From: Halarchaeum grantii
GTDB lineage: Archaea; Halobacteriota; Halobacteria; Halobacteriales; Halobacteriaceae
NCBI RefSeq assembly: GCF_014647455.2
Contig: NZ_BMPF01000002.1
Span: 124,001 to 188,000 of the forward strand
Direction: 5' to 3'
Length of the DNA: 64,000 nucleotides
In this document: positions 1 through 64,000 of the stretch, piece by piece
Layout: every line of letters begins with the position of its first letter
Position numbering within the stretch: the stretch's first letter is position 1
Notes under the pieces: generated by a model
The model's database searches: none
Told to the model about the DNA's origin: nothing
Seen by the model: the letters and a program-made list of their open reading frames with translations, nothing else
Program-made: the position numbers and the translations under genes

Positions 1-489
1 CGCGAGCGACCACCAGCCGACGTCGTGCCACTCGCCGTGCTTGTACCCCATCCGCTCGAAGGTGCCCTCGCGCTCGAAGCCGAACGCCTCGTGAATCGCG
101 GCGCTCGCCGGGTTCGGGAGCGTCACGACGCCGTAGACGGTCACGTAGCCCTGGCGTTCCAAGAGCGCGAGCAGGGCCTCGTAGAGCGCGCTCCCGATCC
201 CGGAGCGGTGGGCGTCGCGCTCGACGTAGAGCGAGCTCTCGACCGACCACTGGTAGGCGACGCGCTCGCGGACCGGGCCGGCGTACGCGTAGCCGACGAC
301 GTCGCCGTCCGCCTCGGCGACGACCCACGGGTAGTCGTCGAGTTTCGAGCGGATGCGCTCGCGGAGGGCGGCGACCGACGGCGGGTCCGCGTCGAACGTG
401 ATGGCGGTCTCCTCGACGTACGGGGCGTAGATCCGCCGGACCGCGGTCGCGTCCGACGCCTCGGCGAGGCGGAGTCTCACGTCGCTCAT
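1..489 (-). CDS. GNAT N-acetyltransferase, phosphinothricin-acetyltransferase-like (C-terminus cut by window edge)
   Basis: Minus-strand gene whose ATG is at 489; 163 residues are visible and no stop is reached before base 1, so it is partial at its 3' end. It is a GNAT-fold acetyltransferase: an N-terminal stretch reading IYAPYVEETAITFD is typical of the phosphinothricin/methionine-sulfoximine acetyltransferase subgroup, and the acetyl-CoA loop RSGIGS follows the core strand SSLYVERDAH. The family moves acetyl from acetyl-CoA to the amino group of a small substrate. The real substrate is unknown; housekeeping detoxification of amino-acid analogues is the usual role. The family is secure, the substrate is not. 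Confidence 0.85.
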   Translation of the reverse strand, partial: MSDVRLRLAEASDATAVRRIYAPYVEETAITFDADPPSVAALRERIRSKLDDYPWVVAEADGDVVGYAYAGPVRERVAYQWSVESSLYVERDAHRSGIGSALYEALLALLERQGYVTVYGVVTLPNPASAAIHEAFGFEREGTFERMGYKHGEWHDVGWWSLA

Positions 490-551
490 ACCGGCGGGAG
501 GCGGGCGACGCCCAAGCGCACTTCGGTCCGTTGGTGGCCGACGAACGGGCG

Positions 552-788
552 TCAGCGCAGCGCCGCGACGCGCGGCCGGACCCGGTCGCGAGCGACGAGG
601 TACGCGACGGTGATGGCGACGAGACCGAGCACCGTCGCCCAGACGCCGATCGGGAGGCGGCCGCTCTCGGCGGCCACGAGGGCGAAGCGTTCGAGGGCGA
701 GGCCGCCGACCGAGAGGAGGAGGCTTCCGATACCGAAGACGGCGACTTCGAGCAGTTCGGGAAGCGATTCGAGGAGTGGCGTGACCAT
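552..788 (-). CDS. Small two-helix membrane protein, unknown function
   Basis: A 78-residue protein starting MVTPLLESLPEL. It has two clear hydrophobic segments, about residues 13-35 (VAVFGIGSLLLSVGGLAL) and 47-66 (GVWATVLGLVAITVAYLVA), and ends in a short basic tail (RDRVRPRVAALR), which would favour a cytoplasmic C-terminus. No enzymatic motif is visible. It stands alone between the acetyltransferase and egsA. The coding call rests on membrane-like composition and clean boundaries; I do not recognise the family. Confidence 0.6.
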   Translation of the reverse strand: MVTPLLESLPELLEVAVFGIGSLLLSVGGLALERFALVAAESGRLPIGVWATVLGLVAITVAYLVARDRVRPRVAALR

Positions 789-825
789 GCGTCCCGTCGC
801 CGCGCGGTCGTTGTGAGTCTTTCCC

Positions 826-1884
826 TCAGAGCACGCCCGTCTTCGTCGCGGCCTCGACGGCGGCCTCGCGACTCAGGCCGTCGCCGAGTATGGTGTAGCG
901 GTCGCGGATCTCGTGTGCGGTCGTGAGCGCCTCCAGCAGCTCGTCCTCGCCCACCCCGAGGTCGGCGGCGGTCGTCGGCGCGTCGAGCGACGCGAGCGCG
1001 TCCCGCACCGCCGTCCAGTCGCCGCGCTCGCCGCTGTGCAGGTACTCCGTGACGATGGCGGCGACGCCGACCTGGTGGCCGTGGAGGGCCTTCCCGGGCG
1101 CGATGCGGTCGAGCTGGTGGCTGATGAGGTGCTCGGCGCCCGACGCGGGCCGCGAGGAGCCCGCGATGCTCATCGCGACGCCGGAGGAGACGAGCGCCTT
1201 CACCACCATCCACGAGGACTCCTCGAGGCCGGGCCGGATGCTGTCCGCGCGCTCGACGAGCAGCTCCGCCGTCATCTCCGAGAGCGCGGCCGCGTACTCG
1301 CTGTACTCGACGTTCTTCAGGCGGTTCGCGAGCCGCCAGTCCTTCACGGCGGTGTAGTTCGATATGATGTCCGCACAGCCCGCCGTCGTGAGCTCCCACG
1401 GCGCCTGCGCGAGCACGCTCGTGTCCGCGATGACGGCGAGCGGCGGGTCCGCCGCGACGCTGTGGCGGGTGTCGCCCTCCGGGACGGAGCCGCGCCCGGA
1501 GACGATGCCGTCGTGGCTCGCGGCCGTCGGGACGGAGACGAACCCGAGTTCGCAGTGGTCGCTCGCCATCTTCGCGATGTCGATGGCCTTCCCGCCGCCG
1601 ACGCCGACGAGGTAGTCCGCCCCGGCGGACTCGGCGGCGTCGATGACGGTCTCGACCGCGTCGAAGCTCGCTTCGGCCACCTCGACGAGCGCGGGGTCGA
1701 CGCCCGCGTCCTCGTACTGCGCGACGATCTCGGCGGCCGCCACCTCGCGCGGCGTCGGGCTCGTGACGACGAGCGGCCGCCCGCGGAGGTGCGTGTCCGC
1801 CACCACCTCGCGGACGTCCCCGAGGACGTCGTGGCCGACGACGACGTTCCGCGGGAGCTTGATCCATGACGTCTTCGTGAACAT
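826..1884 (-). CDS. egsA: sn-glycerol-1-phosphate dehydrogenase
   Basis: A 352-residue enzyme that reduces dihydroxyacetone phosphate to sn-glycerol-1-phosphate with NAD(P)H, setting the stereochemistry of archaeal ether lipids. The family signature is complete: nucleotide-binding GVGGGKAIDIAK, the SVPTAASHDGIVS segment carrying the first zinc-ligand Asp, then ISHQLDRI and HGHQVG carrying the two zinc-ligand His residues. The reading frame is open far upstream, but homologues begin MFTKTSWIKLPRNVVVG, so the ATG at 1884 is chosen. It works in the same lipid pathway as the geranylgeranyl reductase at 62.4 kb. Confidence 0.96.
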   Translation of the reverse strand: MFTKTSWIKLPRNVVVGHDVLGDVREVVADTHLRGRPLVVTSPTPREVAAAEIVAQYEDAGVDPALVEVAEASFDAVETVIDAAESAGADYLVGVGGGKAIDIAKMASDHCELGFVSVPTAASHDGIVSGRGSVPEGDTRHSVAADPPLAVIADTSVLAQAPWELTTAGCADIISNYTAVKDWRLANRLKNVEYSEYAAALSEMTAELLVERADSIRPGLEESSWMVVKALVSSGVAMSIAGSSRPASGAEHLISHQLDRIAPGKALHGHQVGVAAIVTEYLHSGERGDWTAVRDALASLDAPTTAADLGVGEDELLEALTTAHEIRDRYTILGDGLSREAAVEAATKTGVL

Positions 1885-1955
1885 ATCGGCGTGTCGGCGT
1901 CGGGCGACAAAGCGGTTGTCCTCCGCGACGCCGACCGCGACGGCGCGGCCGAGCG

Positions 1956-2945
1956 CTAGATCGTCTCGAGGACGCCGATCACCGTCTCCTCGGCCGCGCG
2001 CTCCGGGCCCTCCGACTCGCCCGTGCGCTCGGCGTCGCGGTGGTCCGCCGCGGTCCGCGCCATCGCCTCCTCGACGGGCGTGGACTCCCAGCCGAGCGCT
2101 TCGAGCTTGTGCGTGTCGAGGAGGTGCGGTGCCGGCCGATAGAGCGGGAACGAGCCGAGCGAGAGGCCGGCCGTCGAGAGCTCGCGGTCGCTCGCGTGGA
2201 CGATGTCGACGTCGGTGTCGAGGCAGTCGGCGGCGAGTTCGACGGTGTCCTCGAGCGTGAGCGCGTTCCGGTCGCCGACGTTGTACGCCTCGCCGGGCGT
2301 CCCCTCCTCCGCGACGACGCGGAGCGCGGACGCGACGTCCTCGACGTAGACGCGCTGCCAGAGGTTCGTCCCGTCGCCCGGCACCACCACCTCGTCGTAC
2401 TCGCTCACGCGGTGGAGCCAGTAGTCGAGGCGCTCCGAGTAGTCGTGCGGGCCGTAGACGACCGTCGGACGGACGGCCATCGCGGGCGCGCCGCGCTCGG
2501 CCGCCCGGAACACCATCCGGTCGCCCTCCGCCTTCCGGTTCCCGTAGGTCTCCGGCGAATCGTCCGCCGCCTGATCGGCCGAGCACTCCCGAAGCGGCGT
2601 CACGCCCTCACGCTTCGGGACGTCGTCCACCGCGTACGACGCGCCCGAGGAGACGTAGACGTAGGCCTCGACGTCCGCGAATATCTCCGTCGCCTTCCGC
2701 ACGTCGCGGGGCTGATAGGCGACGCAGTCGATGACGACGGCCGGTTCGACCTCGCGTTTCGCCGCGAGTAGCTCGCGGTCGTTCGCGCGGTCGCCCTCGT
2801 AGTGGTGGACGTCCGGGTGGTCGCTGAACGGGTTCGCGTGCTCCCCGCGATTGAACACGGTCACCCGGTAGTCGTGCTCGAGGAGTTCCGCGACGGTGTG
2901 GCGGCCGATGAACCGCGTGCCCCCAACGACGAGTGCGCTCTGCAT
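1956..2945 (-). CDS. NAD-dependent epimerase/dehydratase family protein
   Basis: A 329-residue extended short-chain dehydrogenase. The N-terminal Rossmann motif GGTRFIGRHTV binds the dinucleotide, and the catalytic Tyr-x-x-x-Lys is present as YGNRK near residue 142, preceded by the Ser-rich strand SSGASYAV. The C-terminal half carries the substrate lobe. Relatives act on nucleotide sugars or have RNA-binding chloroplast homologues, so the substrate cannot be read from sequence. It is transcribed in the same direction as egsA, with 71 bases between them. Start MQSALVVGGTRF puts the Rossmann strand at the N-terminus as expected. Confidence 0.88.
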   Translation of the reverse strand: MQSALVVGGTRFIGRHTVAELLEHDYRVTVFNRGEHANPFSDHPDVHHYEGDRANDRELLAAKREVEPAVVIDCVAYQPRDVRKATEIFADVEAYVYVSSGASYAVDDVPKREGVTPLRECSADQAADDSPETYGNRKAEGDRMVFRAAERGAPAMAVRPTVVYGPHDYSERLDYWLHRVSEYDEVVVPGDGTNLWQRVYVEDVASALRVVAEEGTPGEAYNVGDRNALTLEDTVELAADCLDTDVDIVHASDRELSTAGLSLGSFPLYRPAPHLLDTHKLEALGWESTPVEEAMARTAADHRDAERTGESEGPERAAEETVIGVLETI

Positions 2946-2984
2946 ATCCGCTCTGATTCGCCACGCACCGAAAGAAGTAGCGGG

Positions 2985-3548
2985 TCAGCGCACCCGAAAG
3001 CGCGCGACGTACGCCGTCCGCGCCTCGCCGACGGCGACGACGCTGAACGCGTACGTACCGGGTTCGAGGTCGAGCGGCCCCGCGACGACGGTCGAGTCGT
3101 TCTGCGGCGCCGAGTGTCCCCCGCCGATCTGTAGCTCCCACGTCCGCGACTCGCCGGGCGCGAGCGTGAACCAGGGCTGTATCACCGCGTCCGGCGCGAC
3201 GCGCTCCCAGCCACCGTCGGTCTCGCGGTGGAGCGCCCAGTCGTAGGGGTTCAACCCGAGCGACGCCTCCGAGTCGTTCGTCAGCGTGAAGCGCAGCGTG
3301 CCCGGCGCGGCGACATCGGCGCGTGAGGGTGCGAGCACGACGGGCGCGTCTGCGGGCGCCGTCGCCGCACACACCGTCTCGTCCGCGGTCTCGCGGAGCG
3401 ACGGACAGCCCGAGAAGTCCGGGGGCGTCGTGGTCGTCTCGTCCGTCGTCACCTCGTCGGGCGCACTCGACGCACCCGTACAGCCGGCGAGCGAGCCCAC
3501 GACACCGAAGCCGAGCGCGGCGAGCACGCGGCGTCGCGTCTGCTTCAT
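2985..3548 (-). CDS. Secreted lipoprotein with Ig-like beta-sandwich domain
   Basis: A 187-residue protein. The N-terminus has basic residues KQTRRR, a hydrophobic stretch and a lipobox LAGC, with Cys at about residue 23; the twin-arginine-like start suggests Tat export and lipid anchoring outside the membrane. A Thr-rich linker (DETTTTPPDF) follows. The rest, from about residue 65, is beta-rich and resembles bacterial Ig-like domains: APGTLRFTLTNDSEASL, then WERVAPDAVIQPWFTLAPGES. Function unknown; probably a surface-exposed binding or structural protein. Confidence 0.8.
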   Translation of the reverse strand: MKQTRRRVLAALGFGVVGSLAGCTGASSAPDEVTTDETTTTPPDFSGCPSLRETADETVCAATAPADAPVVLAPSRADVAAPGTLRFTLTNDSEASLGLNPYDWALHRETDGGWERVAPDAVIQPWFTLAPGESRTWELQIGGGHSAPQNDSTVVAGPLDLEPGTYAFSVVAVGEARTAYVARFRVR

Positions 3549-3603
3549 ACTCCGGGAGACGCGACGCGAGAAGAAAGGGGTTCGGTGGACGAAAACGCGC
3601 GTT

Positions 3604-6600
3604 TCAGTCGGCCCGGGCGTCCGCCTCGGCCTCGCGGGCGGCGGGCGCGGGGAGCGACTTGCGCGCGTCGCTCTCCGGCCGCTCCTCGATGGCGGCCGCG
3701 TACGCGTCGGGCATCACCTTCACGAAGTCCGAGCGCGCCGCGCTCCACGTCTCGAGGAGCTCCTCGGCCCGACTGGAGTCCGTGTAGCTGCGGTGGTTCG
3801 AGACGAGCCGCCGGAGCATCGCCTCGTCCTGCTCGGTGAGTTCGGACTCGAGCGTCACCATGCCGGTGTTTGCCTTGTCCGCGAGCTCGTCCTCGGGGTC
3901 GTAGACGTACGCGACGCCCCCGCTCATCCCGGCCGCGAAGTTCCGCCCTACCTCGCCGAGCACCGCGACGACGCCGCCCGTCATGTACTCACAGCCGTGG
4001 TCGCCGACGCCCTCGACGACCGCCTTCGCGCCCGAGTTCCGGACGCCGAAGCGCTCGCCGGCGACGCCGTTCACGTAGAGCTCGCCGTCGGTCGCGCCGT
4101 AGAGCGCGACGTTCCCGATGAGCGTGTTCGCCGAGGGGTCGAAGGGCGCATCGCTCGGCGTGTTCACGACGATCTTGCCGCCGGAGAGGCCCTTCCCGAC
4201 GTAGTCGTTCGCCGCGCCCGTGATGTTCAGCGAGACGCCGGACGCGAGCCACGCGCCGAAGGACTGCCCGGCGATGCCCTCGAGGTCGAGCGACACCGTG
4301 TCGTCCGGGAGACCGTCGCCGCCGTGCGCGTTCGAGACCGCGTTCGAGAGCACGCCGCCGACCGCGCGGTCCACGTTCGTCACGTCCATCGAGAGGGAGA
4401 CGTCCTCGCCGGCCTCGATCTCGTCGCCGACCTCCTCGAGGACGTCCCAGTCGAAGTGCTCGTCGTGCTCGGTGTCCTGCTCGCGCGTCCGGTAGCGGTC
4501 GTCGTTCGGGACGGGGTCCGCGATGACGCGGTCGAGGTCGACGCTGCGGGCCTTCGGGTGGTCGACCTCGCGCTGGCCGAGCAGGTCGGTGCGCCCGACC
4601 ATCTCGTCCACGCTGGTGAAGCCGAGTTCCGCCATGATCTCGCGGAGCTCCATCGCGATGAACGTCACGAAGTTCACGACGTGCTCCGGCTGGCCGGGGA
4701 AGCGCTCGCGGAGCTTCTCCGCCTGCGTCGCGACGCCGACCGGGCAGGTGTTCGCGTGGCACTGCCGGGCCATCACACAGCCGGAGGTGACGAGGCTCGC
4801 GGTGCCGAACGCGAACTCCTCGGCGCCGAGGAGGGCGCCGACCGCGACGTCGCGGCCCGTCTTCAGGCCGCCGTCCACGCGGAGGGTGACGCGCGAGCGC
4901 AGCCCCGTCTCGCGGAGGAGCTGGTTCGCCTCCGCGAGACCGAGCTCCCACGGGAGGCCCGCGTGCTTGATGGACGTCTTCGGCGACGCGCCCGTCCCCC
5001 CGGAGTGCCCGGAGATGTGGACGCAGTCCGCCTTCGCCTTCGCGACGCCCGCCGCGATGGTGCCGATGCCCGCCTCGGAGACGAGTTTCACGTGAACGCG
5101 GGCGTCCGGGTTGCCCGAGCGCAGGTCGTAGATGAGCTGCTTCAGGTCCTCGATGGAGTAGATGTCGTGCTGGGGCGGCGGGCTGATGAGGCCGACGCCC
5201 GGCGTCGAGCACCGGACGCCCGCGATCATCTCGTTCACCTTCGAGCCGGGGAGGTGGCCGCCCTCGCCGGGCTTGGACCCCTGCGCCATCTTGATCTGGA
5301 GGTCCTCGGCCTCCGAGAGGTACTCGGAGGTGACGCCGAAGCGCCCGGAGGCGACCTGCTTGATCTTGCACTCGCGCTCGGTGTTGAAGCGCTCGGGCGG
5401 CTCGCCGCCCTCGCCGGTGTTCGCCTTCGCGCCGATGGAGTTCATCGCCTCCGCGTTGTTCTCGTGGGCCTCGGGGCTCAGGCTCCCGAGGCTCATCGCG
5501 GCCGTCGAGAAGCGCTCGACGATCTCCTCGACGGGTTCGACCTCTTCCAGAGGAACGCTCTCGCGCTCCTCGGTCTCGATGTCGATGAGGCCGCGCAGCG
5601 TCTGGAGCTGCTTCGTCTGGTCGTCGATGAGCTCGGAGAACTCGCCGAACTGCTCGTAGTCGTCCGCGCGGACGGCGGCCTGCAGGGCGTTCACCGTCTG
5701 CGGGTTCCACTGGTGGAAGCGGCCGTTCGAGGTGTTCGTGAACTCGCCCTGTCGCTCCAGGCTCGGCTCCTCCTCGCCCTCGCCGAAGCCCTGCTCGTGG
5801 CGCTCGCGGAGGTCTTCCTCGATCTCCGCGAGGCCGATGCCGCTCGTCTTGTTCGGGGTGCCCGAGAAGTACTCGTCGACGAGGTCGGTGTCGAGGCCGA
5901 CCGCCTCGAAGATCTGCGCGCCACGGTAGGACTCCACCGTGGAGATGCCCATCTTCGACATGACCTTCAGCAGGCCCTGTTCGAGGGCGTCGACGTACGT
6001 TTCGACGGCCTCCGTGTCGTCCATGCCGTCGGGGCCGGCGGTGATGTCCGTCACCGTCTCCATCGCGAGGTAGGGGTTGACCGCGCCCGCGCCGTAGCCG
6101 ACGAGCGTCGAGAGCTGGTGGACGGTGCGGGGGTCGCCGGACTCGACGACGAGGCCGGCTCGCGTGCGCAGGCCCTCCCGGACGAGGTGATGGTGGACGG
6201 CGCTCGTCGCGAGCAGGCTCGGGATGGCGAGTCGCTCGGCGCCGACCGCCCGGTCGGAGAGGACGACGATCTCCGCGCCGTCGCGGATCGCGGCCTCGAC
6301 GTCCGCCCGAACGCGCTCGACGGCGGATTCGAGGTCCGTCTCGGGGTCGTAGGTGATGTCGACCGTGACGTCCGGGACGTCCGTGTCCCGCACGCGTCCG
6401 AGGTCCTCGTCCGTGAGGACGGGCGAGTCGAGGACGACCTGCGCGGCGTGCTCGGGGGACTCGTCGAGGAGGTTGCGCTCGCGACCGAGGCGGGTCTCCA
6501 GCGAGGTGACGACGTCCTCGCGGATGTAGTCGATCGGCGGGTTCGTCACCTGCGCGAAGAGCTGTCGGAAGTAGCTGAACAGCGGCAGGTTGAACTTCGA

Positions 6601-8091
6601 GAGCACCGCGAGCGGGGTGTCGTCGCCCATCGAGCCGACGGGGTCCTTCCCGGCCTCGACCATCGGTTCGAGGACGTCGTTCAGGTCGTCCTGCGTGTAG
6701 CCGAAGGCGGCCTGTCGCGCGCGGAGCGCGTCCCCGTCACCGGACGGGAGCGGGTCGTCGGCGTGACCCTGATAGCGCGTCTGTTGCTCGTCGACCCACT
6801 CGCCGTACTTCTCGTCGGTGAGGTCGTCGAACACCTCGTCGTCCGGGATGACGCGGCCCTCCTCGGGGTCGGCGAGGAAGAGCTGGCCCGGCTGGAGGCG
6901 CCCGCGCTTCGCGACGTTCTCCGCGTCGGTCTCGATCGCGCCGGCCTCGCTGCCCATGACGAGCGTGTTGTCCGTCGTGACCTCGTAGCGACACGGGCGC
7001 AGGCCGTTGCGGTCGAGGGCGGCGCCGACGCGGTCGCCGTCGGTGCCAACGACGAGGGCGGGGCCGTCCCACGGCTCGACGAGCGAGGCGTGGTAGTCGT
7101 ACCAGTCGCGTCGCTCGTCGGCCATCGCCTCATCGCCCTGCCACGCTTCGGGGACGAGCATCCGGAGGGCGTGGGGGAGGTCGCGGCCGCCCTGCATGAG
7201 GAGTTCGAGGGCGTTGTCGACGCTCGCGGTGTCCGACTGGTCGGGGTCGGGGATGACCGGGCGGACCGTGTCGAGTTCGTCCTCGCTGAACCGCTCGCTC
7301 TCGATGTCGCCCTCGCGGGCGCGCATCCAGTTGACGTTCCCCTTGATGGTGTTGAACTCGCCGTTGTGGACGATGTTCCGGTAGGGGTGTGCGAGGTGCC
7401 ACGCGCCGAGGGTGTTCGTGGAGAAGCGCGCGTGCACGAGGACGAACGTCGAGGCGAGGCGCTCGTCCTGCAGGTCGAGGTAGTAATCCCGGACCTGATC
7501 GCCCTTCAGGAGGCCCTTGTAGACGAGGGTCTGGCGGTCGAGGGAGCAGACGTAGAAGCGCTCGTTGTCGACGGCCTTCTCGATGGCTCGTCGCCCGACG
7601 TAGAGCGCGCGGTCGAACTCCTCGTCACCGATCGGTTCCTCGGGGGTGACGAAGACCTGCGCGACGTGGGGTTCGGAGTCGAGCGCGGTCTGTCCGAGGT
7701 CGGAGTTGTCGGTCGGGACGTCGCGCCACGCGACGACATCGAGGCCGTGCTCGCCGAGGGTGTCCGCGACCGCGTCCTTGCACCCGGCACGCTCGTCGGC
7801 GTCCTGTGGGAGGAAGAGCGAGCCGACGGCGTACGTCTCGGGGAGATCGAGTTCGTCCTCGAAGAAGGATCGCGGCGTCTGCAGGAGGATGCCCGCGCCG
7901 TCGCCGGTCTTCTTCTCCGCACCGGTCGTGCCGCGGTGTTCGAGGTTCGCGAGGAGGTCGAGACCGTCGGACACGACGTCGTGGCCGCCCTGATCGTCGA
8001 GGTCCATCACGACCCCGACACCGCAGTTCGAGCGTGCCTCGGCCGGGTCCGCGAGGCGCCGGCCGCCGCTCCGTGCGTCGTACTCAGTCAT
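3604..8091 (-). CDS. gltB: Glutamate synthase, large subunit
   Basis: A 1495-residue enzyme that transfers the amide of glutamine to 2-oxoglutarate. Domains in order: class II amidotransferase beginning at Cys23 (RSNCGVGVVMD) after a short propeptide; central domain; FMN synthase domain with GTGASPKTS and HISGHSGG; a 3Fe-4S cysteine cluster in CVMARQCHANTCPVGVATQ; and the C-terminal GxGxG beta-helix (SGGVAYVYD region). The ATG at 8091 is chosen because it precedes the conserved Cys by the usual distance and sits about 27 nt from a TATA-like box; upstream in-frame sequence is not family-like. No gltD is nearby, so the electron donor may be ferredoxin. Confidence 0.97.
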   Translation of the reverse strand: MTEYDARSGGRRLADPAEARSNCGVGVVMDLDDQGGHDVVSDGLDLLANLEHRGTTGAEKKTGDGAGILLQTPRSFFEDELDLPETYAVGSLFLPQDADERAGCKDAVADTLGEHGLDVVAWRDVPTDNSDLGQTALDSEPHVAQVFVTPEEPIGDEEFDRALYVGRRAIEKAVDNERFYVCSLDRQTLVYKGLLKGDQVRDYYLDLQDERLASTFVLVHARFSTNTLGAWHLAHPYRNIVHNGEFNTIKGNVNWMRAREGDIESERFSEDELDTVRPVIPDPDQSDTASVDNALELLMQGGRDLPHALRMLVPEAWQGDEAMADERRDWYDYHASLVEPWDGPALVVGTDGDRVGAALDRNGLRPCRYEVTTDNTLVMGSEAGAIETDAENVAKRGRLQPGQLFLADPEEGRVIPDDEVFDDLTDEKYGEWVDEQQTRYQGHADDPLPSGDGDALRARQAAFGYTQDDLNDVLEPMVEAGKDPVGSMGDDTPLAVLSKFNLPLFSYFRQLFAQVTNPPIDYIREDVVTSLETRLGRERNLLDESPEHAAQVVLDSPVLTDEDLGRVRDTDVPDVTVDITYDPETDLESAVERVRADVEAAIRDGAEIVVLSDRAVGAERLAIPSLLATSAVHHHLVREGLRTRAGLVVESGDPRTVHQLSTLVGYGAGAVNPYLAMETVTDITAGPDGMDDTEAVETYVDALEQGLLKVMSKMGISTVESYRGAQIFEAVGLDTDLVDEYFSGTPNKTSGIGLAEIEEDLRERHEQGFGEGEEEPSLERQGEFTNTSNGRFHQWNPQTVNALQAAVRADDYEQFGEFSELIDDQTKQLQTLRGLIDIETEERESVPLEEVEPVEEIVERFSTAAMSLGSLSPEAHENNAEAMNSIGAKANTGEGGEPPERFNTERECKIKQVASGRFGVTSEYLSEAEDLQIKMAQGSKPGEGGHLPGSKVNEMIAGVRCSTPGVGLISPPPQHDIYSIEDLKQLIYDLRSGNPDARVHVKLVSEAGIGTIAAGVAKAKADCVHISGHSGGTGASPKTSIKHAGLPWELGLAEANQLLRETGLRSRVTLRVDGGLKTGRDVAVGALLGAEEFAFGTASLVTSGCVMARQCHANTCPVGVATQAEKLRERFPGQPEHVVNFVTFIAMELREIMAELGFTSVDEMVGRTDLLGQREVDHPKARSVDLDRVIADPVPNDDRYRTREQDTEHDEHFDWDVLEEVGDEIEAGEDVSLSMDVTNVDRAVGGVLSNAVSNAHGGDGLPDDTVSLDLEGIAGQSFGAWLASGVSLNITGAANDYVGKGLSGGKIVVNTPSDAPFDPSANTLIGNVALYGATDGELYVNGVAGERFGVRNSGAKAVVEGVGDHGCEYMTGGVVAVLGEVGRNFAAGMSGGVAYVYDPEDELADKANTGMVTLESELTEQDEAMLRRLVSNHRSYTDSSRAEELLETWSAARSDFVKVMPDAYAAAIEERPESDARKSLPAPAAREAEADARAD

Positions 8092-8116
8092 TGTGACTGG
8101 AAGACACACCTCGGTG

Positions 8117-8124
8117 CATAAAAC
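8117..8124 (-). promoter_or_regulatory. gltB TATA-like box
   Basis: The minus strand reads GTTTTATG, centred about 29 nt before the gltB ATG at 8091, consistent with a leaderless transcript. It is flanked by GGTG and CACC, which form a small inverted repeat around the box. Confidence 0.6.
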
Positions 8125-8134
8125 ACCTTCCATC

Positions 8135-8171
8135 AAAGCCTTAGGCCATATTACCACAGCCTTAGTCAATA
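8135..8171 (-). promoter_or_regulatory. Tandem 16-bp near-repeats upstream of the gltB promoter, candidate operator
   Basis: AAAGCCTTAGGCCATA (8135-8150) and ACAGCCTTAGTCAATA (8156-8171) match at 13 of 16 positions and share AGCCTTAG. They are offset by 21 bp, two helical turns, just upstream of the gltB TATA box. This geometry suits a dimeric regulator binding one face of the DNA; the regulator is not identified. Confidence 0.4.
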
Positions 8172-8268
8172 TAAGGATGTATTACTGCTGAAAACGTCTG
8201 CCCGTGCGGTGGCGCCGCTCTCAGATCTCGGCGGGGGAAACGAACGGAGAAAACGTGCGGGTTCGCCG

Positions 8269-9774
8269 TCAGTACGACTGCGCGAAGTAGGCCGTCTCGA
8301 CCGCCGGTTCACCACAGACCGTACAGTCGTCACCCGCCTCGTGAATCGCCTCCGCGCGGTGGTCGTTCGCGCGGTGCTCGCCCGCCGCGTCGGACTCCTC
8401 GAGCGGGACCGCGACGATCTCCGCGTGGACCTTCTCCTTGATCGCCTCCTCGCAGGCCTCGTCGCCACACCACGGCGTGCGAACGTAGCCGCCGTGCTGG
8501 CCGATGGTCCCCATGATCTCCTCGGGGCTGTCGGCCTCCCGAACGTTCTCCTCGAGGGTCTCCTCGGCGGCCGCGTAGAGCTTCGCGAACACCGTATCGA
8601 GGTGGTCCTCGACGTCCTCGACGAGCGTCGCCCGGTCCGTCGTCTCCTGCTCGCCGTCGGGGCGGTGGACGGCCGTGACCTCCTCGTCTTCGACCTCGTT
8701 CGGGCCGATTTCGAGGCGGAGGGGGACACCCTTCAGCTCCCACTCGTTGTACTTGAACCCGGGGTTGCGCCCGTCGCGGTCGTCGAGGTGGACGCGAACC
8801 CCCGCCTCCTCGAGTTCGGCGGCGATTTCGGCCGAGTACTGGAGGACGTCCTCCTTCGTCTCCTCCTGCCAGATGGGGACGATGACGACCTGCTCGGGCG
8901 CGACCGTCGGCGGCAGCACGAGCCCCTGGTCGTCGGAGTGCGTCATGATGAGCGCGCCGAGCGCGCGCCACGAGAGCCCCCACGACGTCGTGTGCGCGAC
9001 GCGCTCCTCCTCGTCCTCGTCGCTGAAGGTGAGGTCGAAGGCCTCCGCGAACGACTGGCCGAGGTAGTGGGAGGTCCCGCCCTGCACGCTCTTGCCGTCC
9101 GGCATCAGCGCCTCGACCGTCGTCGTGGTGTCCGCGCCCGGGAACTTGTCGTGGTCGGGCTTCGCGCCGCGCATCACCGGCATCGCGAAGACCTCCTCGT
9201 AGAGGCGCTGGTACTGGTCGAGGCGCGTCAGCGTCTCCTCCCACGCCTCGTCCTCGCTCTCGTGGGCGGTGTGGCCCTCCTGCCAGAGGAACTCCTTCGT
9301 GCGGAAGAACGGCTTCGTGTCCGTCGCCTCCCAGCGGACGACGCTACACCACTGGTTGAGTCTGAGGGGCAGGTCGCGGTGCGAGCGCACCCACTGCGCC
9401 ATGTAGGGCGCGATGATCGACTCGGAGGTCGGCCGGACGGCGAGGCGCTCCTCGAGCTCGTCGTGGCCGCCCTGCGTCACCCACGCGACCTCGGGGTCGA
9501 AGCCCTCGACGACGTCCTTCTCGCGTTCGAGGTAGCTCTCCGGGATGAACAGCGGGAAGTAGGCGTTGTCGACGCCGGTCTCGTCGAACCAGCCGTCGAG
9601 GTTCTCCTGCACGCTCTCCCAGAGGCTGTACCCGCGCGGGCGCGTGACGATGAACCCGCCCATCCCCTCGGGGCCGTAGCTCGCGAGTTCGGCCTTCTCG
9701 ACGACCTCGGCGTACCACTCGCCGGGGTTGTACTCCTTCTGCTCGGTGATGCCGAGCTCCTGGTCCTCGCTCAT
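8269..9774 (-). CDS. proS: Prolyl-tRNA synthetase (archaeal/eukaryotic type)
   Basis: A 501-residue class II synthetase that charges tRNA-Pro. Visible signatures: motif 1 region GFIVTRPRGYSLWESVQ, motif 2 RTKEFLWQEGHTAH, a motif 3 region after LGALIMTHSDDQGLVLPP, and an anticodon-binding domain. The C-terminal extension with CGDEACEEAI and CTVCG is the zinc-binding domain of the archaeal type, and the protein ends in aromatic Tyr as is common. The bacterial editing insertion is absent. The ATG at 9774 (MSEDQELGITEQ) is about 27 nt from a TATA-like box; an upstream in-frame ATG would add 22 unrelated residues. Confidence 0.96.
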   Translation of the reverse strand: MSEDQELGITEQKEYNPGEWYAEVVEKAELASYGPEGMGGFIVTRPRGYSLWESVQENLDGWFDETGVDNAYFPLFIPESYLEREKDVVEGFDPEVAWVTQGGHDELEERLAVRPTSESIIAPYMAQWVRSHRDLPLRLNQWCSVVRWEATDTKPFFRTKEFLWQEGHTAHESEDEAWEETLTRLDQYQRLYEEVFAMPVMRGAKPDHDKFPGADTTTTVEALMPDGKSVQGGTSHYLGQSFAEAFDLTFSDEDEEERVAHTTSWGLSWRALGALIMTHSDDQGLVLPPTVAPEQVVIVPIWQEETKEDVLQYSAEIAAELEEAGVRVHLDDRDGRNPGFKYNEWELKGVPLRLEIGPNEVEDEEVTAVHRPDGEQETTDRATLVEDVEDHLDTVFAKLYAAAEETLEENVREADSPEEIMGTIGQHGGYVRTPWCGDEACEEAIKEKVHAEIVAVPLEESDAAGEHRANDHRAEAIHEAGDDCTVCGEPAVETAYFAQSY

Positions 9775-9797
9775 GCCCCGAACGAGGCCGACAGCGG

Positions 9798-9805
9798 CCT
9801 TAAAT
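9798..9805 (-). promoter_or_regulatory. proS TATA-like box
   Basis: ATTTAAGG on the minus strand, centred about 27 nt before the proS ATG at 9774. It supports a leaderless mRNA and the shorter start. Confidence 0.6.
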
Positions 9806-9896
9806 CTCCTGAAGGGCGCCCGATATTCTGCCACGAACACAAAGGCTATCCGTGGAAGACAGGCTTAAGTGGCATGCGACCCCATACCATGATGTA

Positions 9897-10037
9897 ATGG
9901 GAGACACGAAACGCGGTCGCGAGCGGAAAGGGACGGGCAAGCGTCAGCAGCGTCGCGAGCGTGAAGTGTACCGTGAGCTCCGGGCGGACGAAGAGCCGCC
10001 GGAGCCCGAGAGCGCGGAACTCTCGATCGGCGACTAG
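9897..10037 (+). CDS. Small conserved basic/acidic protein, unknown function
   Basis: A 46-residue protein starting MGDTKRGRERKG. The N-terminal half is rich in Arg and Lys (KGTGKRQQRRERE), the C-terminal half in Glu and Asp, and it ends SAELSIGD. The composition suggests a short nucleic-acid-associated or disordered peptide. A CTTAAGT box about 21 nt upstream fits a promoter. The in-frame ATG at 9852 lies upstream of that box and would add 15 unrelated residues, so the later start is preferred. It runs divergently from proS. Coding is likely but not certain at this size. Confidence 0.6.
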   Translation: MGDTKRGRERKGTGKRQQRREREVYRELRADEEPPEPESAELSIGD

Positions 10038-10061
10038 TCCCGACCGCTACGGCCCTGCTTC

Positions 10062-10544
10062 TCATCCCTCCTCGAAGGGGTTCGGTCGCTCACGCCACTC
10101 CCACCCCGGGAGTCGCGTCTGGACGCCAGCCGCCAGCGCCGCGTCCAAGTCGTCGAGGCCCGCCCGCTCGCGGGTGTCCGCGACCGCCGCTACGTCCGCG
10201 TAGTGGAACGTCGCCTCCGCGAGCAGCCGGAGGGGTTGCTCGCCCGCGAGCACCCCAGCGAGTTCGCGGCCCAGTAGCTCGTCCACCACGAACCCCGGGT
10301 AGTCCTCGTGGACGTCGAGTTCGCGCAAGCACATCGCGAGGCCCGCGACGTTCACCGCGCGGTCGCCGTCCGCGAAGACGGCGTCGATGGCGTCCCGGTA
10401 CTCCCCGACCGTGATCGATGCCACCTCCGTGTCGAAGGCCGCGCCGAGCTCCGCGCGCACCGCGTTCACCACCGGTACCACGGCGTCCGCGCGCTCTCGG
10501 AGGCGGTCGTGCTCCTCGCGTACCGTCGCCGGCGTCACGTCCAT
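10062..10544 (-). CDS. Conserved hypothetical protein, 160 aa
   Basis: A predicted soluble, helix-rich acidic protein starting MDVTPATVREEHDRLRERA, with no signal peptide or membrane segment. The N-terminal 35 residues look like a coiled coil; the C-terminus is Trp/Pro-rich (RLPGWEWRERPNPFEEG). There are no recognisable catalytic motifs. Codon use and amino-acid composition are typical of the surrounding haloarchaeal genes, and the opposite-strand frames are clearly shadows. A TTTTATAA box 45-52 nt upstream may be its promoter. I do not recognise the family. Confidence 0.72.
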   Translation of the reverse strand: MDVTPATVREEHDRLRERADAVVPVVNAVRAELGAAFDTEVASITVGEYRDAIDAVFADGDRAVNVAGLAMCLRELDVHEDYPGFVVDELLGRELAGVLAGEQPLRLLAEATFHYADVAAVADTRERAGLDDLDAALAAGVQTRLPGWEWRERPNPFEEG

Positions 10545-10794
10545 ACGGTCGTCTCGCGCGGCCCAACGCCGTCTACCTTGCGAAGGTCTTTTATAACCGG
10601 ACGGGTATAGTGGCGAGTAAGCGGGTTTTCCACGACTGCTACCCCGCGGAGTCGCCGGACACCGCCCGACGACCCTCCGCTCTCACTACGATGACATCCC
10701 TCGGCCAGTCCCTGACGACTCGACGCGCGGCCGGTAGTGCGTTCCGCGACGTCGACGCCACGGGACGTTCCGACGAAGCCCGCCACGTTCCACT
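10545..10794. promoter_or_regulatory. Divergent promoter region and long 5' leader of fttA
   Basis: A 250-bp gap. Its only AT-rich element is TTTTATAA at 10589-10596. Read leftward it would give a leader of about 20 nt for the 160-aa gene; read rightward it would start fttA transcription near 10619, leaving a leader of about 176 nt. The 45 bases just before the fttA ATG have no TATA-like sequence. A 62-codon frame from GTG 10610 ends across the fttA ATG, but its composition does not look haloarchaeal. Confidence 0.5.
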
Positions 10795-12714
10795 ATGAGC
10801 TCCGTAGACAAACAACTCGAGGAACTCCAAGAGACGATCACAGACGAAGTACCGCCCGACATCTCCGTTACCGAGGTCAAGTACGAGGGCCCGGAACTCG
10901 TCGTCTACACCCGCGATCCGAAGAAGTTCGCGGAGAACGGCGACCTCATCCGACGCCTCGCCTCCAAACTCCGCAAACGCATCACCGTCCGGCCCGACCC
11001 GGACGTCCTCTCGCCGCCGCGCGACGCCCGCGAGGAGATCATGGACGTCGTCCCCGAGGACGCCGGCGTCAGCGACCTCGACTTCCACGAGGACACCGGC
11101 GAAGTCGTCATCGAGGCCAGCAAGCCGGGCATGGTCATCGGCCGCCACGGCTCGACGCTGCGCGAGATCACGCAGCGCGCCGGCTGGACGCCCGAAGTCG
11201 TCCGCACGCCCCCCATCGAGTCCTCCACCGTCCGAAACGTCCGAAACTTCCTGAAGACCGAGCGCGAGGACCGCCGCGATATACTGGAAAAAGTGGGCCG
11301 GCAGATCCACCGAGAGGAGATGACCGACGACGAGTACGTCCGCATCACCACGCTCGGCTGCTGTCGCGAGGTCGGGCGCGCGAGCTTCATCCTCAGCACG
11401 CCCGAGACGCGCATCCTCATCGACTGTGGGGACAAGCCCGGGAGCGAGGACGAGGTGCCCTACCTCCAGGTCTCCGAGGCGCTCGGCGCCGGCGCGAACA
11501 CCATCGACGCCGTCGTCCTCACGCACGCCCACCTCGACCACTCCGCGCTCATCCCGCTCCTCTTCAAGTACGGCTACGACGGCCCCATCTACTGCACGGA
11601 ACCCACCCGCGACCTGATGGGCCTGCTCACCCTCGACTACCTCAACGTCGCCTCGAAGGAGGGCCGAGCGCCGCCCTACGACTCCGAGATGGTTCGGGAG
11701 GCCATCAAGCACTGCATCACCCTCGAGTACGGCGACGTCACCGACATCGCGCCCGACGTCAAGCTCACGTTCCACAACGCCGGGCACATCCTCGGGAGCG
11801 CCGTCTCGCACTTCCACATCGGCGACGGCCTCTACAACGTCGCCTTCAGCGGCGACATCCACTACGAGGACACCCGCCTGTTCAACGGCGCCGTCAACGA
11901 CTTCCCGCGCGTCGAGACGCTCGTCCTCGAGTCCACCTACGGCGGTCGCAACGACTACCAGACCGACCAAGAGGACTCCGAGCGCAGACTCATCGAGGTC
12001 ATCAACGAGGCCTACGAGCGCGGCGGCAAGGTCGTCATCCCGGCGTTCGCCGTCGGGCGCTCGCAGGAACTCATGCTCGTTCTCGAGGAGGCGATGCGCA
12101 ACGACAAGATCCCGACCATGCCCATCCATCTTGATGGTATGATCTGGGAGGCCACCGCCATCCACACCACCTACCCCGAGTACCTCCGGGACGAGCTCCG
12201 CGACCGGATCTTCCACGAGGACGAGAACCCCTTCCTCGCCGAGCAGTTCAACCACATCGACGGCGGCGAGGACGAGCGCATGGACGTCGCCGAGGGCGAG
12301 GAGTGCATCATCCTCTCCACGTCCGGGATGGTCACCGGCGGCCCCATCATGTCGTGGCTCGAACATCTCGGCCCGCAGGAGGACAACCAGATGATCTTCG
12401 TCGGCTACCAGGCACAGGGTACCCTCGGCCGGCGCATCCAGTCCGGCTGGGACGAGATTCCCGTCGGCGGCTCCGGCGGGCGCACCCAGCACCTCGAGCT
12501 CAACATGGACGTCGCGACCGTCGACGGCTTCTCCGGTCACGCCGACCGTCAGGGCCTCGAGAACTTCGTGCGTACCATGAACCCGCGCCCCGAGAAAGTG
12601 CTGTGCGTCCACGGCGACGAGCGCTCCACGCAGGACCTCTCGAGCGCGCTCTACCACGACTACAACATGCGGACGTTCGCCCCGAAGAACCTCGAGACCT
12701 TCCGCTTCCTCTAG
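10795..12714 (+). CDS. fttA: FttA/aCPSF1, beta-CASP ribonuclease and archaeal transcription termination factor
   Basis: A 639-residue protein that cleaves nascent RNA near U-rich tracts and terminates archaeal transcription together with Spt4/5. Domains: N-terminal KH region about residues 1-150 (GMVIGRHGSTLREIT is the second KH loop), a metallo-beta-lactamase domain with DCGDKPG and the zinc motif THAHLDHS, an inserted beta-CASP domain (ESTYGGRNDY onward), and the C-terminal FSGHADRQGLENF and CVHGDERS motifs. Length matches the family. Its partner Spt5 is encoded 5 kb downstream on the other strand. The leader is unusually long for a haloarchaeal gene. Confidence 0.97.
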   Translation: MSSVDKQLEELQETITDEVPPDISVTEVKYEGPELVVYTRDPKKFAENGDLIRRLASKLRKRITVRPDPDVLSPPRDAREEIMDVVPEDAGVSDLDFHEDTGEVVIEASKPGMVIGRHGSTLREITQRAGWTPEVVRTPPIESSTVRNVRNFLKTEREDRRDILEKVGRQIHREEMTDDEYVRITTLGCCREVGRASFILSTPETRILIDCGDKPGSEDEVPYLQVSEALGAGANTIDAVVLTHAHLDHSALIPLLFKYGYDGPIYCTEPTRDLMGLLTLDYLNVASKEGRAPPYDSEMVREAIKHCITLEYGDVTDIAPDVKLTFHNAGHILGSAVSHFHIGDGLYNVAFSGDIHYEDTRLFNGAVNDFPRVETLVLESTYGGRNDYQTDQEDSERRLIEVINEAYERGGKVVIPAFAVGRSQELMLVLEEAMRNDKIPTMPIHLDGMIWEATAIHTTYPEYLRDELRDRIFHEDENPFLAEQFNHIDGGEDERMDVAEGEECIILSTSGMVTGGPIMSWLEHLGPQEDNQMIFVGYQAQGTLGRRIQSGWDEIPVGGSGGRTQHLELNMDVATVDGFSGHADRQGLENFVRTMNPRPEKVLCVHGDERSTQDLSSALYHDYNMRTFAPKNLETFRFL

Positions 12715-12783
12715 CGGTCGTCCCGCGAGCGGGCAGGGTGTGGAGCCGAACGGCTTACGTCGGCGGCGCCACCCACTCGACGT

Positions 12784-13143
12784 ATGGTCGGAAACGCGGA
12801 CCCCGAGGCGGCGCGTCGCTACTATGAGCTCGTCGACGACGAGGACTACGACGGCCTCGTCGGCCTCTTCAGCCCCGACGTCGTCTACGAGCGTCCCGGC
12901 CAGCCCCCCATCGAGGGGCTCTCGGAGCTCCGGGCGTTCTACGAGACGGGCCGACCGCTCTCGGAGGGCGAGCACACCGTTCACACGGTCGTCGCGGAGG
13001 GCGATACCGTCGCGGTCCGTGGCTCCTTCGAGGGCGTGCAGGACGGCGAGCGCGTCGCCTTCGGCTTCGCGGACTTCCACGAGTTCGACGACGAGGGCTT
13101 CATCATCCACCGACACACCTACACGGACCGCGACACGGTCTGA
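12784..13143 (+). CDS. NTF2-like / SnoaL-like small alpha+beta-barrel protein
   Basis: A 119-residue single-domain protein starting MVGNADPEAARRYYELVDDEDYDGLVGLFSPD, the standard opening of SnoaL-like NTF2-fold proteins: helices around Tyr-Tyr-x-Leu-Val followed by LFSPDVVYERPG. The later strands HTVHTVVAEGDTVAVRGSF and VAFGFADFHEFDDEGFI complete the cone-shaped fold. Members are isomerases, cyclases or binding proteins; the substrate cannot be inferred. A CTTACG box about 27 nt upstream supports the ATG. It is a single gene between fttA and the CinA-like gene. Confidence 0.85.
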   Translation: MVGNADPEAARRYYELVDDEDYDGLVGLFSPDVVYERPGQPPIEGLSELRAFYETGRPLSEGEHTVHTVVAEGDTVAVRGSFEGVQDGERVAFGFADFHEFDDEGFIIHRHTYTDRDTV

Positions 13144-13200
13144 GCGTCGCGACGCGGCGGACCCACAAACGCAATACCGCCGCCGCTTCTACGACACGGC

Positions 13201-13716
13201 ATGCGAGAGTACGCCGACGATCCGCCCGTGGAGGAACGCATCGGTGACGCGCTCCGGGAGGCGGGCGAGACCATCGCGACGACGGAGTCCTGTACGGGCG
13301 GGCTCGTCGGGTCGCTCCTCACGGACGTCCCCGGCTCCTCGGACTACTTCGACCGGACGTACGTCACGTACACGTACGACGCCAAGCTCGACACCGGCGT
13401 CTCCCGTGAGGCCCTCGACGCCCACGGTGCGGTGAGCGAACCCGTCGCGCGCGAGATGGCGCGCGCGGTCCGCGACGCCGCGGGGACGACGTGGGGAGTC
13501 TCGACGACGGGGATTGCCGGCCCGACCGGCGGGAGCGAGGCGAAACCAGTCGGCACCGTCTACATCGGCGTCGCGCACGCCGGTGCGTGGGATGCCGACG
13601 ACACCTACACGACCGTCGAGCGCTACGTCTTCGACGGCGACCGCCACGAGATAAAGGAGCAGATCGCGCGGCAGGCGCTCGTCGACGCCCTCGCGGCGAT
13701 GGAGGCACGCGAATGA
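13201..13716 (+). CDS. CinA C-terminal-domain protein, nicotinamide-nucleotide amidohydrolase family
   Basis: A 171-residue stand-alone CinA/PncC domain that would deamidate nicotinamide mononucleotide to nicotinate mononucleotide in the pyridine-nucleotide salvage cycle. Motifs: ATTESCTGGLVGSLLTDVPGSS, carrying the catalytic Ser/Thr-Cys region; TYDAKLDTGVSREALDAHGAVSEPVAREMA; and GIAGPTGGSEAKPVGTVYIG. All are standard for the family and length is normal. Its TGA overlaps the ATG of the next gene (ATGA), so the two are translationally coupled. An AATACC box lies about 27 nt upstream. Confidence 0.92.
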   Translation: MREYADDPPVEERIGDALREAGETIATTESCTGGLVGSLLTDVPGSSDYFDRTYVTYTYDAKLDTGVSREALDAHGAVSEPVAREMARAVRDAAGTTWGVSTTGIAGPTGGSEAKPVGTVYIGVAHAGAWDADDTYTTVERYVFDGDRHEIKEQIARQALVDALAAMEARE

Positions 13717-14219
13717 ACAAGAAGGACCACATCCTGAACGGTCTGCTGTTGGGAATCGGCCTCGGCTTCGTCCTCCACCCCGAGGGGAGCGTGCAGACGC
13801 TCGTCACGGTCGCCGCCGTCCTCGTGCCGGTCGTTCTCGGCGCGCTGTTCCCGGACATCGACACCGAGTTCGGCAAGCACCGCAAGACCCTGCACAACGT
13901 CTTCGTCGTCGCGCTCCTCTACGGCTACACCTACTTCCTCGGCAACCTCTACTGGGTGTGGATCGGCGTCCTCACGCACTTCGTCCTCGACGTCCTCGGC
14001 TCGAAGCGCGGCATCGCGCTCTTCTACCCGCTCTGGGACAAGGAGTTCGGCACGCCCGTCGGCGTCACGACGTCATCGCAGTACGCGACGGTCATCACCG
14101 TCGTCATCACGCTCGTCGAGCTCGTCGCGATCTACGCGCTCATCCACTACCTGCCGGGCGTCATCCCGAACGTGGACGTCGCCTCGCAGGTGCAGGGCCT
14201 CCAGACGCTCGTGGGCTAG
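13713..14219 (+). CDS. Membrane-bound metal-dependent hydrolase, YdjM/DUF457-like
   Basis: A 168-residue membrane protein starting MNKKDHILNG. Conserved polar residues sit among membrane helices in the pattern of the YdjM family: the His near residue 6 (KDHILNG), the FPDIDTEFGKHRKTLHN segment with Asp-x-Asp and two His, and LTHFVLDVLGSKRG. About four hydrophobic segments are visible. The family is annotated as metal-dependent hydrolases, sometimes linked to phospholipid metabolism, but real substrates are unknown. It overlaps the CinA-like gene by 4 nt at the start. At its end it shares CTAG with the convergent PHP gene, so both genes stop with TAG within the same four bases. Confidence 0.87.
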   Translation: MNKKDHILNGLLLGIGLGFVLHPEGSVQTLVTVAAVLVPVVLGALFPDIDTEFGKHRKTLHNVFVVALLYGYTYFLGNLYWVWIGVLTHFVLDVLGSKRGIALFYPLWDKEFGTPVGVTTSSQYATVITVVITLVELVAIYALIHYLPGVIPNVDVASQVQGLQTLVG

Positions 14220-14971
14220 TAGACGCGGACGTCCTCGAAGCGCCCCTCGTAGGCGATGTGCCGGGGGTGCGTGGGCTCCATGCCCGAGAGGAGCACGCGG
14301 TCGAGTTTCTTGTACGTGTTCTCGTAGGCGAGGTCGAGCGTTTCGAGGCGACAGCGCAGCGTGTGGCGCCACCCGCGTCGATGCTCGACGCGCCGAGGCG
14401 CGCCGGATCCGAGCGCGTCGAGGAGGTCGGCCTCGCTCCCGATGTCGCGCTCGAACGTCGTCCACACCTCCCCGATGGTCGCGCGCCGGTGAGCGTAACT
14501 CGACCCGAACGGCGGGAGGCCGTAGGCCTCGACGAGCTCGCGCGCGCGCTCGTTCTGCCACGGGAGGTGTTTCGGGTTGTAGACCTCGCCGCCGGCGAGC
14601 TGGTCGCCGTAGCGCTCGAACTCCGGTGCGCCGAGACTCACCGTCGCGAACTCCGGGTGCGGCGCGAGCACGGTGGCGTCCTGTCTGGCGAACTCCGCGA
14701 AGGCGCCCTCGAGCGTGATGAAGTCCGGGACGGGCTCGGTGAGGCCGAGCGCGAGGACGTGCCTGCGCTCCCGCCACGGGCCGGTGAACACCTCGCGGGC
14801 GGGCACGACGAGCAACTCGTCGTCGCTGAACGCCGCCGCGCGCTCGCGTATCTCGGGGAGACGCACGAAATGCGGCGCATACACGAGGACGTCGATGCCG
14901 CGCGCCTTCGCGCGCTCGGCGACGCCCTGATCGAGTATCTTCACGTGGGGGTCGACCCGTGTCTCCGTCAC
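14216..14971 (-). CDS. PHP-domain-associated metal-dependent phosphoesterase-like protein
   Basis: A 251-residue protein predicted to bind metals in a PHP-type barrel. The opening RVDPHVKILDQG and the strand ARGIDVLVYAPHF place Asp, His and Lys as in PHP proteins; LAPHPEFATVS adds another His pair and VYNPKHLPWQNERARELVEAYGLPPFGSSYAH is the C-terminal PHP segment. The start is the GTG at 14971, because the 42 residues further upstream read as non-coding-like basic sequence. Haloarchaeal members are uncharacterised; DNA-repair or nucleotide phosphatase roles are possible. Confidence 0.8.
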   Translation of the reverse strand: MTETRVDPHVKILDQGVAERAKARGIDVLVYAPHFVRLPEIRERAAAFSDDELLVVPAREVFTGPWRERRHVLALGLTEPVPDFITLEGAFAEFARQDATVLAPHPEFATVSLGAPEFERYGDQLAGGEVYNPKHLPWQNERARELVEAYGLPPFGSSYAHRRATIGEVWTTFERDIGSEADLLDALGSGAPRRVEHRRGWRHTLRCRLETLDLAYENTYKKLDRVLLSGMEPTHPRHIAYEGRFEDVRVY

Positions 14972-15074
14972 GCCCCGCGATAGGCGCGGCGGGGTTTTAG
15001 CGGTTGCAGTTTCGCGCGCCGCGACGGGCGTACCCGGACAAGCTTTATCGGGGCGCTCGCGGTACCGGACGCGT

Positions 15075-15494
15075 ATGCCCGGCTGGGAGTGCGCCATCGG
15101 CGACTGTGCGGCGACGTACGACGACGTGACGGACCTGCTCGCCCATCAGGTGGAGGGCCACGGTCGCCACGAGTGTCGCGTCTGTAACGCCGTCGTCCCC
15201 GAGGGGTTCTTCGCCATCGCGCACGCCTTCGACGCGCACACGCGAGCGGACTACGTGCGCGCGTACGACGCGGACGCGGACGACATCCGCGTTCGCGAGG
15301 ACGTGAAGGGCGCGGTCGAGGACGCCGTCGACGTCGCCGCCGTCCGCGAGCGCCTCGACCTCGACGCGCGCGAGGACGGCACCGGGGAAGCGGTTGAGGC
15401 CGACGAAGCGGACGACACGGACGGAGTGGTCGACACGGACGGGACGAACGACGCCGACGACACGGACGGGACGGATGGCGTGACGGACGCGTAA
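15075..15494 (+). CDS. Zinc-finger-like protein with long acidic tail
   Basis: A 139-residue protein. Residues 1-60 contain paired Cys and His suggesting two zinc sites: C(x4)C...H(x5)H (WECAIGDCAATY..LLAHQVEGH) and HECRVCNAV..AHAFDAH. From about residue 98 the tail is nearly all Asp, Thr, Glu and Gly with an imperfect repeat (DDTDG, VDTDG, NDADDTDG, TDG). Probably a nucleic-acid or protein adaptor of haloarchaea; no function can be assigned. A GCTTTATC box about 29 nt upstream supports a leaderless start at the ATG. Confidence 0.75.
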   Translation: MPGWECAIGDCAATYDDVTDLLAHQVEGHGRHECRVCNAVVPEGFFAIAHAFDAHTRADYVRAYDADADDIRVREDVKGAVEDAVDVAAVRERLDLDAREDGTGEAVEADEADDTDGVVDTDGTNDADDTDGTDGVTDA

Positions 15495-15537
15495 TCGGCC
15501 GGACGGTTTTTCCGGCTCGGCGCCGCACCCGTCGAGT

Positions 15538-15813
15538 ATGACCGAGGAGTGGCGGACGGAGGCCGTCGAGGCTGTCCTGCGCGTCCTCGCACAGACCGGG
15601 CTCGGCGTCTCCCCGGGCGGTATCGCCGCGAACATCGAGCGGCTCCTCCGGGAGGACGTCGACGTCGCGGCCGTCGAGGACGCGCTCGAACGACTGGCCG
15701 ACCGGAACATGGTGAAGTCGCTCGACGCGGGCGACTACTACCGCCTCACCGAGCGCGGCCGCGAGTACGCGACGGCCGAGTTCGGCGACGACGTCTTCGG
15801 CTACATCGACTGA
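15538..15813 (+). CDS. Winged-helix DNA-binding protein
   Basis: A 91-residue protein predicted to be a single winged helix-turn-helix: helix 1 TEAVEAVLRVLAQTG, turn and recognition helix in VAAVEDALERLADRNMVKSL, and the wing DAGDYYRLTERGREYATAEFG. It has no effector domain, so it resembles small haloarchaeal PadR/MarR-like regulators. A GTTTTTCC box about 27 nt before the ATG supports a leaderless start. It sits between the zinc-finger protein and a dehydrogenase, both on the same strand, and might regulate one of them. Confidence 0.82.
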   Translation: MTEEWRTEAVEAVLRVLAQTGLGVSPGGIAANIERLLREDVDVAAVEDALERLADRNMVKSLDAGDYYRLTERGREYATAEFGDDVFGYID

Positions 15814-15865
15814 TGGGGTCCGCGACGCGAACGCCTATGGTCCGTGGGCGTCCTGAACGCACACG

Positions 15866-16966
15866 ATGACGTCCACTACGGGACGCCTCGCCTACCTCCG
15901 GGACGAGCAGTCCGTCGAGATTCGGGAGTATCCGGTGCCCGACCCCGAACCGGGCGCGCTCGTCACCGAGGTCGTGCAGGCGAACGTCTGCGGCTCCGAG
16001 CTCCACATCTGGAAGGGGATCCACCCCGTCCTCGACCGGATGGTCCTCGGCCACGAAGCGCTCTGTCGCGTCACCGACGTCGGCGACGGCGTCGAGACCG
16101 ACTACGCGGGCGAGCCCATCGAAGAGGGCGACCTCATCGCCCCGACGTACTTCGTCGCCTGCGGGAAGTGCGAGTACTGCGGGCGCGGGGAGTTCCGCTC
16201 CTGCGAGAACGCCCTCCAGCACTGGCTCGAGCACCCCGACGAGTTCCCGCACTTCCACGGGACGTTCGCGACGCACTACTACGTCCACCCCGAGCAGCAC
16301 TTCTACAAGGTCCCCGAGAACATCCCGGACGGCGTCGCGGCGGCGGCGAACTGCGCGCTCACGCAGGTGCTCTTCGGCCTCGACGAGGTCGGCCTCTCCT
16401 ACGGCGAGACGGTCGTGATTCAGGGCGGCGGCGGCCTCGGGCAGAACGCCATCGCCGTCGCGAACGAGTACGGCGCGGAGACCATCCTCGTCGAGGGCGT
16501 CGACGAGCGCATCGAGCGCGCCCGGTCGTTCGGCGTCGACCACGTCGTGGACTTCCGCGAGTACGACACCGTGGAGGCGCGCGGCGAGCGCGTCGCCGAG
16601 CTCACGGACGGGCGCGGCGCGGACGTCGGCGTCGAGGTCGCGGGCGTCCCGGACGCCTTCGCGGAGGGGCCACACCTCCTCCGCGACGGCGCGCGCTACC
16701 TCGAAATCGGCAACATCACGCCCGGTCGGACCGCCGAAATCGACCCCGCGCTCTTCACCCGGAAGAACATCGAGGTGACGCCGACGATGCGCTACGACCC
16801 GTGGTACCTGAAGAAGGGCCTCGAATTCCTCTCGCGCACCGTCGAGAAATACCCCTACGACGACCTCATCGACGCCGAGTTCGACCTCGTGGACACACAG
16901 ACCGCACTCGAGCAGTCCGACGCCCGCGAGATTACGCGCGCGTCGCTCGTTCCACACGAGCACTGA
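15866..16966 (+). CDS. Zinc-binding medium-chain alcohol dehydrogenase-family protein
   Basis: A 366-residue MDR enzyme. The catalytic zinc ligands are Cys in NVCGSELHIW and His-Glu in GHEAL. The structural zinc Cys set is ACGKCEYCGRGEFRSC, four Cys with family spacing. The Rossmann motif is QGGGGLGQNAIAVA, followed by an Asp-poor turn ILVEGVDERIERA. It oxidises or reduces an alcohol, polyol or sugar with NAD(P). The substrate is unknown; the long loop before residue 130 (HWLEHPDEFPHFHGTFATHYYV) is typical of a haloarchaeal/actinobacterial subgroup. A CCTATGG box lies about 28 nt upstream. Confidence 0.9.
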   Translation: MTSTTGRLAYLRDEQSVEIREYPVPDPEPGALVTEVVQANVCGSELHIWKGIHPVLDRMVLGHEALCRVTDVGDGVETDYAGEPIEEGDLIAPTYFVACGKCEYCGRGEFRSCENALQHWLEHPDEFPHFHGTFATHYYVHPEQHFYKVPENIPDGVAAAANCALTQVLFGLDEVGLSYGETVVIQGGGGLGQNAIAVANEYGAETILVEGVDERIERARSFGVDHVVDFREYDTVEARGERVAELTDGRGADVGVEVAGVPDAFAEGPHLLRDGARYLEIGNITPGRTAEIDPALFTRKNIEVTPTMRYDPWYLKKGLEFLSRTVEKYPYDDLIDAEFDLVDTQTALEQSDAREITRASLVPHEH

Positions 16967-16989
16967 CGGGATGCGACCCCGCCGCCGGA

Positions 16990-17011
16990 CGGTGAAATCG
17001 GCACTTCACCG
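16990..17011. terminator. 7-bp stem-loop after the zinc-binding dehydrogenase gene
   Basis: CGGTGAA (16990-16996) pairs perfectly with TTCACCG (17005-17011) across an 8-nt loop, 23 bases after the stop codon. It could end the dehydrogenase transcript or lie in the leader of the following lipoprotein gene; there is no U-rich run next to it. Confidence 0.35.
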
Positions 17012-17141
17012 TGGCGTGCGATTATCTCGCTGCACCGGCTAGACGCGAGCGCATGGTCTCGACCGAACCCCGACCACCCTCCACCACGAGAGTACCGCGA
17101 CGCATCCGTTCACCGACAGCCGACACGACGGAGGGACCCCG

Positions 17142-17528
17142 ATGAGGTGGCGACCGGTCGCGCTCGCCCTCCTCGCCGTCGGCCTCGTCGCCACCGCGGG
17201 CTGTGCGGGACTCGGCGGGCCGAGCGGCGACACGACGCCGACGCCACCATACGTTGCGCACGACGGCGAAAACGTCACCGTCCAGTCCGCCGCAGAACAG
17301 ACCATCAGCGGGGTGACGACGCTCGACGCCGGTGAGAACGTCACCGTCCGCGTGCAGTCCTCGGGCGGCGAGTCGCCCTTCCTCAAGACCGACACCGCGA
17401 ACGTCACCGAGGGCGGGTCGTTCGAGGCGACCTTCGACTTCTCCGGCGTCGAGAGCGGCGCGCCCTTCGAGGTCACCGTCCGCCACAACGGGAGCGAAGT
17501 CGTCACTGCGGACGGCGTCGTCGCGTAG
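17142..17528 (+). CDS. Small secreted lipoprotein, unknown function
   Basis: A 128-residue protein with basic N-terminus (MRWRP), hydrophobic core ALALLAVGLVATA and lipobox TAGC at about residue 21, followed by a Thr/Pro linker. The mature part is beta-rich and repetitive: NVTVQSAAEQTISG, NVTVRVQSSGGES, NVTEGGSFEATFDF, FEVTVRHNGSEVV. Several NxT/NxS sites could be N-glycosylated outside the cell. It resembles the repeat segments of haloarchaeal surface glycoproteins, but no family can be named. The nearest AT-rich promoter-like element (ATTATC, 17021-17026) is about 115 nt upstream, suggesting a leader. Confidence 0.72.
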   Translation: MRWRPVALALLAVGLVATAGCAGLGGPSGDTTPTPPYVAHDGENVTVQSAAEQTISGVTTLDAGENVTVRVQSSGGESPFLKTDTANVTEGGSFEATFDFSGVESGAPFEVTVRHNGSEVVTADGVVA

Positions 17529-17602
17529 CGACCCCAGCACGTTCCGACGGTGCGTCGGGCGTCGCGGGGCGCGCTGAATCGCGTAGAAGAACCGCCTTCC
17601 GC

Positions 17603-17686
17603 TATCGCTCTTCGAGTCGTCTCACGGCACAGTGCGCCGTTCGACTGACGAGGAGCGATCGCTCCTCGGTGTCCGCGTGAGCGATA
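17603..17686. other. Foldable intergenic element with 20-bp perfect palindrome
   Basis: Outer arms TATCGCTC (17603-17610) and GAGCGATA (17679-17686) are perfectly complementary. Between them lie a hairpin with stems AGTCG/CGACT (17615-17619, 17642-17646) and CGGC/GCCG (17625-17628, 17636-17639), and a 20-bp perfect palindrome at 17649-17668 whose left half is CGAGGAGCGA. The whole can be drawn as a three-way junction. It lies between the 3' ends of the convergent lipoprotein and spt5 genes. Confidence 0.5.
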
Positions 17687-17710
17687 CGAACGGGAGGCCA
17701 GAGACGCGCG

Positions 17711-18148
17711 TTAGCGTTCCTCGGAATCCAGCACCCGGATCTGGTCGCCGCGAACGGTGACCGGGATCGGGACGGTGGCCTCGTAGAGTTCGACGGTGAC
17801 CTGGTCCTTGCCCTCGTCGATGCGCTGGACCTGCGCCTTCTCGCCCTTGAACGGGCCGGCGATGAGTTCGACGATGTCGCCCTCCGCGATGCCCTCGACG
17901 TCCGGTTTCGGGCTGAGGAAGTGCTCGACCTCGCTGATCGAGGACTCGCCCGGCACCATGCTGCGGGCGTGCGGAATCTCCTCGAGCACACGCGAGATGA
18001 CGGCGTCGTTGTCCGCCTCCACCATCACGTAGCTCGTGAGCGCGTCCGGCGCGAGGACGGCGTGGATCTCGTTCTCCTCGCGGTTCGCGATCATGCTCGC
18101 GACCGTCTGCTCCTGACTCGCGGTCGTCTTGACGGCGTACACACTCAT
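17711..18148 (-). CDS. spt5: Transcription elongation factor Spt5 (NusG homologue)
   Basis: A 145-residue archaeal Spt5 that binds the RNA polymerase clamp with Spt4 and closes the DNA cleft. It has an NGN domain at residues 1-85 (MSVYAVKTTASQEQTVASMIANR, ending HFLSPKP) and a KOW domain after residue 88 (EGDIVELIAGPFKGEKAQVQRID). Length is normal. It starts one base after the secE stop, the common archaeal secE-spt5 pair. It also works with FttA in termination. Confidence 0.97.
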   Translation of the reverse strand: MSVYAVKTTASQEQTVASMIANREENEIHAVLAPDALTSYVMVEADNDAVISRVLEEIPHARSMVPGESSISEVEHFLSPKPDVEGIAEGDIVELIAGPFKGEKAQVQRIDEGKDQVTVELYEATVPIPVTVRGDQIRVLDSEER

Positions 18149-18149
18149 C

Positions 18150-18326
18150 TCAGATCCCCGTGCCCGGAACGACGCCCATGACTAGGAAGATGATGAAGCC
18201 CATCAGGCCGACGAGGAGGATGCCGGCGCCGGCGATGAGCGCGATCTGGGAGAACTCCTCCCATCCGGGGGTGCTGGCCAGTTTCAGCACCCGCGTGTAC
18301 GCTGAAAGCTCTAGGGGAACGTCCAT
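18150..18326 (-). CDS. secE: Preprotein translocase subunit SecE (Sec61 gamma)
   Basis: A 58-residue single-span protein that clamps SecY in the membrane. An amphipathic N-terminal helix (LSAYTRVLKLASTPGWEEFSQIA) precedes one membrane helix (GAGILLVGLMGFIIFLVMGV), the typical archaeal arrangement. The ATG at 18326 gives family length; a longer frame upstream is basic and unlike SecE. CCTTTTCT at 18347-18354 (AGAAAAGG on the minus strand) is about 24 nt upstream and a likely promoter, so secE-spt5 can be transcribed apart from the aldolase gene before it. Confidence 0.95.
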   Translation of the reverse strand: MDVPLELSAYTRVLKLASTPGWEEFSQIALIAGAGILLVGLMGFIIFLVMGVVPGTGI

Positions 18327-18392
18327 AGCGTGCTTTCGACACCGCTCCTTTTCTGTCTTTCGCACCGCCGGTCGGGGGCGGCGACGGCCGGG

Positions 18393-19280
18393 CTACGCGA
18401 CGCGTTCGAGGGCGGCGTCGACGGCGGCCGCGACGTCCGCACGGGCGTCGGCGTCGAGTTCGACGAGCGGCGGGCGCACCGCCGCGTTCGGGAGGCGCCC
18501 GCGCGCGGCGAGCGCGGCCTTCGTCGCGGGCGCGAAACCGTGCTCCGCGCAGTGAGCGAACAGGGGCGTGAGGCACTCGCGGTGGAGGTCGCGCGCTCGC
18601 TCGTCGTCACCGGCGTCGAGGGCGTCGCGGACCGCCGCGAACACCTCGGGGACGGCGTTCGAGAGCGCGTTGATGCCGCCGCTCGCGTCCATCAAGCCGG
18701 CGGGAACGAGCTGGCCGTCGACGCCCTGGTAGACCGCGAAGTCGTCGGGGACGGCGGCGAGGACGTCCGTGAAGTAGCCGAAGTCGCCGCCGGAGTCCTT
18801 CAGGCCGACGACGGCGTCGTGTGCGGCGAGGTCGGCGACGACGTCGACGGGGATTTCGGCGCCCGTGCACGCCGGGATGTTGTAGAGGTAGAGCGGGAGC
18901 GGGCTGTCGTCGGCGACCCGCTGGAGGAAGCGCTCGGCGCCGGCGGGCGCGTTCGCGGTGTGGAAGTAGGGGAGGACGATGAGGCCGGCATCCGCGCCGG
19001 CGTCGTCGGCGAACGCGAGGGCGTCGAGGGTGTCGGCGACGGAGGTGGCGCCCGCGCCCGCGATGACGGTGGTGTCGTCGCCGGCGCGTGTGCGGACGCG
19101 GTCGAGGACGGCGCGGTTCTCCGCGCGGGTCATGCTCGCGAACTCGCCGGTGGTGCCACAGGGGACGAGGCCGTCGAGGCCCGCCTCGAGCACGCCGTCG
19201 ACGACGGCGTCGAGCGCGGCGAGGTCGACGTCGCCCTCGGCGTCGAACGGCGTGACGAGCGGACACAGCACGTCGGTCAT
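18393..19280 (-). CDS. DapA/N-acetylneuraminate lyase-family aldolase (not the lysine-pathway DapA)
   Basis: A 295-residue class I aldolase. It has the pyruvate-binding loop CGTTGEFASMT, the proton-relay Tyr in YNIPACTGAE and the Schiff-base Lys in VGLKDSGGDF. The lysine operon at 48.7-50.4 kb has its own dapA, so this paralogue more likely splits or makes a 2-keto-3-deoxy sugar acid (KdgA-like) or related keto acid. It sits between ftsZ and secE, which are often close neighbours in haloarchaea. A CTATAG box about 27 nt upstream gives it its own leaderless promoter. Confidence 0.88.
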   Translation of the reverse strand: MTDVLCPLVTPFDAEGDVDLAALDAVVDGVLEAGLDGLVPCGTTGEFASMTRAENRAVLDRVRTRAGDDTTVIAGAGATSVADTLDALAFADDAGADAGLIVLPYFHTANAPAGAERFLQRVADDSPLPLYLYNIPACTGAEIPVDVVADLAAHDAVVGLKDSGGDFGYFTDVLAAVPDDFAVYQGVDGQLVPAGLMDASGGINALSNAVPEVFAAVRDALDAGDDERARDLHRECLTPLFAHCAEHGFAPATKAALAARGRLPNAAVRPPLVELDADARADVAAAVDAALERVA

Positions 19281-19303
19281 GGCCGTCGCTTTCGACGCGA
19301 GGA

Positions 19304-19309
19304 CTATAG
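19304..19309 (-). promoter_or_regulatory. TATA-like box of the DapA-family gene
   Basis: CTATAG, centred about 27 nt before the ATG at 19280. It indicates separate, leaderless transcription from ftsZ, whose stop is at 19341. Confidence 0.55.
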
Positions 19310-19340
19310 AGGCTTCTACGGAGCGAGAACGAAGAGCGAG

Positions 19341-20477
19341 TTACTCGACGTAGTCGATGTCGCGCTCTGCGCTCGTCTCTGGTTGTTCGTCGCCGTTCTG
19401 CCCGTAGATCTGCGGGGATTCGACGCCGGTGACGACGACCATCGTGCGCATCTCGCCGTCGAGGTCCTCGTCGACGGAGGTCCCCCAGATGATGCGCGCG
19501 TCGGGGTCGATGCGGTTGTAGATCTCCTCGACGACGCCCTCGGCCTCCTCGATGCTCATGTCCGGGCCGCCCGTGACGTTCACGAGCGCGGAGTTCGCCT
19601 GTCCGATGTCGACGTCGAGGAGCGGACTTCGCAGGGCGCTCTTGACGGAGTCGACGGCCTTGGAGTCGCTGTCGGACTCGCCGAGGCCGATCATGGCGAC
19701 GCCGCCCTTCTCCATGACGGTCCGCACGTCGGCGAAGTCGAGGTTGACGAGGCCGGGTTTCGTGATGAGTTCGGTGATCCCCTTCACGGAGCGCATGAGG
19801 ACTTCGTCGGAGACCTTGAACGCCTGCCGGACGGGGAGTTTCCCCACGGAGTCGAGCAGGCGGTCGTTCGGGACGACGATGACGGTGTCGGAGACGTCGC
19901 GCAGGCGCTCGAGGCCGGCTTCCGCGTTGTTCCGCCGGACCTCGCCCTCCGCAGTGAACGGCGTCGTGACGATGCTGATGGTGAGCGCGCCCGCCTCGCG
20001 GGCGGCCTTGGCGACGACGGGGGCGCTCCCCGTGCCGGTGCCGCCGCCGAGACCGGCGGTGACGAAGACCATGTCGGAGCCGGAGATGGCCTCGCGGATC
20101 TCCTCCTGGGACTCGAGAGCGGCCTCCTCGCCGACCTGCGGGAGCGAGCCGGCGCCCCGGCCGCGCGTCTTCTCCTGCCCGATGAGGATCTTCGTGTCCG
20201 CCTCGATGTCGACGAGGTGCTGGACGTCGGTGTTCGCGGCGACGAGTTTCGCGCCGTGGATGCCCTCCTCGTGCATCCGGTTGACGGTGTTCGAGCCCGC
20301 GCCGCCACAGCCGACGACGGTGATGTTCGTCTGCAGGTCCTCGAGAACGCCGAGTAGCTCCTCGTCAGACATCCGGCCGGAGCTGGCGGTCCCCCCGCCG
20401 CTGTCGGGGGAGACGCCCTCGGAGGGCTCGGCGCCCTCCTCGGCCTCGTCGATAGCGTCCTGCACGATGGAGTCCAT
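19341..20477 (-). CDS. ftsZ: Cell division GTPase FtsZ (FtsZ1-type)
   Basis: A 378-residue tubulin-like GTPase that forms the division ring. An acidic N-terminal extension of about 48 residues precedes the core ([18 protein letters not shown]). The GTP signature [10 protein letters not shown] lies near residue 145, and the T7 catalytic loop region reads [13 protein letters not shown] with its Asp. The C-terminus is acidic and ends DIDYVE. The gene order with secE and spt5 nearby is typical for haloarchaeal ftsZ1, which stabilises the ring with FtsZ2; FtsZ2 is not in this window. The promoter box overlaps the stop codon of the preceding dtdA gene. Confidence 0.96.
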
Positions 20478-20503
20478 GTTGCCTATACTCTATACGAGAG
20501 TCG

Positions 20504-20511
20504 TTTAATTA
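20504..20511 (-). promoter_or_regulatory. ftsZ TATA-like box
   Basis: TAATTAAA on the minus strand, about 30 nt before the ftsZ ATG at 20477. It overlaps the dtdA stop codon (20509-20511), so a functional promoter sits directly on the end of the upstream gene. Confidence 0.6.
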
Positions 20512-21861
20512 CCTTTCCCCCTCGCGTCGGACGACCGTCTCACGCGCCCCGCGCGGATAGGCCTCGGCGCGCTCGCTCGCGACGTCCTCGGGTCGGATTT
20601 CCTCCCCGTCGACCTCGACGGTGTGGCCGCTCGCGAGCCGCCCGAACTTCGGGCCCTCGGGGACGCCGCGCGCGTTGGCTTTCCCGGGGTCGAAGGACTC
20701 GTCGGTGACGCGGACGGCGTCGGCGTCGCGCTCGACCGCGTCGTACTTCTCGTCGAGGAGGCTCGCGAGCGCGGCGACGTACGCGTCGTGGGCGTTCGCG
20801 TCCGGGAACGCGATGTCGCCCGCGACCCGGTTCCCGTTCTCCTCGGTGGTGTAGGCGAGCGCGTGCTCGCTCGCGGCGGCGAGCGCGGCGTCCGCGTCGA
20901 CGCTGTGCGCGTCCGCCCAGAGGCCGTCCGGGTGGTCGACGACGACGTACTCGCGGGGCGCGCCCTCGCGGGCGGCGTCGCCGAAGCGGAGACCGTCGGC
21001 CACGCGCCCGAGTTCGGCTTCGAGGTCGGTCGCGAGACCGAGGTCGACGCCCGTGGTCTCGCGGAGCCACGTCTCGCTCACGACGTCGTGGCCGAGGTCG
21101 GCGACCACCTCGCGGAGGCGCGGTTGCTCGCCGTCGACGACGGCGCGCGTCGCGCCGCTCTCCGCGAAGGCCTGCGCGACCACGTCGCGGTGCTCGCGGG
21201 GGTCACCGAGGTCGTCGAGACACCAGTCCGCGCCGACGTGCCCGACCGCCCAGTCGGTCGTCTCGACGATTCGGGTGGGACGCGGGGCGTAGTGGCCGCC
21301 GCCGAACGCGACGACGGTGCGCTCGGCGTGCGCGTCGACGCCGCGCAGGTCGAGGATGGCGCGCGCGACCGTCTCGGCCGCCGACTCGTCCGCCCACTCC
21401 GACTCCGAGGAGCCGAGCTCGACGAACATCGAGGGCGTGCCGACGGCCGTCGGGCCGTGGTGCGTGCACTCCATCCCGACGTCGTAGTCCTCGGGCGCGT
21501 GTTCGGCGAACGCGGAGACGACGGCGCGGTGGGCGTTCGGGCAGGCCTCGGCGAGGTCGCGGTCGGCACCGCCGTGCTCGGCGGCCCCGAAGTTCCCCGT
21601 GAAGTGCGCGGTGAGCAGCGGGCCGCTCGAGCCGGCGTGCCGCGAGGCGAAGACGACGAACGCGGGGTCGTCGAACGCCGACGCGACCCCCTCGAGTTCG
21701 AGGTGCCAGTCCTCGAACTCGCGGAGCTCGAAGCCACCACACCGATAGCGCGCGGCGCTCGCGTCGTCGTCCGCGCGCTCCCAGTCCCGTAAGGCGAGCA
21801 GTCGCTCGCCGATGGCGCGCGACGCGGAGTCGGCGCGGCTCACGACGATTCCGACGGTCAT
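20509..21861 (-). CDS. dtdA: D-aminoacyl-tRNA deacylase (archaeal DtdA/GEK1 type)
   Basis: A 450-residue enzyme that removes D-amino acids wrongly attached to tRNA. The N-terminal 280 residues are the DtdA domain: start MTVGIVVSRADSAS, then FASRHAGSSGPLLTAHFTGNFG, MECTHHGPTAVGTPSMFVELGSSE and FGGGHYAPRPT, which carry conserved His and Cys residues. The remaining 170 residues form the longer haloarchaeal C-terminal region (ending FGRLASGHTVEVDGEEI). The frame is open much further upstream, but family homology starts at the ATG at 21861. It is upstream of ftsZ in the same direction. Confidence 0.92.
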   Translation of the reverse strand: MTVGIVVSRADSASRAIGERLLALRDWERADDDASAARYRCGGFELREFEDWHLELEGVASAFDDPAFVVFASRHAGSSGPLLTAHFTGNFGAAEHGGADRDLAEACPNAHRAVVSAFAEHAPEDYDVGMECTHHGPTAVGTPSMFVELGSSESEWADESAAETVARAILDLRGVDAHAERTVVAFGGGHYAPRPTRIVETTDWAVGHVGADWCLDDLGDPREHRDVVAQAFAESGATRAVVDGEQPRLREVVADLGHDVVSETWLRETTGVDLGLATDLEAELGRVADGLRFGDAAREGAPREYVVVDHPDGLWADAHSVDADAALAAASEHALAYTTEENGNRVAGDIAFPDANAHDAYVAALASLLDEKYDAVERDADAVRVTDESFDPGKANARGVPEGPKFGRLASGHTVEVDGEEIRPEDVASERAEAYPRGARETVVRREGER

Positions 21862-21975
21862 ACTCGCAGTCGCCCCTCTCGCCGCTAAAAGCCGTCGGAA
21901 GGCGCGACCGTCGCCGGACGCGCCGCCGAGGTGTCGGAGAGCGCCGAGTCGACGCCCCGTGACCGAATGGGTGCG

Positions 21976-21983
21976 CTTACAAG
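21976..21983 (+). promoter_or_regulatory. TATA-like box of the Na/Ca exchanger gene
   Basis: CTTACAAG centred about 26 nt before the ATG at 22006. This favours that ATG over the in-frame ATG 75 nt upstream, which would precede the promoter. Confidence 0.55.
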
Positions 21984-22005
21984 TATCGTGGGAGACAGCC
22001 GTGGT

Positions 22006-23139
22006 ATGGACGGCCTCGCACCGGCACTCCTCTCTCCGGCGGCGGACCGGACGCTCCTCCTCCTCGGGTCGTTCGCTCTCCTGCTCGCCGGCGCGGAAGT
22101 GTTCACGAACGGCGTGGAGTGGCTCGGACATCGCCTCGGCGTCAGCGAGTCGGCGACCGGAAGCATCCTCGCCGCCGTCGGCACCGCGCTCCCGGAGACG
22201 CTCATCCCCGTCATCGCCATCCTGCAGGGCGGGGCGGAATCGGCGCACGTCGGCGTCGGCGCGATCCTCGGCGCGCCGTTCATGCTCGCCACCATCGCGA
22301 TGTTCCTCGTCGGCGTCAGCGTCTACCACTTCCGCGACCGGCGGGTGTTCGGCGACGAGATGCACTTCAACGAGATGGCGACCCGCCGCGACCTCTCCTT
22401 CTTCCTCGTCGGCTACGTCATCGCGTTCGCCGCCGCGTTCGCCCACAACCGCCTCCTCGAGTACGCGATGGCGGCCCTGCTCGTCGGCCTCTACCTCCTC
22501 TACCTCGTGCGCTCCCTGCAGAGCGGCGAGCTCGCGGAGAGCGAGGGCATCGAGGCGCTCCACCTCGGCCTCCTCATCGAGCGCGTCGCCGCGCGCGCCG
22601 GCTACGACCCGCGTTCGTACGGCGACAACCCGCGGTTCGTCTTCGTCGCCCTCCAGACCCTGTTCGCGCTCGGCCTCATCATCGGCGGCGCGCACCTCTT
22701 CGTCAGCGAGGTCCAGTGGCTCTCCAAGGAGGTGCTCGGCATCCCGATCGCCATCGTCGCGCTCCTCATCGCGCCGCTCGCGACCGAGCTCCCGGAGAAG
22801 TTCAACTCCGTGCTGTGGATCAGCCGCGACAAGGACACGCTCGCGCTCGGGAACATCACGGGCGCGATGGCGTTCCAGGGCACACTCCCCGTCACGCTCG
22901 GCATCGTCTTCACGGACTGGGACCTCTCGCTCGCGTGGGGGACCACGGGCTTCCTGAACGCCGTCTCCGTCGTCCTCGCCGTCCTCTCCGGGGGCATCCT
23001 CTACCTGCGCGCGCGCTCCGCGCACGAGGAGCCGATGGACCCGAAGCCCTTCCTCGTCGGCGGCGTCTTCTACGCGGCGTTCATCGCCCTCCTCGTCTAC
23101 TTCGTCGTCGTCCTCGGCATCGACGCGGGCGCGCACTGA
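22006..23139 (+). CDS. Sodium/calcium exchanger-family membrane transporter
   Basis: A 377-residue cation/Ca2+ exchanger with about ten membrane helices. The two alpha-repeats that form the ion site are clear: SATGSILAAVGTALPETLIPV near residue 48 and IPIAIVALLIAPLATELPEKFN near residue 250, each with the Gly/Pro-Glu motif. Such proteins export Ca2+ in exchange for Na+. The hydrophilic loop around residues 160-210 (QSGELAESEGIEAL...) separates the halves. It probably maintains low cytosolic calcium in a high-salt cell. It diverges from dtdA. Confidence 0.91.
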   Translation: MDGLAPALLSPAADRTLLLLGSFALLLAGAEVFTNGVEWLGHRLGVSESATGSILAAVGTALPETLIPVIAILQGGAESAHVGVGAILGAPFMLATIAMFLVGVSVYHFRDRRVFGDEMHFNEMATRRDLSFFLVGYVIAFAAAFAHNRLLEYAMAALLVGLYLLYLVRSLQSGELAESEGIEALHLGLLIERVAARAGYDPRSYGDNPRFVFVALQTLFALGLIIGGAHLFVSEVQWLSKEVLGIPIAIVALLIAPLATELPEKFNSVLWISRDKDTLALGNITGAMAFQGTLPVTLGIVFTDWDLSLAWGTTGFLNAVSVVLAVLSGGILYLRARSAHEEPMDPKPFLVGGVFYAAFIALLVYFVVVLGIDAGAH

Positions 23140-23153
23140 CGCACCGAACAGGG

Positions 23154-23162
23154 GATTTTTGC
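23154..23162 (+). promoter_or_regulatory. aroE TATA-like box
   Basis: GATTTTTGC centred 27 nt before the aroE ATG at 23185, consistent with a leaderless start. Confidence 0.55.
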
Positions 23163-23184
23163 TCGACGGCGTGCCTCGCCCTGT

Positions 23185-23982
23185 ATGGACGTCTACGGAC
23201 TCCTCGGGAACCCGGTGGGCCACTCGCTCTCCCCGCCGATGCACGAGGCCGCCTACGCGGCGCTCGACATGGACGCGCGCTACGTCACCTTCGAACCGGA
23301 CGCGTCGGACGGCGCGGCGGCGGTCGAGGCCGCAGAGACGCTCGGTATCGCCGGTCTGAACGTCACGATCCCCTTCAAGGAGGACGTGCTCGATGCGGTC
23401 GAGCCGGACGACCTCGCGCGCCGCGTCGGCGCCGTCAACACCGTGGACTTCTCGGGCGACGTCCCGACGGGCCACAACACGGACGTCGCGGGCGTCCAGC
23501 GCGCCTTCGAGCGCTTCGACGTCCCGCTCGCGGGCGCGGACGCCGTGATCGTCGGCGCGGGCGGCGCGGCGCGGGCGGCGGCCGTCGCGCTCGTCACGGC
23601 CGGCGCGGACGTCGCCGTCGCGAACCGCACCGTCGAGCGCGCGCGGGCGCTCGCCGCCGACGTGGGCGCGGATGCGTTCGGGCTGGACGCGCTCCCCGAC
23701 CTACTCGTGGGCGCGGACGTGCTCGTGAACGCGACGAGCGTCGGCATGGAGGAGGACGTCTCGCCGGTGCCGGCGGACGCCCTCCACGCGGACCTCGCGG
23801 TGCTGGACGCCGTCTACTCGCCGCTCGAGACGCGACTCCTCCGCGAGGCCGCCGAGGCGGGCGCGACCACCATCGACGGCGCGTGGATGCTCCTCTATCA
23901 GGGCGTGGTCGCCTTCGAGCGCTGGACCGGCTCGGACGCGCCCGTGGACGCGATGAACGCGGCGCTCCGCGAGGGGCTTTAA
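23185..23982 (+). CDS. aroE: Shikimate 5-dehydrogenase
   Basis: A 265-residue enzyme that reduces 3-dehydroshikimate to shikimate with NADPH. Substrate loop [16 protein letters not shown], catalytic Lys in [10 protein letters not shown], Asp in HNTDVAG, and Rossmann motif [10 protein letters not shown] followed by VANRTVERA, whose Asn-Arg-Thr suits NADP. Length is normal. It feeds chorismate to the pabB-pabA-pabC operon 800 bases downstream, although an intervening gene has its own promoter over the aroE stop codon. Confidence 0.96.
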
Positions 23983-24008
23983 GACCCTCGCGGTCGTTAC
24001 GCCGTCCA

Positions 24009-24701
24009 ATGGGTCTCATCTCGAAACTGAAGTCGCTTCTCGGCATGGAGTCGAACCGGAGCGGACGCGAGCGCGACGCCAGCGTCACGGTCGAGCGCGA
24101 ACGCGGCACAGAGCGTGAAGGCGACGTCGACGAACCGGTCGCGACCGAGACGGAGGCCGCCGCCTCCACCGAATCGCTCGTCGACGACGCCGTCGAGGAG
24201 GGCGACGCCGACTCGCCGGCGGAGGCCGCCGAACCCGCCGAAGCCGCCGGCCCGGACGAGGCGGACATGGAGACGGACATCGACGTGTCGGACGACGCCG
24301 ACGAGACGGCCGTCGACGAACCGGTCGCGACCGAGACGGAGGCCGCCGCCTCCACCGAATCGCTCGTCGACGACGCCGTCGAGGAGGCCGAACCGGAGTC
24401 GAGCGCGGACGCCGCCGAGCCGGCGGAGGCGGCGGGGCCGAGCGAGGCGGACGTGACGACGGACGTCGCCGACGTCGAACCCGACGCCGACGAGGACGCC
24501 GTCGCCGACACCGAGGGCGCCGAGGACGTCGAGATAATCAAGGGCGTCGGCCCGGCGTACGCCGAGCGCCTCCGCGACGCCGGCGTCGAGACGGTGGACG
24601 ACCTCGCGAGCGCGGACGCGGACGACCTCGCGGAGCGGATCGACCTCTCCCCGAAGCGCGTCCAGCGCTGGATCGACCGCGCGAACGAGCGCGAGGAGTG
24701 A
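24009..24701 (+). CDS. Acidic repeat protein with C-terminal helix-hairpin-helix domain
   Basis: A 230-residue protein. The N-terminus MGLISKLKSLLGM could be a short amphipathic helix. Residues about 35-175 are a disordered Asp/Glu/Ala linker that contains two identical copies of a block (PVATETEAAASTESLVDDAV). The C-terminal 55 residues are a helix-hairpin-helix domain (IIKGVGPAYAERLRDAGVETVDDL, then LSPKRVQRWIDRANE), which usually binds DNA or joins complexes. A CTTTAAG box at 23977-23983 overlaps the aroE stop. Function unknown; a tethered DNA- or ribosome-associated protein is plausible. Confidence 0.82.
   Translation: MGLISKLKSLLGMESNRSGRERDASVTVERERGTEREGDVDEPVATETEAAASTESLVDDAVEEGDADSPAEAAEPAEAAGPDEADMETDIDVSDDADETAVDEPVATETEAAASTESLVDDAVEEAEPESSADAAEPAEAAGPSEADVTTDVADVEPDADEDAVADTEGAEDVEIIKGVGPAYAERLRDAGVETVDDLASADADDLAERIDLSPKRVQRWIDRANEREE
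24125..24201 (+). repeat. 77-bp perfect direct repeat, copy 1 (inside the HHH gene)
   Basis: Identical base for base to 24311-24387. The offset is 186 bp, exactly 62 codons, so the reading frame is kept. It encodes the repeated PVATETEAAASTESLVDDAV block. Confidence 0.95.
24311..24387 (+). repeat. 77-bp perfect direct repeat, copy 2 (inside the HHH gene)
   Basis: Second copy of the repeat at 24125-24201. Flanks diverge: GCGACG follows copy 1 and CCGAAC follows copy 2. The flanking acidic segments are similar but not identical. Confidence 0.95.
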
Positions 24702-24796
24702 GCGCGGCGTAGGGCGACCGGGGCGGCGCGGTGGCGTCCGGTTCGTCCGCCGCCGGCCCCGAAACGCGTTTCCCGGTCGGGCGCCCTTTCACGGCT

Positions 24797-26296
24797 ATGA
24801 GCGACGCAGACGTGCGAACGGAGCGCGCGGCCTTCGTGGCTGCGGCGCGTGACGCCCCGCCCGGCGCGCGCGTCCCCGTCGAAGTCCGGGTGGCCGTCGA
24901 CGACCCCTTCGACGCCTATCGTCGCGCGCGCGGTACGGGGCGTTCCGACGACGCCCCCGAGGCGCACGACGAAGCGGCGGTCTTCTACGAGACGGGCGGC
25001 GGCCGCGACGGCTGGGGCTACTTCGGCGTCGACCCGGTAGCGACCACGACCGTCGGCCCCGACGAGACCGGCGTCTTCGACGCCATCGACCGCCTCTTCG
25101 AGGGCGAGACGCTCGTGCGCGCGGGCTGTGACGTCCCCTACCCCGGCGGGTTCTTCGGCTACCTCTCCTACGACGCCGCGCGCGAGACGGAGGCCATCCC
25201 GGAGACGACGACGGACGACCGTGGCGTTCCGCGCCTCGAACTCGCGACGTTCGAGGTGCTCGCGGCGTGGCGCGACCCCTTCGCGGCCGGTGACGACCTC
25301 CGCGTCGTCGCGACGCCGCGACTCGAGGGCTACGCGAGCGTTGAGGCCGCGTACGCCGACGCGCGCGAGCGGGCGCTCGCCCTCGCGGAGCGCGCGACCG
25401 AGGGCGCGTACGGCGACGAGACGCCGCCCGCGCCCGGCACGGACGCGACCTTCGAGAGCGACGCGGGGCGGGAGGCGTTCGCCGAGCGCGTCGCGCGCAT
25501 CAAGGCCGAGATACGCGCGGGCGAGACGTTCCAGACGAACGTCAGCCAGCGCCTGCGCGCGCCCGCCGCCGTCCACCCCGTGCGGGCGTACGCGGCGCTT
25601 CGCGAGGTGAACCCCGCGCCGTACGCGGGCCTCCTCGAGTTCCCGGGCTGTGACCTCGTCTCCGCGAGCCCCGAACTCCTGCTCGAGCGTCGTGGCGACG
25701 AGTTGCTCACGGAGCCAATCGCGGGCACGCGGCCGCGCGGCGAGACCGAGGCCGCGGACGCCGCCTACGAGGCGGAGCTGACGAGCGACGAGAAGGAGCG
25801 CGCGGAGCACGCGATGCTCGTCGACCTCGAGCGCAACGACCTCGCGAAGGTCTCGACGGCGGGGAGCGTCGCCGTCGAGGAGTACAGGCGAATCGACCGC
25901 TACTCGCGCGTGATGCACCTCGTCTCACTCGTCTCCGGGACGCTCCGCGAGGGCGCGACGCTCGGCGAGGCCGTCCGCGCGCTCTTCCCCGGGGGAACGA
26001 TCACGGGCGCGCCGAAGCCGCGAACGATGGCGCTCGTCGACGAGGTTGAGGCGACGCGACGCGGCCCCTACACGGGGAGTATGGCCGCCATCGGCTTCGA
26101 CGGCGACGCCACGCTCAACATCGTCATCCGGACGCTTGTCCGCACGGGCGCGGAGTACGGCCTGCGCGTGGGCGCGGGCGTCGTCCACGATTCCGACCCC
26201 GAATCGGAGTACGACGAGACGCTCGCGAAGGCCCAAGCGCTCGTGGACGCGGTGGACCGCGCACTCGCGGACGCCGATCTGGAGGTCGAGCGATGA
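24797..26296 (+). CDS. pabB: Chorismate-utilising synthase component I (PabB/TrpE family), probably aminodeoxychorismate synthase
   Basis: A 499-residue enzyme that aminates chorismate with ammonia from the PabA subunit. C-terminal chorismate-binding motifs: [71 protein letters not shown] and [15 protein letters not shown]. Operon order with pabA and a class IV aminotransferase argues for pABA. However, the key motif reads PIAGT as in anthranilate synthase rather than the PIKGT of E. coli PabB. No LLES tryptophan-feedback motif is seen near the N-terminus, so Trp control is unlikely. The shorter start (24797) is chosen by family length. It overlaps pabA by 4 nt. Confidence 0.88.
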
Positions 26297-26934
26297 GCGC
26301 GCGCGTGCTCGTCGTGGACAACTACGACTCGTTCGTCTACAACCTCGTCGACTACGTCGCCGCGCACGTCGGCCGCGAGGCCGTCGCCGTCGAGCGCAAC
26401 GACGCCATCACCGTCGCGGACGTCCGCGCGCTCGACCCGGACGCCATCGTGGTGTCGCCCGGTCCCGGGACGCCCGCCGACGCCGGCGTCTCGACGGCGC
26501 TGTTCGCGGAGACGGAGTACCCGATACTCGGGGTGTGTCTCGGCCATCAGGCGCTCTGTGCGGCGCGCGGCGCCGATGTCGTGCGCGCGCCCGCGGTCAT
26601 CCACGGGAAGCCCTCGACGGTCACGCACGACGGCGCGGGCGTCTTCGCGGGCCTCCCGGAGACGATTTCGGTCGGGCGCTATCACTCGCTCGCCGTCGAG
26701 CAGGGGACGCTCCCCGCGCGGCTGGTGGAGAGCGCGCACACCGTCGCCGGCGACGCGGACGGCGACGCCGAGATCGTGATGGCGGTTCGGGACACGGAGC
26801 GCCCGCACGTCGGCGTCCAGTTCCACCCCGAGAGCGTCCTCACGGGCCGCCCGGAGGACCCCGCCGACCTCGACCTCGGCCGGGCGCTCGTCGCGAACTT
26901 CCTCACGGAGGTGGCCGGATGCGCTATCACGTAG
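26293..26934 (+). CDS. pabA: Glutamine amidotransferase component II (PabA/TrpG)
   Basis: A 213-residue class I glutamine amidotransferase that supplies ammonia to the chorismate enzyme. N-terminal [18 protein letters not shown], oxyanion strand VVSPGPGTP, nucleophile Cys in [11 protein letters not shown], and the His-Glu of the triad in [10 protein letters not shown]. The ATGA overlap with pabB indicates translational coupling and a 1:1 complex. Like its relatives it may serve both pABA and anthranilate synthesis. It overlaps the next gene by 16 nt. Confidence 0.93.
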
Positions 26935-27770
26935 CCGGCGAGCTCGTGGACGCCGCCGACGCCACCGTGAGCGTCGCTGACCGGGGGTTCCGTTACGGCG
27001 ACGCCGGGTTCGAGACGCTGCGCGCGTACGGCGGCGGCGTCTTCCGGTGGGACGACCACGCCGACCGGCTCGCGGGCACGCTCGACGCGCTCGGCTTCGA
27101 CCGGTACCCGGACGCGGCGGACCTCCGCGAGCGCGTCCGCGAGACGCTCGCCGCGAACGAGCTCGCGGACGCCTACGTCCGCGTCTCCGTCACGCGCGGC
27201 GCACAGGGGGGGAAGCTCACGCCCGGCCCGGCGGACCCCACCGTCGTCGTCGTCGCGAAGCCGCTCCCGCGAGGAGGGGTCGCGGGCGAGGACGTCTGGG
27301 ACGCGCCCGCGAGCGCGCGCGTCATCGAAACGCGCCGCGTCCCGAGCGACGCACTCCCCGCGAGCGCGAAGACGCACAACTACCTGAACGGCGTGCTCGC
27401 CCGGACCGAACTCGACGGCGAGGACGAAGCGCTCCTCCGCGACACGGACGGCCACCTCGCGGAGGGCGCGACGAGCAACGTCTTCTGGGTGCGCGACGGC
27501 ACCCTCCACACGCCGAGTCTGGCGGGGGACGTCCTCCCGGGCGTGACGCGTCGCGTCGTCCTCGAACTCGCGGCCGACGCGGGAATCGACGTCGAGACGG
27601 GCGTCTACGAGCCCGGGGCGCTCCGACACGCCGACGAGGCGTTCCTGACGAACACGACGTGGGAGGTCCGCCCGCTCGTCGCCGTCGGCGACGCCGCGCT
27701 CCCGGTCGGTCCCGTCACCGAGCGCCTCCGCGACGCGTTCGACCGGCGCGTCGAGGCGACGCACTACTGA
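26919..27770 (+). CDS. pabC: Class IV PLP aminotransferase/lyase, probable aminodeoxychorismate lyase
   Basis: A 283-residue PLP enzyme of fold type IV. VSVADRGFRYGDAGFETLRAYGG is the diagnostic opening, the PLP Lys is in ALPASAKTHNYLNGVLAR near residue 149, and EGATSNVFWVRDGTLHTP with FLTNTTWEVRPL complete the cofactor site. As third gene of pabB-pabA it most likely releases pyruvate from aminodeoxychorismate to give p-aminobenzoate. A branched-chain or D-amino-acid transaminase is the alternative for this fold. Its start lies inside the pabA 3' end, so it belongs to the same operon. Confidence 0.85.
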   Translation: MRYHVAGELVDAADATVSVADRGFRYGDAGFETLRAYGGGVFRWDDHADRLAGTLDALGFDRYPDAADLRERVRETLAANELADAYVRVSVTRGAQGGKLTPGPADPTVVVVAKPLPRGGVAGEDVWDAPASARVIETRRVPSDALPASAKTHNYLNGVLARTELDGEDEALLRDTDGHLAEGATSNVFWVRDGTLHTPSLAGDVLPGVTRRVVLELAADAGIDVETGVYEPGALRHADEAFLTNTTWEVRPLVAVGDAALPVGPVTERLRDAFDRRVEATHY

Positions 27771-27813
27771 GGAAGCGACGCGTTCAACTCGCCGGGGCCG
27801 ATACCGGAACAGC

Positions 27814-28257
27814 ATGGATTCCGGGACGCGGATGGCGCCACTCGCGGACGTCCCCGACGCGTCGAGCCTGCTCGTCACCCTCCGCGACGAGGCCGGCGAG
27901 GACGTCGAGTTCGTCCTCGTGCGCGCCGACGGCGGCGATAGCGAGGGCGCGGAGGAGGAGGTTCGGGCGTGGCACAACGTCTGCCCGCACTGGACGGACG
28001 TCCGCTTCGACTCGGGGAGCGGCGCGGAGGTCAGAAACGGCGACCTCGTCTGCACCAAGCACGGCGCGACGTTCGGCTGTGAGAGCGGCGACTGCGACTT
28101 CGGCCCGCCCGAGGGGTCGTCGCTCACCGGCGTCGACGTCGCCGTTCGCGACGGCGGCGTCTACCTCGTGGACGAGGACTACGAGTTCGTGCGCGTCGGG
28201 GCGGCCGAGACGGAGCGCGACCGCTCGACGAACCCCGGCGAGCGCCTCGGCTTCTAG
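27814..28257 (+). CDS. Rieske-type [2Fe-2S] protein
   Basis: A 147-residue soluble single-domain Rieske protein. The cluster ligands are Cys-His in NVCPHWTDV and Cys-His in LVCTKHGATFGCESGDC, with about 35 residues between the two boxes. No membrane segment or oxygenase alpha-subunit domain is present, so it resembles stand-alone Rieske ferredoxins that pass single electrons to oxygenases or reductases. The partner is unknown; no oxygenase is adjacent. Its TAG stop is interleaved with that of the convergent regulator gene in the tetramer CTAG. Confidence 0.88.
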   Translation: MDSGTRMAPLADVPDASSLLVTLRDEAGEDVEFVLVRADGGDSEGAEEEVRAWHNVCPHWTDVRFDSGSGAEVRNGDLVCTKHGATFGCESGDCDFGPPEGSSLTGVDVAVRDGGVYLVDEDYEFVRVGAAETERDRSTNPGERLGF

Positions 28258-28544
28258 GACTCCACGACGAACGCGGGTTCCTCGATACCCTCGTGCTTGC
28301 ACTCCGGGCAGCGCGACGGCAGGTTCAACGGGTCGTCGTAGCCGTCGAAGCCGCACTCGCGGCACGCGGGCGGCCGGACGAGCAGTTCCTCCTCCGGGGA
28401 CCCGCGGACGGACTCCGCGACGTGCTCGACGTGCCCGAGCGCGGCGTGGGGCGTCACCTCGAACGTTTCGGCGAGCGAACTCGGCGTCTCCGGTCCCTCC
28501 CGAAGGGCGTCCGCGATGCGCTCGCGCGTCGTTCGTGACTCCAT
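28254..28544 (-). CDS. Helix-turn-helix regulator with zinc ribbon
   Basis: A 96-residue protein. Residues 1-50 form a predicted helix-turn-helix (TRERIADALREGPETPSSLAETFEVTPHAALGHVEHVA), and residues 60-90 form a zinc ribbon with two Cys-x2-Cys knuckles (PPACRECGFDG and SRCPECKHEG). It matches a family of small archaeal predicted transcription regulators that join HTH and Zn ribbon. The targets are unknown. It converges on the Rieske gene with a 4-nt overlap. The start ATG at 28544 excludes an unrelated upstream extension. Confidence 0.85.
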   Translation of the reverse strand: MESRTTRERIADALREGPETPSSLAETFEVTPHAALGHVEHVAESVRGSPEEELLVRPPACRECGFDGYDDPLNLPSRCPECKHEGIEEPAFVVES

Positions 28545-28633
28545 ACGCACCCGTACGGTTGTTCGGGATTTAGCTCCCTCGGTGGCCCCGTACTGCGGGG
28601 GTGTGTCGCCCGCCGGCGTCGGAGGGGAAAAGG

Positions 28634-28640
28634 ACTTAGG
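28634..28640 (+). promoter_or_regulatory. TATA-like box of the sugar nucleotidyltransferase gene
   Basis: ACTTAGG centred about 26 nt before the ATG at 28663. It supports that start against the longer in-frame ORF. Confidence 0.5.
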
Positions 28641-28662
28641 GACTGCGGGGAAGGGTTCACGT

Positions 28663-29628
28663 ATGAAAGCCGTCGTGCTGGCTGGTGGGTACGCGACGCG
28701 TCTCTGGCCCATCACCAAGAACCGGCCGAAGATGTTTCTCCCCGTCGGTGACTCCACGGTCATCGACCGAATCTTCGCCGAGATCGAGGCGGACGAACGC
28801 ATCGACGAGGTCTTCGTCTCCACGAACGAGCGCTTCGCGGACGCGTTCCGCGAGCACATCCGCGAGTCCGACTACGAGAAGCCGACGCTCTCCGTCGAGG
28901 ACACGAGCGCCGAGGACGAGAAGTTCGGCGTCGTCGGCGCGCTCGCCCAGCTCTTCGAGCGCGAGGGCGTCACGGACGACACGCTCGTCATCGCCGGCGA
29001 CAACCTCATCAGCTTCGACATCTCGGAGTTCGTCGACTTCTTCGAGGCGAAGGAGACCCCGACCATCGCCGCCTACGACGTCGGGAGCTACGAGCGCGCG
29101 AAGTCCTACGGTCTCGTCGAGCTCGACGGCGACGAGGTCATCAACTTCCAGGAGAAGCCCGAGAACCCGAAGAGCACGCTCGTCTCCATCGCCTGCTACG
29201 CCTTCCCCGAGGACGTCGTCACGTCCGGCTTCGACGAGTACCTCGGCTCCGGCGAGAACCCCGACGAACCCGGCTGGTTCGTCGAGTGGCTCCAGTCCCG
29301 GACCGGGGTCCACGCCTACACCTTCGAGGGCGCGTGGTTCGACATCGGCACCCCGGAGAGCTACCTCGACGCCGTCGCGTGGCAGCTCGACGGCGAGAAC
29401 CTCGTCCACGAGGACGCCACCGTCGAGAACACGACGCTCGGTGAGGACGTCCACGTGATGGCGGGCGCCGAGGTCGTCGACTCCAACCTCGACCGGGCGG
29501 TCGTCTTCCCGGACGCGACGCTCCACGAGTGCGACGTCCGCAACTCCATCATCGACGAGGACACCCACCTCGAAGACATCGACTTCTCGGGCGCGCTCGT
29601 CGGCGCGCACACCCGCATCACGAACTGA
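28663..29628 (+). CDS. NDP-sugar synthase / nucleotidyltransferase
   Basis: A 321-residue enzyme that joins a sugar 1-phosphate to a nucleoside triphosphate, making an activated sugar for glycan synthesis. The nucleotide-binding opening is MKAVVLAGGYATRLWPITKNRPKMFLPVG, followed by VIAGDNLISFDI with a metal Asp, and VINFQEKPENP. The C-terminal 70 residues have left-handed beta-helix-like hexads (ATVENTTLGEDVHVMAGAEVVDSNL). The base and sugar (dTTP/glucose or UTP) cannot be decided. A GT4 glycosyltransferase is encoded 7 kb away. The last 11 bases overlap the convergent kinase gene. Confidence 0.9.
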   Translation: MKAVVLAGGYATRLWPITKNRPKMFLPVGDSTVIDRIFAEIEADERIDEVFVSTNERFADAFREHIRESDYEKPTLSVEDTSAEDEKFGVVGALAQLFEREGVTDDTLVIAGDNLISFDISEFVDFFEAKETPTIAAYDVGSYERAKSYGLVELDGDEVINFQEKPENPKSTLVSIACYAFPEDVVTSGFDEYLGSGENPDEPGWFVEWLQSRTGVHAYTFEGAWFDIGTPESYLDAVAWQLDGENLVHEDATVENTTLGEDVHVMAGAEVVDSNLDRAVVFPDATLHECDVRNSIIDEDTHLEDIDFSGALVGAHTRITN

Positions 29629-30697
29629 CGGCGGCGTCCGCCTTCCCCACGAGCGTCACGTCGCGGAACTCGACGCGCGCCCCGCCGTCCGCGCCCGCTT
29701 CGAGACGCATCGACCAGCCGTGCTCGGACGCGATCGTCCCGACGATGTGGAGGCCGTAGTGGCCGCTCTCGGTGTCGAGCGAACGGCCGACGTCGCGCGC
29801 GATGACCTCGTCCGAGAACCCGGTGCCGTCGTCCGCGACGTAGAACCCGTCCCCGTCCCCGACCACGCCGACCGTCACCGTCGGGTCCGAGCGGCCGCTG
29901 TGCTCGACGGCGTTCCGGAAGAGGTTCTCGAGGAGCTGGCGAAAGCGGCTCCGGTTGGCGCGCACCTGCCACACCCCGTCCGGGAGGTCGAGCGTCGCGT
30001 CGCCCGTCGCGACGGTGTCCCACGCCGCCTGCGCGACGGCGTGGACGAGCAGCGTGTCGACGGCGTCCGCGTCGTCCGTGCGGCGAGCGCGCGCGAGCAT
30101 GTCCTCGATGATCTGGTCGATGCGGTCGATGGACTCATCGACGGTGCGGAGGTACTCGCTGTCTCGCCGATCGCGCTCGAGCGAGAGCTGTGCCTTCGCG
30201 ACGGCGAGCGGGTTGCGGAGGTCGTGCGAGAGGACGTCCGCGAACTCCTCGAGTTCGGCCTTCTGCTCGCGCAGCGTCTCCTCGCGGGCCTTGCGCTCCG
30301 TGATGTCCGTGATGATGCCGGTGAAGACGCGCTCGCCGTCGTACTCGTGCTCGCGCAGGCTCACCGACACCGGGACCTCGTGGCCGTCGGCGTGCAGCGC
30401 GGTCAGCTCGACGCCGTCCCAGTCGATGTGCCGCTCGCCGCTCTGCAGGTACTGGTCGAGACCGTTCGCGTGCGCGGAGCGGAAGCGCTCCGGAATGATG
30501 CTCATCTTCGAACTCCCGACGAGTTCCTCGGGCGCGTAGCCGAGGATGCGCTCCATCGCCGGGTTCGCGAAGACGATGACGCTGTCCTCGTCGATCGTGA
30601 GCAGTCCCTCGGACGTGTTCTCGATCAGCGCGCGCAGGAACTCGTCGTCGTCGCGCAGAGACCCCCCGCTCCGAACGAACTCGGCGGCGTTCCCCAT
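29618..30697 (-). CDS. Soluble PAS-domain sensor histidine kinase
   Basis: A 359-residue cytoplasmic kinase without membrane segments. PAS domain at residues 20-135 (ALIENTSEGLLTIDEDSVIVFANPAMERILGY), then a phosphoacceptor helix with VLSHDLRNPLAVAK, N-box LLENLFRNAVEHS, G1-box YVADDGTGF, and a G2 region with HYGLHIV. It probably senses a small ligand, light or redox change through PAS. No receiver-domain protein is adjacent, so its partner is encoded elsewhere. A TTAACC box about 28 nt upstream supports the ATG at 30697. Confidence 0.92.
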   Translation of the reverse strand: MGNAAEFVRSGGSLRDDDEFLRALIENTSEGLLTIDEDSVIVFANPAMERILGYAPEELVGSSKMSIIPERFRSAHANGLDQYLQSGERHIDWDGVELTALHADGHEVPVSVSLREHEYDGERVFTGIITDITERKAREETLREQKAELEEFADVLSHDLRNPLAVAKAQLSLERDRRDSEYLRTVDESIDRIDQIIEDMLARARRTDDADAVDTLLVHAVAQAAWDTVATGDATLDLPDGVWQVRANRSRFRQLLENLFRNAVEHSGRSDPTVTVGVVGDGDGFYVADDGTGFSDEVIARDVGRSLDTESGHYGLHIVGTIASEHGWSMRLEAGADGGARVEFRDVTLVGKADAAVSS

Positions 30698-30822
30698 TAC
30701 GGCAGACTAGGCGAGCGGGCGGGTTAAGCGTTCTCGCCTCGCGGCCCTCGTCCCGGCCGTGCGGAACGACCCCGACGGGACACACCCTCGAAGGCGGTGT
30801 CGGGCGCGGAGTGCACGGCGCG

Positions 30823-31557
30823 TCAGGCGAGTCGCGCGTCCGTGATCTCGACGCGCCCACGGTCACCCTCCCACACCGGCTCGTAGTCGAGGTCGATGGC
30901 GCGCGCCATGTGCGGGCCGTCGGTGACGAACGTCTCGAACTCGCCGCCCTCGCCGAGCGGGTGGACGCCGTACTCCTCGCTCAGGGCCGCGAGCTCGTCG
31001 AGAGCGTCGCGGTCGAGCGTCCGCCCGAGCCACGACTCATCGAGGCCGTACGCCGCGACCTGCAGGATGGTTATCTCGAAGCCCGCATCGAGCATCGCCG
31101 CACCGAGTTCGAGCGGGTCCTTCTGCCAGAGCGGCGCGAAGACCTCGCAGCCGAGGCGGTCGGCCATCGCCTGAATGCGCGACGTCTGGAACTCGCTCTC
31201 GATCGCGCCCGCCGTCACGCCCGCGAGGCCGCCGTCGAGGTCGTCGGCGAGGCGTTCGAGCGCGCGCTCCATCGGTTCGAGTTCCGCGTCGCCCTGCGCG
31301 CCCGCGTCCGTCGCGTTCGCCGCCTCGAAGTCCGCCGGCTCGACGTTCACGTGCTCGATGCCGACGCTCTCGGCCGCGAGACCCGTGAGCTCCGTCGCCG
31401 GCACGTGGTACATGTAGGAGTCCGCCGAGGGGTGGACGGTGAGGAGGCACGCGACGTCCAAGTCGGATTCGAGCGCGCGGTAGAGCGCCCAGCTCGAGTC
31501 CTTCCCGCCGGAGAACAGCGACACCCACCGTCCCTCGCCCGCGTCGAAATCGCTCAT
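30823..31557 (-). CDS. Diphthine-ammonia ligase (ATP-PPase family)
   Basis: A 244-residue enzyme that completes diphthamide on elongation factor 2, using ATP and ammonia to amidate diphthine. The ATP-pyrophosphatase loop SLFSGGKDSSWAL lies at the N-terminus, and the family motif LGCEVFAPLWQKDPLELGAAMLDAGFEI is complete, as are DESWLGRTLD and YGVHPLGEGGEFETFVTDGP. Length and start are normal; a CTAAAG box about 25 nt upstream supports the ATG. It stands alone in the minus-strand run with DUF373 and SppA. Confidence 0.9.
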   Translation of the reverse strand: MSDFDAGEGRWVSLFSGGKDSSWALYRALESDLDVACLLTVHPSADSYMYHVPATELTGLAAESVGIEHVNVEPADFEAANATDAGAQGDAELEPMERALERLADDLDGGLAGVTAGAIESEFQTSRIQAMADRLGCEVFAPLWQKDPLELGAAMLDAGFEITILQVAAYGLDESWLGRTLDRDALDELAALSEEYGVHPLGEGGEFETFVTDGPHMARAIDLDYEPVWEGDRGRVEITDARLA

Positions 31558-31593
31558 ACACGCCCGTGGGCGCCGACGGCTAAAGACTCCGCG

Positions 31594-32724
31594 CTAGCGC
31601 CTGACGGCGTCCGTGCTCTCGTCGCCGGCCGCGAAGTGACTGGAGACGCGGATGCCGACGAGGCTGACGAGCACGCCCAGCAGGACGAACGACGCGAGGC
31701 GCTCCTCCGGCGTCAGGACGGCCGCCCCGATGAGGGGGAGCGGCGGCGTGTGGAGCGGCGCGAGAACGCCCGCGCGCTCCACGAAGTAGCCCGTGAACCC
31801 GCGGACGACGAGACCGACCGCGATCGCGCCGAAGGGGAGGTTGAGGCGCGCGGCGCCGAGCGTCTCGTCGCGGATGTACTCGTCGATGAGGCGGCCGGTC
31901 GCGCCCGCGAGCGCCGCGAGCGCGAGCCACGGGACGCTGCGGTAGCCGAACGCCATCGCGGCGACGAGCACGCCCGGGTCGCCGAGCGCGGAGACGCCGA
32001 GCGCGCCCGCGAACGTCCCGACGAGCGCGAGGCCGGCCGCGATGACGTACGTGACGATGGAGACGCGCCCCGAGTAGAGCGCGTCGCGCGCCTGCCCGGG
32101 GAGGTCAGCGAGGTACTCGTCGACGCTCAGCCCCTTGTAGAGGATGAAGACGCCGATGACGGCGGTGATGGAGGCGACGGCGGCGGCGAGACTGCGCGTC
32201 ACCGTGAGCAACACCGGGAAGACGAGGAGCACCGCCCCGAGCGGGACGAGCACGCTCTCGCGGAGTTCCTCGTCCGCGAGGAACTGCTTCAGGAGGTAGT
32301 ACGTGCTCTCGATGTCGCGCGCCTGCCGGACGACGACGCGGTCGACGGCGTCCACGGGGAGGCGGCTCTCGACGACCGGAACGAGGCGTTCGTCCTCGGC
32401 GGTGTCGACGACGACGATTGCCGAGTCGGGGTCGTGTGCGGCGACGAGCTCGTCGAGTTGCGCGGCGGCCGAGCGGTCCGCGCCGACGGCCGTGTCCGCG
32501 ACGCCGGAGACGACCGCCGGCACCGCGTCGTCGCCCTCCGCGCGGAGGTCGTCCGTGAGGCGGAGCACCTCGAGGAGGCAGTTGACGCTCGAGTCCTCGG
32601 GGTCGTCCATCCCGAGCGCGACGACGAGCGATTCGACGGCCTCGCGGCCCGCGATCGGCGGGTCGACGTCGGCCTTCCGCGCCACGTCACCCGCGCGATC
32701 GACACACACGACCAGCGTACGCAT
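31594..32724 (-). CDS. DUF373 family membrane protein
   Basis: A 376-residue archaeal protein. The cytoplasmic N-terminal 170 residues (MRTLVVCVDRAGDVARKADV, then NCLLEVLRLTDDLRAEGDDAVPAVVSG) are Rossmann-like and carry the conserved family pattern. The C-terminal half has about six membrane helices (SVLVPLGAVLLVFPVLLTVTR onward). DUF373 is conserved in archaea and has no known function; a nucleotide- or cation-related sensor-transporter is possible. The gene is in a minus-strand series and starts with an ATG after a TAAAAAG run. Confidence 0.9.
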   Translation of the reverse strand: MRTLVVCVDRAGDVARKADVDPPIAGREAVESLVVALGMDDPEDSSVNCLLEVLRLTDDLRAEGDDAVPAVVSGVADTAVGADRSAAAQLDELVAAHDPDSAIVVVDTAEDERLVPVVESRLPVDAVDRVVVRQARDIESTYYLLKQFLADEELRESVLVPLGAVLLVFPVLLTVTRSLAAAVASITAVIGVFILYKGLSVDEYLADLPGQARDALYSGRVSIVTYVIAAGLALVGTFAGALGVSALGDPGVLVAAMAFGYRSVPWLALAALAGATGRLIDEYIRDETLGAARLNLPFGAIAVGLVVRGFTGYFVERAGVLAPLHTPPLPLIGAAVLTPEERLASFVLLGVLVSLVGIRVSSHFAAGDESTDAVRR

Positions 32725-32787
32725 CGGACGTCCCTACCGTCGCGGTCGGCGCGTAAAAAGACCCGCTACTGCGCTCTCGGGGGCGCG

Positions 32788-33789
32788 TCAGCGCAACTCG
32801 ACGTCCACGCCGTCCTCGCCCGCCAGCGTCCGTGCGACGCCCGCGCCGGCCGCGTACGCGACGGACTGCGCGCCGACGCGGAGCCGCCGCATCAGCCCGG
32901 GCGACGGGCGGAACTCCTCGACGGCCACCTCGACGCCGAGCGACTCCGAGAGGGCGTCCTCGGCGTCGCGCGCGGTGCCGATCTCGTCCACGAGACCGCG
33001 CTCGACGGCCTCCTCGCCGAGGAAGACGCGCGCCTCGGTGTCCCGGACGGCCGCCGGGTCGAGGTCGCGGCCCGCCGCGACGCGCTCGACGAAGGCGTCG
33101 TAGTAGTCGTCGATGAGCCCCTGGAGGTAGTCGCGGTCGTCCGCGTCGAGCTCCTTCAGCGGCTGGCCGGCGTCCTTGTACTTCCCGGCGGCGAAGCGCT
33201 CGTAGGAGACGCCGAGTTCCTCCGCGAGCTCCTTCGCGTTCACCGTCGAGCCGATGACGCCGATGCTCCCGACGAGGCTGCCCTCGCGGGCGAACAGCCG
33301 GTCGCACGTGGAGGCGATCCAGTACCCCCCGCTCGCGCACTGGTCGGTCGTGTACGCGACCGCCGGGCCGTCGAAGCGCTCGACGGCGAGGCGGATGTCG
33401 TCGCTCGGGACGATTTCGCCGCCCGGCGTGTTCAGTTTCACGAGCAGGCCCGCGACGTTCGGGTCGCCGTCCGCCGCCTCGATCTGCTCGACGATGGCGT
33501 CCGCCGGCGGCGTCACGACGCCGCCCGCGAGCCCGTCGCCGGCTCCGTCGCGCGTGATCGGGCCGTCGACGGCGACCTCCGCGACGTTGTAGTCGGCGAA
33601 CCACCCGCGCGCGAGTCGCGCCGCGCCGCGAACGGCGCCGATCGCGAACGCGATCGTGAGCACCACGCCGAGCAGTTCTGCGGTGTCGCCCGGCAGCAGG
33701 ACGAACACCGTCCAGCCGACGACGACGGCGGCGAGCGCCGCGAGGACGACGACTGCGAGCTGCCCGAGTCGGTTTCCGAGCGTATCCAT
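32788..33789 (-). CDS. sppA: Signal peptide peptidase SppA-like S49 protease
   Basis: A 333-residue membrane-anchored serine protease. Two hydrophobic segments near the N-terminus (LAVVVLAALAAVVVGWTVFVLLPG and LLGVVLTIAFAIGAV) hold it in the membrane, and the S49 domain faces outward. The nucleophile Ser is in QCASGGYWIAS, followed by the LVGSIGVIG strand, and the Lys of the dyad fits DAGQPLKELDADDRDYLQ. Such enzymes cut leftover signal peptides and membrane protein fragments. Only one S49 domain is present, as in archaeal and Gram-positive SppA. Confidence 0.9.
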   Translation of the reverse strand: MDTLGNRLGQLAVVVLAALAAVVVGWTVFVLLPGDTAELLGVVLTIAFAIGAVRGAARLARGWFADYNVAEVAVDGPITRDGAGDGLAGGVVTPPADAIVEQIEAADGDPNVAGLLVKLNTPGGEIVPSDDIRLAVERFDGPAVAYTTDQCASGGYWIASTCDRLFAREGSLVGSIGVIGSTVNAKELAEELGVSYERFAAGKYKDAGQPLKELDADDRDYLQGLIDDYYDAFVERVAAGRDLDPAAVRDTEARVFLGEEAVERGLVDEIGTARDAEDALSESLGVEVAVEEFRPSPGLMRRLRVGAQSVAYAAGAGVARTLAGEDGVDVELR

Positions 33790-33931
33790 ACCCTAGAGGG
33801 TGGTGCCCGCTACGTAAACGCTCGGGCGCACGACGAGCGCACGATCGCGCGGTGGCTACGCGGCGTGAAAACCAAAGAGAAGAGAGAGAAGACGCGGCCT
33901 CGTGGCCGCCCGGCCGTCGGTGACGGCCCGT

Positions 33932-34831
33932 TTACAGGAGACCGGACTTCTGGAGCTTGCGGAGGTCCTCGGTGTCGACCGTCTCGCCCTCCTTGAAGCG
34001 CTCGTAGATCTCCTCGGCCTCTTCGCGGGCCTCCTCCTGCTTCGCGGCGCGCTCGCCCTTGCGCTCCTCTTCCTCCTGCTTGTCGAGTTCGCGCAGGCGC
34101 TTCTGGACGCGCACGAACGCCTCGTGGTGGGCGTCAGCGGACTCCTGGGCCTCGACGAAGCTCTCGTGCATCTCGTCGGCTTCGTCGCGGATGTCGTCGG
34201 CCTCGCGATAGGCCTCGATCATCTGATTGTGGTGCTGCTGCGCCTCGTCGGCGAGCTCGGTGACCTTCTCGTGGTGGTTCGAGGCTTCCGCCCGAACCTC
34301 CTCGGCCTCCTCGACGAGGCCCTCGAGGTCGTCGTTGTCCTCGAGGGTTTCCTTGCGTTGCTGGTACTCCTCGCGCTTGTTCTCGATCTTCTCGATGAGC
34401 TCGCGCTCGTCCTCGGGGGACAGGACCTCCGTCTGCTGCTTGAACTCGAGCTGCTCGATGTCCTCCTTGAGCTCGTCGAGGTCCTTGCCCTCGTCGAGTT
34501 CGAGGTCGCCCTTGCGCTCGTCGACCTCGTCGAAGAGCTCGTTGGCCTTCGCGTTCAGCTCGTTGCGCTGTTCCTTGTGCTCCTGAACGCGCTCGTTGAG
34601 CTCGTCGCGCTTCTCGCGGTGTTCCTGGGCCTCGTCGACTTTCTCGCGCGTCTTCGCGTTGAGATCGTCGCGGTCGGAGGCGCGGGAAGAAGCGAGCTGG
34701 TTGAGTTCGTTACGTCGGTCGCGGAACTGACCCGCCTTCTTGATGAGCTGCCCCTTGGATTTCTCCTGGAGCTCTTCGTCGGTGATCAGTTCGTCCGCTT
34801 CGGATACTTCGAGAGTTGCTTCCTCTACCAT
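33932..34831 (-). CDS. Archaeal long coiled-coil protein (COG1340-like)
   Basis: A 299-residue, highly charged protein that is helical almost throughout. Residues 25-285 are long heptad-rich coiled coils (RDRRNELNQLASSRASDRDD, then KREEYQQRKETLEDNDDLEG), and the ending reads LRKLQKSGLL. It lacks a signal peptide or membrane helix. Relatives are conserved in archaea but uncharacterised; structural or chromosome/RNA-scaffold roles are guesses. A purine-rich GAGGA a few bases before the ATG is a plausible ribosome-binding site. The nearest strong TATA box lies about 155 nt upstream, so this mRNA may have a leader. Confidence 0.9.
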   Translation of the reverse strand: MVEEATLEVSEADELITDEELQEKSKGQLIKKAGQFRDRRNELNQLASSRASDRDDLNAKTREKVDEAQEHREKRDELNERVQEHKEQRNELNAKANELFDEVDERKGDLELDEGKDLDELKEDIEQLEFKQQTEVLSPEDERELIEKIENKREEYQQRKETLEDNDDLEGLVEEAEEVRAEASNHHEKVTELADEAQQHHNQMIEAYREADDIRDEADEMHESFVEAQESADAHHEAFVRVQKRLRELDKQEEEERKGERAAKQEEAREEAEEIYERFKEGETVDTEDLRKLQKSGLL

Positions 34832-35132
34832 TGTTTGATCCTCGGTTCCATACCGCCGGAGCGTCGCGTACGGCGACCGCTCGTGGTGTCCTGTTGCCCG
34901 TCGTAAGGAGAGCGTCGGTTCATTCTCGAGCGGTGCTGGCGAACGCCCGCAGCGTTCTGGTGACTCAACGTAGGGGAGTACTACATTTAAATTTTGCGCC
35001 ACCCAAACCGCTGTAAACAGTTAGCATACCCCGCGTATTCGCACACGTCGGCCCATGTGTTTCGTTCCCATAGTGACTTAAACGGGCGGCGAAACGGACG
35101 GCCTCATATACGGCCGCGAGCTACGCCGTGGT
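34832..35132. promoter_or_regulatory. Divergent promoter region of the coiled-coil and DUF371 genes
   Basis: 301 bp without a gene. ATTTAAAT at 34985-34992, an 8-bp palindrome, is a strong TATA candidate; read leftward it would leave a leader of about 130 nt for the coiled-coil gene. TCATATAC at 35103-35110 is 26 nt before the DUF371 ATG and fits leaderless transcription there. CTTAAAC near 35075 is a weaker second box. I see no tRNA, small ORF or long inverted repeat in the rest. Confidence 0.6.
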
Positions 35133-35549
35133 ATGCATCGGGAAGTCGTCCACGCACGCGGCCACGAGAACGTCAGCGCCGCGCACGCGAGCACGTTCGA
35201 AGTCACCACCGACGACTACCTCACGCCGGCGGGCGACTGCATCCTCGCCGTCGAGGCCGCTCGTGCGCCCGCCGACTTCGACGACGCGTTCGTCGAGGCG
35301 GTGCGGGACGCCGACGCCACCGTCACTCTCACCGTCGAAGCCGACGGCCACACGGTGTCGGTCGCGGGACGCGGCGACCCCGACCTCACGTACGAGAGCG
35401 AGCGCTCGATGGTCGGACGCACCAGCACGTACGTCGACGACCGCACGGTCATGCTCGACGCCGAGTTCGCCGCCGAGGGGTTCGATGACGGCCTCGTCGA
35501 CGCCCTCGCCGCCGGCGCGGACGCCACCGTCACCCTCACCGTCGAGTAG
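35133..35549 (+). CDS. DUF371 family protein
   Basis: A 138-residue archaeal protein starting MHREVVHARGHENVSAAHASTFEVTTDDYLTPAGDCILAVEA, which matches the DUF371 pattern of two related beta-rich halves: VTLTVEADGHTVSVAGRGDPDLTYES and later VTLTVE. A conserved HxN (GHENV) and the Cys in GDCIL are visible. There is no known activity. The family is conserved near archaeal core genes, which suggests a basic cellular role. Leaderless start supported by the TATA-like box at 35103. Confidence 0.88.
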   Translation: MHREVVHARGHENVSAAHASTFEVTTDDYLTPAGDCILAVEAARAPADFDDAFVEAVRDADATVTLTVEADGHTVSVAGRGDPDLTYESERSMVGRTSTYVDDRTVMLDAEFAAEGFDDGLVDALAAGADATVTLTVE

Positions 35550-35620
35550 CGCGCCGGCCTCCGCGACCCGGCGCGGGCGATGGAGGAAGGCTTTTGCCGG
35601 CGTCACACTCACCCGAAGAC

Positions 35621-36664
35621 ATGCGCGTGGCGCTCGTCTCCGCCCGGACCGTCCACCACGCGGACGCGGGTCCGGCCGCCGAGCGCCTCGACTCGCTTCG
35701 CGCCCTCCTCGCCGGACGCGGCCACGACGTCACCGTCTTCTGCGCGCAGTGGTGGGACGGCGACCACGACGCCTTCGAGCACGACGGCGTCGCGTATCGC
35801 GCCCTCGAACCCGAACCGGAGGAGCGGTGGGCGCCGCTCCGGCTCCTCCCGGCGCTCCGGTCGTTCGACCCGGACGTCGTCCACGTCGCCGACCCCCGCC
35901 CGGGGTTCGTCTTCGGCGCGCGACTCGCGAGCGCGTTCGGCGCGCCCGTCGTCACCGAGTACTACGACCCGCCGTCCGACGACCGCCTCACGCGGTGGGC
36001 GGCGGCTGCGAGCGACGCCGTCGTCGTCCCCTCGGCGTTCGTCGGCACGGCCCTCCGGGAGGCCGGCGTCCCCGACGAGGCGCTCCACCGGATTCCGAAC
36101 GCCGTCGAGATGGACCGCGTCCGCGCCGTCGCGGCCGACCCGGACGCCGGTGACGTCGTCTACTCGCGGACGCTCGACGCGGACGCCAACCTCGAGTCGG
36201 TGCTGCTCGCGCTCGCGGAGTTCCGCGACTACGACTGGTCGGCGACCGTCGTCGGCGACGGCCCGGAGCGCGCGAACTACGAGCGCCAAGCGCGCGACAT
36301 GGGCATCGCGGACCGTGTCTCCTTCGTCGGCGAGCAGTCCCTCGACGACCGCCTCGCGCTCTTCAAGGGCGCACACGTCTACGCGCAGACCGCCTACCGG
36401 ACGAGCTTCCCGACCGACCTCCTGCGCGCGCTCGCCTGCGGCTGCGTCGGCGTCGTCGAGTACCACGCGGACTCCGCGGCACACGAACTCGTCGAGGGCG
36501 ACGCGCGGGGCTTCCTCGCGACGAGCGACGAGGAGCTCGTGGACTGCCTGCGCGACGCCACCGACGTCGAGCGCCTCGACATCGACGAGTCGTACGCCGC
36601 CCACGACGAGCGCGCGTTCCTCGAACGCTACCTCTCCCTCTATCGCGACCTCGGCGCCGTCTAG
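35621..36664 (+). CDS. GT4-like glycosyltransferase
   Basis: A 347-residue GT-B fold glycosyltransferase. N-terminal Rossmann half MRVALVSARTVHHADAGPAAERL with ARGHDVTVF-like strand AGRGHDVTVFCAQWW; linker strand LHRIPNAVEMDRV; C-terminal donor domain VVGDGPERANYERQA, VSFVGEQSLDDRLALFKGAHVYAQTA and a Glu region near SFPTDLLRALACGCVGVVEYHAD. It may add a sugar to a lipid or protein glycan, using nucleotide sugars such as those made at 28.7 kb. A GCTTTTGC box about 27 nt before the ATG supports this start. It ends tail-to-tail with the methyltransferase in CTAG. Confidence 0.88.
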   Translation: MRVALVSARTVHHADAGPAAERLDSLRALLAGRGHDVTVFCAQWWDGDHDAFEHDGVAYRALEPEPEERWAPLRLLPALRSFDPDVVHVADPRPGFVFGARLASAFGAPVVTEYYDPPSDDRLTRWAAAASDAVVVPSAFVGTALREAGVPDEALHRIPNAVEMDRVRAVAADPDAGDVVYSRTLDADANLESVLLALAEFRDYDWSATVVGDGPERANYERQARDMGIADRVSFVGEQSLDDRLALFKGAHVYAQTAYRTSFPTDLLRALACGCVGVVEYHADSAAHELVEGDARGFLATSDEELVDCLRDATDVERLDIDESYAAHDERAFLERYLSLYRDLGAV

Positions 36665-37338
36665 GCCCGAACGCGGACGAAGAGGAACTCGCCGCCGCCG
36701 TGCTCGTCCGGCACCCGCGTCTCCTCCTCGACGGTGAACCCGGCGTCCCGGAGGCTCGCGAGCGTCTCCTCGGCGACGGGGAAGCTCCAGTGCATCTCGA
36801 CGCCGCTCCCGAGCCAGTTCGGCGTCCCGCCCTCGTAGGCGTCCGTTCCCGTGGTGACCAGCGCGGGCGCGCCGTCCGCGAGCACGCGATGGAACTCCGC
36901 GTAGACCGACGCGTGGGCCTCGCGGGGGACGTGAATGATGGAGTGGAGCGCGACCAGCCCGTCGAAGACGCCGTCGCGGAACGGGAGCGCGCTCATGTCG
37001 CCCTGCACGAGCCCCGCCGTCGGCGAGCGCTCGTGCGCGCGCCCGAGTTGCTCGCGCGAGAGGTCGAGGCCGACGACGTCGAACGCGAGGTCGAAACGCG
37101 AGAGGACGGGAACGCCCGCGCCACACCCCGCGTCGAGGACGAGCGCGCCGTCCGGCAGGTCGCGCGCGACGGCGTCCACGTGGTCGATACCGGGTTCGCC
37201 GACGGCGGTTCGGGCCTCGCGGTGGACGCGCGCGAGTTCGTCGTAGCCCTCGCGGACCGCGTGCAGGTAGGAGGCGCGACCGTCCGCCTCCGGGAAGTCG
37301 TCGTCGCGCACCGTCCGGTCGTCCGGATCGTCACTCAT
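36661..37338 (-). CDS. Class I SAM-dependent methyltransferase
   Basis: A 225-residue methyltransferase of the UbiE/Methyltransf_11 type. SAM motif I is LVLDAGCGAGVPVLSRF, motif II VVGLDLSREQLGRA, and post-motifs GLVQGDMSALPFRDGVFDGLVALHSIIHVP. The substrate is unknown; no quinone, tRNA or protein-specific domain is seen. Its ATG overlaps the end of the folate fusion gene by 8 nt (ATGAGTGA), so both are one operon and coupled. At the other end it interleaves stop codons with the convergent glycosyltransferase. Confidence 0.9.
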   Translation of the reverse strand: MSDDPDDRTVRDDDFPEADGRASYLHAVREGYDELARVHREARTAVGEPGIDHVDAVARDLPDGALVLDAGCGAGVPVLSRFDLAFDVVGLDLSREQLGRAHERSPTAGLVQGDMSALPFRDGVFDGLVALHSIIHVPREAHASVYAEFHRVLADGAPALVTTGTDAYEGGTPNWLGSGVEMHWSFPVAEETLASLRDAGFTVEEETRVPDEHGGGEFLFVRVRA

Positions 37339-39832
37339 CGCCCTCACCCCCGTTCGTCGCGCCGTCACCGGCCGGCTCCGGGTCGTCCGCCCCGTCGAGT
37401 CGCGTCCCCGACCGGACGGCCTCGACGGTCCGCACCGCCGCGACGTTCTCCGCGACGTCGTGGACGCGGATCACGTCCGCGCCGCGCTCGGCGGCGACCG
37501 CCGTGCCCGCGACGGTGGCGTGCCCGCCCCGATCAGGGTACCGGTCGATAGCGCCGAACATCGACTTGTGCGAGTGGCCGACGAGCACCGGACAGCCAAG
37601 CGCGTGGAACTCGTCGACGCGCTTCAGTATCTCGAAGTTCTGGCCGACGGACTTCGCGAAGCCGATGCCGGGGTCGACGATGATCTTCTCGCGGGGCAGT
37701 CCCGCCTTCTCCGCGAGCAGGACGCGCTCGCGGAGTTCGTCGATGACGTCCTCGACGACGTCGTCGTAGTGGACGTCCGCCCCCGGCTCGACGGGCGCGT
37801 TCAGCGAGTGCATCACGACGAGCGGCGCGCCGTGCTCGGCGGCGACGAAGCGCATCTCCGGGTCCTCGAGGCCCGTCACGTCGTTCAGGATGTCCGCGCC
37901 GGCCTCGAGGGCGGCGCGTGCGACCTCCGCCTTCATCGTGTCCACGCTGACGAGGCAGTCGAGGTCGGCGATGCGCTCGATGACGGGGACGATGCGCGCG
38001 CGCTCCTCGGCGGCCGGGACGGGGTCGGCACCGGGGCGAGTGGACTCGCCGCCGACGTCGATGACGTCGACGCCGTTCGCCACCATCTCCTCGGCGCGCG
38101 CGACGGCGTCCTCGACGGCCTCGTACTCGCCGCCGTCGTGGAACGAGTCCGGGGTGACGTTCAGGATGCCCATCACGGCCGTCGAGTCGCCGCTCCACGG
38201 GTACTCCGTCCCCTCGTCCGACGTCTCGATGTCGAGCGTCTCCCGGAGCTCGTCCGCGTAGACGGAGAGCCCGTAGGGCTGGCCGTCGAGTTTGGCACAC
38301 AGGCGCTTGAACTGCGCGAGCGTCCCCATCATCACGACGTCGAGCATTCCACGCGTCTGGTCGTTCAGTCCCGAGATTGCACACTCCCCGCCGAGGCTCA
38401 ACAGCTCCTCTTTGAGGTACTGCGCCTGGCGCTTCTGGACGCGCGAGCGGACGACGCGGTGGACGCCCTTTCCGCGCATCCGCCACGCGCCCGCCGGCGT
38501 GACGTGCGCGCGTTCGAGGTGCTCGCGGGACTCCGCCAGCGAGTCCGCGCGCTTCTCGACGGTCGTGCGTGTCCAGCGCTGGCGCGCCTCCGCGACGGTG
38601 AACAGCGACCCCGTGACGAGCACGGCGTCGCCCGCCTCGGCGGCCTCGAGCGCGCGCTCGACGGCGGCCTCGACGGAGCTCATCGCCGTCACCTCGCCCG
38701 CGCCCGCCTCGCGGAACGCGACGGCGAGCGCGTCCTGGTCCTCCGCGCGCCCGGAATCCGGGCGACACGTCCGCACCGTCGCGGCGTCGGGGAGCGCGCC
38801 CGCCATCCCGCCGTGGTCCTTGTCGTGCATCGCGCCGACGACGAGGTGGAGGTCGTCGTAGTCGAACTCGGCGAGGGTGTCCGCGAGCGCCTCGCACGCG
38901 CCCGGGTTGTGCGCGCCGTCGAGGACGACCAGCGGGTCCTCGCCCATCACCTCGAAGCGCCCCGGCCAGTAGGCCTTCCGCAGGCCGCGCGCGAGCGTCG
39001 CGTCGTCGACGTCGACGAGCTGCCGGACGAGCGTCGCGGCGATGCCCGCGTTCGACGCCTGATGCTCGCCGAGCAAGGGAATGCGAGCGTTCAGCGTCCC
39101 TGACGCGTCCGCGACGGAGACGGCGGCCTCCGCGGGCGAAACCGCGCCCTCGTACGTGACGCGGACGTCGCGCTCCGCCTCGGGACCGACCGTCACGACG
39201 TCGCCCGCGACGTCCCGGACCGCGTCGAGCGCGTCGCCGCGCGCGCCCGTGACGAGCGGCGCGTCGGCGGGCGCGACGTGGGCCTTATCGGTCGCGATCT
39301 CGGCGACCGTATCGCCGATGATGCCGGTGTGTTCGAGCGTCACGCTCGTCACGCAGGACGCCGCCGGGTCGACGACGCTCGTCGCGTCGTATTTCCCGCC
39401 GATGCCGACCTCGAGGACGGCGACGTCGACGTCGGCGGTCCCGAAGCGCCAGAGCGCCAGCCCCGTTATCGTCTCGAAGAACGTCGGCGAGTCGCCCGTC
39501 GCGGCGCGCTCCGTCACGTACTCCTCTATCTCGGAGACGTACTCACGGACCGCCGCCTCGGAGACCTTGCGGCCGTTCACGCGGACGCGCTCGCGCAGGT
39601 CGTCGAAGTGCGGCGACGTGTAGAGTCCGACGTCGAGGCCGGCTTCGCGGAGCGCGGACTCGACCATCCGAGCGGTGCTCCCCTTCCCGTTCGACCCCGC
39701 GATCTGGACGTACGTCGGGCCTCGCTGGGGGTCGTCGAGGGCCGAGAGGAGGTCCGCGACCCCCTCGGTGCCGGCGCGCGGGCGGAACCGCTGGAGGTCG
39801 AGGAGAAAGTTCGCGGCCTCGTCGTAGCGCAT
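37331..39832 (-). CDS. folP: Bifunctional folate enzyme: folyl/dihydrofolate synthase (FolC) fused to dihydropteroate synthase (FolP)
   Basis: An 833-residue fusion. Residues 1 to about 420 are a Mur-ligase-like FolC domain: P-loop GSNGKGS at 46-52, GIGGKYDATSVVDP, and VVLDGAHNPGACEAL. Residues about 545-820 are dihydropteroate synthase: GILNVTPDSFHDGG, GGESTRPGADPV, VSVDTMKAEVA, NDVTGLEDPEM and GIGFAKSVGQN. A linker of about 120 residues separates them. The enzyme condenses pABA, supplied by the pab operon, with a pterin and then adds glutamate. Haloarchaea are known to carry this fusion. A TATA candidate is not obvious; the ATG at 39832 fits the family start. Confidence 0.95.
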   Translation of the reverse strand: MRYDEAANFLLDLQRFRPRAGTEGVADLLSALDDPQRGPTYVQIAGSNGKGSTARMVESALREAGLDVGLYTSPHFDDLRERVRVNGRKVSEAAVREYVSEIEEYVTERAATGDSPTFFETITGLALWRFGTADVDVAVLEVGIGGKYDATSVVDPAASCVTSVTLEHTGIIGDTVAEIATDKAHVAPADAPLVTGARGDALDAVRDVAGDVVTVGPEAERDVRVTYEGAVSPAEAAVSVADASGTLNARIPLLGEHQASNAGIAATLVRQLVDVDDATLARGLRKAYWPGRFEVMGEDPLVVLDGAHNPGACEALADTLAEFDYDDLHLVVGAMHDKDHGGMAGALPDAATVRTCRPDSGRAEDQDALAVAFREAGAGEVTAMSSVEAAVERALEAAEAGDAVLVTGSLFTVAEARQRWTRTTVEKRADSLAESREHLERAHVTPAGAWRMRGKGVHRVVRSRVQKRQAQYLKEELLSLGGECAISGLNDQTRGMLDVVMMGTLAQFKRLCAKLDGQPYGLSVYADELRETLDIETSDEGTEYPWSGDSTAVMGILNVTPDSFHDGGEYEAVEDAVARAEEMVANGVDVIDVGGESTRPGADPVPAAEERARIVPVIERIADLDCLVSVDTMKAEVARAALEAGADILNDVTGLEDPEMRFVAAEHGAPLVVMHSLNAPVEPGADVHYDDVVEDVIDELRERVLLAEKAGLPREKIIVDPGIGFAKSVGQNFEILKRVDEFHALGCPVLVGHSHKSMFGAIDRYPDRGGHATVAGTAVAAERGADVIRVHDVAENVAAVRTVEAVRSGTRLDGADDPEPAGDGATNGGEGDE

Positions 39833-39998
39833 ATACAGACACCTCCGTTCGGGCGGTCAAAGGCGTGTCGGATGCCGGAGCGGGCGTCACGCCACCGGGA
39901 CAGGTGGGACGACGCGGCGCGCACCGCGCTCGGTGGGTTCGCCCCTCTCGGTCCCGACAGGCCAACGCCTATGGCCCGACCGCTCGAACGGGTCGTGC

Positions 39999-41060
39999 AT
40001 GGACATCCCCCACGCCGTCGCCGCCGGCGCCCTCGACGCGGCGAGCGACGCGCTCGCGGTGCTGGATGCCGACGGCGTCGTCGTCGCGGGAAACGACGAG
40101 TGGGCGTCGTTCGCGCATTTCGGCGCCACCGCGGACGCCGGAACCGACTACGTGAGCGCCGTGGCCGCCACCGATGCGGCCGGCGCGCGCGTCGCGGACG
40201 CGCTCCGCGCGGTACTCGACGGCGACGAGTCGGCGCACGCCGAGTACGAGCGCGCGGCCGACGGAACGCGACGCTGGTATCGCTTCCGCGCGGCGGCGTT
40301 CGATGCCGACGGTGAGCGCTACGTTCGCGCCGAACACGCGACGGTCACCGAGCAGGTCGTCGCCGAGGCGGCGGTGCGCGAGCGCGACGAGGCGCTGTGG
40401 TCGAGCGCCGCCGTGCTCAATCACGACCTCCGCAATCGCCTCACGGTCGCGAGCGGCTGGCTCGACATGCTCCCGGACGACGAGGGCGACGGCCCGAACC
40501 CGAAGGAGCGCGTCGCGAACGCCATCGACCGCGCGGACGCGACGGTCGTGGACGCCGTCGAGTTCCTCCGCGTCGGACGCGCCGGCATCGCGGTCGCACC
40601 CGTGGACGTCGCGGCGCTCGCACACACGGCGTGGAGCGCCGTCGAGCCCGCCGACGCGACGCTCGACGTCCGCGACCCCGGGACGGTCACCGGGGACGCC
40701 GCGCTCGTCAGGGACGCGCTCGAGCGCGTCTTCGAGAACGCGCTGACGCACGCCGGCCCGGACGTGGCGGTGACCGTCGACGCCTTCGAGCGCGGGGGCG
40801 AATCCGGGTTCTACGTCGCCGACGACGGCCCCGGAATCGAGCGCGAGAAGCGCGAGCGCGTCCTCAGACTCGGCGGCACGACGGTCGAGGGCGGGACGGG
40901 CTACGGCCTCCCGGTGGTCGCGCGAATCGCGGCCCGACAGGGCTGGCACGTGGCGGTGACGGACGCGGCGGACGGCGGGACCCGCGTCGAGTTCGTCACG
41001 GACCCGCGAGCGCCGCAGGTTCGCGGCGAACTCTCGGACCCACGGCTCTCGGAGCGATAG
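39999..41060 (+). CDS. Soluble sensor histidine kinase with PAS-like domain
   Basis: A 353-residue cytoplasmic kinase. The first 120 residues form a PAS-like sensor (DAASDALAVLDADGVVVAGNDEWASFA). The phosphoacceptor region AVLNHDLRNRLTVASGWLDML contains His in HDLRN, followed by an N-box in ALERVFENALTHA, G1-box YVADDGPGI and G2 GGTGYGLPVVARI. It has no membrane segment and no adjacent response regulator. It is the second such orphan kinase in the window. A CCTATGG box about 28 nt upstream supports the ATG at 39999 over the upstream in-frame ATG. Confidence 0.91.
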   Translation: MDIPHAVAAGALDAASDALAVLDADGVVVAGNDEWASFAHFGATADAGTDYVSAVAATDAAGARVADALRAVLDGDESAHAEYERAADGTRRWYRFRAAAFDADGERYVRAEHATVTEQVVAEAAVRERDEALWSSAAVLNHDLRNRLTVASGWLDMLPDDEGDGPNPKERVANAIDRADATVVDAVEFLRVGRAGIAVAPVDVAALAHTAWSAVEPADATLDVRDPGTVTGDAALVRDALERVFENALTHAGPDVAVTVDAFERGGESGFYVADDGPGIEREKRERVLRLGGTTVEGGTGYGLPVVARIAARQGWHVAVTDAADGGTRVEFVTDPRAPQVRGELSDPRLSER

Positions 41061-41086
41061 CGAGCGGACGGCACCTGATCGAGCCA

Positions 41087-41124
41087 GTGAGCGGGTGTGC
41101 CGTCGCGTCGCGAGGCCCGCTCAC
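41087..41124. terminator. 9-bp stem-loop between convergent genes
   Basis: GTGAGCGGG (41087-41095) pairs perfectly with CCCGCTCAC (41116-41124) around a 20-nt loop. It lies between the 3' ends of the histidine kinase (stop 41060) and the purine fusion gene (stop 41198), where a bidirectional terminator or RNA 3'-end structure would fit. Confidence 0.45.
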
Positions 41125-41197
41125 CACGGTGTCAGCGCATACGACGCGGTGGACGCGTTCCCCGTGAAGAAGGTTCGCCGGCGGGGGAAGCTCGGAG

Positions 41198-42784
41198 TTA
41201 CGAGTGCCGGAACGTCCGGTTGCCCGTGAACGCCATCGCGATGCCGTGTTCGTCACAGGCCTCGATGACGTCATCGTCGTTCACGGAGCCGCCGGGTTGG
41301 ATGACGGCCTCGATGCCGGCGTCGGCGGCTTCCTCGATGCCGTCCGGGAACGGGAAGAACGCGTCGGAGGCCATGACGGCGCCCTGCGCGCCCTTCCCCT
41401 CGGCGTGCTCGTCGGCTTTCATCGCGGCGAGGCGGACGGCGTCGACGCGCGAGACCTGTCCCATGCCGACGCCGACGGTCTCGGTGCCCTTCGCGAAGAG
41501 GATGCCGTTCGACTTCACGTGCTTCAGCACCTTCCACGCGAAGCACATCGTCTCGACCTGCTCGGCGTCGGGTTCGGCCTCGGTGACGAACTCGAGGTCG
41601 TCCGGGGTGGGGGCCCACGTGTCGCGCTCCTGAACGAGTTTGCCGCCGACGAGCGACTGCTCGGTGAAGCGCTCGGAGACGACGTCGGGCCCGAGTTCGT
41701 CGCCGCCGACGTCGAGGACGCGGAGGTTGTCCTTCGAGGTGAGGACGGCGAGGGCGGCGTCGGTGTAGCCGGGCGCGACGACGACCTCCTTGAAGGAGTC
41801 GACGATCAGTTCCGCCGTCGCCTCGTCGCAGGGGCGGTTGAGCGCGACGATACCCCCAAAGGCGCTCATCGGGTCGGTGGCGAGCGCGTCCGCGTAGGCC
41901 TCGGCGAGCGTGTCGGCGGTCGCGCAGCCGGCGGGGTTCGTGTGCTTGATGACGGCGGCGGCGGGCTCCTCGAACTCCTTGATGAGGTTGAGCGCGCCGT
42001 CGGCGTCGTTGTAGTTGTTGTAGCTGAGCGCCTTTGCACCCTCGTTGAGCTGGTCGGCGTGGACGACGCTCGGCTCCGTACTGCCGAGGTCGCCGTAGAC
42101 GGCGGCGTCCTGGTGGGGGTTCTCGCCGTAGCGGAGGTCGGCCTCGCGGTCGGCGCCGTCGATGCGGCGGACGGGGAACTCCTCGTTCGCGTCGGCCTCG
42201 ACGCGGACCTCGTCGTCCGCGACCTCGACGTCGTTGTTCGCGAACCACCGGATCGCGCGCGGGTAGGCCTCGAACTCCGCCTCGTAGAGAACGCGGTCCT
42301 TGAGCGCGGCCTCGTCGTCGTCCGCGTAGACGGGGACGGGCTCCTGCGTGACGATGGGGCCGGCGTCCACCGCCTCGGTGACGACGTGGACGGTCGCGCC
42401 CGTCACGCTCACGTCCGCCTTCAGGACCTGCTCGTGGGCGTCCATGCCGGGGAAGGAGGGGAGGAGGCTCGGGTGGACGTTCAGCGTCGTGGGCGCCTCG
42501 TCGAGGAACGTCTCGGTGAGCACGCGCATGTAGCCGTCGAGGACGACGAGGTCGACGTCGTAGTCCGCGAGGCGTTCGAGGACGCGCTCCTCGTGGGCCT
42601 CGCGGGCCTCGCCCTCCTCGCGCTCGACGGCTTCGGTGGGGATGTCGCGCTCGGCGACCGCCTCCAAGACGGGGGCGTCCGCGTCGTTCGTGAGGACGAC
42701 CGAGAACTCGGCGTCGCCGGGCGCCCGGTCGGCGATGTGCAGCAGGTTCCGTCCACGGTTGCTGGCCATGCCGGCTAGCTTCAT
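41198..42784 (-). CDS. purH: PurN-AICAR transformylase fusion (GAR formyltransferase + AICAR formyltransferase)
   Basis: A 528-residue purine enzyme. Residues 1 to about 185 are a PurN-like formyltransferase: MASNRGRNLLHI, the Asn and His of LNVHPSLLPSFPG, and the Asp of TEAVDAGPIVTQE. From about 195 it is the AICAR transformylase half of PurH: DLRYGENPHQDAAVY, the catalytic Lys-His in VIKHTNPAGC, SKDNLRVLDVGG and the C-terminal AVIQPGGSVNDDDVI. The IMP cyclohydrolase domain of classical PurH is absent, so ring closure needs another protein such as PurO. Both halves use 10-formyl-tetrahydrofolate. It diverges from purB. Confidence 0.94.
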   Translation of the reverse strand: MKLAGMASNRGRNLLHIADRAPGDAEFSVVLTNDADAPVLEAVAERDIPTEAVEREEGEAREAHEERVLERLADYDVDLVVLDGYMRVLTETFLDEAPTTLNVHPSLLPSFPGMDAHEQVLKADVSVTGATVHVVTEAVDAGPIVTQEPVPVYADDDEAALKDRVLYEAEFEAYPRAIRWFANNDVEVADDEVRVEADANEEFPVRRIDGADREADLRYGENPHQDAAVYGDLGSTEPSVVHADQLNEGAKALSYNNYNDADGALNLIKEFEEPAAAVIKHTNPAGCATADTLAEAYADALATDPMSAFGGIVALNRPCDEATAELIVDSFKEVVVAPGYTDAALAVLTSKDNLRVLDVGGDELGPDVVSERFTEQSLVGGKLVQERDTWAPTPDDLEFVTEAEPDAEQVETMCFAWKVLKHVKSNGILFAKGTETVGVGMGQVSRVDAVRLAAMKADEHAEGKGAQGAVMASDAFFPFPDGIEEAADAGIEAVIQPGGSVNDDDVIEACDEHGIAMAFTGNRTFRHS

Positions 42785-42952
42785 ACGCGGCCTCGCGCAC
42801 CGCACGCCGAAAGGGATTGCGGTTCTTCGAGGGGAAGTATGCACAGACGAGCATAGATACAGCGGGTATTCCGCTCCGGTGCGCTTCGTCTATACACGCA
42901 CGTGGCGATTCGGACCGGCACGCTTTTGGGCCGCGCGACGGGACTGGCGGGT
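42785..42952. promoter_or_regulatory. Divergent promoter region of the purine genes
   Basis: The gap between purH-type fusion (minus) and purB (plus). GCTTTTGG at 42922-42929 is about 27 nt before the purB ATG at 42953 and fits a leaderless promoter. For the minus gene the CCTTTC element near 42809-42815 is at the right distance but weak. TATAC lies at 42890-42895. Confidence 0.45.
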
Positions 42953-44323
42953 ATGCCGGACCCGCTCTACGCGGTTTCACCCCTCGACGGCCGCTACGCC
43001 TCCCGGACCGCCCCGCTCGCCGACTACGCGAGCGAGGCCGCGCTCATGCGTGCTCGCGTCCGCGTCGAAGTCGAGTACCTCTGCGCGCTCGCCGACCTCG
43101 AGGCGACGCCGCTCGCCCTTTCCGACTCCGAGCGCGCCGCCCTCCGCGACGCCTACGAGTCCTTCGACGAGGAGTCCGCCGCCCTCGTCAAGCGCATCGA
43201 GACGGAGGGAACCGAGGAGTACGCGGCGACGAACCACGACGTGAAGGCCGTCGAGTACTTCGTCCGCGAGCACGCCCCCGAGCGCGTCCACCAGTGGATC
43301 CACTTCGCGCTCACGAGCGAGGACGTCAACAACCTCGCCTACCGCCTGCTCCTCAAGCCTGCCGTCACCGAGGTGCTCGTTCCCGAGCTCCGCGAGGTCC
43401 GCGACGAACTCGTCGGGTTCGCGCACGACTACGCGGAGACGCCGATGCTCGCGCGCACCCACGGCCAGCCAGCGACGCCCACGACGTTCGGCAAGGAGAT
43501 GGCGGTCTACGCCGCCCGCCTCGGCCGAAAGCTCGCGAGCGTCGAAGCCGCCGCGGACGGGTTGGCGGGGAAGCTCGCGGGCGCCTCCGGCACCTACGCC
43601 GCCCACCACGCCGCCTACCCCGACGTCGACTGGCGCGCGTTCGCCCGCGAGTTCGTCGCGGGCCTCGGCCTCGCGTACACCGAGCCCACCACCCAAGTGA
43701 ACCCCTCGGACGACCTCGCCGAACTCTTCGACGCGCTCCGCGAGACGAACACCGTCCTCCTCGACCTCGACCGGGACGTCTGGACGTACGTCTCCCAGCG
43801 CTACCTCGGCCAAGAGGCCGCGAAGAGCGAGACGGGGAGCTCGACGATGCCGCACAAGGTCAACCCCATCGACTTCGAGAACTCGGAGGGGAACCTCTCG
43901 AAGGCCAACAGCGACCTCGCCTTCCTCGCCGACTACCTCCCCACCTCCCGATTGCAGCGCGACCTCTCGGACTCCACGGTCAAGCGCAACGTCGGCGCCG
44001 CGTTCGCCTACTGCCTGCTCGGATACACGAAACTGCAGGACGGCCTCGCGAAGGTCGTCCCGAACGAGCGGGTGATGCGCGACGACCTCGAGTCCACGCC
44101 CGAGATCATCGGCGAGGCCGTCCAGACGGTCCTCCGCCGCGAGGGCGACACCGAGGCCTACGAGCGCGTGAAGGCCCTCACGCGCGGCGAGCGCGTCACC
44201 CTCGAGGACTTCCGCGACCTCTTCGACGACCTCGACGTCTCCGCGGACGTCCGCGAGGAACTGCGCGCGCTCACGCCCGCCAGCTACACGGGCGTCGCCG
44301 CCGACATCGCGCGCGACGCCTGA
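42953..44323 (+). CDS. purB: Adenylosuccinate lyase
   Basis: A 456-residue member of the fumarase/aspartase superfamily that removes fumarate from SAICAR and adenylosuccinate, so it acts in both IMP synthesis and AMP synthesis. It starts MPDPLYAVSPLDGRYASRTAPL; catalytic His regions are KAVEYFVRE and ARTHGQPATPTTFGKE; the signature is GSSTMPHKVNPIDFENSEGN, with the mobile loop Ser. Length is normal. It lies back-to-back with the other purine gene in the window. Confidence 0.97.
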   Translation: MPDPLYAVSPLDGRYASRTAPLADYASEAALMRARVRVEVEYLCALADLEATPLALSDSERAALRDAYESFDEESAALVKRIETEGTEEYAATNHDVKAVEYFVREHAPERVHQWIHFALTSEDVNNLAYRLLLKPAVTEVLVPELREVRDELVGFAHDYAETPMLARTHGQPATPTTFGKEMAVYAARLGRKLASVEAAADGLAGKLAGASGTYAAHHAAYPDVDWRAFAREFVAGLGLAYTEPTTQVNPSDDLAELFDALRETNTVLLDLDRDVWTYVSQRYLGQEAAKSETGSSTMPHKVNPIDFENSEGNLSKANSDLAFLADYLPTSRLQRDLSDSTVKRNVGAAFAYCLLGYTKLQDGLAKVVPNERVMRDDLESTPEIIGEAVQTVLRREGDTEAYERVKALTRGERVTLEDFRDLFDDLDVSADVREELRALTPASYTGVAADIARDA

Positions 44324-44374
44324 GCGCGGACGCACAGAAGACTTTTACTCACTCGCTCGGGACGCACGGACGCG

Positions 44375-44605
44375 ATGTCCGACCGCCCTGACGCCTCCAG
44401 CGACGACGCATCGGGCTGCCCGAAGTGCGGCCACGACGAAGTGACCACCGGCTCCATCTCCACGACCGGCTCCGGCCTCTCGAAGATGTTCGACGTCCAG
44501 ACGAACAGGTTCGAGACCGTCACCTGCGCGTCGTGTGGCTACACCGAGCTGTACAAGGACGTCGGAAACAGGGGGAGCGACCTCGCGGACGTCTTCTTCG
44601 GCTAA
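44375..44605 (+). CDS. Small zinc-ribbon protein
   Basis: A 76-residue protein with two Cys-x2-Cys knuckles (GCPKCGHDE and VTCASCGYTELYKD) on either side of a segment ISTTGSGLSKMFDVQTNRFE, the order seen in small nucleic-acid-binding zinc ribbons. The C-terminus (GSDLADVFFG) is hydrophobic-acidic. Function unknown. An ACTTTTACT box about 30 nt before the ATG supports the start. Its TAA stop overlaps the TAG of the convergent dapE by 4 nt. Confidence 0.85.
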   Translation: MSDRPDASSDDASGCPKCGHDEVTTGSISTTGSGLSKMFDVQTNRFETVTCASCGYTELYKDVGNRGSDLADVFFG

Positions 44606-45687
44606 GCGAGCAACTCGCGCAGCGCCGCCGTCGCGATGCGCGCCCCCGTCTCGACCTCCGGGAGGTCGACGTACTCGCGCTCGGCGTGCGCGACCGCGCC
44701 CGTCTCGTCCGCGAGAGACCCCGGTCCGAAGACCACGGTGGGCGCCTCGCGCGCGAAGTAGGACGCCTCCGTCGCCGCGCCGAAGGGCCGCACGTCGCCC
44801 GCGCCCGCGTCGGCGAGCGCGTGCACGACGTCGCTGTCCTCGGAGGTGGCGAACGCCTCGAGGAACGGCGTCGTGCGCTCCTGCGGGTCGACCGTCACGC
44901 CGACCGCGTCGGGCACCGCAGCGCGGAGGTGCGCGCGCAGGCCGTCGAAGAACCCGTCCGCCGTCTCCGGCGGCACCGAGCGGCGGTCGACGACGAACGA
45001 GCACTCGGCCGGGATCTGGTTCGTCGCCTCCCCGCCCTCGATGGTCGTCGCGGTGAGCGTCGGCGCGCCGAGTGCGTCGTGGACGCCCGGCCCACGGGAA
45101 TCGTCGAACGAGTCGAGCGCGCGGAGCGCCGCCGCCGCGCCCTGAATCGCGGAGACGCCGGACTCGGGTTCGGCGGCGTGCGCTGCCGACCCGGTGAGCG
45201 TCACCGTCCCCTGGAAGCGCCCGCGCGCGGCCGTGCAGACGTCGAGTTCGGTGGGCTCGCCGACGACGTAGCAGTCCGCGTCGAGGTCGAGGTAGTGTGC
45301 GCCCGTCGACGCCGTCTCCTCGTCCGGCGTCACCGCGAGCGTCACGCGGCCGCGCTCGGGGTCGGTGGCGAGGAACGCCGCGAGCAACACCGCGAGCGGG
45401 CCCTTCGCGTCGCACGACCCGCGCCCGCGCAGGACGTCGCCGTCGCGTTTTGGGGGTATGTGCGGCACCACCGTGTCGATGTGCGTGTTCAGCACGACGT
45501 GCGGGCCGCTCTCTCTCCCGTCCTTCGACGCGAGCGTGTTCCCCGCGTCGTCGACGGTCGCCTCGACGCCGTGTGTCGCCAGCGCGTCGACGAGCAGCTC
45601 GCGCATCGCCGCGACGTCCTCGTGCGACGGCGTTCCGACGGCGCGCTCGAGGAACGCGACGGGGTCGAAGGAGTCGACGTCACTCAT
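44602..45687 (-). CDS. dapE: M20 peptidase, succinyl-diaminopimelate desuccinylase
   Basis: A 361-residue di-zinc M20 hydrolase. Metal ligands fit VLNTHIDTVVPHIPP (His, Asp), RGRGSCDAKGPLAVLL (Asp), TPDEETASTGAHYL (Glu pair) and YVVGEPTELDV; a dimerisation domain lies in the middle; FGPGSLADETGAVAHAEREYVDL holds the last His. As the last gene of the lysine operon it most likely removes succinate from N-succinyl-LL-diaminopimelate. M20 substrates are hard to tell by sequence, so context carries weight. Its ATG overlaps the dapF stop by 8 nt. Confidence 0.9.
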   Translation of the reverse strand: MSDVDSFDPVAFLERAVGTPSHEDVAAMRELLVDALATHGVEATVDDAGNTLASKDGRESGPHVVLNTHIDTVVPHIPPKRDGDVLRGRGSCDAKGPLAVLLAAFLATDPERGRVTLAVTPDEETASTGAHYLDLDADCYVVGEPTELDVCTAARGRFQGTVTLTGSAAHAAEPESGVSAIQGAAAALRALDSFDDSRGPGVHDALGAPTLTATTIEGGEATNQIPAECSFVVDRRSVPPETADGFFDGLRAHLRAAVPDAVGVTVDPQERTTPFLEAFATSEDSDVVHALADAGAGDVRPFGAATEASYFAREAPTVVFGPGSLADETGAVAHAEREYVDLPEVETGARIATAALRELLA

Positions 45688-46648
45688 CGGCGGCCCCCGC
45701 GTCGGCGTCGACGCCGTGCTCGCCGAGCGTCGCGTCCGTCTCGCCCGATTCGACGTACGCCGTCGGGCCGCGAAGCGTCGTCGCGCCGTCCGCGCGCAGG
45801 CCGATCTCGAGGTCGCCACCGGGCGGCGACACCGTCACCGTCCCGGTCTCGGGGGCCATCCCGAGGCGCGCCGCGGCGACGGCGATGGCGACCGCGCCCG
45901 TCCCGCAGGCCTCGGTCTCGCCCTCGACGCCGCGCTCGAACGTCCGCTGGGCGAACCCCCCGTCGTCCTCGGCGGCGAGGTTCACGTTCGCGCCCTCCGG
46001 GAAGACGTCGTGGTGGCGCAGCGGGGGCGCCATCGCCGCGAGGTCGACGCTATCGACGTCGTCGACGAAGACGACGACGTGCGGGACGCCCGTGTTCAGC
46101 GCCGTCACCGACCACCCGGCGAGGTCGCTCTCGACGAGTTCGCCCTCGCGGGCGTGCGGGACGTCGTCGGGCGCGAACGACGGGACGCCCATCTCCACGG
46201 TCACCGTCTCGCCGTCGACCGTACAGCGTCGCGGGCCCGCGCCCGTCTCGAGCGTGACGACCGACGCGCCCGTTCGCTCCGCGACCCAGCGCGCCGCACA
46301 GCGCGCGCCGTTCCCGCACATCGCGGCGCGCGAGCCGTCCGGTTGGACGAGCGTCATCGTCGCGCGCACGCCGTCGTCAGTATCGGCGGTGCTCTCAGCG
46401 TCGCTCCCGGTATCGCGGCGCTCTCGCTCTCCGTCGGGTGTCGTGTCCTGCCCGTCGCTCGCGGGTCGTCCCTCCCCGCTCGCGGTCTCGCGGCGCCCTT
46501 CGGTTGCCGCGATGTCGACGAAGAGCGTGCCGTCGACGCCGAGCGCGTCGCAGAGCGCGACGCCGAGCGCGTCGGGGTCGCTCGCGTCCGCGGCGTCGAC
46601 GACCGCGAAGTCGTTGCCGGTGCCGTGGTAGACGTCGTAGGTCGTCAT
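45680..46648 (-). CDS. dapF: Diaminopimelate epimerase with an inserted acidic segment
   Basis: A 322-residue enzyme that converts LL- to meso-diaminopimelate without a cofactor. The two catalytic Cys are Cys111 in MCGNGARC and Cys248 in ACGTGAVA; the N-terminus is YHGTGNDFAVVD. Usual DapF is about 275 residues; here residues about 48-92 are an insertion of Glu, Asp, Arg, Gly, Ser and Thr in the N-terminal lobe, just before the first catalytic Cys block, with no predicted structure. The reading frame continues cleanly through it. It overlaps lysA by 4 nt and dapE by 8 nt. Confidence 0.94.
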   Translation of the reverse strand: MTTYDVYHGTGNDFAVVDAADASDPDALGVALCDALGVDGTLFVDIAATEGRRETASGEGRPASDGQDTTPDGERERRDTGSDAESTADTDDGVRATMTLVQPDGSRAAMCGNGARCAARWVAERTGASVVTLETGAGPRRCTVDGETVTVEMGVPSFAPDDVPHAREGELVESDLAGWSVTALNTGVPHVVVFVDDVDSVDLAAMAPPLRHHDVFPEGANVNLAAEDDGGFAQRTFERGVEGETEACGTGAVAIAVAAARLGMAPETGTVTVSPPGGDLEIGLRADGATTLRGPTAYVESGETDATLGEHGVDADAGAADE

Positions 46649-47907
46649 GGATAGGGGTCCGAAGCGGTGTCCTCGGCGAGCGTCACGTCCGCGAGCGTCT
46701 CGCGGCGTCGCACCACCTCGGCGTCGTCGCCGTCGAGCGCGACGACAGCCGGTCGGGGGCGCGAGTTGTACTGCGAGGCCATCTCGACGCCGTACGCGCC
46801 CGCGTTCCCGACGGCGAGCAGGTCGCCGCGCTCGGGCGCCGGCAGGTCGCGGTCCTCGCCGAGGACGTCCGTGCTCTCACAAACGGGCCCGACGACGGAA
46901 ACGTTCTCGGTCGCCCGCTCCTCCGCGACGAGCGAGCGGATCGGGTGGTAGGAGCCGTACATCGCGGGCCGGACGAGCGTCGTCATCCCCGCGTCCGCGC
47001 CGGCGATGGTGGTGTCGCCGACGCGCTTGACTGTGTTCACCTCGGTGAGGAGGACGCCCGCGTCCGCGACGAGGTAGCGCCCCGGTTCGACGGTGAGCGT
47101 CGCGTCCACGCCGTCCAGTGCCGCGCGCGTCCGCGCGGCGACGCGTTCGAGGTCGAGGGCGTCCTCGTCCTCGCGATACGGGACGCCGAAGCCGCCCCCG
47201 ACGTCCACGAACTCGAGGGCGAGGTCGGTCTCGCGCGCGACGTCCGCGAGCGTCGAGACGACCGCCTCGTGCTCCTCGATCTGGTCGTTCGTGATGCCGC
47301 TGCCCGCGTGCGCGTGGAGGCCGACGACGTCGAAGCCGCGCTCGGCGGCGTCCGCGAGCACCGCCGTCGCGTCCGCGGCGGGAACCCCGAACTTCGCGTC
47401 CTTCCCGGTCGACACCGACTCGCTGTGGCCGGCGCCGACGCCCGGGTGGACGCGGAGGCAGAACCGACCCGCGAAGCCGCGCTCGGCGAGGCGCTCGACG
47501 GTGTCGCGCGCGCCCGCCGTCACCGTGAGCGCGGGGTGCTCGGCGGCGATACGGCAGGCGTAGTCGAGGTCCTCGGCGGGCGGGTTGACGGCCGTGTAGT
47601 GGACGTCAGCGGGGTCGAAGCCGGCGTCGAGTGCACGCGCGAGTTCGCCGGCGCTCGCGCACTCCGCGCCCGCACCGGCCGCCGCGAGCGTCCGCAGGAC
47701 GTGTCGGCCCGCGTTCGCCTTCACCGCGAACAACACCTCGGCGTCCGGGAACGCGCCGGCGAGTCGCGCGTAGTTCTGGCGGACGCGCGCGAGGTCGTCC
47801 ACGTAGAGCGGCGTGCCGAACTCGGCGGCGAGCGCGCGCAGGTCCTCGGCGTCCCAGTCGGCGAGCCGGCGGACGGACGCGCCCGACGCGTCTCCGTCCC
47901 CGCTCAC
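46645..47907 (-). CDS. lysA: Diaminopimelate decarboxylase
   Basis: A 420-residue PLP enzyme of the alanine-racemase barrel fold, making lysine from meso-diaminopimelate. PLP Lys is in VLFAVKANAGRHVL near residue 60; ECASAGEL, KDAKFGVPA, GLHAHAGSGI, FVDVGGGFGVPY and VEPGRYLVADAG line the cofactor site. CESTDVLGED carries the second-subunit Cys and GAYGVEMASQYNSRPRP the end of the active site. It overlaps dapD and dapF by 4 nt each. The gene is the final step of the pathway even though it is fourth in the operon. Confidence 0.96.
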   Translation of the reverse strand: MSGDGDASGASVRRLADWDAEDLRALAAEFGTPLYVDDLARVRQNYARLAGAFPDAEVLFAVKANAGRHVLRTLAAAGAGAECASAGELARALDAGFDPADVHYTAVNPPAEDLDYACRIAAEHPALTVTAGARDTVERLAERGFAGRFCLRVHPGVGAGHSESVSTGKDAKFGVPAADATAVLADAAERGFDVVGLHAHAGSGITNDQIEEHEAVVSTLADVARETDLALEFVDVGGGFGVPYREDEDALDLERVAARTRAALDGVDATLTVEPGRYLVADAGVLLTEVNTVKRVGDTTIAGADAGMTTLVRPAMYGSYHPIRSLVAEERATENVSVVGPVCESTDVLGEDRDLPAPERGDLLAVGNAGAYGVEMASQYNSRPRPAVVALDGDDAEVVRRRETLADVTLAEDTASDPYP

Positions 47908-48752
47908 TCCCGGAGCGCCTCCTCGCGCTGGCTCGCTTCGAGCGTGCTCGCTTCGAGGTCGGTGGCGACGACGGCCGGCTTGTACGCGCCGCCGTCGAAG
48001 AGGTCGTGCTCGCCGATGGAGGACTCGACGAAGCGCGTGAACGCGCGGCGCTCCGGCGGGAGGTGGCCGTAGATGACCTCCTCCTCGACGAGGTCGTAGA
48101 CGGGGATGCGCGGCGTCAGCAGCGTGTTCTCCCCGACGACGGAGTTCTCCCCGACGACGAAGCCGGAGGTGACGCGACAGCCCGCGCCCAGCGAGACGCC
48201 GTCCTCGACGACGACGGGCGCGTCCTCGACCGGTTCGAGGACGCCGCCGATGAGCGTGTTCGCGCCGAGCTTCACGTCGTCGCCGATCTGCGCGCAGGAC
48301 CCCACCGTATCGCAGGAGTCGACGAGCGTTCCGTCGCCGACGTGCGCGCCGATGTTCACGAACGCGGGCGACATCAGGATCGCATCACTGCCGACGTACG
48401 CGCCGCGTCGGATGGTCGTGCCGTCCGGCGTGTTCCGGGTGCCGCGCTCGCCGAGGTCGGCGGTGTCGCGCAGCGGGAGGACGTCGTGGTAGGTGACGCC
48501 GCCGTACTCGCGGGCCTCGGTCTCGCGGAGCGAGAAGTTCAGCAGGACGCCGCGCTTCACCCACTCGACGGCCTCCCACTCGCCCTCGACCTTCTCCGCG
48601 GCGCGCACCGCGCCCTCCTCGAGCGCCTCGAGGAAGGCGTCGATGGTGTCGGCGTCGTCGGCGGTGAGGTCGCTCGCGGACACCGAATCGTTCTGCGTGC
48701 GCTCCCAGAGGTCCTCTACGTCGGATTCGAGCGCGTCGTAGCTTCGGCTCAC
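47904..48752 (-). CDS. dapD: Tetrahydrodipicolinate N-succinyltransferase
   Basis: A 282-residue left-handed beta-helix enzyme that puts succinyl on tetrahydrodipicolinate. Hexapeptide repeats run from about residue 105 (GTTIRRGAYVGSDAILMSPAFVNIGAHVGDGTLV-type region) to 225, with GSCAQIGDDVKLGANT. The choice of GTG at 48752 (start SRSYDALESDVED) is based on its GTGA overlap with the dapB stop; a longer frame would reach into dapB with unrelated sequence. Presence of dapD together with dapE shows the succinylase branch of lysine synthesis. Confidence 0.93.
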   Translation of the reverse strand: MSRSYDALESDVEDLWERTQNDSVSASDLTADDADTIDAFLEALEEGAVRAAEKVEGEWEAVEWVKRGVLLNFSLRETEAREYGGVTYHDVLPLRDTADLGERGTRNTPDGTTIRRGAYVGSDAILMSPAFVNIGAHVGDGTLVDSCDTVGSCAQIGDDVKLGANTLIGGVLEPVEDAPVVVEDGVSLGAGCRVTSGFVVGENSVVGENTLLTPRIPVYDLVEEEVIYGHLPPERRAFTRFVESSIGEHDLFDGGAYKPAVVATDLEASTLEASQREEALRE

Positions 48753-49519
48753 AGTTGGCTGGCGATTGTCTCGAAGCGGTAATAGTCCGCCGATTGCTCG
48801 GCGAGCCACGCCGCCGCGTCGAGCGCGCCCTCCGCGAAGACGCTCCGGGAGCCCGCGCGATGCGTGAGCTCGAGGCTCTCGTGGTTCCCCGCGAGGAGGA
48901 CGTCGTGCTCGCCCGTGATGTCGCCGGCACGGCGCGCGTGCACGCCGATCTCTCCCTCGTCACGGGGCGCCTCGCCCTCGCGACCGTGAACGCGCTCGCT
49001 CGCGCCCTCGCGGGCCCCCTCGATTCGGTCGAGGAGGATCTTCGCGGTGCCCGAGGGCGCGTCGCGCTTCCCGTTGTGGTGGGTCTCCATCAGTTCGACG
49101 TCGTACTCGGGGAGGTCCGTGACCGCGCTCTCGACGGCGTCGAGGAGCGCCTGAACCCCGCGCGAGAAGTTCGCGCCGACGAGAATCGGCGTCTCTGTGC
49201 TCGCCTCCTCGAGCGCCGCGACGTCGGCCTCCGAGAACCCCGTCGTCCCGGTGACGAGCGGGACGCCAGTCTCGGCGCACGCGCGGGCGTACTCGACCGT
49301 CGATTCAGGGCCGGTGAAGTCCACGACGGCGTCGGGGGCCTCCGAGTCGAGGAGGGCCGCGAACTCGCCCGCCGGCCGGACGGGGACGCCCTCGACGTGC
49401 TGGCCGTCCCCGTCGCGGTTCACCGCGAACGCCACGTCGACGCCGCGCTCGCGTGCGACGTCGAGGACGGTGCGACCCATCCGGCCCGTCGCGCCCGTGA
49501 CGGCCACCGAGAGCGTCAT
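48749..49519 (-). CDS. dapB: 4-hydroxy-tetrahydrodipicolinate reductase
   Basis: A 256-residue NAD(P)H-dependent reductase. N-terminal Rossmann motif VAVTGATGRMGRTVLDVA; VDFTGPESTVEYARACAETGVPLVTGTTGF; catalytic His and Lys in METHHNGKRDAPSGTAKIL; and the C-terminal HRAGSRSVFAEGAL. Length and motifs are normal. It is the second gene of the lysine operon and overlaps both neighbours by 4 nt. Confidence 0.97.
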   Translation of the reverse strand: MTLSVAVTGATGRMGRTVLDVARERGVDVAFAVNRDGDGQHVEGVPVRPAGEFAALLDSEAPDAVVDFTGPESTVEYARACAETGVPLVTGTTGFSEADVAALEEASTETPILVGANFSRGVQALLDAVESAVTDLPEYDVELMETHHNGKRDAPSGTAKILLDRIEGAREGASERVHGREGEAPRDEGEIGVHARRAGDITGEHDVLLAGNHESLELTHRAGSRSVFAEGALDAAAWLAEQSADYYRFETIASQL

Positions 49520-50424
49520 CGCTCGCCCTCCACGTCGGGCTCGCCGAGGGCGTCGTGGACGGCCTCGAGTTCGGCGCGCGTCTCCGGCGTCGCCCGCGAG
49601 AGCGGGTCGCGCACCTCTGCGGGGCCGTAGCCCCAGACGTCCATCGCCTCCTTCACCGGAATCGGGTTCGTCTCCACGAAGAGCGCGCGGAAGAGCGGGC
49701 CGAGCTCGTGGTGGCGCTCGCGGGCGAGCGCGTACTCGTCGTCGAGCGCGTCGCGGACGAGCGCGCTCATCCGCTCGGGTTCGACGTTCGCCGCGACGCT
49801 GATAACGCCCGTCCCGCCCACCGAGAGGGTCGGGAGCGTGAGACCGTCGTCGCCGGAGAGCACCGCGAACTCCTCGTCGCGCGTGCGCTCGACGACCTCG
49901 GAGACGAGGCCGAGGTCGCCGCTCGCGGCCTTGTAGCCGACGATGTTCTCGTGCTCGGCGAGCGCGGCGGTCGTCGCCGGGTCGATGGAGCGCCCGGTGC
50001 GCGAGGGGACGTTGTAGACGATCTGCGGGACGTCGACGGCGTCCGCGATGCGGCGATAGTGGCGCTCCATCCCCTCGGGCTCGGGCTTGTTGTAGTACGG
50101 CGAGATGAGGAGCAGGGCGTCCGCGCCCGCGTCCGCCGCGCGCCCGGCGAGCGAGATGGCTTCGTGCGTGGAGTTCGACCCCGCGCCCGCGATGACGGGG
50201 ACGTCGACGGCCTCGACGACGGTCTCGACGACCGCGACGTGCTCGTCGTGCGTGAGCGTCGCGGACTCGCCCGTCGAACCGACGGGGACGAGGCCGTCGA
50301 CGCCCGCCTCGGCGAGGCGCTGGGCGTCGGCGGCGAGTTGGTCGTGGTCGATGCGTTCCTCGGCGTCGAACGGCGTCGTCATCGCGACGAACGTGCCGGT
50401 CGTGACGTTTCGTGGTGGACTCAT
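49516..50424 (-). CDS. dapA: 4-hydroxy-tetrahydrodipicolinate synthase
   Basis: A 302-residue class I aldolase that condenses pyruvate with aspartate semialdehyde. Pyruvate loop GSTGESATLTHDEH, Tyr in VYNVPSRTGRSI, Schiff-base Lys in VGYKAASGDLGL. It is first in the lysine operon, and its ATGA overlap with dapB indicates coupled translation. Context separates it from the paralogue at 18.4 kb. The upstream 307 bp contain two TATA-like boxes, but none at the standard 27 nt before this ATG is strong. Confidence 0.95.
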   Translation of the reverse strand: MSPPRNVTTGTFVAMTTPFDAEERIDHDQLAADAQRLAEAGVDGLVPVGSTGESATLTHDEHVAVVETVVEAVDVPVIAGAGSNSTHEAISLAGRAADAGADALLLISPYYNKPEPEGMERHYRRIADAVDVPQIVYNVPSRTGRSIDPATTAALAEHENIVGYKAASGDLGLVSEVVERTRDEEFAVLSGDDGLTLPTLSVGGTGVISVAANVEPERMSALVRDALDDEYALARERHHELGPLFRALFVETNPIPVKEAMDVWGYGPAEVRDPLSRATPETRAELEAVHDALGEPDVEGER

Positions 50425-50732
50425 TGGTGGTGTGGGATGGGTCTCGGGATACTGTAACTGCCGGTACGGCCCTGCGACGGCCCGTGACGGGGGCGCTACG
50501 CCCGCAACGAGCGCTTATCGCAGGTCGCGTTTACCGGGTTTCGCGGTCGAGAAAACGCCGCCGCTCGCGCCGGATACCGACTCCGCCGTCGCGCGAGCGC
50601 CGAACATGTTTCGACACGCGTGTTCCACCGGCATAGGTTTATCGCCACGCGCGCCGCCCGGTCGGCCGGTACGAGCCTCGCCCTCGCGGAGTGCCGTAGT
50701 TTTATGCGGGCGCGGCGGAGACTGGCGAGACG
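50425..50732. promoter_or_regulatory. Divergent intergenic region between the lysine operon and the phosphoesterase gene
   Basis: 308 bp. GTTTTATG at 50699-50706 is about 30 nt before the phosphoesterase ATG and is its likely promoter. Two more AT-rich steps, GCTTATCG near 50512 and GGTTTATC near 50637, have no gene at the right distance on the plus strand. Either could serve a leader or a small RNA. The lysine operon promoter is not evident. I see no ORF with haloarchaeal composition here. Confidence 0.45.
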
Positions 50733-51374
50733 ATGCTGGTCCTCGGCGACGCGCACGCCACCACCGCCGACCGACGTCGGGCGCTCTTCGCGGCCTATCG
50801 CGCCGCCGACGAAGCGCGCGCCCTCCAGTGCGGGGACCTCATGTACTACGACCTCCCCGCCACCACGTACTTCGTCGCGGGGAACAACGAGGACTTCGAC
50901 GTCATCGACTCCCTCCGGCACGGCCGCGTCCGCTCCGAGGACGTCTCGAACGCCCGCCTGCTCGCGAGCGACGCCGCCGACGTCGAGGGCGTCCGCGTCG
51001 CCGGCCTCTCCGGGAACTACGCGCCGACGCAGTACGACAAACCCCGCGCGGCGCTCGCGGGCGAGCGACGCCGGCACTTCGTCCGAGCGGACGTCGAGGC
51101 GGCGAAGCGACTCGGTGACGTGGACGTCTTCCTCGCCCATCAGGCGCCCCACGGCACGCCCGTCGACGAGGAGTACGACGTCGGCTGCGAGCACGTCGAC
51201 GCCATCCTCGACGCGCTCGACCCCGACCTCTGCCTCGTCGGCCACCACCACGAGCACACCGAGTCGACGTACGGCGACACCCGCGTCGTCACCGTCGCGC
51301 CCGTCTGGGAGTCCTACTACACGCTCGACCCGTCGACGCTCGCACTCGACCGCCACGCCACCCCCGACGCCTGA
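50733..51374 (+). CDS. Calcineurin-like metallophosphoesterase
   Basis: A 213-residue metallophosphoesterase. The dimetal motifs are in order: LVLGDAHATT (Asp, His), LQCGDLMYYD (Asp), VAGNNEDFDV (Asn), FLAHQAPHGTP (His) and LVGHHHEHTE (His pair). Domain length suits small archaeal MPEs of the YfcE/MJ0936 type or diadenosine-tetraphosphatase-like enzymes; the substrate is unknown. Leaderless start supported by the box at 50699. Confidence 0.91.
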   Translation: MLVLGDAHATTADRRRALFAAYRAADEARALQCGDLMYYDLPATTYFVAGNNEDFDVIDSLRHGRVRSEDVSNARLLASDAADVEGVRVAGLSGNYAPTQYDKPRAALAGERRRHFVRADVEAAKRLGDVDVFLAHQAPHGTPVDEEYDVGCEHVDAILDALDPDLCLVGHHHEHTESTYGDTRVVTVAPVWESYYTLDPSTLALDRHATPDA

Positions 51375-51453
51375 GCGCGTCGGGTCGTCGGATCGACGCG
51401 GGTGTCGGCGTGCGTAGCCTCTTTAGGGCGGTGCGACCAAGTGAACGCATCAG

Positions 51454-51951
51454 ATGGTCGAAATCCACGACGCGCAGCGCGTCGCCGTCCTCGCCGACTC
51501 GCAGAACCTCTACCACTCCTCTCACAGCCTCTACTCGCAAAACGTCGACTACGCGGGGCTGCTCGACGAGACGGTGCGCGGGCGCGAACTCGTGCGCGCC
51601 ATCGCGTACGTGATCCGCGCGGACTCGCCCGAGGAGGAGTCGTTCTTCGAGGCGCTGCGCGACATCGGCTTCGAGACGAAGATAAAGGACATCAAGACGT
51701 TCGGCGACGGGTCGAAGAAGGCGGACTGGGACGTCGGCATCAGCCTCGACGCCGTCACGCTCGCCGAGAAGGTCGATGCGGTCGCGCTCTGCACGGGCGA
51801 CGGGGACTTCTCGCGGCTCTGTCACCACCTCCGCCACGAGGGCGTCCGCGTCGAAGTGTTCGGGTTCGCGTCCTCGACGGCCGACGAACTCATCGAGGCG
51901 GCCGACGACTTCACCGACCTCTCCGAGCGCGAGAACGAAGTCCTCCTGTAA
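51454..51951 (+). CDS. NYN-domain (LabA-like) nuclease-fold protein, TIGR00288 type
   Basis: A 165-residue PIN-like NYN domain. The acidic metal-site residues appear in VAVLADSQNLYH (Asp, Asn), KKADWDVGISLDAV (Asp pair) and ALCTGDGDFSRLCHHLRHEG (Asp pair), the standard order. Such proteins are predicted or shown to be metal-dependent ribonucleases; the archaeal subfamily is uncharacterised. CTCTTTAGG lies about 30 nt before the ATG. Its stop touches the end of the next, opposite gene with no spacer. Confidence 0.88.
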   Translation: MVEIHDAQRVAVLADSQNLYHSSHSLYSQNVDYAGLLDETVRGRELVRAIAYVIRADSPEEESFFEALRDIGFETKIKDIKTFGDGSKKADWDVGISLDAVTLAEKVDAVALCTGDGDFSRLCHHLRHEGVRVEVFGFASSTADELIEAADDFTDLSERENEVLL

Positions 51952-52134
51952 CTAGACGGAGCGCCCCTCTTCGGACGTGCCGATGAGGAGCGACCCGACC
52001 GCCATCCCGACCGCCGCGACGGCGGCGATACCGAGTTGGAGCGGTTCGACGCTCTTCATCGAGAGTGTCGTCCACAGCAGCAGAATCGCCCCGATGGCGA
52101 GGAGCGGCAGGCCCGCGAGCACCTTCGTGTCCAT
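51952..52134 (-). CDS. Small two-helix membrane protein
   Basis: A 60-residue protein starting MDTKVLAGLPLLAIGAILLLWTTLSM, with a second helix in LQLGIAAVAAVGMAVGSLLIG and a polar tail TSEEGRSV. No known family. It is convergent with the NYN gene and immediately abuts it. The ATG at 52134 places the first membrane helix at the N-terminus; an upstream in-frame ATG adds 15 residues of uncertain nature. Confidence 0.6.
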   Translation of the reverse strand: MDTKVLAGLPLLAIGAILLLWTTLSMKSVEPLQLGIAAVAAVGMAVGSLLIGTSEEGRSV

Positions 52135-52221
52135 GACTACTCGGGCGTTGGGTAGCCCACCACATAAGCCCATCTCCATCGTCCGAAGGGTACATCCCCG
52201 CCGCGCGCGCAGAGTAGGACG

Positions 52222-52698
52222 ATGGAGGACGCAGAACGCACCCAGCTACGGACCGTCGCGGACTACCAGTTCCGCGCCGGCGCCGGGGCCGCGCTCTTCC
52301 CGGCAGACGAGGCCTATGACGTCGACCGCTCGAAGTCCGGTCGCCCCCGACAGGTCTCGACGCGGGCGGGACGACGCCTCGTCTCTTTCGGCACCGACGG
52401 CCGCTTCACGCTCGGGCTCGCGGGCGGCGAGCGCCTGCTCGACGCGCTCGAGGCGCCGGCCTGCCGCGTCGTCGTCGGCGACGAGAGCGAGCCGTTCGTC
52501 CGCGACGGGAAGAACGTCTTCGCGAAGTTCGTCTCGGCCGTCGACCCGGCGGTCCGCCCGGACGACGAAGTCGTCGTCGTCCACGAGGACGGCCACGCCA
52601 TCGCCGTGGGACGCGCCGAGCTCGACGCGGACGCGATCCGAGACTTCGACACGGGGATGGCGGTCAAAGTGCGGGAGGGCGCGGGAGCGCGCGAGTAG
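52222..52698 (+). CDS. PUA-domain protein
   Basis: A 158-residue protein whose C-terminal 85 residues form a PUA RNA-binding domain: CRVVVGDESEPFVRDGKNVFAKFVSAVDPAVRPDDEVVVVHEDGHAIAVGRAELDADAIRDF is the typical strand-loop pattern, including the FVRDGKNVF turn. The N-terminal 70 residues (VADYQFRAGAGAALFPADE) resemble the pre-PUA domain of archaeosine-transglycosylase-type proteins. It likely binds tRNA or rRNA. It precedes the NAC-TrmI pair in the same direction. Confidence 0.86.
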   Translation: MEDAERTQLRTVADYQFRAGAGAALFPADEAYDVDRSKSGRPRQVSTRAGRRLVSFGTDGRFTLGLAGGERLLDALEAPACRVVVGDESEPFVRDGKNVFAKFVSAVDPAVRPDDEVVVVHEDGHAIAVGRAELDADAIRDFDTGMAVKVREGAGARE

Positions 52699-52797
52699 GC
52701 GGTCGGAGCGAGGTCGGTGGCGGCCGAGACGCCCGTTTCGCGGCGCGCGCGGCGGCGACCCGTAGTGTTTTTCCCTCCTGCGGCCGCACGCAGAGGT

Positions 52798-53175
52798 ATG
52801 TTTGGAGGAGGCGGCGGGATGAACCCCCGGAAGATGAAGCAGATGATGAAGCAGATGGGTATCGACGTCGAGGAGATCGACGCCGAGGAGGTCGTCATCA
52901 AGACGGCGGACGGGCGGGAGCTCGTCTTCGACGACGCGGACGTCACCCAGATGGACGCGCGCGGCCAGCAGACCTACCAGGTCATCGGCGACCCCGAGGA
53001 GCGCGAGGCCACCGCGTCCGGCGGTGACGCCGACGACGAGGAGGCCGCCGGCGCCATCCCCGAGAGCGACGTCGAAATCGTCGTCCAGCGCACGGGCGCG
53101 ACGCCCGAGGAGGCGCGCGCCGCCCTCGAAGGCGCGGACGGCGACCTCGCGACCGCCATCGACGTACTGGAGTGA
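52798..53175 (+). CDS. nac: Archaeal nascent polypeptide-associated complex protein (alpha-NAC)
   Basis: A 125-residue ribosome-associated chaperone. Start [23 protein letters not shown] is the family signature; the NAC beta-barrel occupies residues 28-65 ([15 protein letters not shown], then [12 protein letters not shown]); an acidic linker leads to the C-terminal UBA domain ([36 protein letters not shown]). The archaeal protein works as a homodimer. GTTTTTCC about 28 nt upstream gives a leaderless start; a longer frame would be basic and non-homologous. Its TGA overlaps the GTG of the methyltransferase gene. Confidence 0.95.
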
Positions 53176-53897
53176 GCGCGATACTCCTCGTCCGGGACGG
53201 CCGCGAGTTCCTCGTCCACCCCGGCGAGGAACTCCACACCGACCTCGGCGTCGTCGAGGTGCCCGCCGACCCCGAACCCGGCGAGACCGTCGAGTCGCAT
53301 CTCGGCGAGGCGTTCACGGTGCGGACGCTTCGCGGGCCCGACCTCTTCGACCACCTCGAGCGCACGGGCGCGCCGATGATTCCGAAGGACATCGGGGTCG
53401 TGATCGGCCACACGGGCGCCGCGACGGCCGACCGCGTCCTCGACGCGGGCACGGGCACGGGCGTCCTCGCCGCCTACCTCGGGCGCCTCGGCGCCGACGT
53501 CCTCACGTTCGAGTCCCGCGCGGAGTTCGCCGAGGTCGCGCGCGAGAACATGGCGCTCGCGGATGTCGACGACACGGTCGAGGTCCGCGCGGGCGACATC
53601 ACCGAGGAACTCGACGGACTGGGCGCGTTCGACCTCGTGACGCTCGACACGCCGGACGCGCCGGAGGTCGTCGCGCGCATCGACGAGCACCTCGTCCCCG
53701 GCGGCTACGTCGCCGTCTACTCGCCGTTCGTGGAGAACGCACGCGCGAGCCACGAGGCCGCCGCGGACGCCGGCCTGCTCGACGTCGAGACGGTGGAGAC
53801 CATCCAGCGGCGGATGGACTTCGACGAGCGCGGGTCGCGCCCCACGACGAAGGGCGTCGGGCACACGGGCTACTTGACGTTCGCGCGGCAGGCCTGA
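53172..53897 (+). CDS. trmI: tRNA (adenine-N1)-methyltransferase
   Basis: A 241-residue SAM enzyme that methylates N1 of adenosine 57/58 in the T-loop of tRNA. Family motifs: [62 protein letters not shown] and [33 protein letters not shown]. It starts with the GTG at 53172 inside GTGA, directly coupled to nac. N-terminal 75 residues form the small TrmI oligomerisation domain. Enzyme class is secure; the position modified is by homology. Confidence 0.93.
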
Positions 53898-53920
53898 CGC
53901 GGGCGCTCGCGTCGTGTATT

Positions 53921-54235
53921 CTACGCGCCGAGTCGGTCGCGTAGTTCGAGCGCGGCGACGGACGCGGCGGCGGGCGGGAAGACGACCGTCCAGAGCGCCG
54001 TCTGCCAGACGCCGACGACGGCGAGCGCGAGCGCGCAGGCGAGCGCGAGCGCGCGACGGTCGAGGGCGACGCCGAGCGCGCCACCCCACGTGACGAGCGA
54101 GAGCGACGCGGTGAACAGCGCCGTGCTCCCCGGCAGCGAGGCGTCCGGGGGGAGCCAGAGCCAGACGGCGGTCGCCGTGAGCGCGCCGAGGAGGGCGAGC
54201 GCGCTCGCGGCGTCGAATCGGAGCGAGTCGGACAT
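53921..54235 (-). CDS. Small haloarchaeal membrane protein
   Basis: A 104-residue, very hydrophobic protein with about four membrane helices (ASALALLGALTATAVWLWL, TALFTASLSLVTWGGALGVAL, ALALACALALAVVGVWQTAL, VFPPAAASVAALEL) joined by short loops and ending RDRLGA. No catalytic motif. It lies between trmI and the tfs gene. Coding is likely from the hydrophobic periodicity; the family is not recognised. Confidence 0.65.
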   Translation of the reverse strand: MSDSLRFDAASALALLGALTATAVWLWLPPDASLPGSTALFTASLSLVTWGGALGVALDRRALALACALALAVVGVWQTALWTVVFPPAAASVAALELRDRLGA

Positions 54236-54301
54236 ACGAACGCCTCCCGGTCGAGCGACTAACGCGTGTCGGTGTGCAACGCCGAAGAGCGCACGGCGGG
54301 C

Positions 54302-54616
54302 CTAGTTGTCGTCCTCGCGCCAGCGGTTCTCACACTCGGTGCAGATGAAGAAGCGCGTCTCGGACTCGTCCGCGCTCCGGATCTGCTGCATGTAGTAGTA
54401 GGCGCGGTCGTTCCCACACTCGGGGCAGTACGTCTTCGTGGAGGGGAGGCCGCGGTCCTCGGCGTCGGAGACGTCGACGATTTCCGTCTCCTCTTGGCCC
54501 TCGGTGACGGTGTACTGGGCGGCGTCGCCCTTGGGCTGTTCGTGCCCGCAGGAGGTGCAGACCCAGAAGTCGTCCTCGGCTCGCATCATCGAGCCGCAGT
54601 CGTCGCAGAATTCCAT
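54302..54616 (-). CDS. tfs: Transcription factor S (TFS, archaeal TFIIS-like cleavage factor)
   Basis: A 104-residue protein with two zinc ribbons. N-ribbon: MEFCDDCGSMMRAEDDFWVCTSCGHEQ. C-ribbon: KTYCPECGNDRAYYYMQQIRSADESETRFFICTECENRW, where the Asp-Glu pair in RSADES is the tip that enters the polymerase active site to trigger RNA cleavage. Both Cys-x2-Cys pairs of each ribbon are intact, so it should be active. The ATG at 54616 fits the family start; the longer frame would add nine non-conserved residues. Confidence 0.96.
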   Translation of the reverse strand: MEFCDDCGSMMRAEDDFWVCTSCGHEQPKGDAAQYTVTEGQEETEIVDVSDAEDRGLPSTKTYCPECGNDRAYYYMQQIRSADESETRFFICTECENRWREDDN

Positions 54617-54665
54617 TGCTATCCCCCTCGACATCCTCCCCACCCTTAAGCGCGGCTCTTCGCTC

Positions 54666-54926
54666 TCAGTCGCCCTCGCCCTCGGACTGACCGGGTTCGC
54701 CGACGGCGTCGACCGGGAGGTTGTTCCGAATCGACGCCGCGAGCGACGCCGGGTCGTCGAACACCTCCTCCTCGATGCGCGCGATGACGTCGCTCGCGGC
54801 TTCCTCCCCGTCCGCGTAGACGAGCACGACCCCCTCCACTTCCTCGACGGCGTTCTCCTTCGTGATTGGGTACGGAAGCCCGTCGAACGCCTCCTCGAGG
54901 TCCTTGAGTTTCACCCGCTCAGTCAT
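54666..54926 (-). CDS. DUF5789-like haloarchaeal protein
   Basis: An 86-residue acidic protein starting MTERVKLKDLEEAFDGLPYPITKENAVEEVEGVVLVYADGEEAASDVIARIEEE. The pattern L-P-Y-P-[IV]-T-K/S and the later EEVFDDPASLAASIRNNLPVDAVGEPGQSEGEGD suits DUF5789, a common haloarchaeal family with no known role. It lies upstream of tfs in the same direction and 49 nt apart, so cotranscription is possible. A much longer upstream frame is the shadow of the enoyl-CoA hydratase gene. Confidence 0.78.
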   Translation of the reverse strand: MTERVKLKDLEEAFDGLPYPITKENAVEEVEGVVLVYADGEEAASDVIARIEEEVFDDPASLAASIRNNLPVDAVGEPGQSEGEGD

Positions 54927-54994
54927 GCGAAGGGATACCGACGCACGGGCCTTAACTGTTGGCGGCCGGTCCGGCCGCGCTCCGACGCGGCCAC

Positions 54995-55765
54995 TCACTC
55001 GAAGGCGGGGTCGCGTTCCTCGAGGAACGCCGCCATCCCCTCGCGCTGGTCGTGCGTGCCGAACAGCGACGCCCACGTCCGGCGCTCGAAGTCGAGGCCG
55101 GCGGCGAGGTCCGTCTCGTGGGACTGCGTGATGGCTTCCTTCGCGGCGGCGAGCGCGAAGCGCGGGCGCGCGGCGAGGTCGGACGCGAGCTCCGCGACGT
55201 GGCCGTCGAGTTCGTCGTTCGCGACGACGTCGCCGACGAGACCGAGTTCGTGGGCGTCCTGCGCGTCGACGCGGTCGCCGAAGTAGACGAGGCGACGCGC
55301 CGTCTCGTCGCCGACGAGTCGCGGGAGGCGCTGCGTGCCGCCCCACCCCGGGACGATACCGAGGTCGGTCTCGGTCTGCCCGAGGACGGCGCGCTCGGAG
55401 GCGACGCGGAGGTCGCACGCGAGCGCGAGTTCGAGGCCGCCGCCGAGCGCGTAGCCGTTGATGGCGGCGATGGCGGGCGCCGGGAACGTCTCGATTGCGC
55501 GGGTGACGTCGTGGCCCAGACTCGCGTACGCGTGGGCTTCGGGCGTCGAGAAGTCGGCCATCTCCGCGATGTCCGCGCCGGCGGCGAACGCCGTGTCGCC
55601 CGCGCCGGTGAGCACGAGAACGCGCGCCTCGCGTTCCTCGGCCTCGTCGAAGGCGTCGAGGAGCGCGTCGAGCGCGGCGCTGTTCAGCGCGTTCAGGCTC
55701 TCCGGGCGGTCGATCGTGACCGTGGCGACGCCGTCGGTGACGTCGAGGGCGACGGGTTCGTCCAT
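54995..55765 (-). CDS. Enoyl-CoA hydratase/isomerase family protein
   Basis: A 256-residue crotonase-fold enzyme. CoA-binding strand VLVLTGAGDTAFAAGADIAEM, oxyanion loop INGYALGGGLELALACDLRVAS with the first catalytic Glu, and the second Glu in GQTETDLGIVPGWGGTQRLPRLVG. Both Glu are present, so hydratase activity is plausible: adding water to trans-2-enoyl-CoA in beta-oxidation or butanoate routes. The ATG at 55765 gives family length. No other fatty-acid genes are adjacent. Confidence 0.92.
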   Translation of the reverse strand: MDEPVALDVTDGVATVTIDRPESLNALNSAALDALLDAFDEAEEREARVLVLTGAGDTAFAAGADIAEMADFSTPEAHAYASLGHDVTRAIETFPAPAIAAINGYALGGGLELALACDLRVASERAVLGQTETDLGIVPGWGGTQRLPRLVGDETARRLVYFGDRVDAQDAHELGLVGDVVANDELDGHVAELASDLAARPRFALAAAKEAITQSHETDLAAGLDFERRTWASLFGTHDQREGMAAFLEERDPAFE

Positions 55766-55856
55766 GCGTAGCGGAAGGCGGACGACCCCCATAACGATGG
55801 GGGCAAGCGCGTCGCGAGGGGAAACGGCGAAATAGGGCCGCCGAATACCCGAGGGC

Positions 55857-56357
55857 ATGACGCTCTCGGAGGAGGCGAAAGAACGCCTCGCGGACATCGT
55901 CGAACTCCAGCCGACGAAGAACTCCGCCCTGCAGGACCGCTGGGAGATGGAGTCGGGGAGCGACGTCCATCAGTACCTCGAGTCCGAGCTGAAGGAGTAC
56001 TACTACCGCGACGACGACAGCCTCATTCGCGCGACCGCCGAGGCGCGCGCCATCGTCACCGGCGAGGAGCCCGAGGGCCCCACCGAGGTCTACATGTCCG
56101 ACCTCGAGCAGAAGGTGTTCGCGGTCGCCCCCGGCCCCGACGCGGAGTCCGAGAGCGTGGTGAGCGTCCTCCACCGACTCCGCGAGGAGTACGGGGACGA
56201 CCTGCGCGACGAGGACGGCGAGGAGCCCTCCGCGAAGGACGTCCGGCGGGCGCTCCAGACGCTCAAGCGGAAGGGCGTCGTCGAACTCGTCTACCGGACG
56301 GTGCCGACGTTCCGCCTCGCCGTCGAGCGCGACAGCGTCGCGATCGCCGAGGACTGA
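55857..56357 (+). CDS. DUF5797 family protein with helix-turn-helix features
   Basis: A 166-residue haloarchaeal protein starting MTLSEEAKERLADIVELQPTKNSALQDRWEMESGSDVHQYLESELKEYYYRDDDSLIRAT. The N-terminal region resembles a winged helix tuned to recognise a fixed set (LQPTKNSALQDRWEM). A second segment SAKDVRRALQTLKRKGVVELVYRTVPTFRLAVERD again looks like a winged helix. It is a probable DNA-binding regulator; targets are unknown. A GAAATAGG box lies about 24 nt upstream. Confidence 0.82.
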   Translation: MTLSEEAKERLADIVELQPTKNSALQDRWEMESGSDVHQYLESELKEYYYRDDDSLIRATAEARAIVTGEEPEGPTEVYMSDLEQKVFAVAPGPDAESESVVSVLHRLREEYGDDLRDEDGEEPSAKDVRRALQTLKRKGVVELVYRTVPTFRLAVERDSVAIAED

Positions 56358-56366
56358 ACCGGGCGC

Positions 56367-56720
56367 TCAGGGGCGACGCGCCGGATACGTCGTCGGTGCC
56401 TCGGCGTCCATCGAGACGTCGCGCTGCTCGAAGTCGAACGCCGTCGCGAAGCGCTCGCGGAGTTCGAGCGCGCGCTCCTCCTCACGGCCCCGCGCTCGCA
56501 CCTCGCGCTCCTCGAGCGCCGCGATGACGACGCGCGCCTCCGCTCGGGTGAGCGAGACCGTGAGGCGGTCGTCGCTCGCCTCGGAGAAGGCCGCTTCGAG
56601 GTCCGCAATCGTCTCCCGTTCGACGTCCGGCGCCTTCGCCTCGTGGCGGTCCAGTGACTCGCGGGCGATCTCCGCTTCGTGACCAGTGAGTTCGATCTCG
56701 CGGCTCTCTGATTCCTCCAT
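56367..56720 (-). CDS. Helical conserved protein, 117 aa
   Basis: A soluble acidic protein with two helical repeats, each built around a helix that begins with LTGHEAEIARESLDRHE or LTRAEARVVIAALEERE, suggesting an internal duplication (residues 10-30 and 50-70). The C-terminus has an aromatic-proline tail (TTYPARRP). No family recognised. It follows the DUF5787 gene by 55 bases in the same direction and may be in its operon. Confidence 0.7.
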   Translation of the reverse strand: MEESESREIELTGHEAEIARESLDRHEAKAPDVERETIADLEAAFSEASDDRLTVSLTRAEARVVIAALEEREVRARGREEERALELRERFATAFDFEQRDVSMDAEAPTTYPARRP

Positions 56721-56775
56721 GGCCCGGCGGAACGTCGAACGCGGTCGATAAACAGGTATCGGCCGCGCGCGCCGC

Positions 56776-57780
56776 TCAGTCCCCCGCGTCCGTGCGCCGA
56801 CGTCGCCGGCGCTCGGCGAGGAGGCGCTGAACCGCCTGCCCCGGGCCGCCCTCGATGGGCCACCCGCGCTGGCGCCATCCCGGCGGCTCCGGGCTGAACT
56901 CGGCGCACGAGCCCGCACACTCCGCGGCGGTCTGCTCGCGCCCCTTCGCGCGGCAGAACGGGACGTAGCCCTCGCCAGCGCGCCGGAGGTCGAAGGCGCG
57001 ACAGTCCGGGCGCATCGTCTCGACGTACGAGCGCCACCCTCGGCCGTACGCGCGCTCGGCGATGCGGCGGCGCGTCTCGCGCTTCTCCTCGGGCGGGACG
57101 TACTCGAACTCGGTCGGGTCGCCGTGGGCGGTGACGCGTACGCCCGTCGCGTCGGGGTCGAGCGAGCGGGGGTGCCACGCGACCGTCGCGTCCATCTCGC
57201 CCCCGACCGTGAGGACGCCGGCCGCCGTCGGCATCTCCGTGACGAGCGCGCGCGTCTCGTCGGCGCGCGTCGCCACCCACACCTCGTCGGCGAGGCCGAG
57301 CGCGACGTCGCGTTCGAGTTGGGCGGCGAGGTCGCGCGCCGCCGACGCGTCGAGGTCGGGTTTGTTCTCGACGGCGACGATCCGACGCACCCAGTCGGGA
57401 TAGGGCGCGACGCGGCGTATCTCGATGCGGTTCGAGCGCTTTCGCTCCTCGAGGACGCCGCGCGCGCTCGCCCGATGGACGGCCTCGCGCACGTAGCGCC
57501 ACCCGTAGCCCGGATCGGGAAGGGCGTCCCGGTAGTACGTCCACTCCGCGGGGGCGTGGCGCGCGAGCGAGAGGAGTTCGGGGTCGAGTTCGCGCTCGCC
57601 GAGGGCCGCGCGCGTCCGCACGCCCTCGGGGTCGGCCTCGACGATCACGGTGTCCCAGCGCCGCCGCTGGGTGCCGAGTTGACGCGCGACGAGCACGCGA
57701 CTGTCCGGTTCGGCGGGCGTCCAGTGCCGCTCGGCCCACGCGCAGACCCGGAGTTCGAAGCCGAACTCCGCGCCCGGCAT
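56776..57780 (-). CDS. DUF5787 family protein; possible PD-(D/E)xK nuclease with cysteine cluster
   Basis: A 334-residue uncharacterised protein. The middle part resembles a restriction-endonuclease fold: RWDTVIVEADPEG (Asp43) is a candidate first acidic strand, and IVAVENKPDLDASAARDLAAQL carries Glu138-x-Lys140 on a beta strand followed by a helix and the strand DEVWVATRAD. Five Cys are at 13, 260, 276, 288 and 292, with one near the N-terminus and four at the C-terminus, similar to Fe-S nucleases such as Cas4. The Nudix gene ends one base before its ATG, so the two are cotranscribed. The nuclease reading is my inference. Confidence 0.8.
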   Translation of the reverse strand: MPGAEFGFELRVCAWAERHWTPAEPDSRVLVARQLGTQRRRWDTVIVEADPEGVRTRAALGERELDPELLSLARHAPAEWTYYRDALPDPGYGWRYVREAVHRASARGVLEERKRSNRIEIRRVAPYPDWVRRIVAVENKPDLDASAARDLAAQLERDVALGLADEVWVATRADETRALVTEMPTAAGVLTVGGEMDATVAWHPRSLDPDATGVRVTAHGDPTEFEYVPPEEKRETRRRIAERAYGRGWRSYVETMRPDCRAFDLRRAGEGYVPFCRAKGREQTAAECAGSCAEFSPEPPGWRQRGWPIEGGPGQAVQRLLAERRRRRRTDAGD

Positions 57781-57781
57781 C

Positions 57782-58207
57782 TCAGAGGTCCTTCTCGTCG
57801 AGGAAGTCGTGGGCGTCCTCGAGGATTTCGCGCGGGCCGTCCTGCGTGATGGTGTTCAACGCCTGTTCATAGTCACGCCATTGGAGGTCGGAGTGTTCCT
57901 TCGAGAGCTCGGCGGACGCCTCGAAGGACTTCGCGATGAAGAGGTGGACCGTCTTGTGGATGCGATTGCCGTTCGCCTCGAAGACGTAGTCGTAGTCGTC
58001 GCGGAAGCCGTCAACGAGTCTGAAGTCCCCGATGCCGGCTTCTTCCTTCACCTCCCGAATGGCTGTCTGTTGGAGTTCCTCGTCCCCCTCCACACCGCCC
58101 TTCGGGAATTCCCAGTCCCCTGGGCGACTCTTGAGGAGGAGGTATTCACGCCGGCCCCGGGTGTCCCGGAAGAGGATCGCGCCGGCGCTGGTTGCTTCAA
58201 CCGTCAT
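57782..58207 (-). CDS. Bis(5'-nucleosyl)-tetraphosphatase, Nudix family
   Basis: A 141-residue Nudix hydrolase starting MTVEATSAGAILFRDTRGRREYLLLKSRPGDWEFPKGG. The Nudix box is intact (GGVEGDEELQQTAIREVKEEAGI), with all metal-binding Glu. Sequence resembles asymmetric Ap4A hydrolases (SAGAILFR, DWEFPKGGVE), which cut diadenosine tetraphosphate to ATP and AMP and limit alarmone build-up. The ATG at 58207 is preferred over the GTG at 58216 because a CTTAAT box is 27 nt from it. The downstream DUF5787 gene starts one base after its stop. Confidence 0.92.
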   Translation of the reverse strand: MTVEATSAGAILFRDTRGRREYLLLKSRPGDWEFPKGGVEGDEELQQTAIREVKEEAGIGDFRLVDGFRDDYDYVFEANGNRIHKTVHLFIAKSFEASAELSKEHSDLQWRDYEQALNTITQDGPREILEDAHDFLDEKDL

Positions 58208-58229
58208 TAGCTTCACTAAATAGGGCGCG

Positions 58230-58237
58230 GATTAAGA
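58230..58237 (-). promoter_or_regulatory. Nudix gene TATA-like box
   Basis: The minus strand reads CTTAAT within this span, centred 27 nt before the ATG at 58207. It indicates a leaderless mRNA and selects that start over the GTG 9 nt upstream. Confidence 0.6.
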
Positions 58238-58284
58238 GAATGTCGGAGACTGCCGGCGGGTGACAGGGCGCAAACGCAACCACG

Positions 58285-58292
58285 CTATTTTT
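58285..58292 (+). promoter_or_regulatory. TATA-like box of the S10-like gene
   Basis: CTATTTTT centred about 24-25 nt before the ATG at 58313, consistent with a leaderless start there. Confidence 0.55.
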
Positions 58293-58312
58293 GAGGGTGG
58301 ACGTCCTCGGGT

Positions 58313-58666
58313 ATGGTTACGCAGTTCCCAGCCATGACCTTCGTAACCAGCCTCACACTCGAAAGCGGGGACCGAGCGGCCCTCGACGACATCGTCGGGG
58401 AAATCCGCGACACGGTCCGCCGCAAGGGCGCCGAACTCAAAGGACCGCACTCGGACTCCCCGAAGCAACATTTCGTCTCGCAGTACAAGCAACTCGACGG
58501 CGAGGGCGACACCTACGACGCGTGGAGTTACACGGTGTATCGACGGCGCGTCGAGATCCGCGGCGCGGACGACCTCGCTCGCGACATCATGACCTGGGAC
58601 TTCCCGAACAGCGTTCACGTCACGGCCGACATCGAGCGCGTCCAGCACGTCGGCTCGCCGGCGTAA
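58313..58666 (+). CDS. uS10/mL48-like ribosomal-fold protein
   Basis: A 117-residue protein resembling ribosomal protein uS10: TFVTSLTLESGDRAALDDIVGEIRDTVRRKGAELKGPHSD is the S10 beta-alpha core with the GxxLKGP loop, then YTVYRRRVEIRGADDLARDIMTWDFPNSVHVTADIER. It lies outside any ribosomal-protein cluster, unlike canonical uS10, which is normally next to EF-1A in archaea. It may be a paralogue with a ribosome-associated or other role. ATG at 58313 suits the promoter; Met at residue 8 (58334) is the alternative. Confidence 0.85.
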   Translation: MVTQFPAMTFVTSLTLESGDRAALDDIVGEIRDTVRRKGAELKGPHSDSPKQHFVSQYKQLDGEGDTYDAWSYTVYRRRVEIRGADDLARDIMTWDFPNSVHVTADIERVQHVGSPA

Positions 58667-58748
58667 CTCTCCTTCACTTCACGTCCGCTCGCGCCGACGA
58701 GCGGCGGCACTACGGACCGCACGCGCGCTCGGAAAACGAGGGCGTGGC

Positions 58749-59015
58749 TCAGTACGCGGATTCGCCGACCGTCCGGAGGTAGTCGACGTCGCCGGTGTGC
58801 GCGTCGTCGTCGAACTCGGTGACGCGAACCGCGATTTTCGTGCCTTCCCGAACGCCGTCCGGCGCGCCGTGAACCGTCAATATCGTGTCGCCGACGCGTG
58901 CGCGGACGGCGCCGCCATCGACGTCGGAGACGTAGACGGCGAACTCCTCGCCGACCTCGAAGCTCGGCGTCGTCGTGCGGAACGACCAGCCGGCGCGGAA
59001 CTTCCGGAGGTTCAT
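58749..59015 (-). CDS. Small TRAM/OB-like protein
   Basis: An 88-residue beta-rich protein starting MNLRKFRAGWSFRTTTPSF. The strand order EEFAVYVSDVDGGAVRARVGDTILTVHGAPDGVREGTKIAVRVTEFDDDAHTGDVDYL closely resembles a TRAM domain, which binds RNA (often tRNA). Only this domain is present. Its ATG overlaps the TGA of the NhaC gene (ATGA), so translation is coupled. Stand-alone TRAM proteins of archaea can act as RNA chaperones; a role with a transporter is puzzling. Confidence 0.75.
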   Translation of the reverse strand: MNLRKFRAGWSFRTTTPSFEVGEEFAVYVSDVDGGAVRARVGDTILTVHGAPDGVREGTKIAVRVTEFDDDAHTGDVDYLRTVGESAY

Positions 59016-60568
59016 ACGCGACTCACCTCCTCGGACTCGCGGTCCGGAACGTACTCGAGGCCGAAGCCGGTGAGCGCGGCGACGAGGAACACGGCGAAGA
59101 GGAACCAGCCGTGGAAGACGAACGGTACCACCCGAACGGGGCTGACGAGCATCTGCGCGCCGTACTGGTCGACGAGCGCCGGCATCGCGGAGTAGCCGGC
59201 GAGGACGCCGCCCGCCCACGGGAAGATGTAGCCGAGCGCGGACGTGTTCGCGTCGAGGATGTTCGCGCGCCGGTAGCCGTTGATGTTGAAGGATTCACCG
59301 ATGCGCGCGACGTACGGCGAAATCGCGATCTCGGCGGCGGTGTTGATGGTGATGGCGGCGTTCACGAGCGCCGTCCCGAGGACGAGCGTCGTCTCCGCGC
59401 GCCGCACGGAGGTCGCGACCGTCGAGAGCAGGAACTCCTGGATCGCGTGGAAGGCGCCGCCCTGAATCATGATGCGGGCGCCCGCGACGATGAGGAGCGT
59501 GAGGACGATGAGCGGGAAGAAGCCGGCCGCGCCGGAGTAGAGGCTGCCGCCGACGCCCGCCGTCGTGTCCGGGCCGGCGATGGAGAGGAACGGGAGCCAC
59601 GTGAACGCGCCGGCGAACGGCGCGTTCTGCGGCGCGACGAACGATACGATACCCGAGAGCGACTGGAGGCCCAGGAGGAGGTTGCACGCGATGGCGACAA
59701 GCATCCCCCACGTGATCGCCTCGACGATGTGCCGGCCGCGGATCGCGGTGTAGATGACGACGCCCATCGAGACGAGGTGGACGAGGCCGACCGGCGTCCC
59801 CGTCGGGAGGCCGCCGCTCCCGGCGGTCGTCGGCATCGCCGCGCCAGCGACGAGGTACGCGACGAACGCGAGCGAGGCGGCGGTGATCGCGTACTTGAAC
59901 CGGGACGCGACGACGCCGCCGATGTCGGCGTTCTGCGTGACGGCGCTCACGATCGTGGTGTCGCTGACGGGCGCGAGGTTGTCGCCGAACGCCGCCCCGG
60001 AGAGCACCGCGCCGAACATCAGCACGGGGTTCGCGCCGAGGAGCACCGTCGCCGGGAAGAACGTCGTGACGAACGTCACGGCGGTGCCGTAGCCGGTGCC
60101 GATGCCGGTCGCGAGGAGCGCGGCGAGCAGGAACGTGACGGCGGGGAGGATCTGCACGAGCACGCCCTGCGAGACGGGGAGGGCCTGTGCGGTCCAGATG
60201 AGGCCACGAACGAAGCCGCCGTCCTGCAGGAGCTGAGCGAACATGCCCGCCCACAGCCACGCGACGATGGCCGTCGCGGCCACCCGCTGGGTCATCCCCT
60301 CGAAGATCGTGTTGGCGTAGTGCTTCCAGTCGCCCTTCGCGAAGAACAGCCCGACGACGAGCGCGAACAGCATCCCGACGACGAGGCCGGTGGTGTCGCC
60401 GATGCCGAACAGCCCGCTCTGTACGACCGCCCAGACGACGAACACCCCGAGCGGGATGGCGCTCGCGGCGGCCCCGCCGTGGAACTCGAGGTCGGGGCCG
60501 GCGGAGTCGGCCATCCCGAGCTCCGCCTCGACCTCGGAGGATACGTCGCTGTCGTTCGACTCACTCAT
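59012..60568 (-). CDS. NhaC-family Na+/H+ antiporter
   Basis: A 518-residue membrane protein with about 12-13 helices and an acidic cytoplasmic N-terminus (SESNDSDVSSEVEAELGM). Characteristic NhaC stretches: FGDNLAPVSDTTIVSAVTQNAD, containing the conserved polar run for ion binding, and GTGYGTAVTFVTTFFPATVLLGANPVLMFGAVLSGAA. In haloarchaea such proteins expel Na+ in exchange for protons. The ATG at 60568 gives family length. The downstream TRAM-like gene is coupled by a 4-nt overlap. Confidence 0.91.
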   Translation of the reverse strand: MSESNDSDVSSEVEAELGMADSAGPDLEFHGGAAASAIPLGVFVVWAVVQSGLFGIGDTTGLVVGMLFALVVGLFFAKGDWKHYANTIFEGMTQRVAATAIVAWLWAGMFAQLLQDGGFVRGLIWTAQALPVSQGVLVQILPAVTFLLAALLATGIGTGYGTAVTFVTTFFPATVLLGANPVLMFGAVLSGAAFGDNLAPVSDTTIVSAVTQNADIGGVVASRFKYAITAASLAFVAYLVAGAAMPTTAGSGGLPTGTPVGLVHLVSMGVVIYTAIRGRHIVEAITWGMLVAIACNLLLGLQSLSGIVSFVAPQNAPFAGAFTWLPFLSIAGPDTTAGVGGSLYSGAAGFFPLIVLTLLIVAGARIMIQGGAFHAIQEFLLSTVATSVRRAETTLVLGTALVNAAITINTAAEIAISPYVARIGESFNINGYRRANILDANTSALGYIFPWAGGVLAGYSAMPALVDQYGAQMLVSPVRVVPFVFHGWFLFAVFLVAALTGFGLEYVPDRESEEVSRV

Positions 60569-60722
60569 TACCCGTGTCGCTCCGTTCGCCGTCGCCAAAT
60601 ATCCACGGGACGCGCCCCGAGCGACGATACCACGCGGCGCGGACAGCCGGGGACCGGGACCATCGGGGAGCGAGCGGCGGCGTGACCGATGTCGTTTACC
60701 CGAGGCCGCGCTACCCTAGCGT

Positions 60723-61990
60723 ATGGCTGACATCGACCTGCGCGCGCTCAGACGCGACCTCCATCGACATCCGGAGCCCGCGTGGTGCGAGTTCTACACG
60801 ACGGCGCGACTGGTCGCATCGAGCGCGTCGGCGTGGACGCGCTTCACGCCGGGCCCGACGCGATCAGCGGCGACGCGCGTCTCGGCGTCCCCGACGCGGA
60901 GACTATCAGTTCGTGGCGTGAGCGCGCCCGCGCGGCGGGCGCTGACCCCGACGTCCTCGACCGTCTCGACGGCGGACACACGGGTGCCGTCGCGGTCGTC
61001 GAGAACGGCGACGGCCCGACGGTCGCGCTTCGCGCGGACGTCGACGCGCTCCCGGTGACGGAGGCCACGGGCGACGACCACGTCCCCGCCCGCGAGGGCT
61101 TTCGCTCCGAGACCGAGGGCTACATGCACGCCTGCGGGCACGACGCGCACGCGGCAATCGGCATCGGCGTCCTCGAGGCCGTCGCGCGAAGCGAGTTCTC
61201 GGGGACGTTCAAGCTCTGCCTCCAGCCGGCCGAGGAGGTCGTCGGCGGCGGACGGGCGCTGGCCGAGAGCGGCCACCTCGACGACGTGGACGCGCTCTAC
61301 GCGCTCCACGTCGGCCTCGACCACCCGACGGGCGAGGTCGTCGCGGGCGTCGACTCCTTCCTCGCGGTCCACCACTTCGACGCGGTCTTCTCGGGCGCGT
61401 CCGCGCACGCCGGCGCGAGGCCCGAGGACGGCCGGAACGCGATGCAGGCGATGGCGAGCGCGATTCAGGCGCTCTACGGGCTCCCGCGTCACTCCGAGGG
61501 CGCGACGCGCGTGAACGTCGGCACCGCGAACGCGGGCACCGCGACGAACGTCGTCCCCGAGCGCGCCGAAATCGAGGGCGAGGTGCGCGGTGAGACGACC
61601 GCCCTGAAGGACGCCATGGTCGAGCGCGCGGAGCGCGCGCTCTCCGGGGCGGCCGCGACGCACGACTGCGAGGTGGCCGTCGAGACGGTGGGGGAGGCCC
61701 CGAGCGCGGTCTCGGACGTCCGACTTGTCGACGTCGTCCACGGCGTCGCCGAGCGCGATGCGGGCGTGCGGACGGCGACGCGGACGGACGCGCTCGGCGG
61801 GAGCGAGGACGCCACCTACCTGATGCGCCGCGTGCAGGAGCGCGGCGGCGAGGCGTGCTACGCCATCGTCGGCACCGACCACCCGGGCGGCCACCACACG
61901 CCGACGTTCGACGTGGACGAGGAGACCATCGACGTGGGCGTGCGCGTGCTCACGGAGAGCGTGCTGGAGACGCTCGCGGCGCGCGACTAG
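60723..61990 (+). pseudogene. M20 family amidohydrolase with a frameshift near codon 32
   Basis: The N-terminal family opening is in one frame (MADIDLRALRRDLHRHPEPA, through FYTTARLV) and the rest in another (IERVGVDALHAGPDAISGDA, then ACGHDAHAAIGIGVL, CLQPAEEVVGGG, DHPGGHHTPTFDVDEETI). The switch lies at 60816-60818; adding one base after 60817 restores VA-IERVGVDA and a 422-residue protein. All metal-binding motifs of N-acyl-amino-acid/aminobenzoyl-glutamate-type amidohydrolases are present. It is either a recent mutation or an assembly error. If translated from an internal start, the N-terminal 60 residues would be lost. Confidence 0.85.
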
Positions 61991-62399
61991 GGCGAACGGA
62001 CGGCGCGCATCCCTCGGCGGTGGAGTGCGCCGTCACTACGCGCGGTTTCCACCGCTCGTGTGAACGTGGGCCCGCACTCTCGTTCGGCCCCACGCCCGCG
62101 TGGCTCCACTGCCGTCGCTGTCAGAGGATACGTGGTGCTGGTCACGCGCTCGTATTTGAGGGGTCGTGGCGAGAAAGAGCGGTTTTAGGAGAGTGGCGTC
62201 CGCGCACCGAGTGGCTCGTTAGAGCCCGGTAGGTGCGAGGTTCACCGGCACGCAGTGCCGGGCCGACGAGTGAACGGAGCGCCGAAGGCGCGAAGCTCTC
62301 TCGTCACTGAGCGAATCGAAGATTCGCGAGGTCTGCGAACGCGAAGCGTTCGCCTGATCCCGCGAGACGCGAAGCGTCTCGCTTACGACAAAAGGTTCT
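61991..62399. other. Intergenic region with hairpin array, no ORF seen
   Basis: 409 bp between the M20 gene and geranylgeranyl reductase. The left half has two AT-rich steps (GTATTTGA near 62151 and GGTTTTAGG near 62180) that could be promoters. The right half (62245-62382) is a row of hairpins described separately. No tRNA T-loop or reading frame with haloarchaeal composition is seen. The last hairpin ends 17 bases from the reductase stop codon. Confidence 0.6.
62245..62382. repeat. Tandem row of short hairpins, four with identical GAA loops
   Basis: CCGGCA/TGCCGG with a 5-nt loop (62245-62261). Then four stems with GAA loops: GCGCC (62279-62291), GCGAATC (62311-62327), GCGAACGC (62335-62353) and GCGAGACGC (62362-62382), each followed by GAA and its exact complement. 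Stem sequences differ while pairing is perfect, which points to structure rather than sequence being kept. The last two have the GC-GAA-GC apex of the very stable DNA mini-hairpin. Confidence 0.85.
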
Positions 62400-63770
62400 T
62401 CAGTACTTCGGGTCGGCCCCGGTGACCTCGTAGACGTCCTCCATGATGTCGTCGCGCTGGGCCTGCCAGCGTTCGAGTTCGGCGGGGGAGTTCGGGTAGT
62501 CCTCGTAGTGCGCGAGGAGGCGGTCGGCGGCCTGCTTCGTCTGGTACATCTGGTAGATCTGGCCCCAGTGGCCGAAGCTCTTGACCGCGACCTTGGCGGC
62601 GAGCGCGGGCCCGAAGCTCGCGCTCCCGGCGTAGAGGGCCTCGCTGAGCTGTTCGCCCGGGAGGTTCGCCAGCAGGCTCATGAGGTCGTCGACGTCGACG
62701 CCCGTGGAGAGGATGTTGTAGACGTCGAGGGCGGCGTAGCGCGCGCCGAAGTGGTCCATGACGCGCTCGTTGTACTCCCAGAGGGCGTCCTCGGAGAGGT
62801 CGCCGTCCTCGATGCCCGCCATCGCGGCTTCGGCGGCGTACTTGCCGGCGTAGGCGGCGCCCGCGATGCCGCCGCCGGTCGTGGGGTTGACGTGGCCGGC
62901 GGCGTCGCCGACGGCGACGTAGCCGGGGTGGACGGCGGAGTCGTAGGGACGCCGTGTCGGGAGGGCGGCGCCGAGTTTGTCCTTCACCTCGGCGCCCTCG
63001 AACTCCTCGCGGTTGCGGAGGTCGTCCTTGAGGTCCTCGATCATGTGCATCGGCTCCTCGTTCATCTGGAAGCCGAGGCCGGCGTTGATCTCGGTGCCGG
63101 TGCGCGGGAAGTACCAGAGGTACCCCGCGGCCCGCTTGGTGGGCTTGAAGACGAGCGCGTCCTGCCACTCGACTTCCTCGGGGACCTCGACGATCTCGCG
63201 GTAGGCCGAGCAGAACTGCGAGTAGTCGACGTTCGTGTCGAAGGTCGACTCGCTGAAGTCCGTCTTGTCCTGGAGGAGCGAGAGCGAGCCGGCGGCGTCG
63301 ACGACGATGTCGGCCTCGTACGCCACGTCCTCGCCCTTGCGTTCGGCGGTGACGCCGGTGACCCGACCCGAGCGGTCCTGCTCGACGTCCTGCACGACGG
63401 TGTCGTAGTGGAACTCGGCGCCCTGTTCCTTCGCGCCCTCGATGATGAGCTGACCGTACTTCCAGCGGTCGATGACGGCGAGCTCGCCGGGAATCGGAAT
63501 CTCGAGGACGGTGTCCTCTTGGGGGATCTCGAAGCGCCCGTGGTCGACGTCGATGTTGGTGAAGGCGGGTTCGAGCTTGGACTTCGGGATGGCGGCGGGG
63601 AAGTTCGCGGCGCCCTTGAGGGCGTCGCCGCAGGCGATGTGGCCCGCCTCCTGCTCGTCCTTTCGTTCGACGACGACGACGTCGTAGCCGGCCGCGGCGG
63701 CGGTGGCGGCGGCGTAACAACCGGAGGTGCCGGCGCCGACGACGACGAAGTCGAACTCGTGGGTACTCAT
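62400..63770 (-). CDS. Geranylgeranyl reductase-family flavoprotein
   Basis: A 456-residue FAD enzyme that reduces the isoprenoid chains of archaeal membrane lipids. FAD site FDFVVVGAGTSGCYAAATAAAAGYDVVVVERK; Cys motif HIACGDALKGAANFP; AGYLWYFPRTGTEINAGLGFQ; and the second FAD motif VAVGDAAGHVNPTTGGGIAGAAYAG. The C-terminal part is the lipid-binding domain. Length and motifs match haloarchaeal digeranylgeranylglycerophospholipid reductases. It diverges from a ferredoxin gene, its plausible electron donor, with related promoter elements. Confidence 0.94.
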   Translation of the reverse strand: MSTHEFDFVVVGAGTSGCYAAATAAAAGYDVVVVERKDEQEAGHIACGDALKGAANFPAAIPKSKLEPAFTNIDVDHGRFEIPQEDTVLEIPIPGELAVIDRWKYGQLIIEGAKEQGAEFHYDTVVQDVEQDRSGRVTGVTAERKGEDVAYEADIVVDAAGSLSLLQDKTDFSESTFDTNVDYSQFCSAYREIVEVPEEVEWQDALVFKPTKRAAGYLWYFPRTGTEINAGLGFQMNEEPMHMIEDLKDDLRNREEFEGAEVKDKLGAALPTRRPYDSAVHPGYVAVGDAAGHVNPTTGGGIAGAAYAGKYAAEAAMAGIEDGDLSEDALWEYNERVMDHFGARYAALDVYNILSTGVDVDDLMSLLANLPGEQLSEALYAGSASFGPALAAKVAVKSFGHWGQIYQMYQTKQAADRLLAHYEDYPNSPAELERWQAQRDDIMEDVYEVTGADPKY

Positions 63771-63795
63771 ATCGCGGTGAATGTGACGGGCCGTG

Positions 63796-63806
63796 AAAAC
63801 TCTTTA
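63796..63806 (-). promoter_or_regulatory. Geranylgeranyl reductase promoter element
   Basis: Minus-strand TAAAGAGTTTT, centred about 31 nt before the ATG at 63770. The same 11 bp occur on the plus strand at the ferredoxin promoter (63843-63853). Confidence 0.55.
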
Positions 63807-63838
63807 CGGAAAATCCGTCGCTTCGTCGGGGACACGGG

Positions 63839-63858
63839 GCGATAAAGAGTTTTATCGC
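63839..63858 (+). promoter_or_regulatory. Ferredoxin promoter: TATA-like box inside an 8-bp inverted repeat
   Basis: GCGATAAA (63839-63846) and TTTATCGC (63851-63858) are exact complements around GAGT. The right arm GTTTTATCGC is the likely TATA box, about 27 nt before the ATG at 63880. A protein bound to the palindrome would cover the promoter. Confidence 0.6.
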
Positions 63859-63879
63859 CGCTCCACGAAACGGCGTCTC

Positions 63880-64000
63880 ATGACCGAACACACCGTCGAG
63901 TTCGTCGGCCGCGAGGAGACCATTCAGGTCTCCGAGACGGAGACCATCCTGACGGCCTGTCTGCGCGAGGGCATCGCACAGGAGTACTCCTGTCGCGTCG
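63880..64000 (+). CDS. Plant-type [2Fe-2S] ferredoxin (partial, cut by window end)
   Basis: Forty residues are visible: MTEHTVEFVGREETIQVSET, then ETILTACLREGIAQEYSCRV. The pattern TACLREGI followed by YSCR matches the start of the cluster-binding loop of plant-type ferredoxins, with the first ligand Cys in YSCRV; the remaining Cys lie beyond the window. It shuttles electrons at low potential. It is divergent from the geranylgeranyl reductase gene, whose reaction needs reduced donor. Leaderless start by the box at 63849. Confidence 0.85.
   Translation, partial: MTEHTVEFVGREETIQVSETETILTACLREGIAQEYSCRV

Follow-up and report, generated by a model that had tools for sequence, protein, structure and literature searches.

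DUF5787 is probably a metal-dependent DNA endonuclease of the PD-(D/E)xK superfamily with a core like that of MmcB and the Holliday junction resolvases, and of its two paralogous forms B would be tethered to the sliding clamp and A would not (a reading which we hold at a probability of roughly 70%). This offers a predicted activity, that of an MmcB-like nuclease, for a family without an assigned function that virtually all haloarchaea carry, in almost every case as two forms, and it suggests that haloarchaea possess a lineage-wide nuclease for DNA repair or replication. The gene studied here, a copy of paralogue A, lies in the window, i.e., the whole 64,000-nucleotide stretch of a Halarchaeum grantii contig that was analysed (Table 1). 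Its product belongs to the Pfam family PF19100 (DUF5787; E 3.6e-111; 371.8 bits, the cut-off being 25), its nearest relatives are encoded at loci of Halarchaeum species (78–80% identity), and the residues singled out by an earlier, sequence-only reading of this DNA (D43, E138, K140, C13, C260, C276, C288, and C292) are all present at the positions given. DUF5787 was named in no paper found in the literature searched, which left out most subscription journals, and models of anti-phage defence systems gave no match. Directly downstream of the gene, and separate from the nuclease finding, a third reading frame of 117 aa occupies 56367–56720 (-) of the interval 56367–58207; it has no Pfam family and, beyond its own genome, a single partial match among 38 genomes of the class.

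Table 1. Positions in the window of the DUF5787 gene, its predicted parts and its upstream neighbours.
Feature	Position	Strand	Basis or note
DUF5787 paralogue A, predicted PD-(D/E)xK nuclease	56776..57780	-	334 aa
Nuclease core, first part, aa 4–46: helix 1 (invariant E9, E17), strands 1 and 2 (R33, Q34, D43)	57643..57771	-	model and invariance
Winged helix-turn-helix (wHTH), aa 62–124, an insertion separating core strands 2 and 3	57409..57597	-	model and fold matches
E138-N-K140, predicted catalytic motif, core strand 3	57361..57369	-	invariant, 180/180
D43, active-site Asp predicted to bind metal	57652..57654	-	invariant, 180/180
Cys13, early Cys	57742..57744	-	Ser or Ala in 5/68 B paralogues
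C260, C276, C288, C292 (aa 260–292), putative metal site of the Cys4 type, built around a beta hairpin	56905..57003	-	invariant, 180/180, and predicted secondary structure
Nudix hydrolase, Ap4A-hydrolase-like, upstream of DUF5787	57782..58207 (ATG; 58216 if GTG)	-	PF00293, E 1.8e-18
Small protein with ribosomal S10-like domain, divergent from the Nudix gene	58313-58666	+	PF00338, E 2e-12

The AlphaFold2 model of the protein, built with 80 homologues, reached a mean pLDDT of 84 and a pTM of 0.85 (residue numbers in the gene are one higher than in the model). The N-terminal part is formed by a helix (4–18), two strands (27–35 and 40–48, the second carrying D43), and the winged helix (61–123 in the model); after this come a strand (130–138) with E138, a helix (144–160) with Q154, a further strand (165–171), and a small sheet, and the C-terminal part comprises a helix (229–246), a hairpin region rich in Cys, and a final helix of basic character. 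By this order of elements, alpha-beta-beta-[wHTH]-beta(ExK)-alpha-beta, the modelled DUF5787 is a PD-(D/E)xK core fold with a winged helix inserted between the strand of the Asp and the strand of the ExK motif. When the model was compared with solved structures (VIA-align), the top match was SPO1766 (PDB 3dnx; Z 11.4; 2.9 Å over 129 of its 146 residues). PaqCI came next (Z 10.9), and VC1899, AF2093, SfsA, EndoMS, and NucS scored Z 6.8–7.2, values within the range of common arrangements. About 60 residues of the insertion itself matched winged helices of the MarR, DsrD, and ArsR type at Z 6–8 by the same program. In an independent search of a viral library, ranks 2, 11, and 23 were taken by MmcB-like repair proteins, and the viral contigs searched contained no close relatives of DUF5787. 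Foldseek against the PDB returned nothing at E ≤ 0.001 (best 0.0076), ApbE and RNase Z among its top rows being implausible (probability <0.15), and nothing meaningful came from querying the PDB by sequence, either with the protein alone or with an 81-sequence profile.

The nuclease fold that the sequence-only reading had proposed is thus found in the predicted structure, and the conservation that it had asked to be checked for Asp43, Glu138, and Lys140 extends to every homologue aligned. Across both paralogues, E9, E17, R33, Q34, D43, E138, N139, K140, D142, Q154, and D158 were identical in 180/180 sequences; located on the model, D43 and E138-x-K140 lie on adjacent core strands, the combination of Asp and (D/E)xK that characterizes the PD-(D/E)xK superfamily. 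Putative roles as metal ligands are assigned to the Glu, Asp, and Lys by analogy with that superfamily. Degenerate members of the superfamily usually lose catalytic residues. In DUF5787 these are lost nowhere, so the degenerate relative that had been entertained earlier is unlikely, and the fact that two old paralogues have kept every active-site residue favours a working, catalytic enzyme. A DNA-binding or scaffold protein that has the fold and does not cut would also be suited by a winged helix and by the putative PCNA tag of B, and no activity has been reported so far; it would have to explain why E9, D43, E138, K140, and Q154 are unchanged in all 180 sequences of both paralogues, and we regard it as very improbable.

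Among proteins with this fold, the closest to DUF5787 are those of the MmcB family (PF06319, COG5321), to which SPO1766 and Caulobacter MmcB belong. The structure 3dnx is tied to MmcB by sequence, as it is found at E 3.7e-7 by the MmcB-like protein of Dickeya phage JA13, whose gene matches PF06319 at E 3.4e-15. DUF5787 has in common with this family the core fold over the 129 residues superimposed above, the motif order RxD ... ExK, an Asp that follows these motifs, and a (C/A)D-hydrophobic pattern at the end of a strand. Aligning DUF5787 with a profile of 11 MmcB proteins (hhalign) yielded P 0.0011 and a probability of 20%, which is weak alone, with the register right, i.e., ExK on ExK and ADEVWVAT on CDRFYWAV. 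DUF5787 differs in being about twice as long, with the inserted winged helix and the Cys4 domain, and in lacking a match to PF06319, which was not among the Pfam matches of the window protein at E ≤ 1 and was matched by 0 of 148 Halobacteriota genomes. The archaeal Holliday junction resolvase Hjc has its residues in the same order as DUF5787 (helix-1 Glu, Asp, ExK) and differs in having neither wHTH nor Cys4; no direct match between Hjc and DUF5787 was found in this analysis. EndoMS/NucS, a fold match at Z 6.8, has a different, Sm/OB-like N-terminal domain and lacks both the inserted wHTH and the Cys4, and is further set apart from window copy A by the absence of a PIP motif in the latter. The MmcB family (DUF1052) was linked to the archaeal Holliday junction resolvases by Kosinski et al. 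2005 (PMC1189080), and in Caulobacter MmcB protects against mitomycin C (PMC9578287), a role that makes crosslink or fork repair the foremost candidate phenotype for DUF5787.

The four late Cys (C260, C276, C288, and C292) were likewise identical in 180/180 homologues; with the active-site residues they make up a pattern that chance would hardly produce. Cys13 was identical in all 111 A copies, which therefore have five invariant Cys, one early and four late, whereas among the 68 B copies it was replaced by Ser in two and by Ala in three (L114, L190, L124, L125, and L205), each of which retains all four late Cys. The late four thus appear to be independent of the early Cys. They are spaced 15/11/3 in most A copies (C-x15-C-x11-C-x3-C in the window) and 12–18/12/3 in most B copies, as against C-x2-C-x5-C in haloarchaeal Cas4, a pattern that DUF5787 does not have. 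These data bear on the Cas4-like cysteine set seen by the sequence-only reading, according to which the protein would be an Fe-S nuclease of the Cas4/AddB/Dna2 type whose early Cys and three of the late ones hold a 4Fe-4S cluster. The five invariant Cys of the A copies and the ExK core of the model are in keeping with that proposal, and Cas4, Dna2, and AddB do resemble DUF5787 in joining a PD-(D/E)xK core to conserved Cys; yet they differ in the number and spacing of the Cys and in the dependence on the early one, and the profiles are dissimilar. Specifically, DUF5787 and 12 haloarchaeal Cas4 proteins did not align (hhalign P 0.51; probability 0.1%), the window protein has no match to the Pfam Cas4 family (PF01930), and the only match of the Cas4 profile in the window genome sits elsewhere. 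A Cas4 or RecB-type fold was not listed among the 1000 chains compared by VIA-align, which carries no weight against Cas4. Because the late four do without Cys13 and are spaced unlike those of Cas4, the "1+3" cluster is rejected and a Cas4-type Fe-S nuclease is highly unlikely; the conservation expected of the Cys held family-wide for the late four, and for Cys13 in A only.

A Cys4 metal site, probably occupied by zinc, is likelier than a Cas4-type cluster. The region is modelled with moderate confidence within the full protein (pLDDT ~73–84) and with low confidence alone (pLDDT 68; pTM 0.56). The Cys-rich part of methionyl-tRNA synthetases is generally zinc-binding, and the only profile cross-match of the Cys region, below threshold, was to this part of the methanogen enzymes (L143, L145), a faint hint of zinc. 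The same four Cys could instead hold a redox-active Fe-S cluster, as their absolute conservation and the occurrence of Fe-S clusters in related nuclease families (PMC5704561) would allow; set against the faint zinc hint, we consider this doubtful, though less remote than the Cas4-type arrangement. The methanogen matches to DUF5787 below the cut-off were discarded, being the synthetase part and not homologues, and such matches could mislead annotation. We also observed that Cys13, constant in A although dispensable in B, shares a helix face with E9 and E17, each a single turn away.

Of 391 sampled Halobacteria genomes, 387 carry PF19100 (375 of the 377 good ones), nearly all of them with two matches, and in the sample of the phylum its matches above the cut-off were confined to haloarchaeal genomes. 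A tree of 180 sequences separated cleanly into A (111 and one mislabelled) and B (68), with support of 0.95 and 1.0; the mislabelled sequence, L204, carried the label "B" and is an A copy by the tree. Paralogue B of the window genome is located on another contig (G000:C1:923556-924518, equivalent to L113:1501-2463, +) and encodes 321 residues, about 36% identical to A. Both paralogues are absent from four genomes of the order (G021, G218, G285, and G382), three of which fall in one small-genome family (f11), where an early branch or a loss is possible. A combined-profile search of the genomes lacking the family and of other classes, conducted without a positive control, came back empty.

The two paralogues also differ at the C-terminus. 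All 68 B copies (from loci within L113-L142 and L169-L208) end in Q-x-x-L-x-x-(F/W/Y), usually as RRQSGLDRFG, compared to 0 of 111 A copies; window copy A accordingly lacks the terminal QxxLxx(F/W/Y) expected of PCNA clients. Among 5,605 frames of at least 100 aa in the first 112 loci, the strict motif occurred within three residues of the end only once, and that frame was B itself. FEN1 of the same class has the tail QTGLDRWT, or a close variant, in 17/17 loci where it was readable. The PIP box of Haloferax is QxxLxxFx according to a review (PMC7776575), and PIP motifs mark NucS, NreA, and core replication nucleases (PMC4929162). On sequence grounds, the QSGLDRF of B reads as a PIP-type motif almost identical to the FEN1 tail, which would place B among the candidate PCNA clients of nearly all haloarchaea and add a member to an archaeal PCNA interactome that is known only in part (reviewed in PMC4929162). 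This putative PIP motif is the strongest functional clue that we obtained, and it belongs to B, not to window copy A. The distribution over 387 genomes, nearly always as two paralogues, and the PIP-type motif on B are what is new here.

Taken together, A and B are best read as paired nucleases for repair or replication, one of them tethered to the sliding clamp, with catalysis, metal, and PCNA binding all predicted. In such enzymes the Glu, Asp, and Lys would hold Mg2+ or Mn2+ and cut the phosphodiester bond; the winged helix, sitting in the loop between the two catalytic strands, would position or grip duplex DNA next to the cut; and the four late Cys would hold a structural Zn2+, the Cys4 knuckle bracing the C-terminal region. 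Loaded on PCNA, B would act at or behind the fork, cutting DNA that is damaged or branched, and A may have a related task that needs no clamp tethering, possibly in repair or as B's partner. If true, a winged helix inside the catalytic core together with a Cys4 module would be a new domain arrangement for a DNA repair nuclease. Much more tentatively, these core haloarchaeal nucleases might act jointly, with B bringing both to PCNA, in a lineage-specific pathway of structure- or lesion-specific endonucleases acting, e.g., at crosslinks or stalled forks.

Upstream, the Nudix gene ends one base before the DUF5787 start codon on the same strand, as had been noted earlier, and its designation as Ap4A-type agrees with its nearest solved relatives, which are Ap4A hydrolases (3i7u, E 9e-15; 3u53, 1kt9, and 1xsa), the substrate being predicted. 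A Nudix orthologue precedes the DUF5787 gene on its own strand in 68 of 79 A loci and is absent in 11; by a rough measure (≤250 bp), about 50 loci leave no room for another gene between the two, and 18 of the 68 have other sequence there. Of 80 loci, 66 also have a divergent S10-like gene and 54 have DUF5797. Since these genes are conserved there too, we are dealing with a conserved block instead of a specific Nudix-DUF5787 pair: the adjacency seen in the window stands as a conserved neighbourhood, a shared function does not follow from it, and the Nudix neighbour is conserved synteny and weak evidence of function. In most loci B is convergent with a gene of the metallo-beta-lactamase fold; in 13 of 26 it is divergent from an eIF2-gamma-like translation factor gene, and no operon with repair genes was seen for A or B at the loci examined. 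That the Nudix hydrolase and DUF5787 act as a single functional unit, whether in nucleotide-alarm signalling or in the sanitation of nucleotides, would fit the one-base gap in the window and the recurrence of the arrangement on the same strand, but the loci with intervening sequence or without such a Nudix gene, the likewise conserved S10-like and DUF5797 neighbours, and the fact that no Nudix gene was seen beside B make it a distinctly unlikely explanation. One further point on its side comes from several Dickeya and Erwinia jumbo phages, in which an MmcB-like gene overlaps a Nudix gene (L210:1444-1932 -, 1922-2374 -; H5-H7, H14, H23, H25, and H28); this overlap may be an independent parallel to the Nudix-DUF5787 neighbourhood, arisen by chance or reflecting a real tie.
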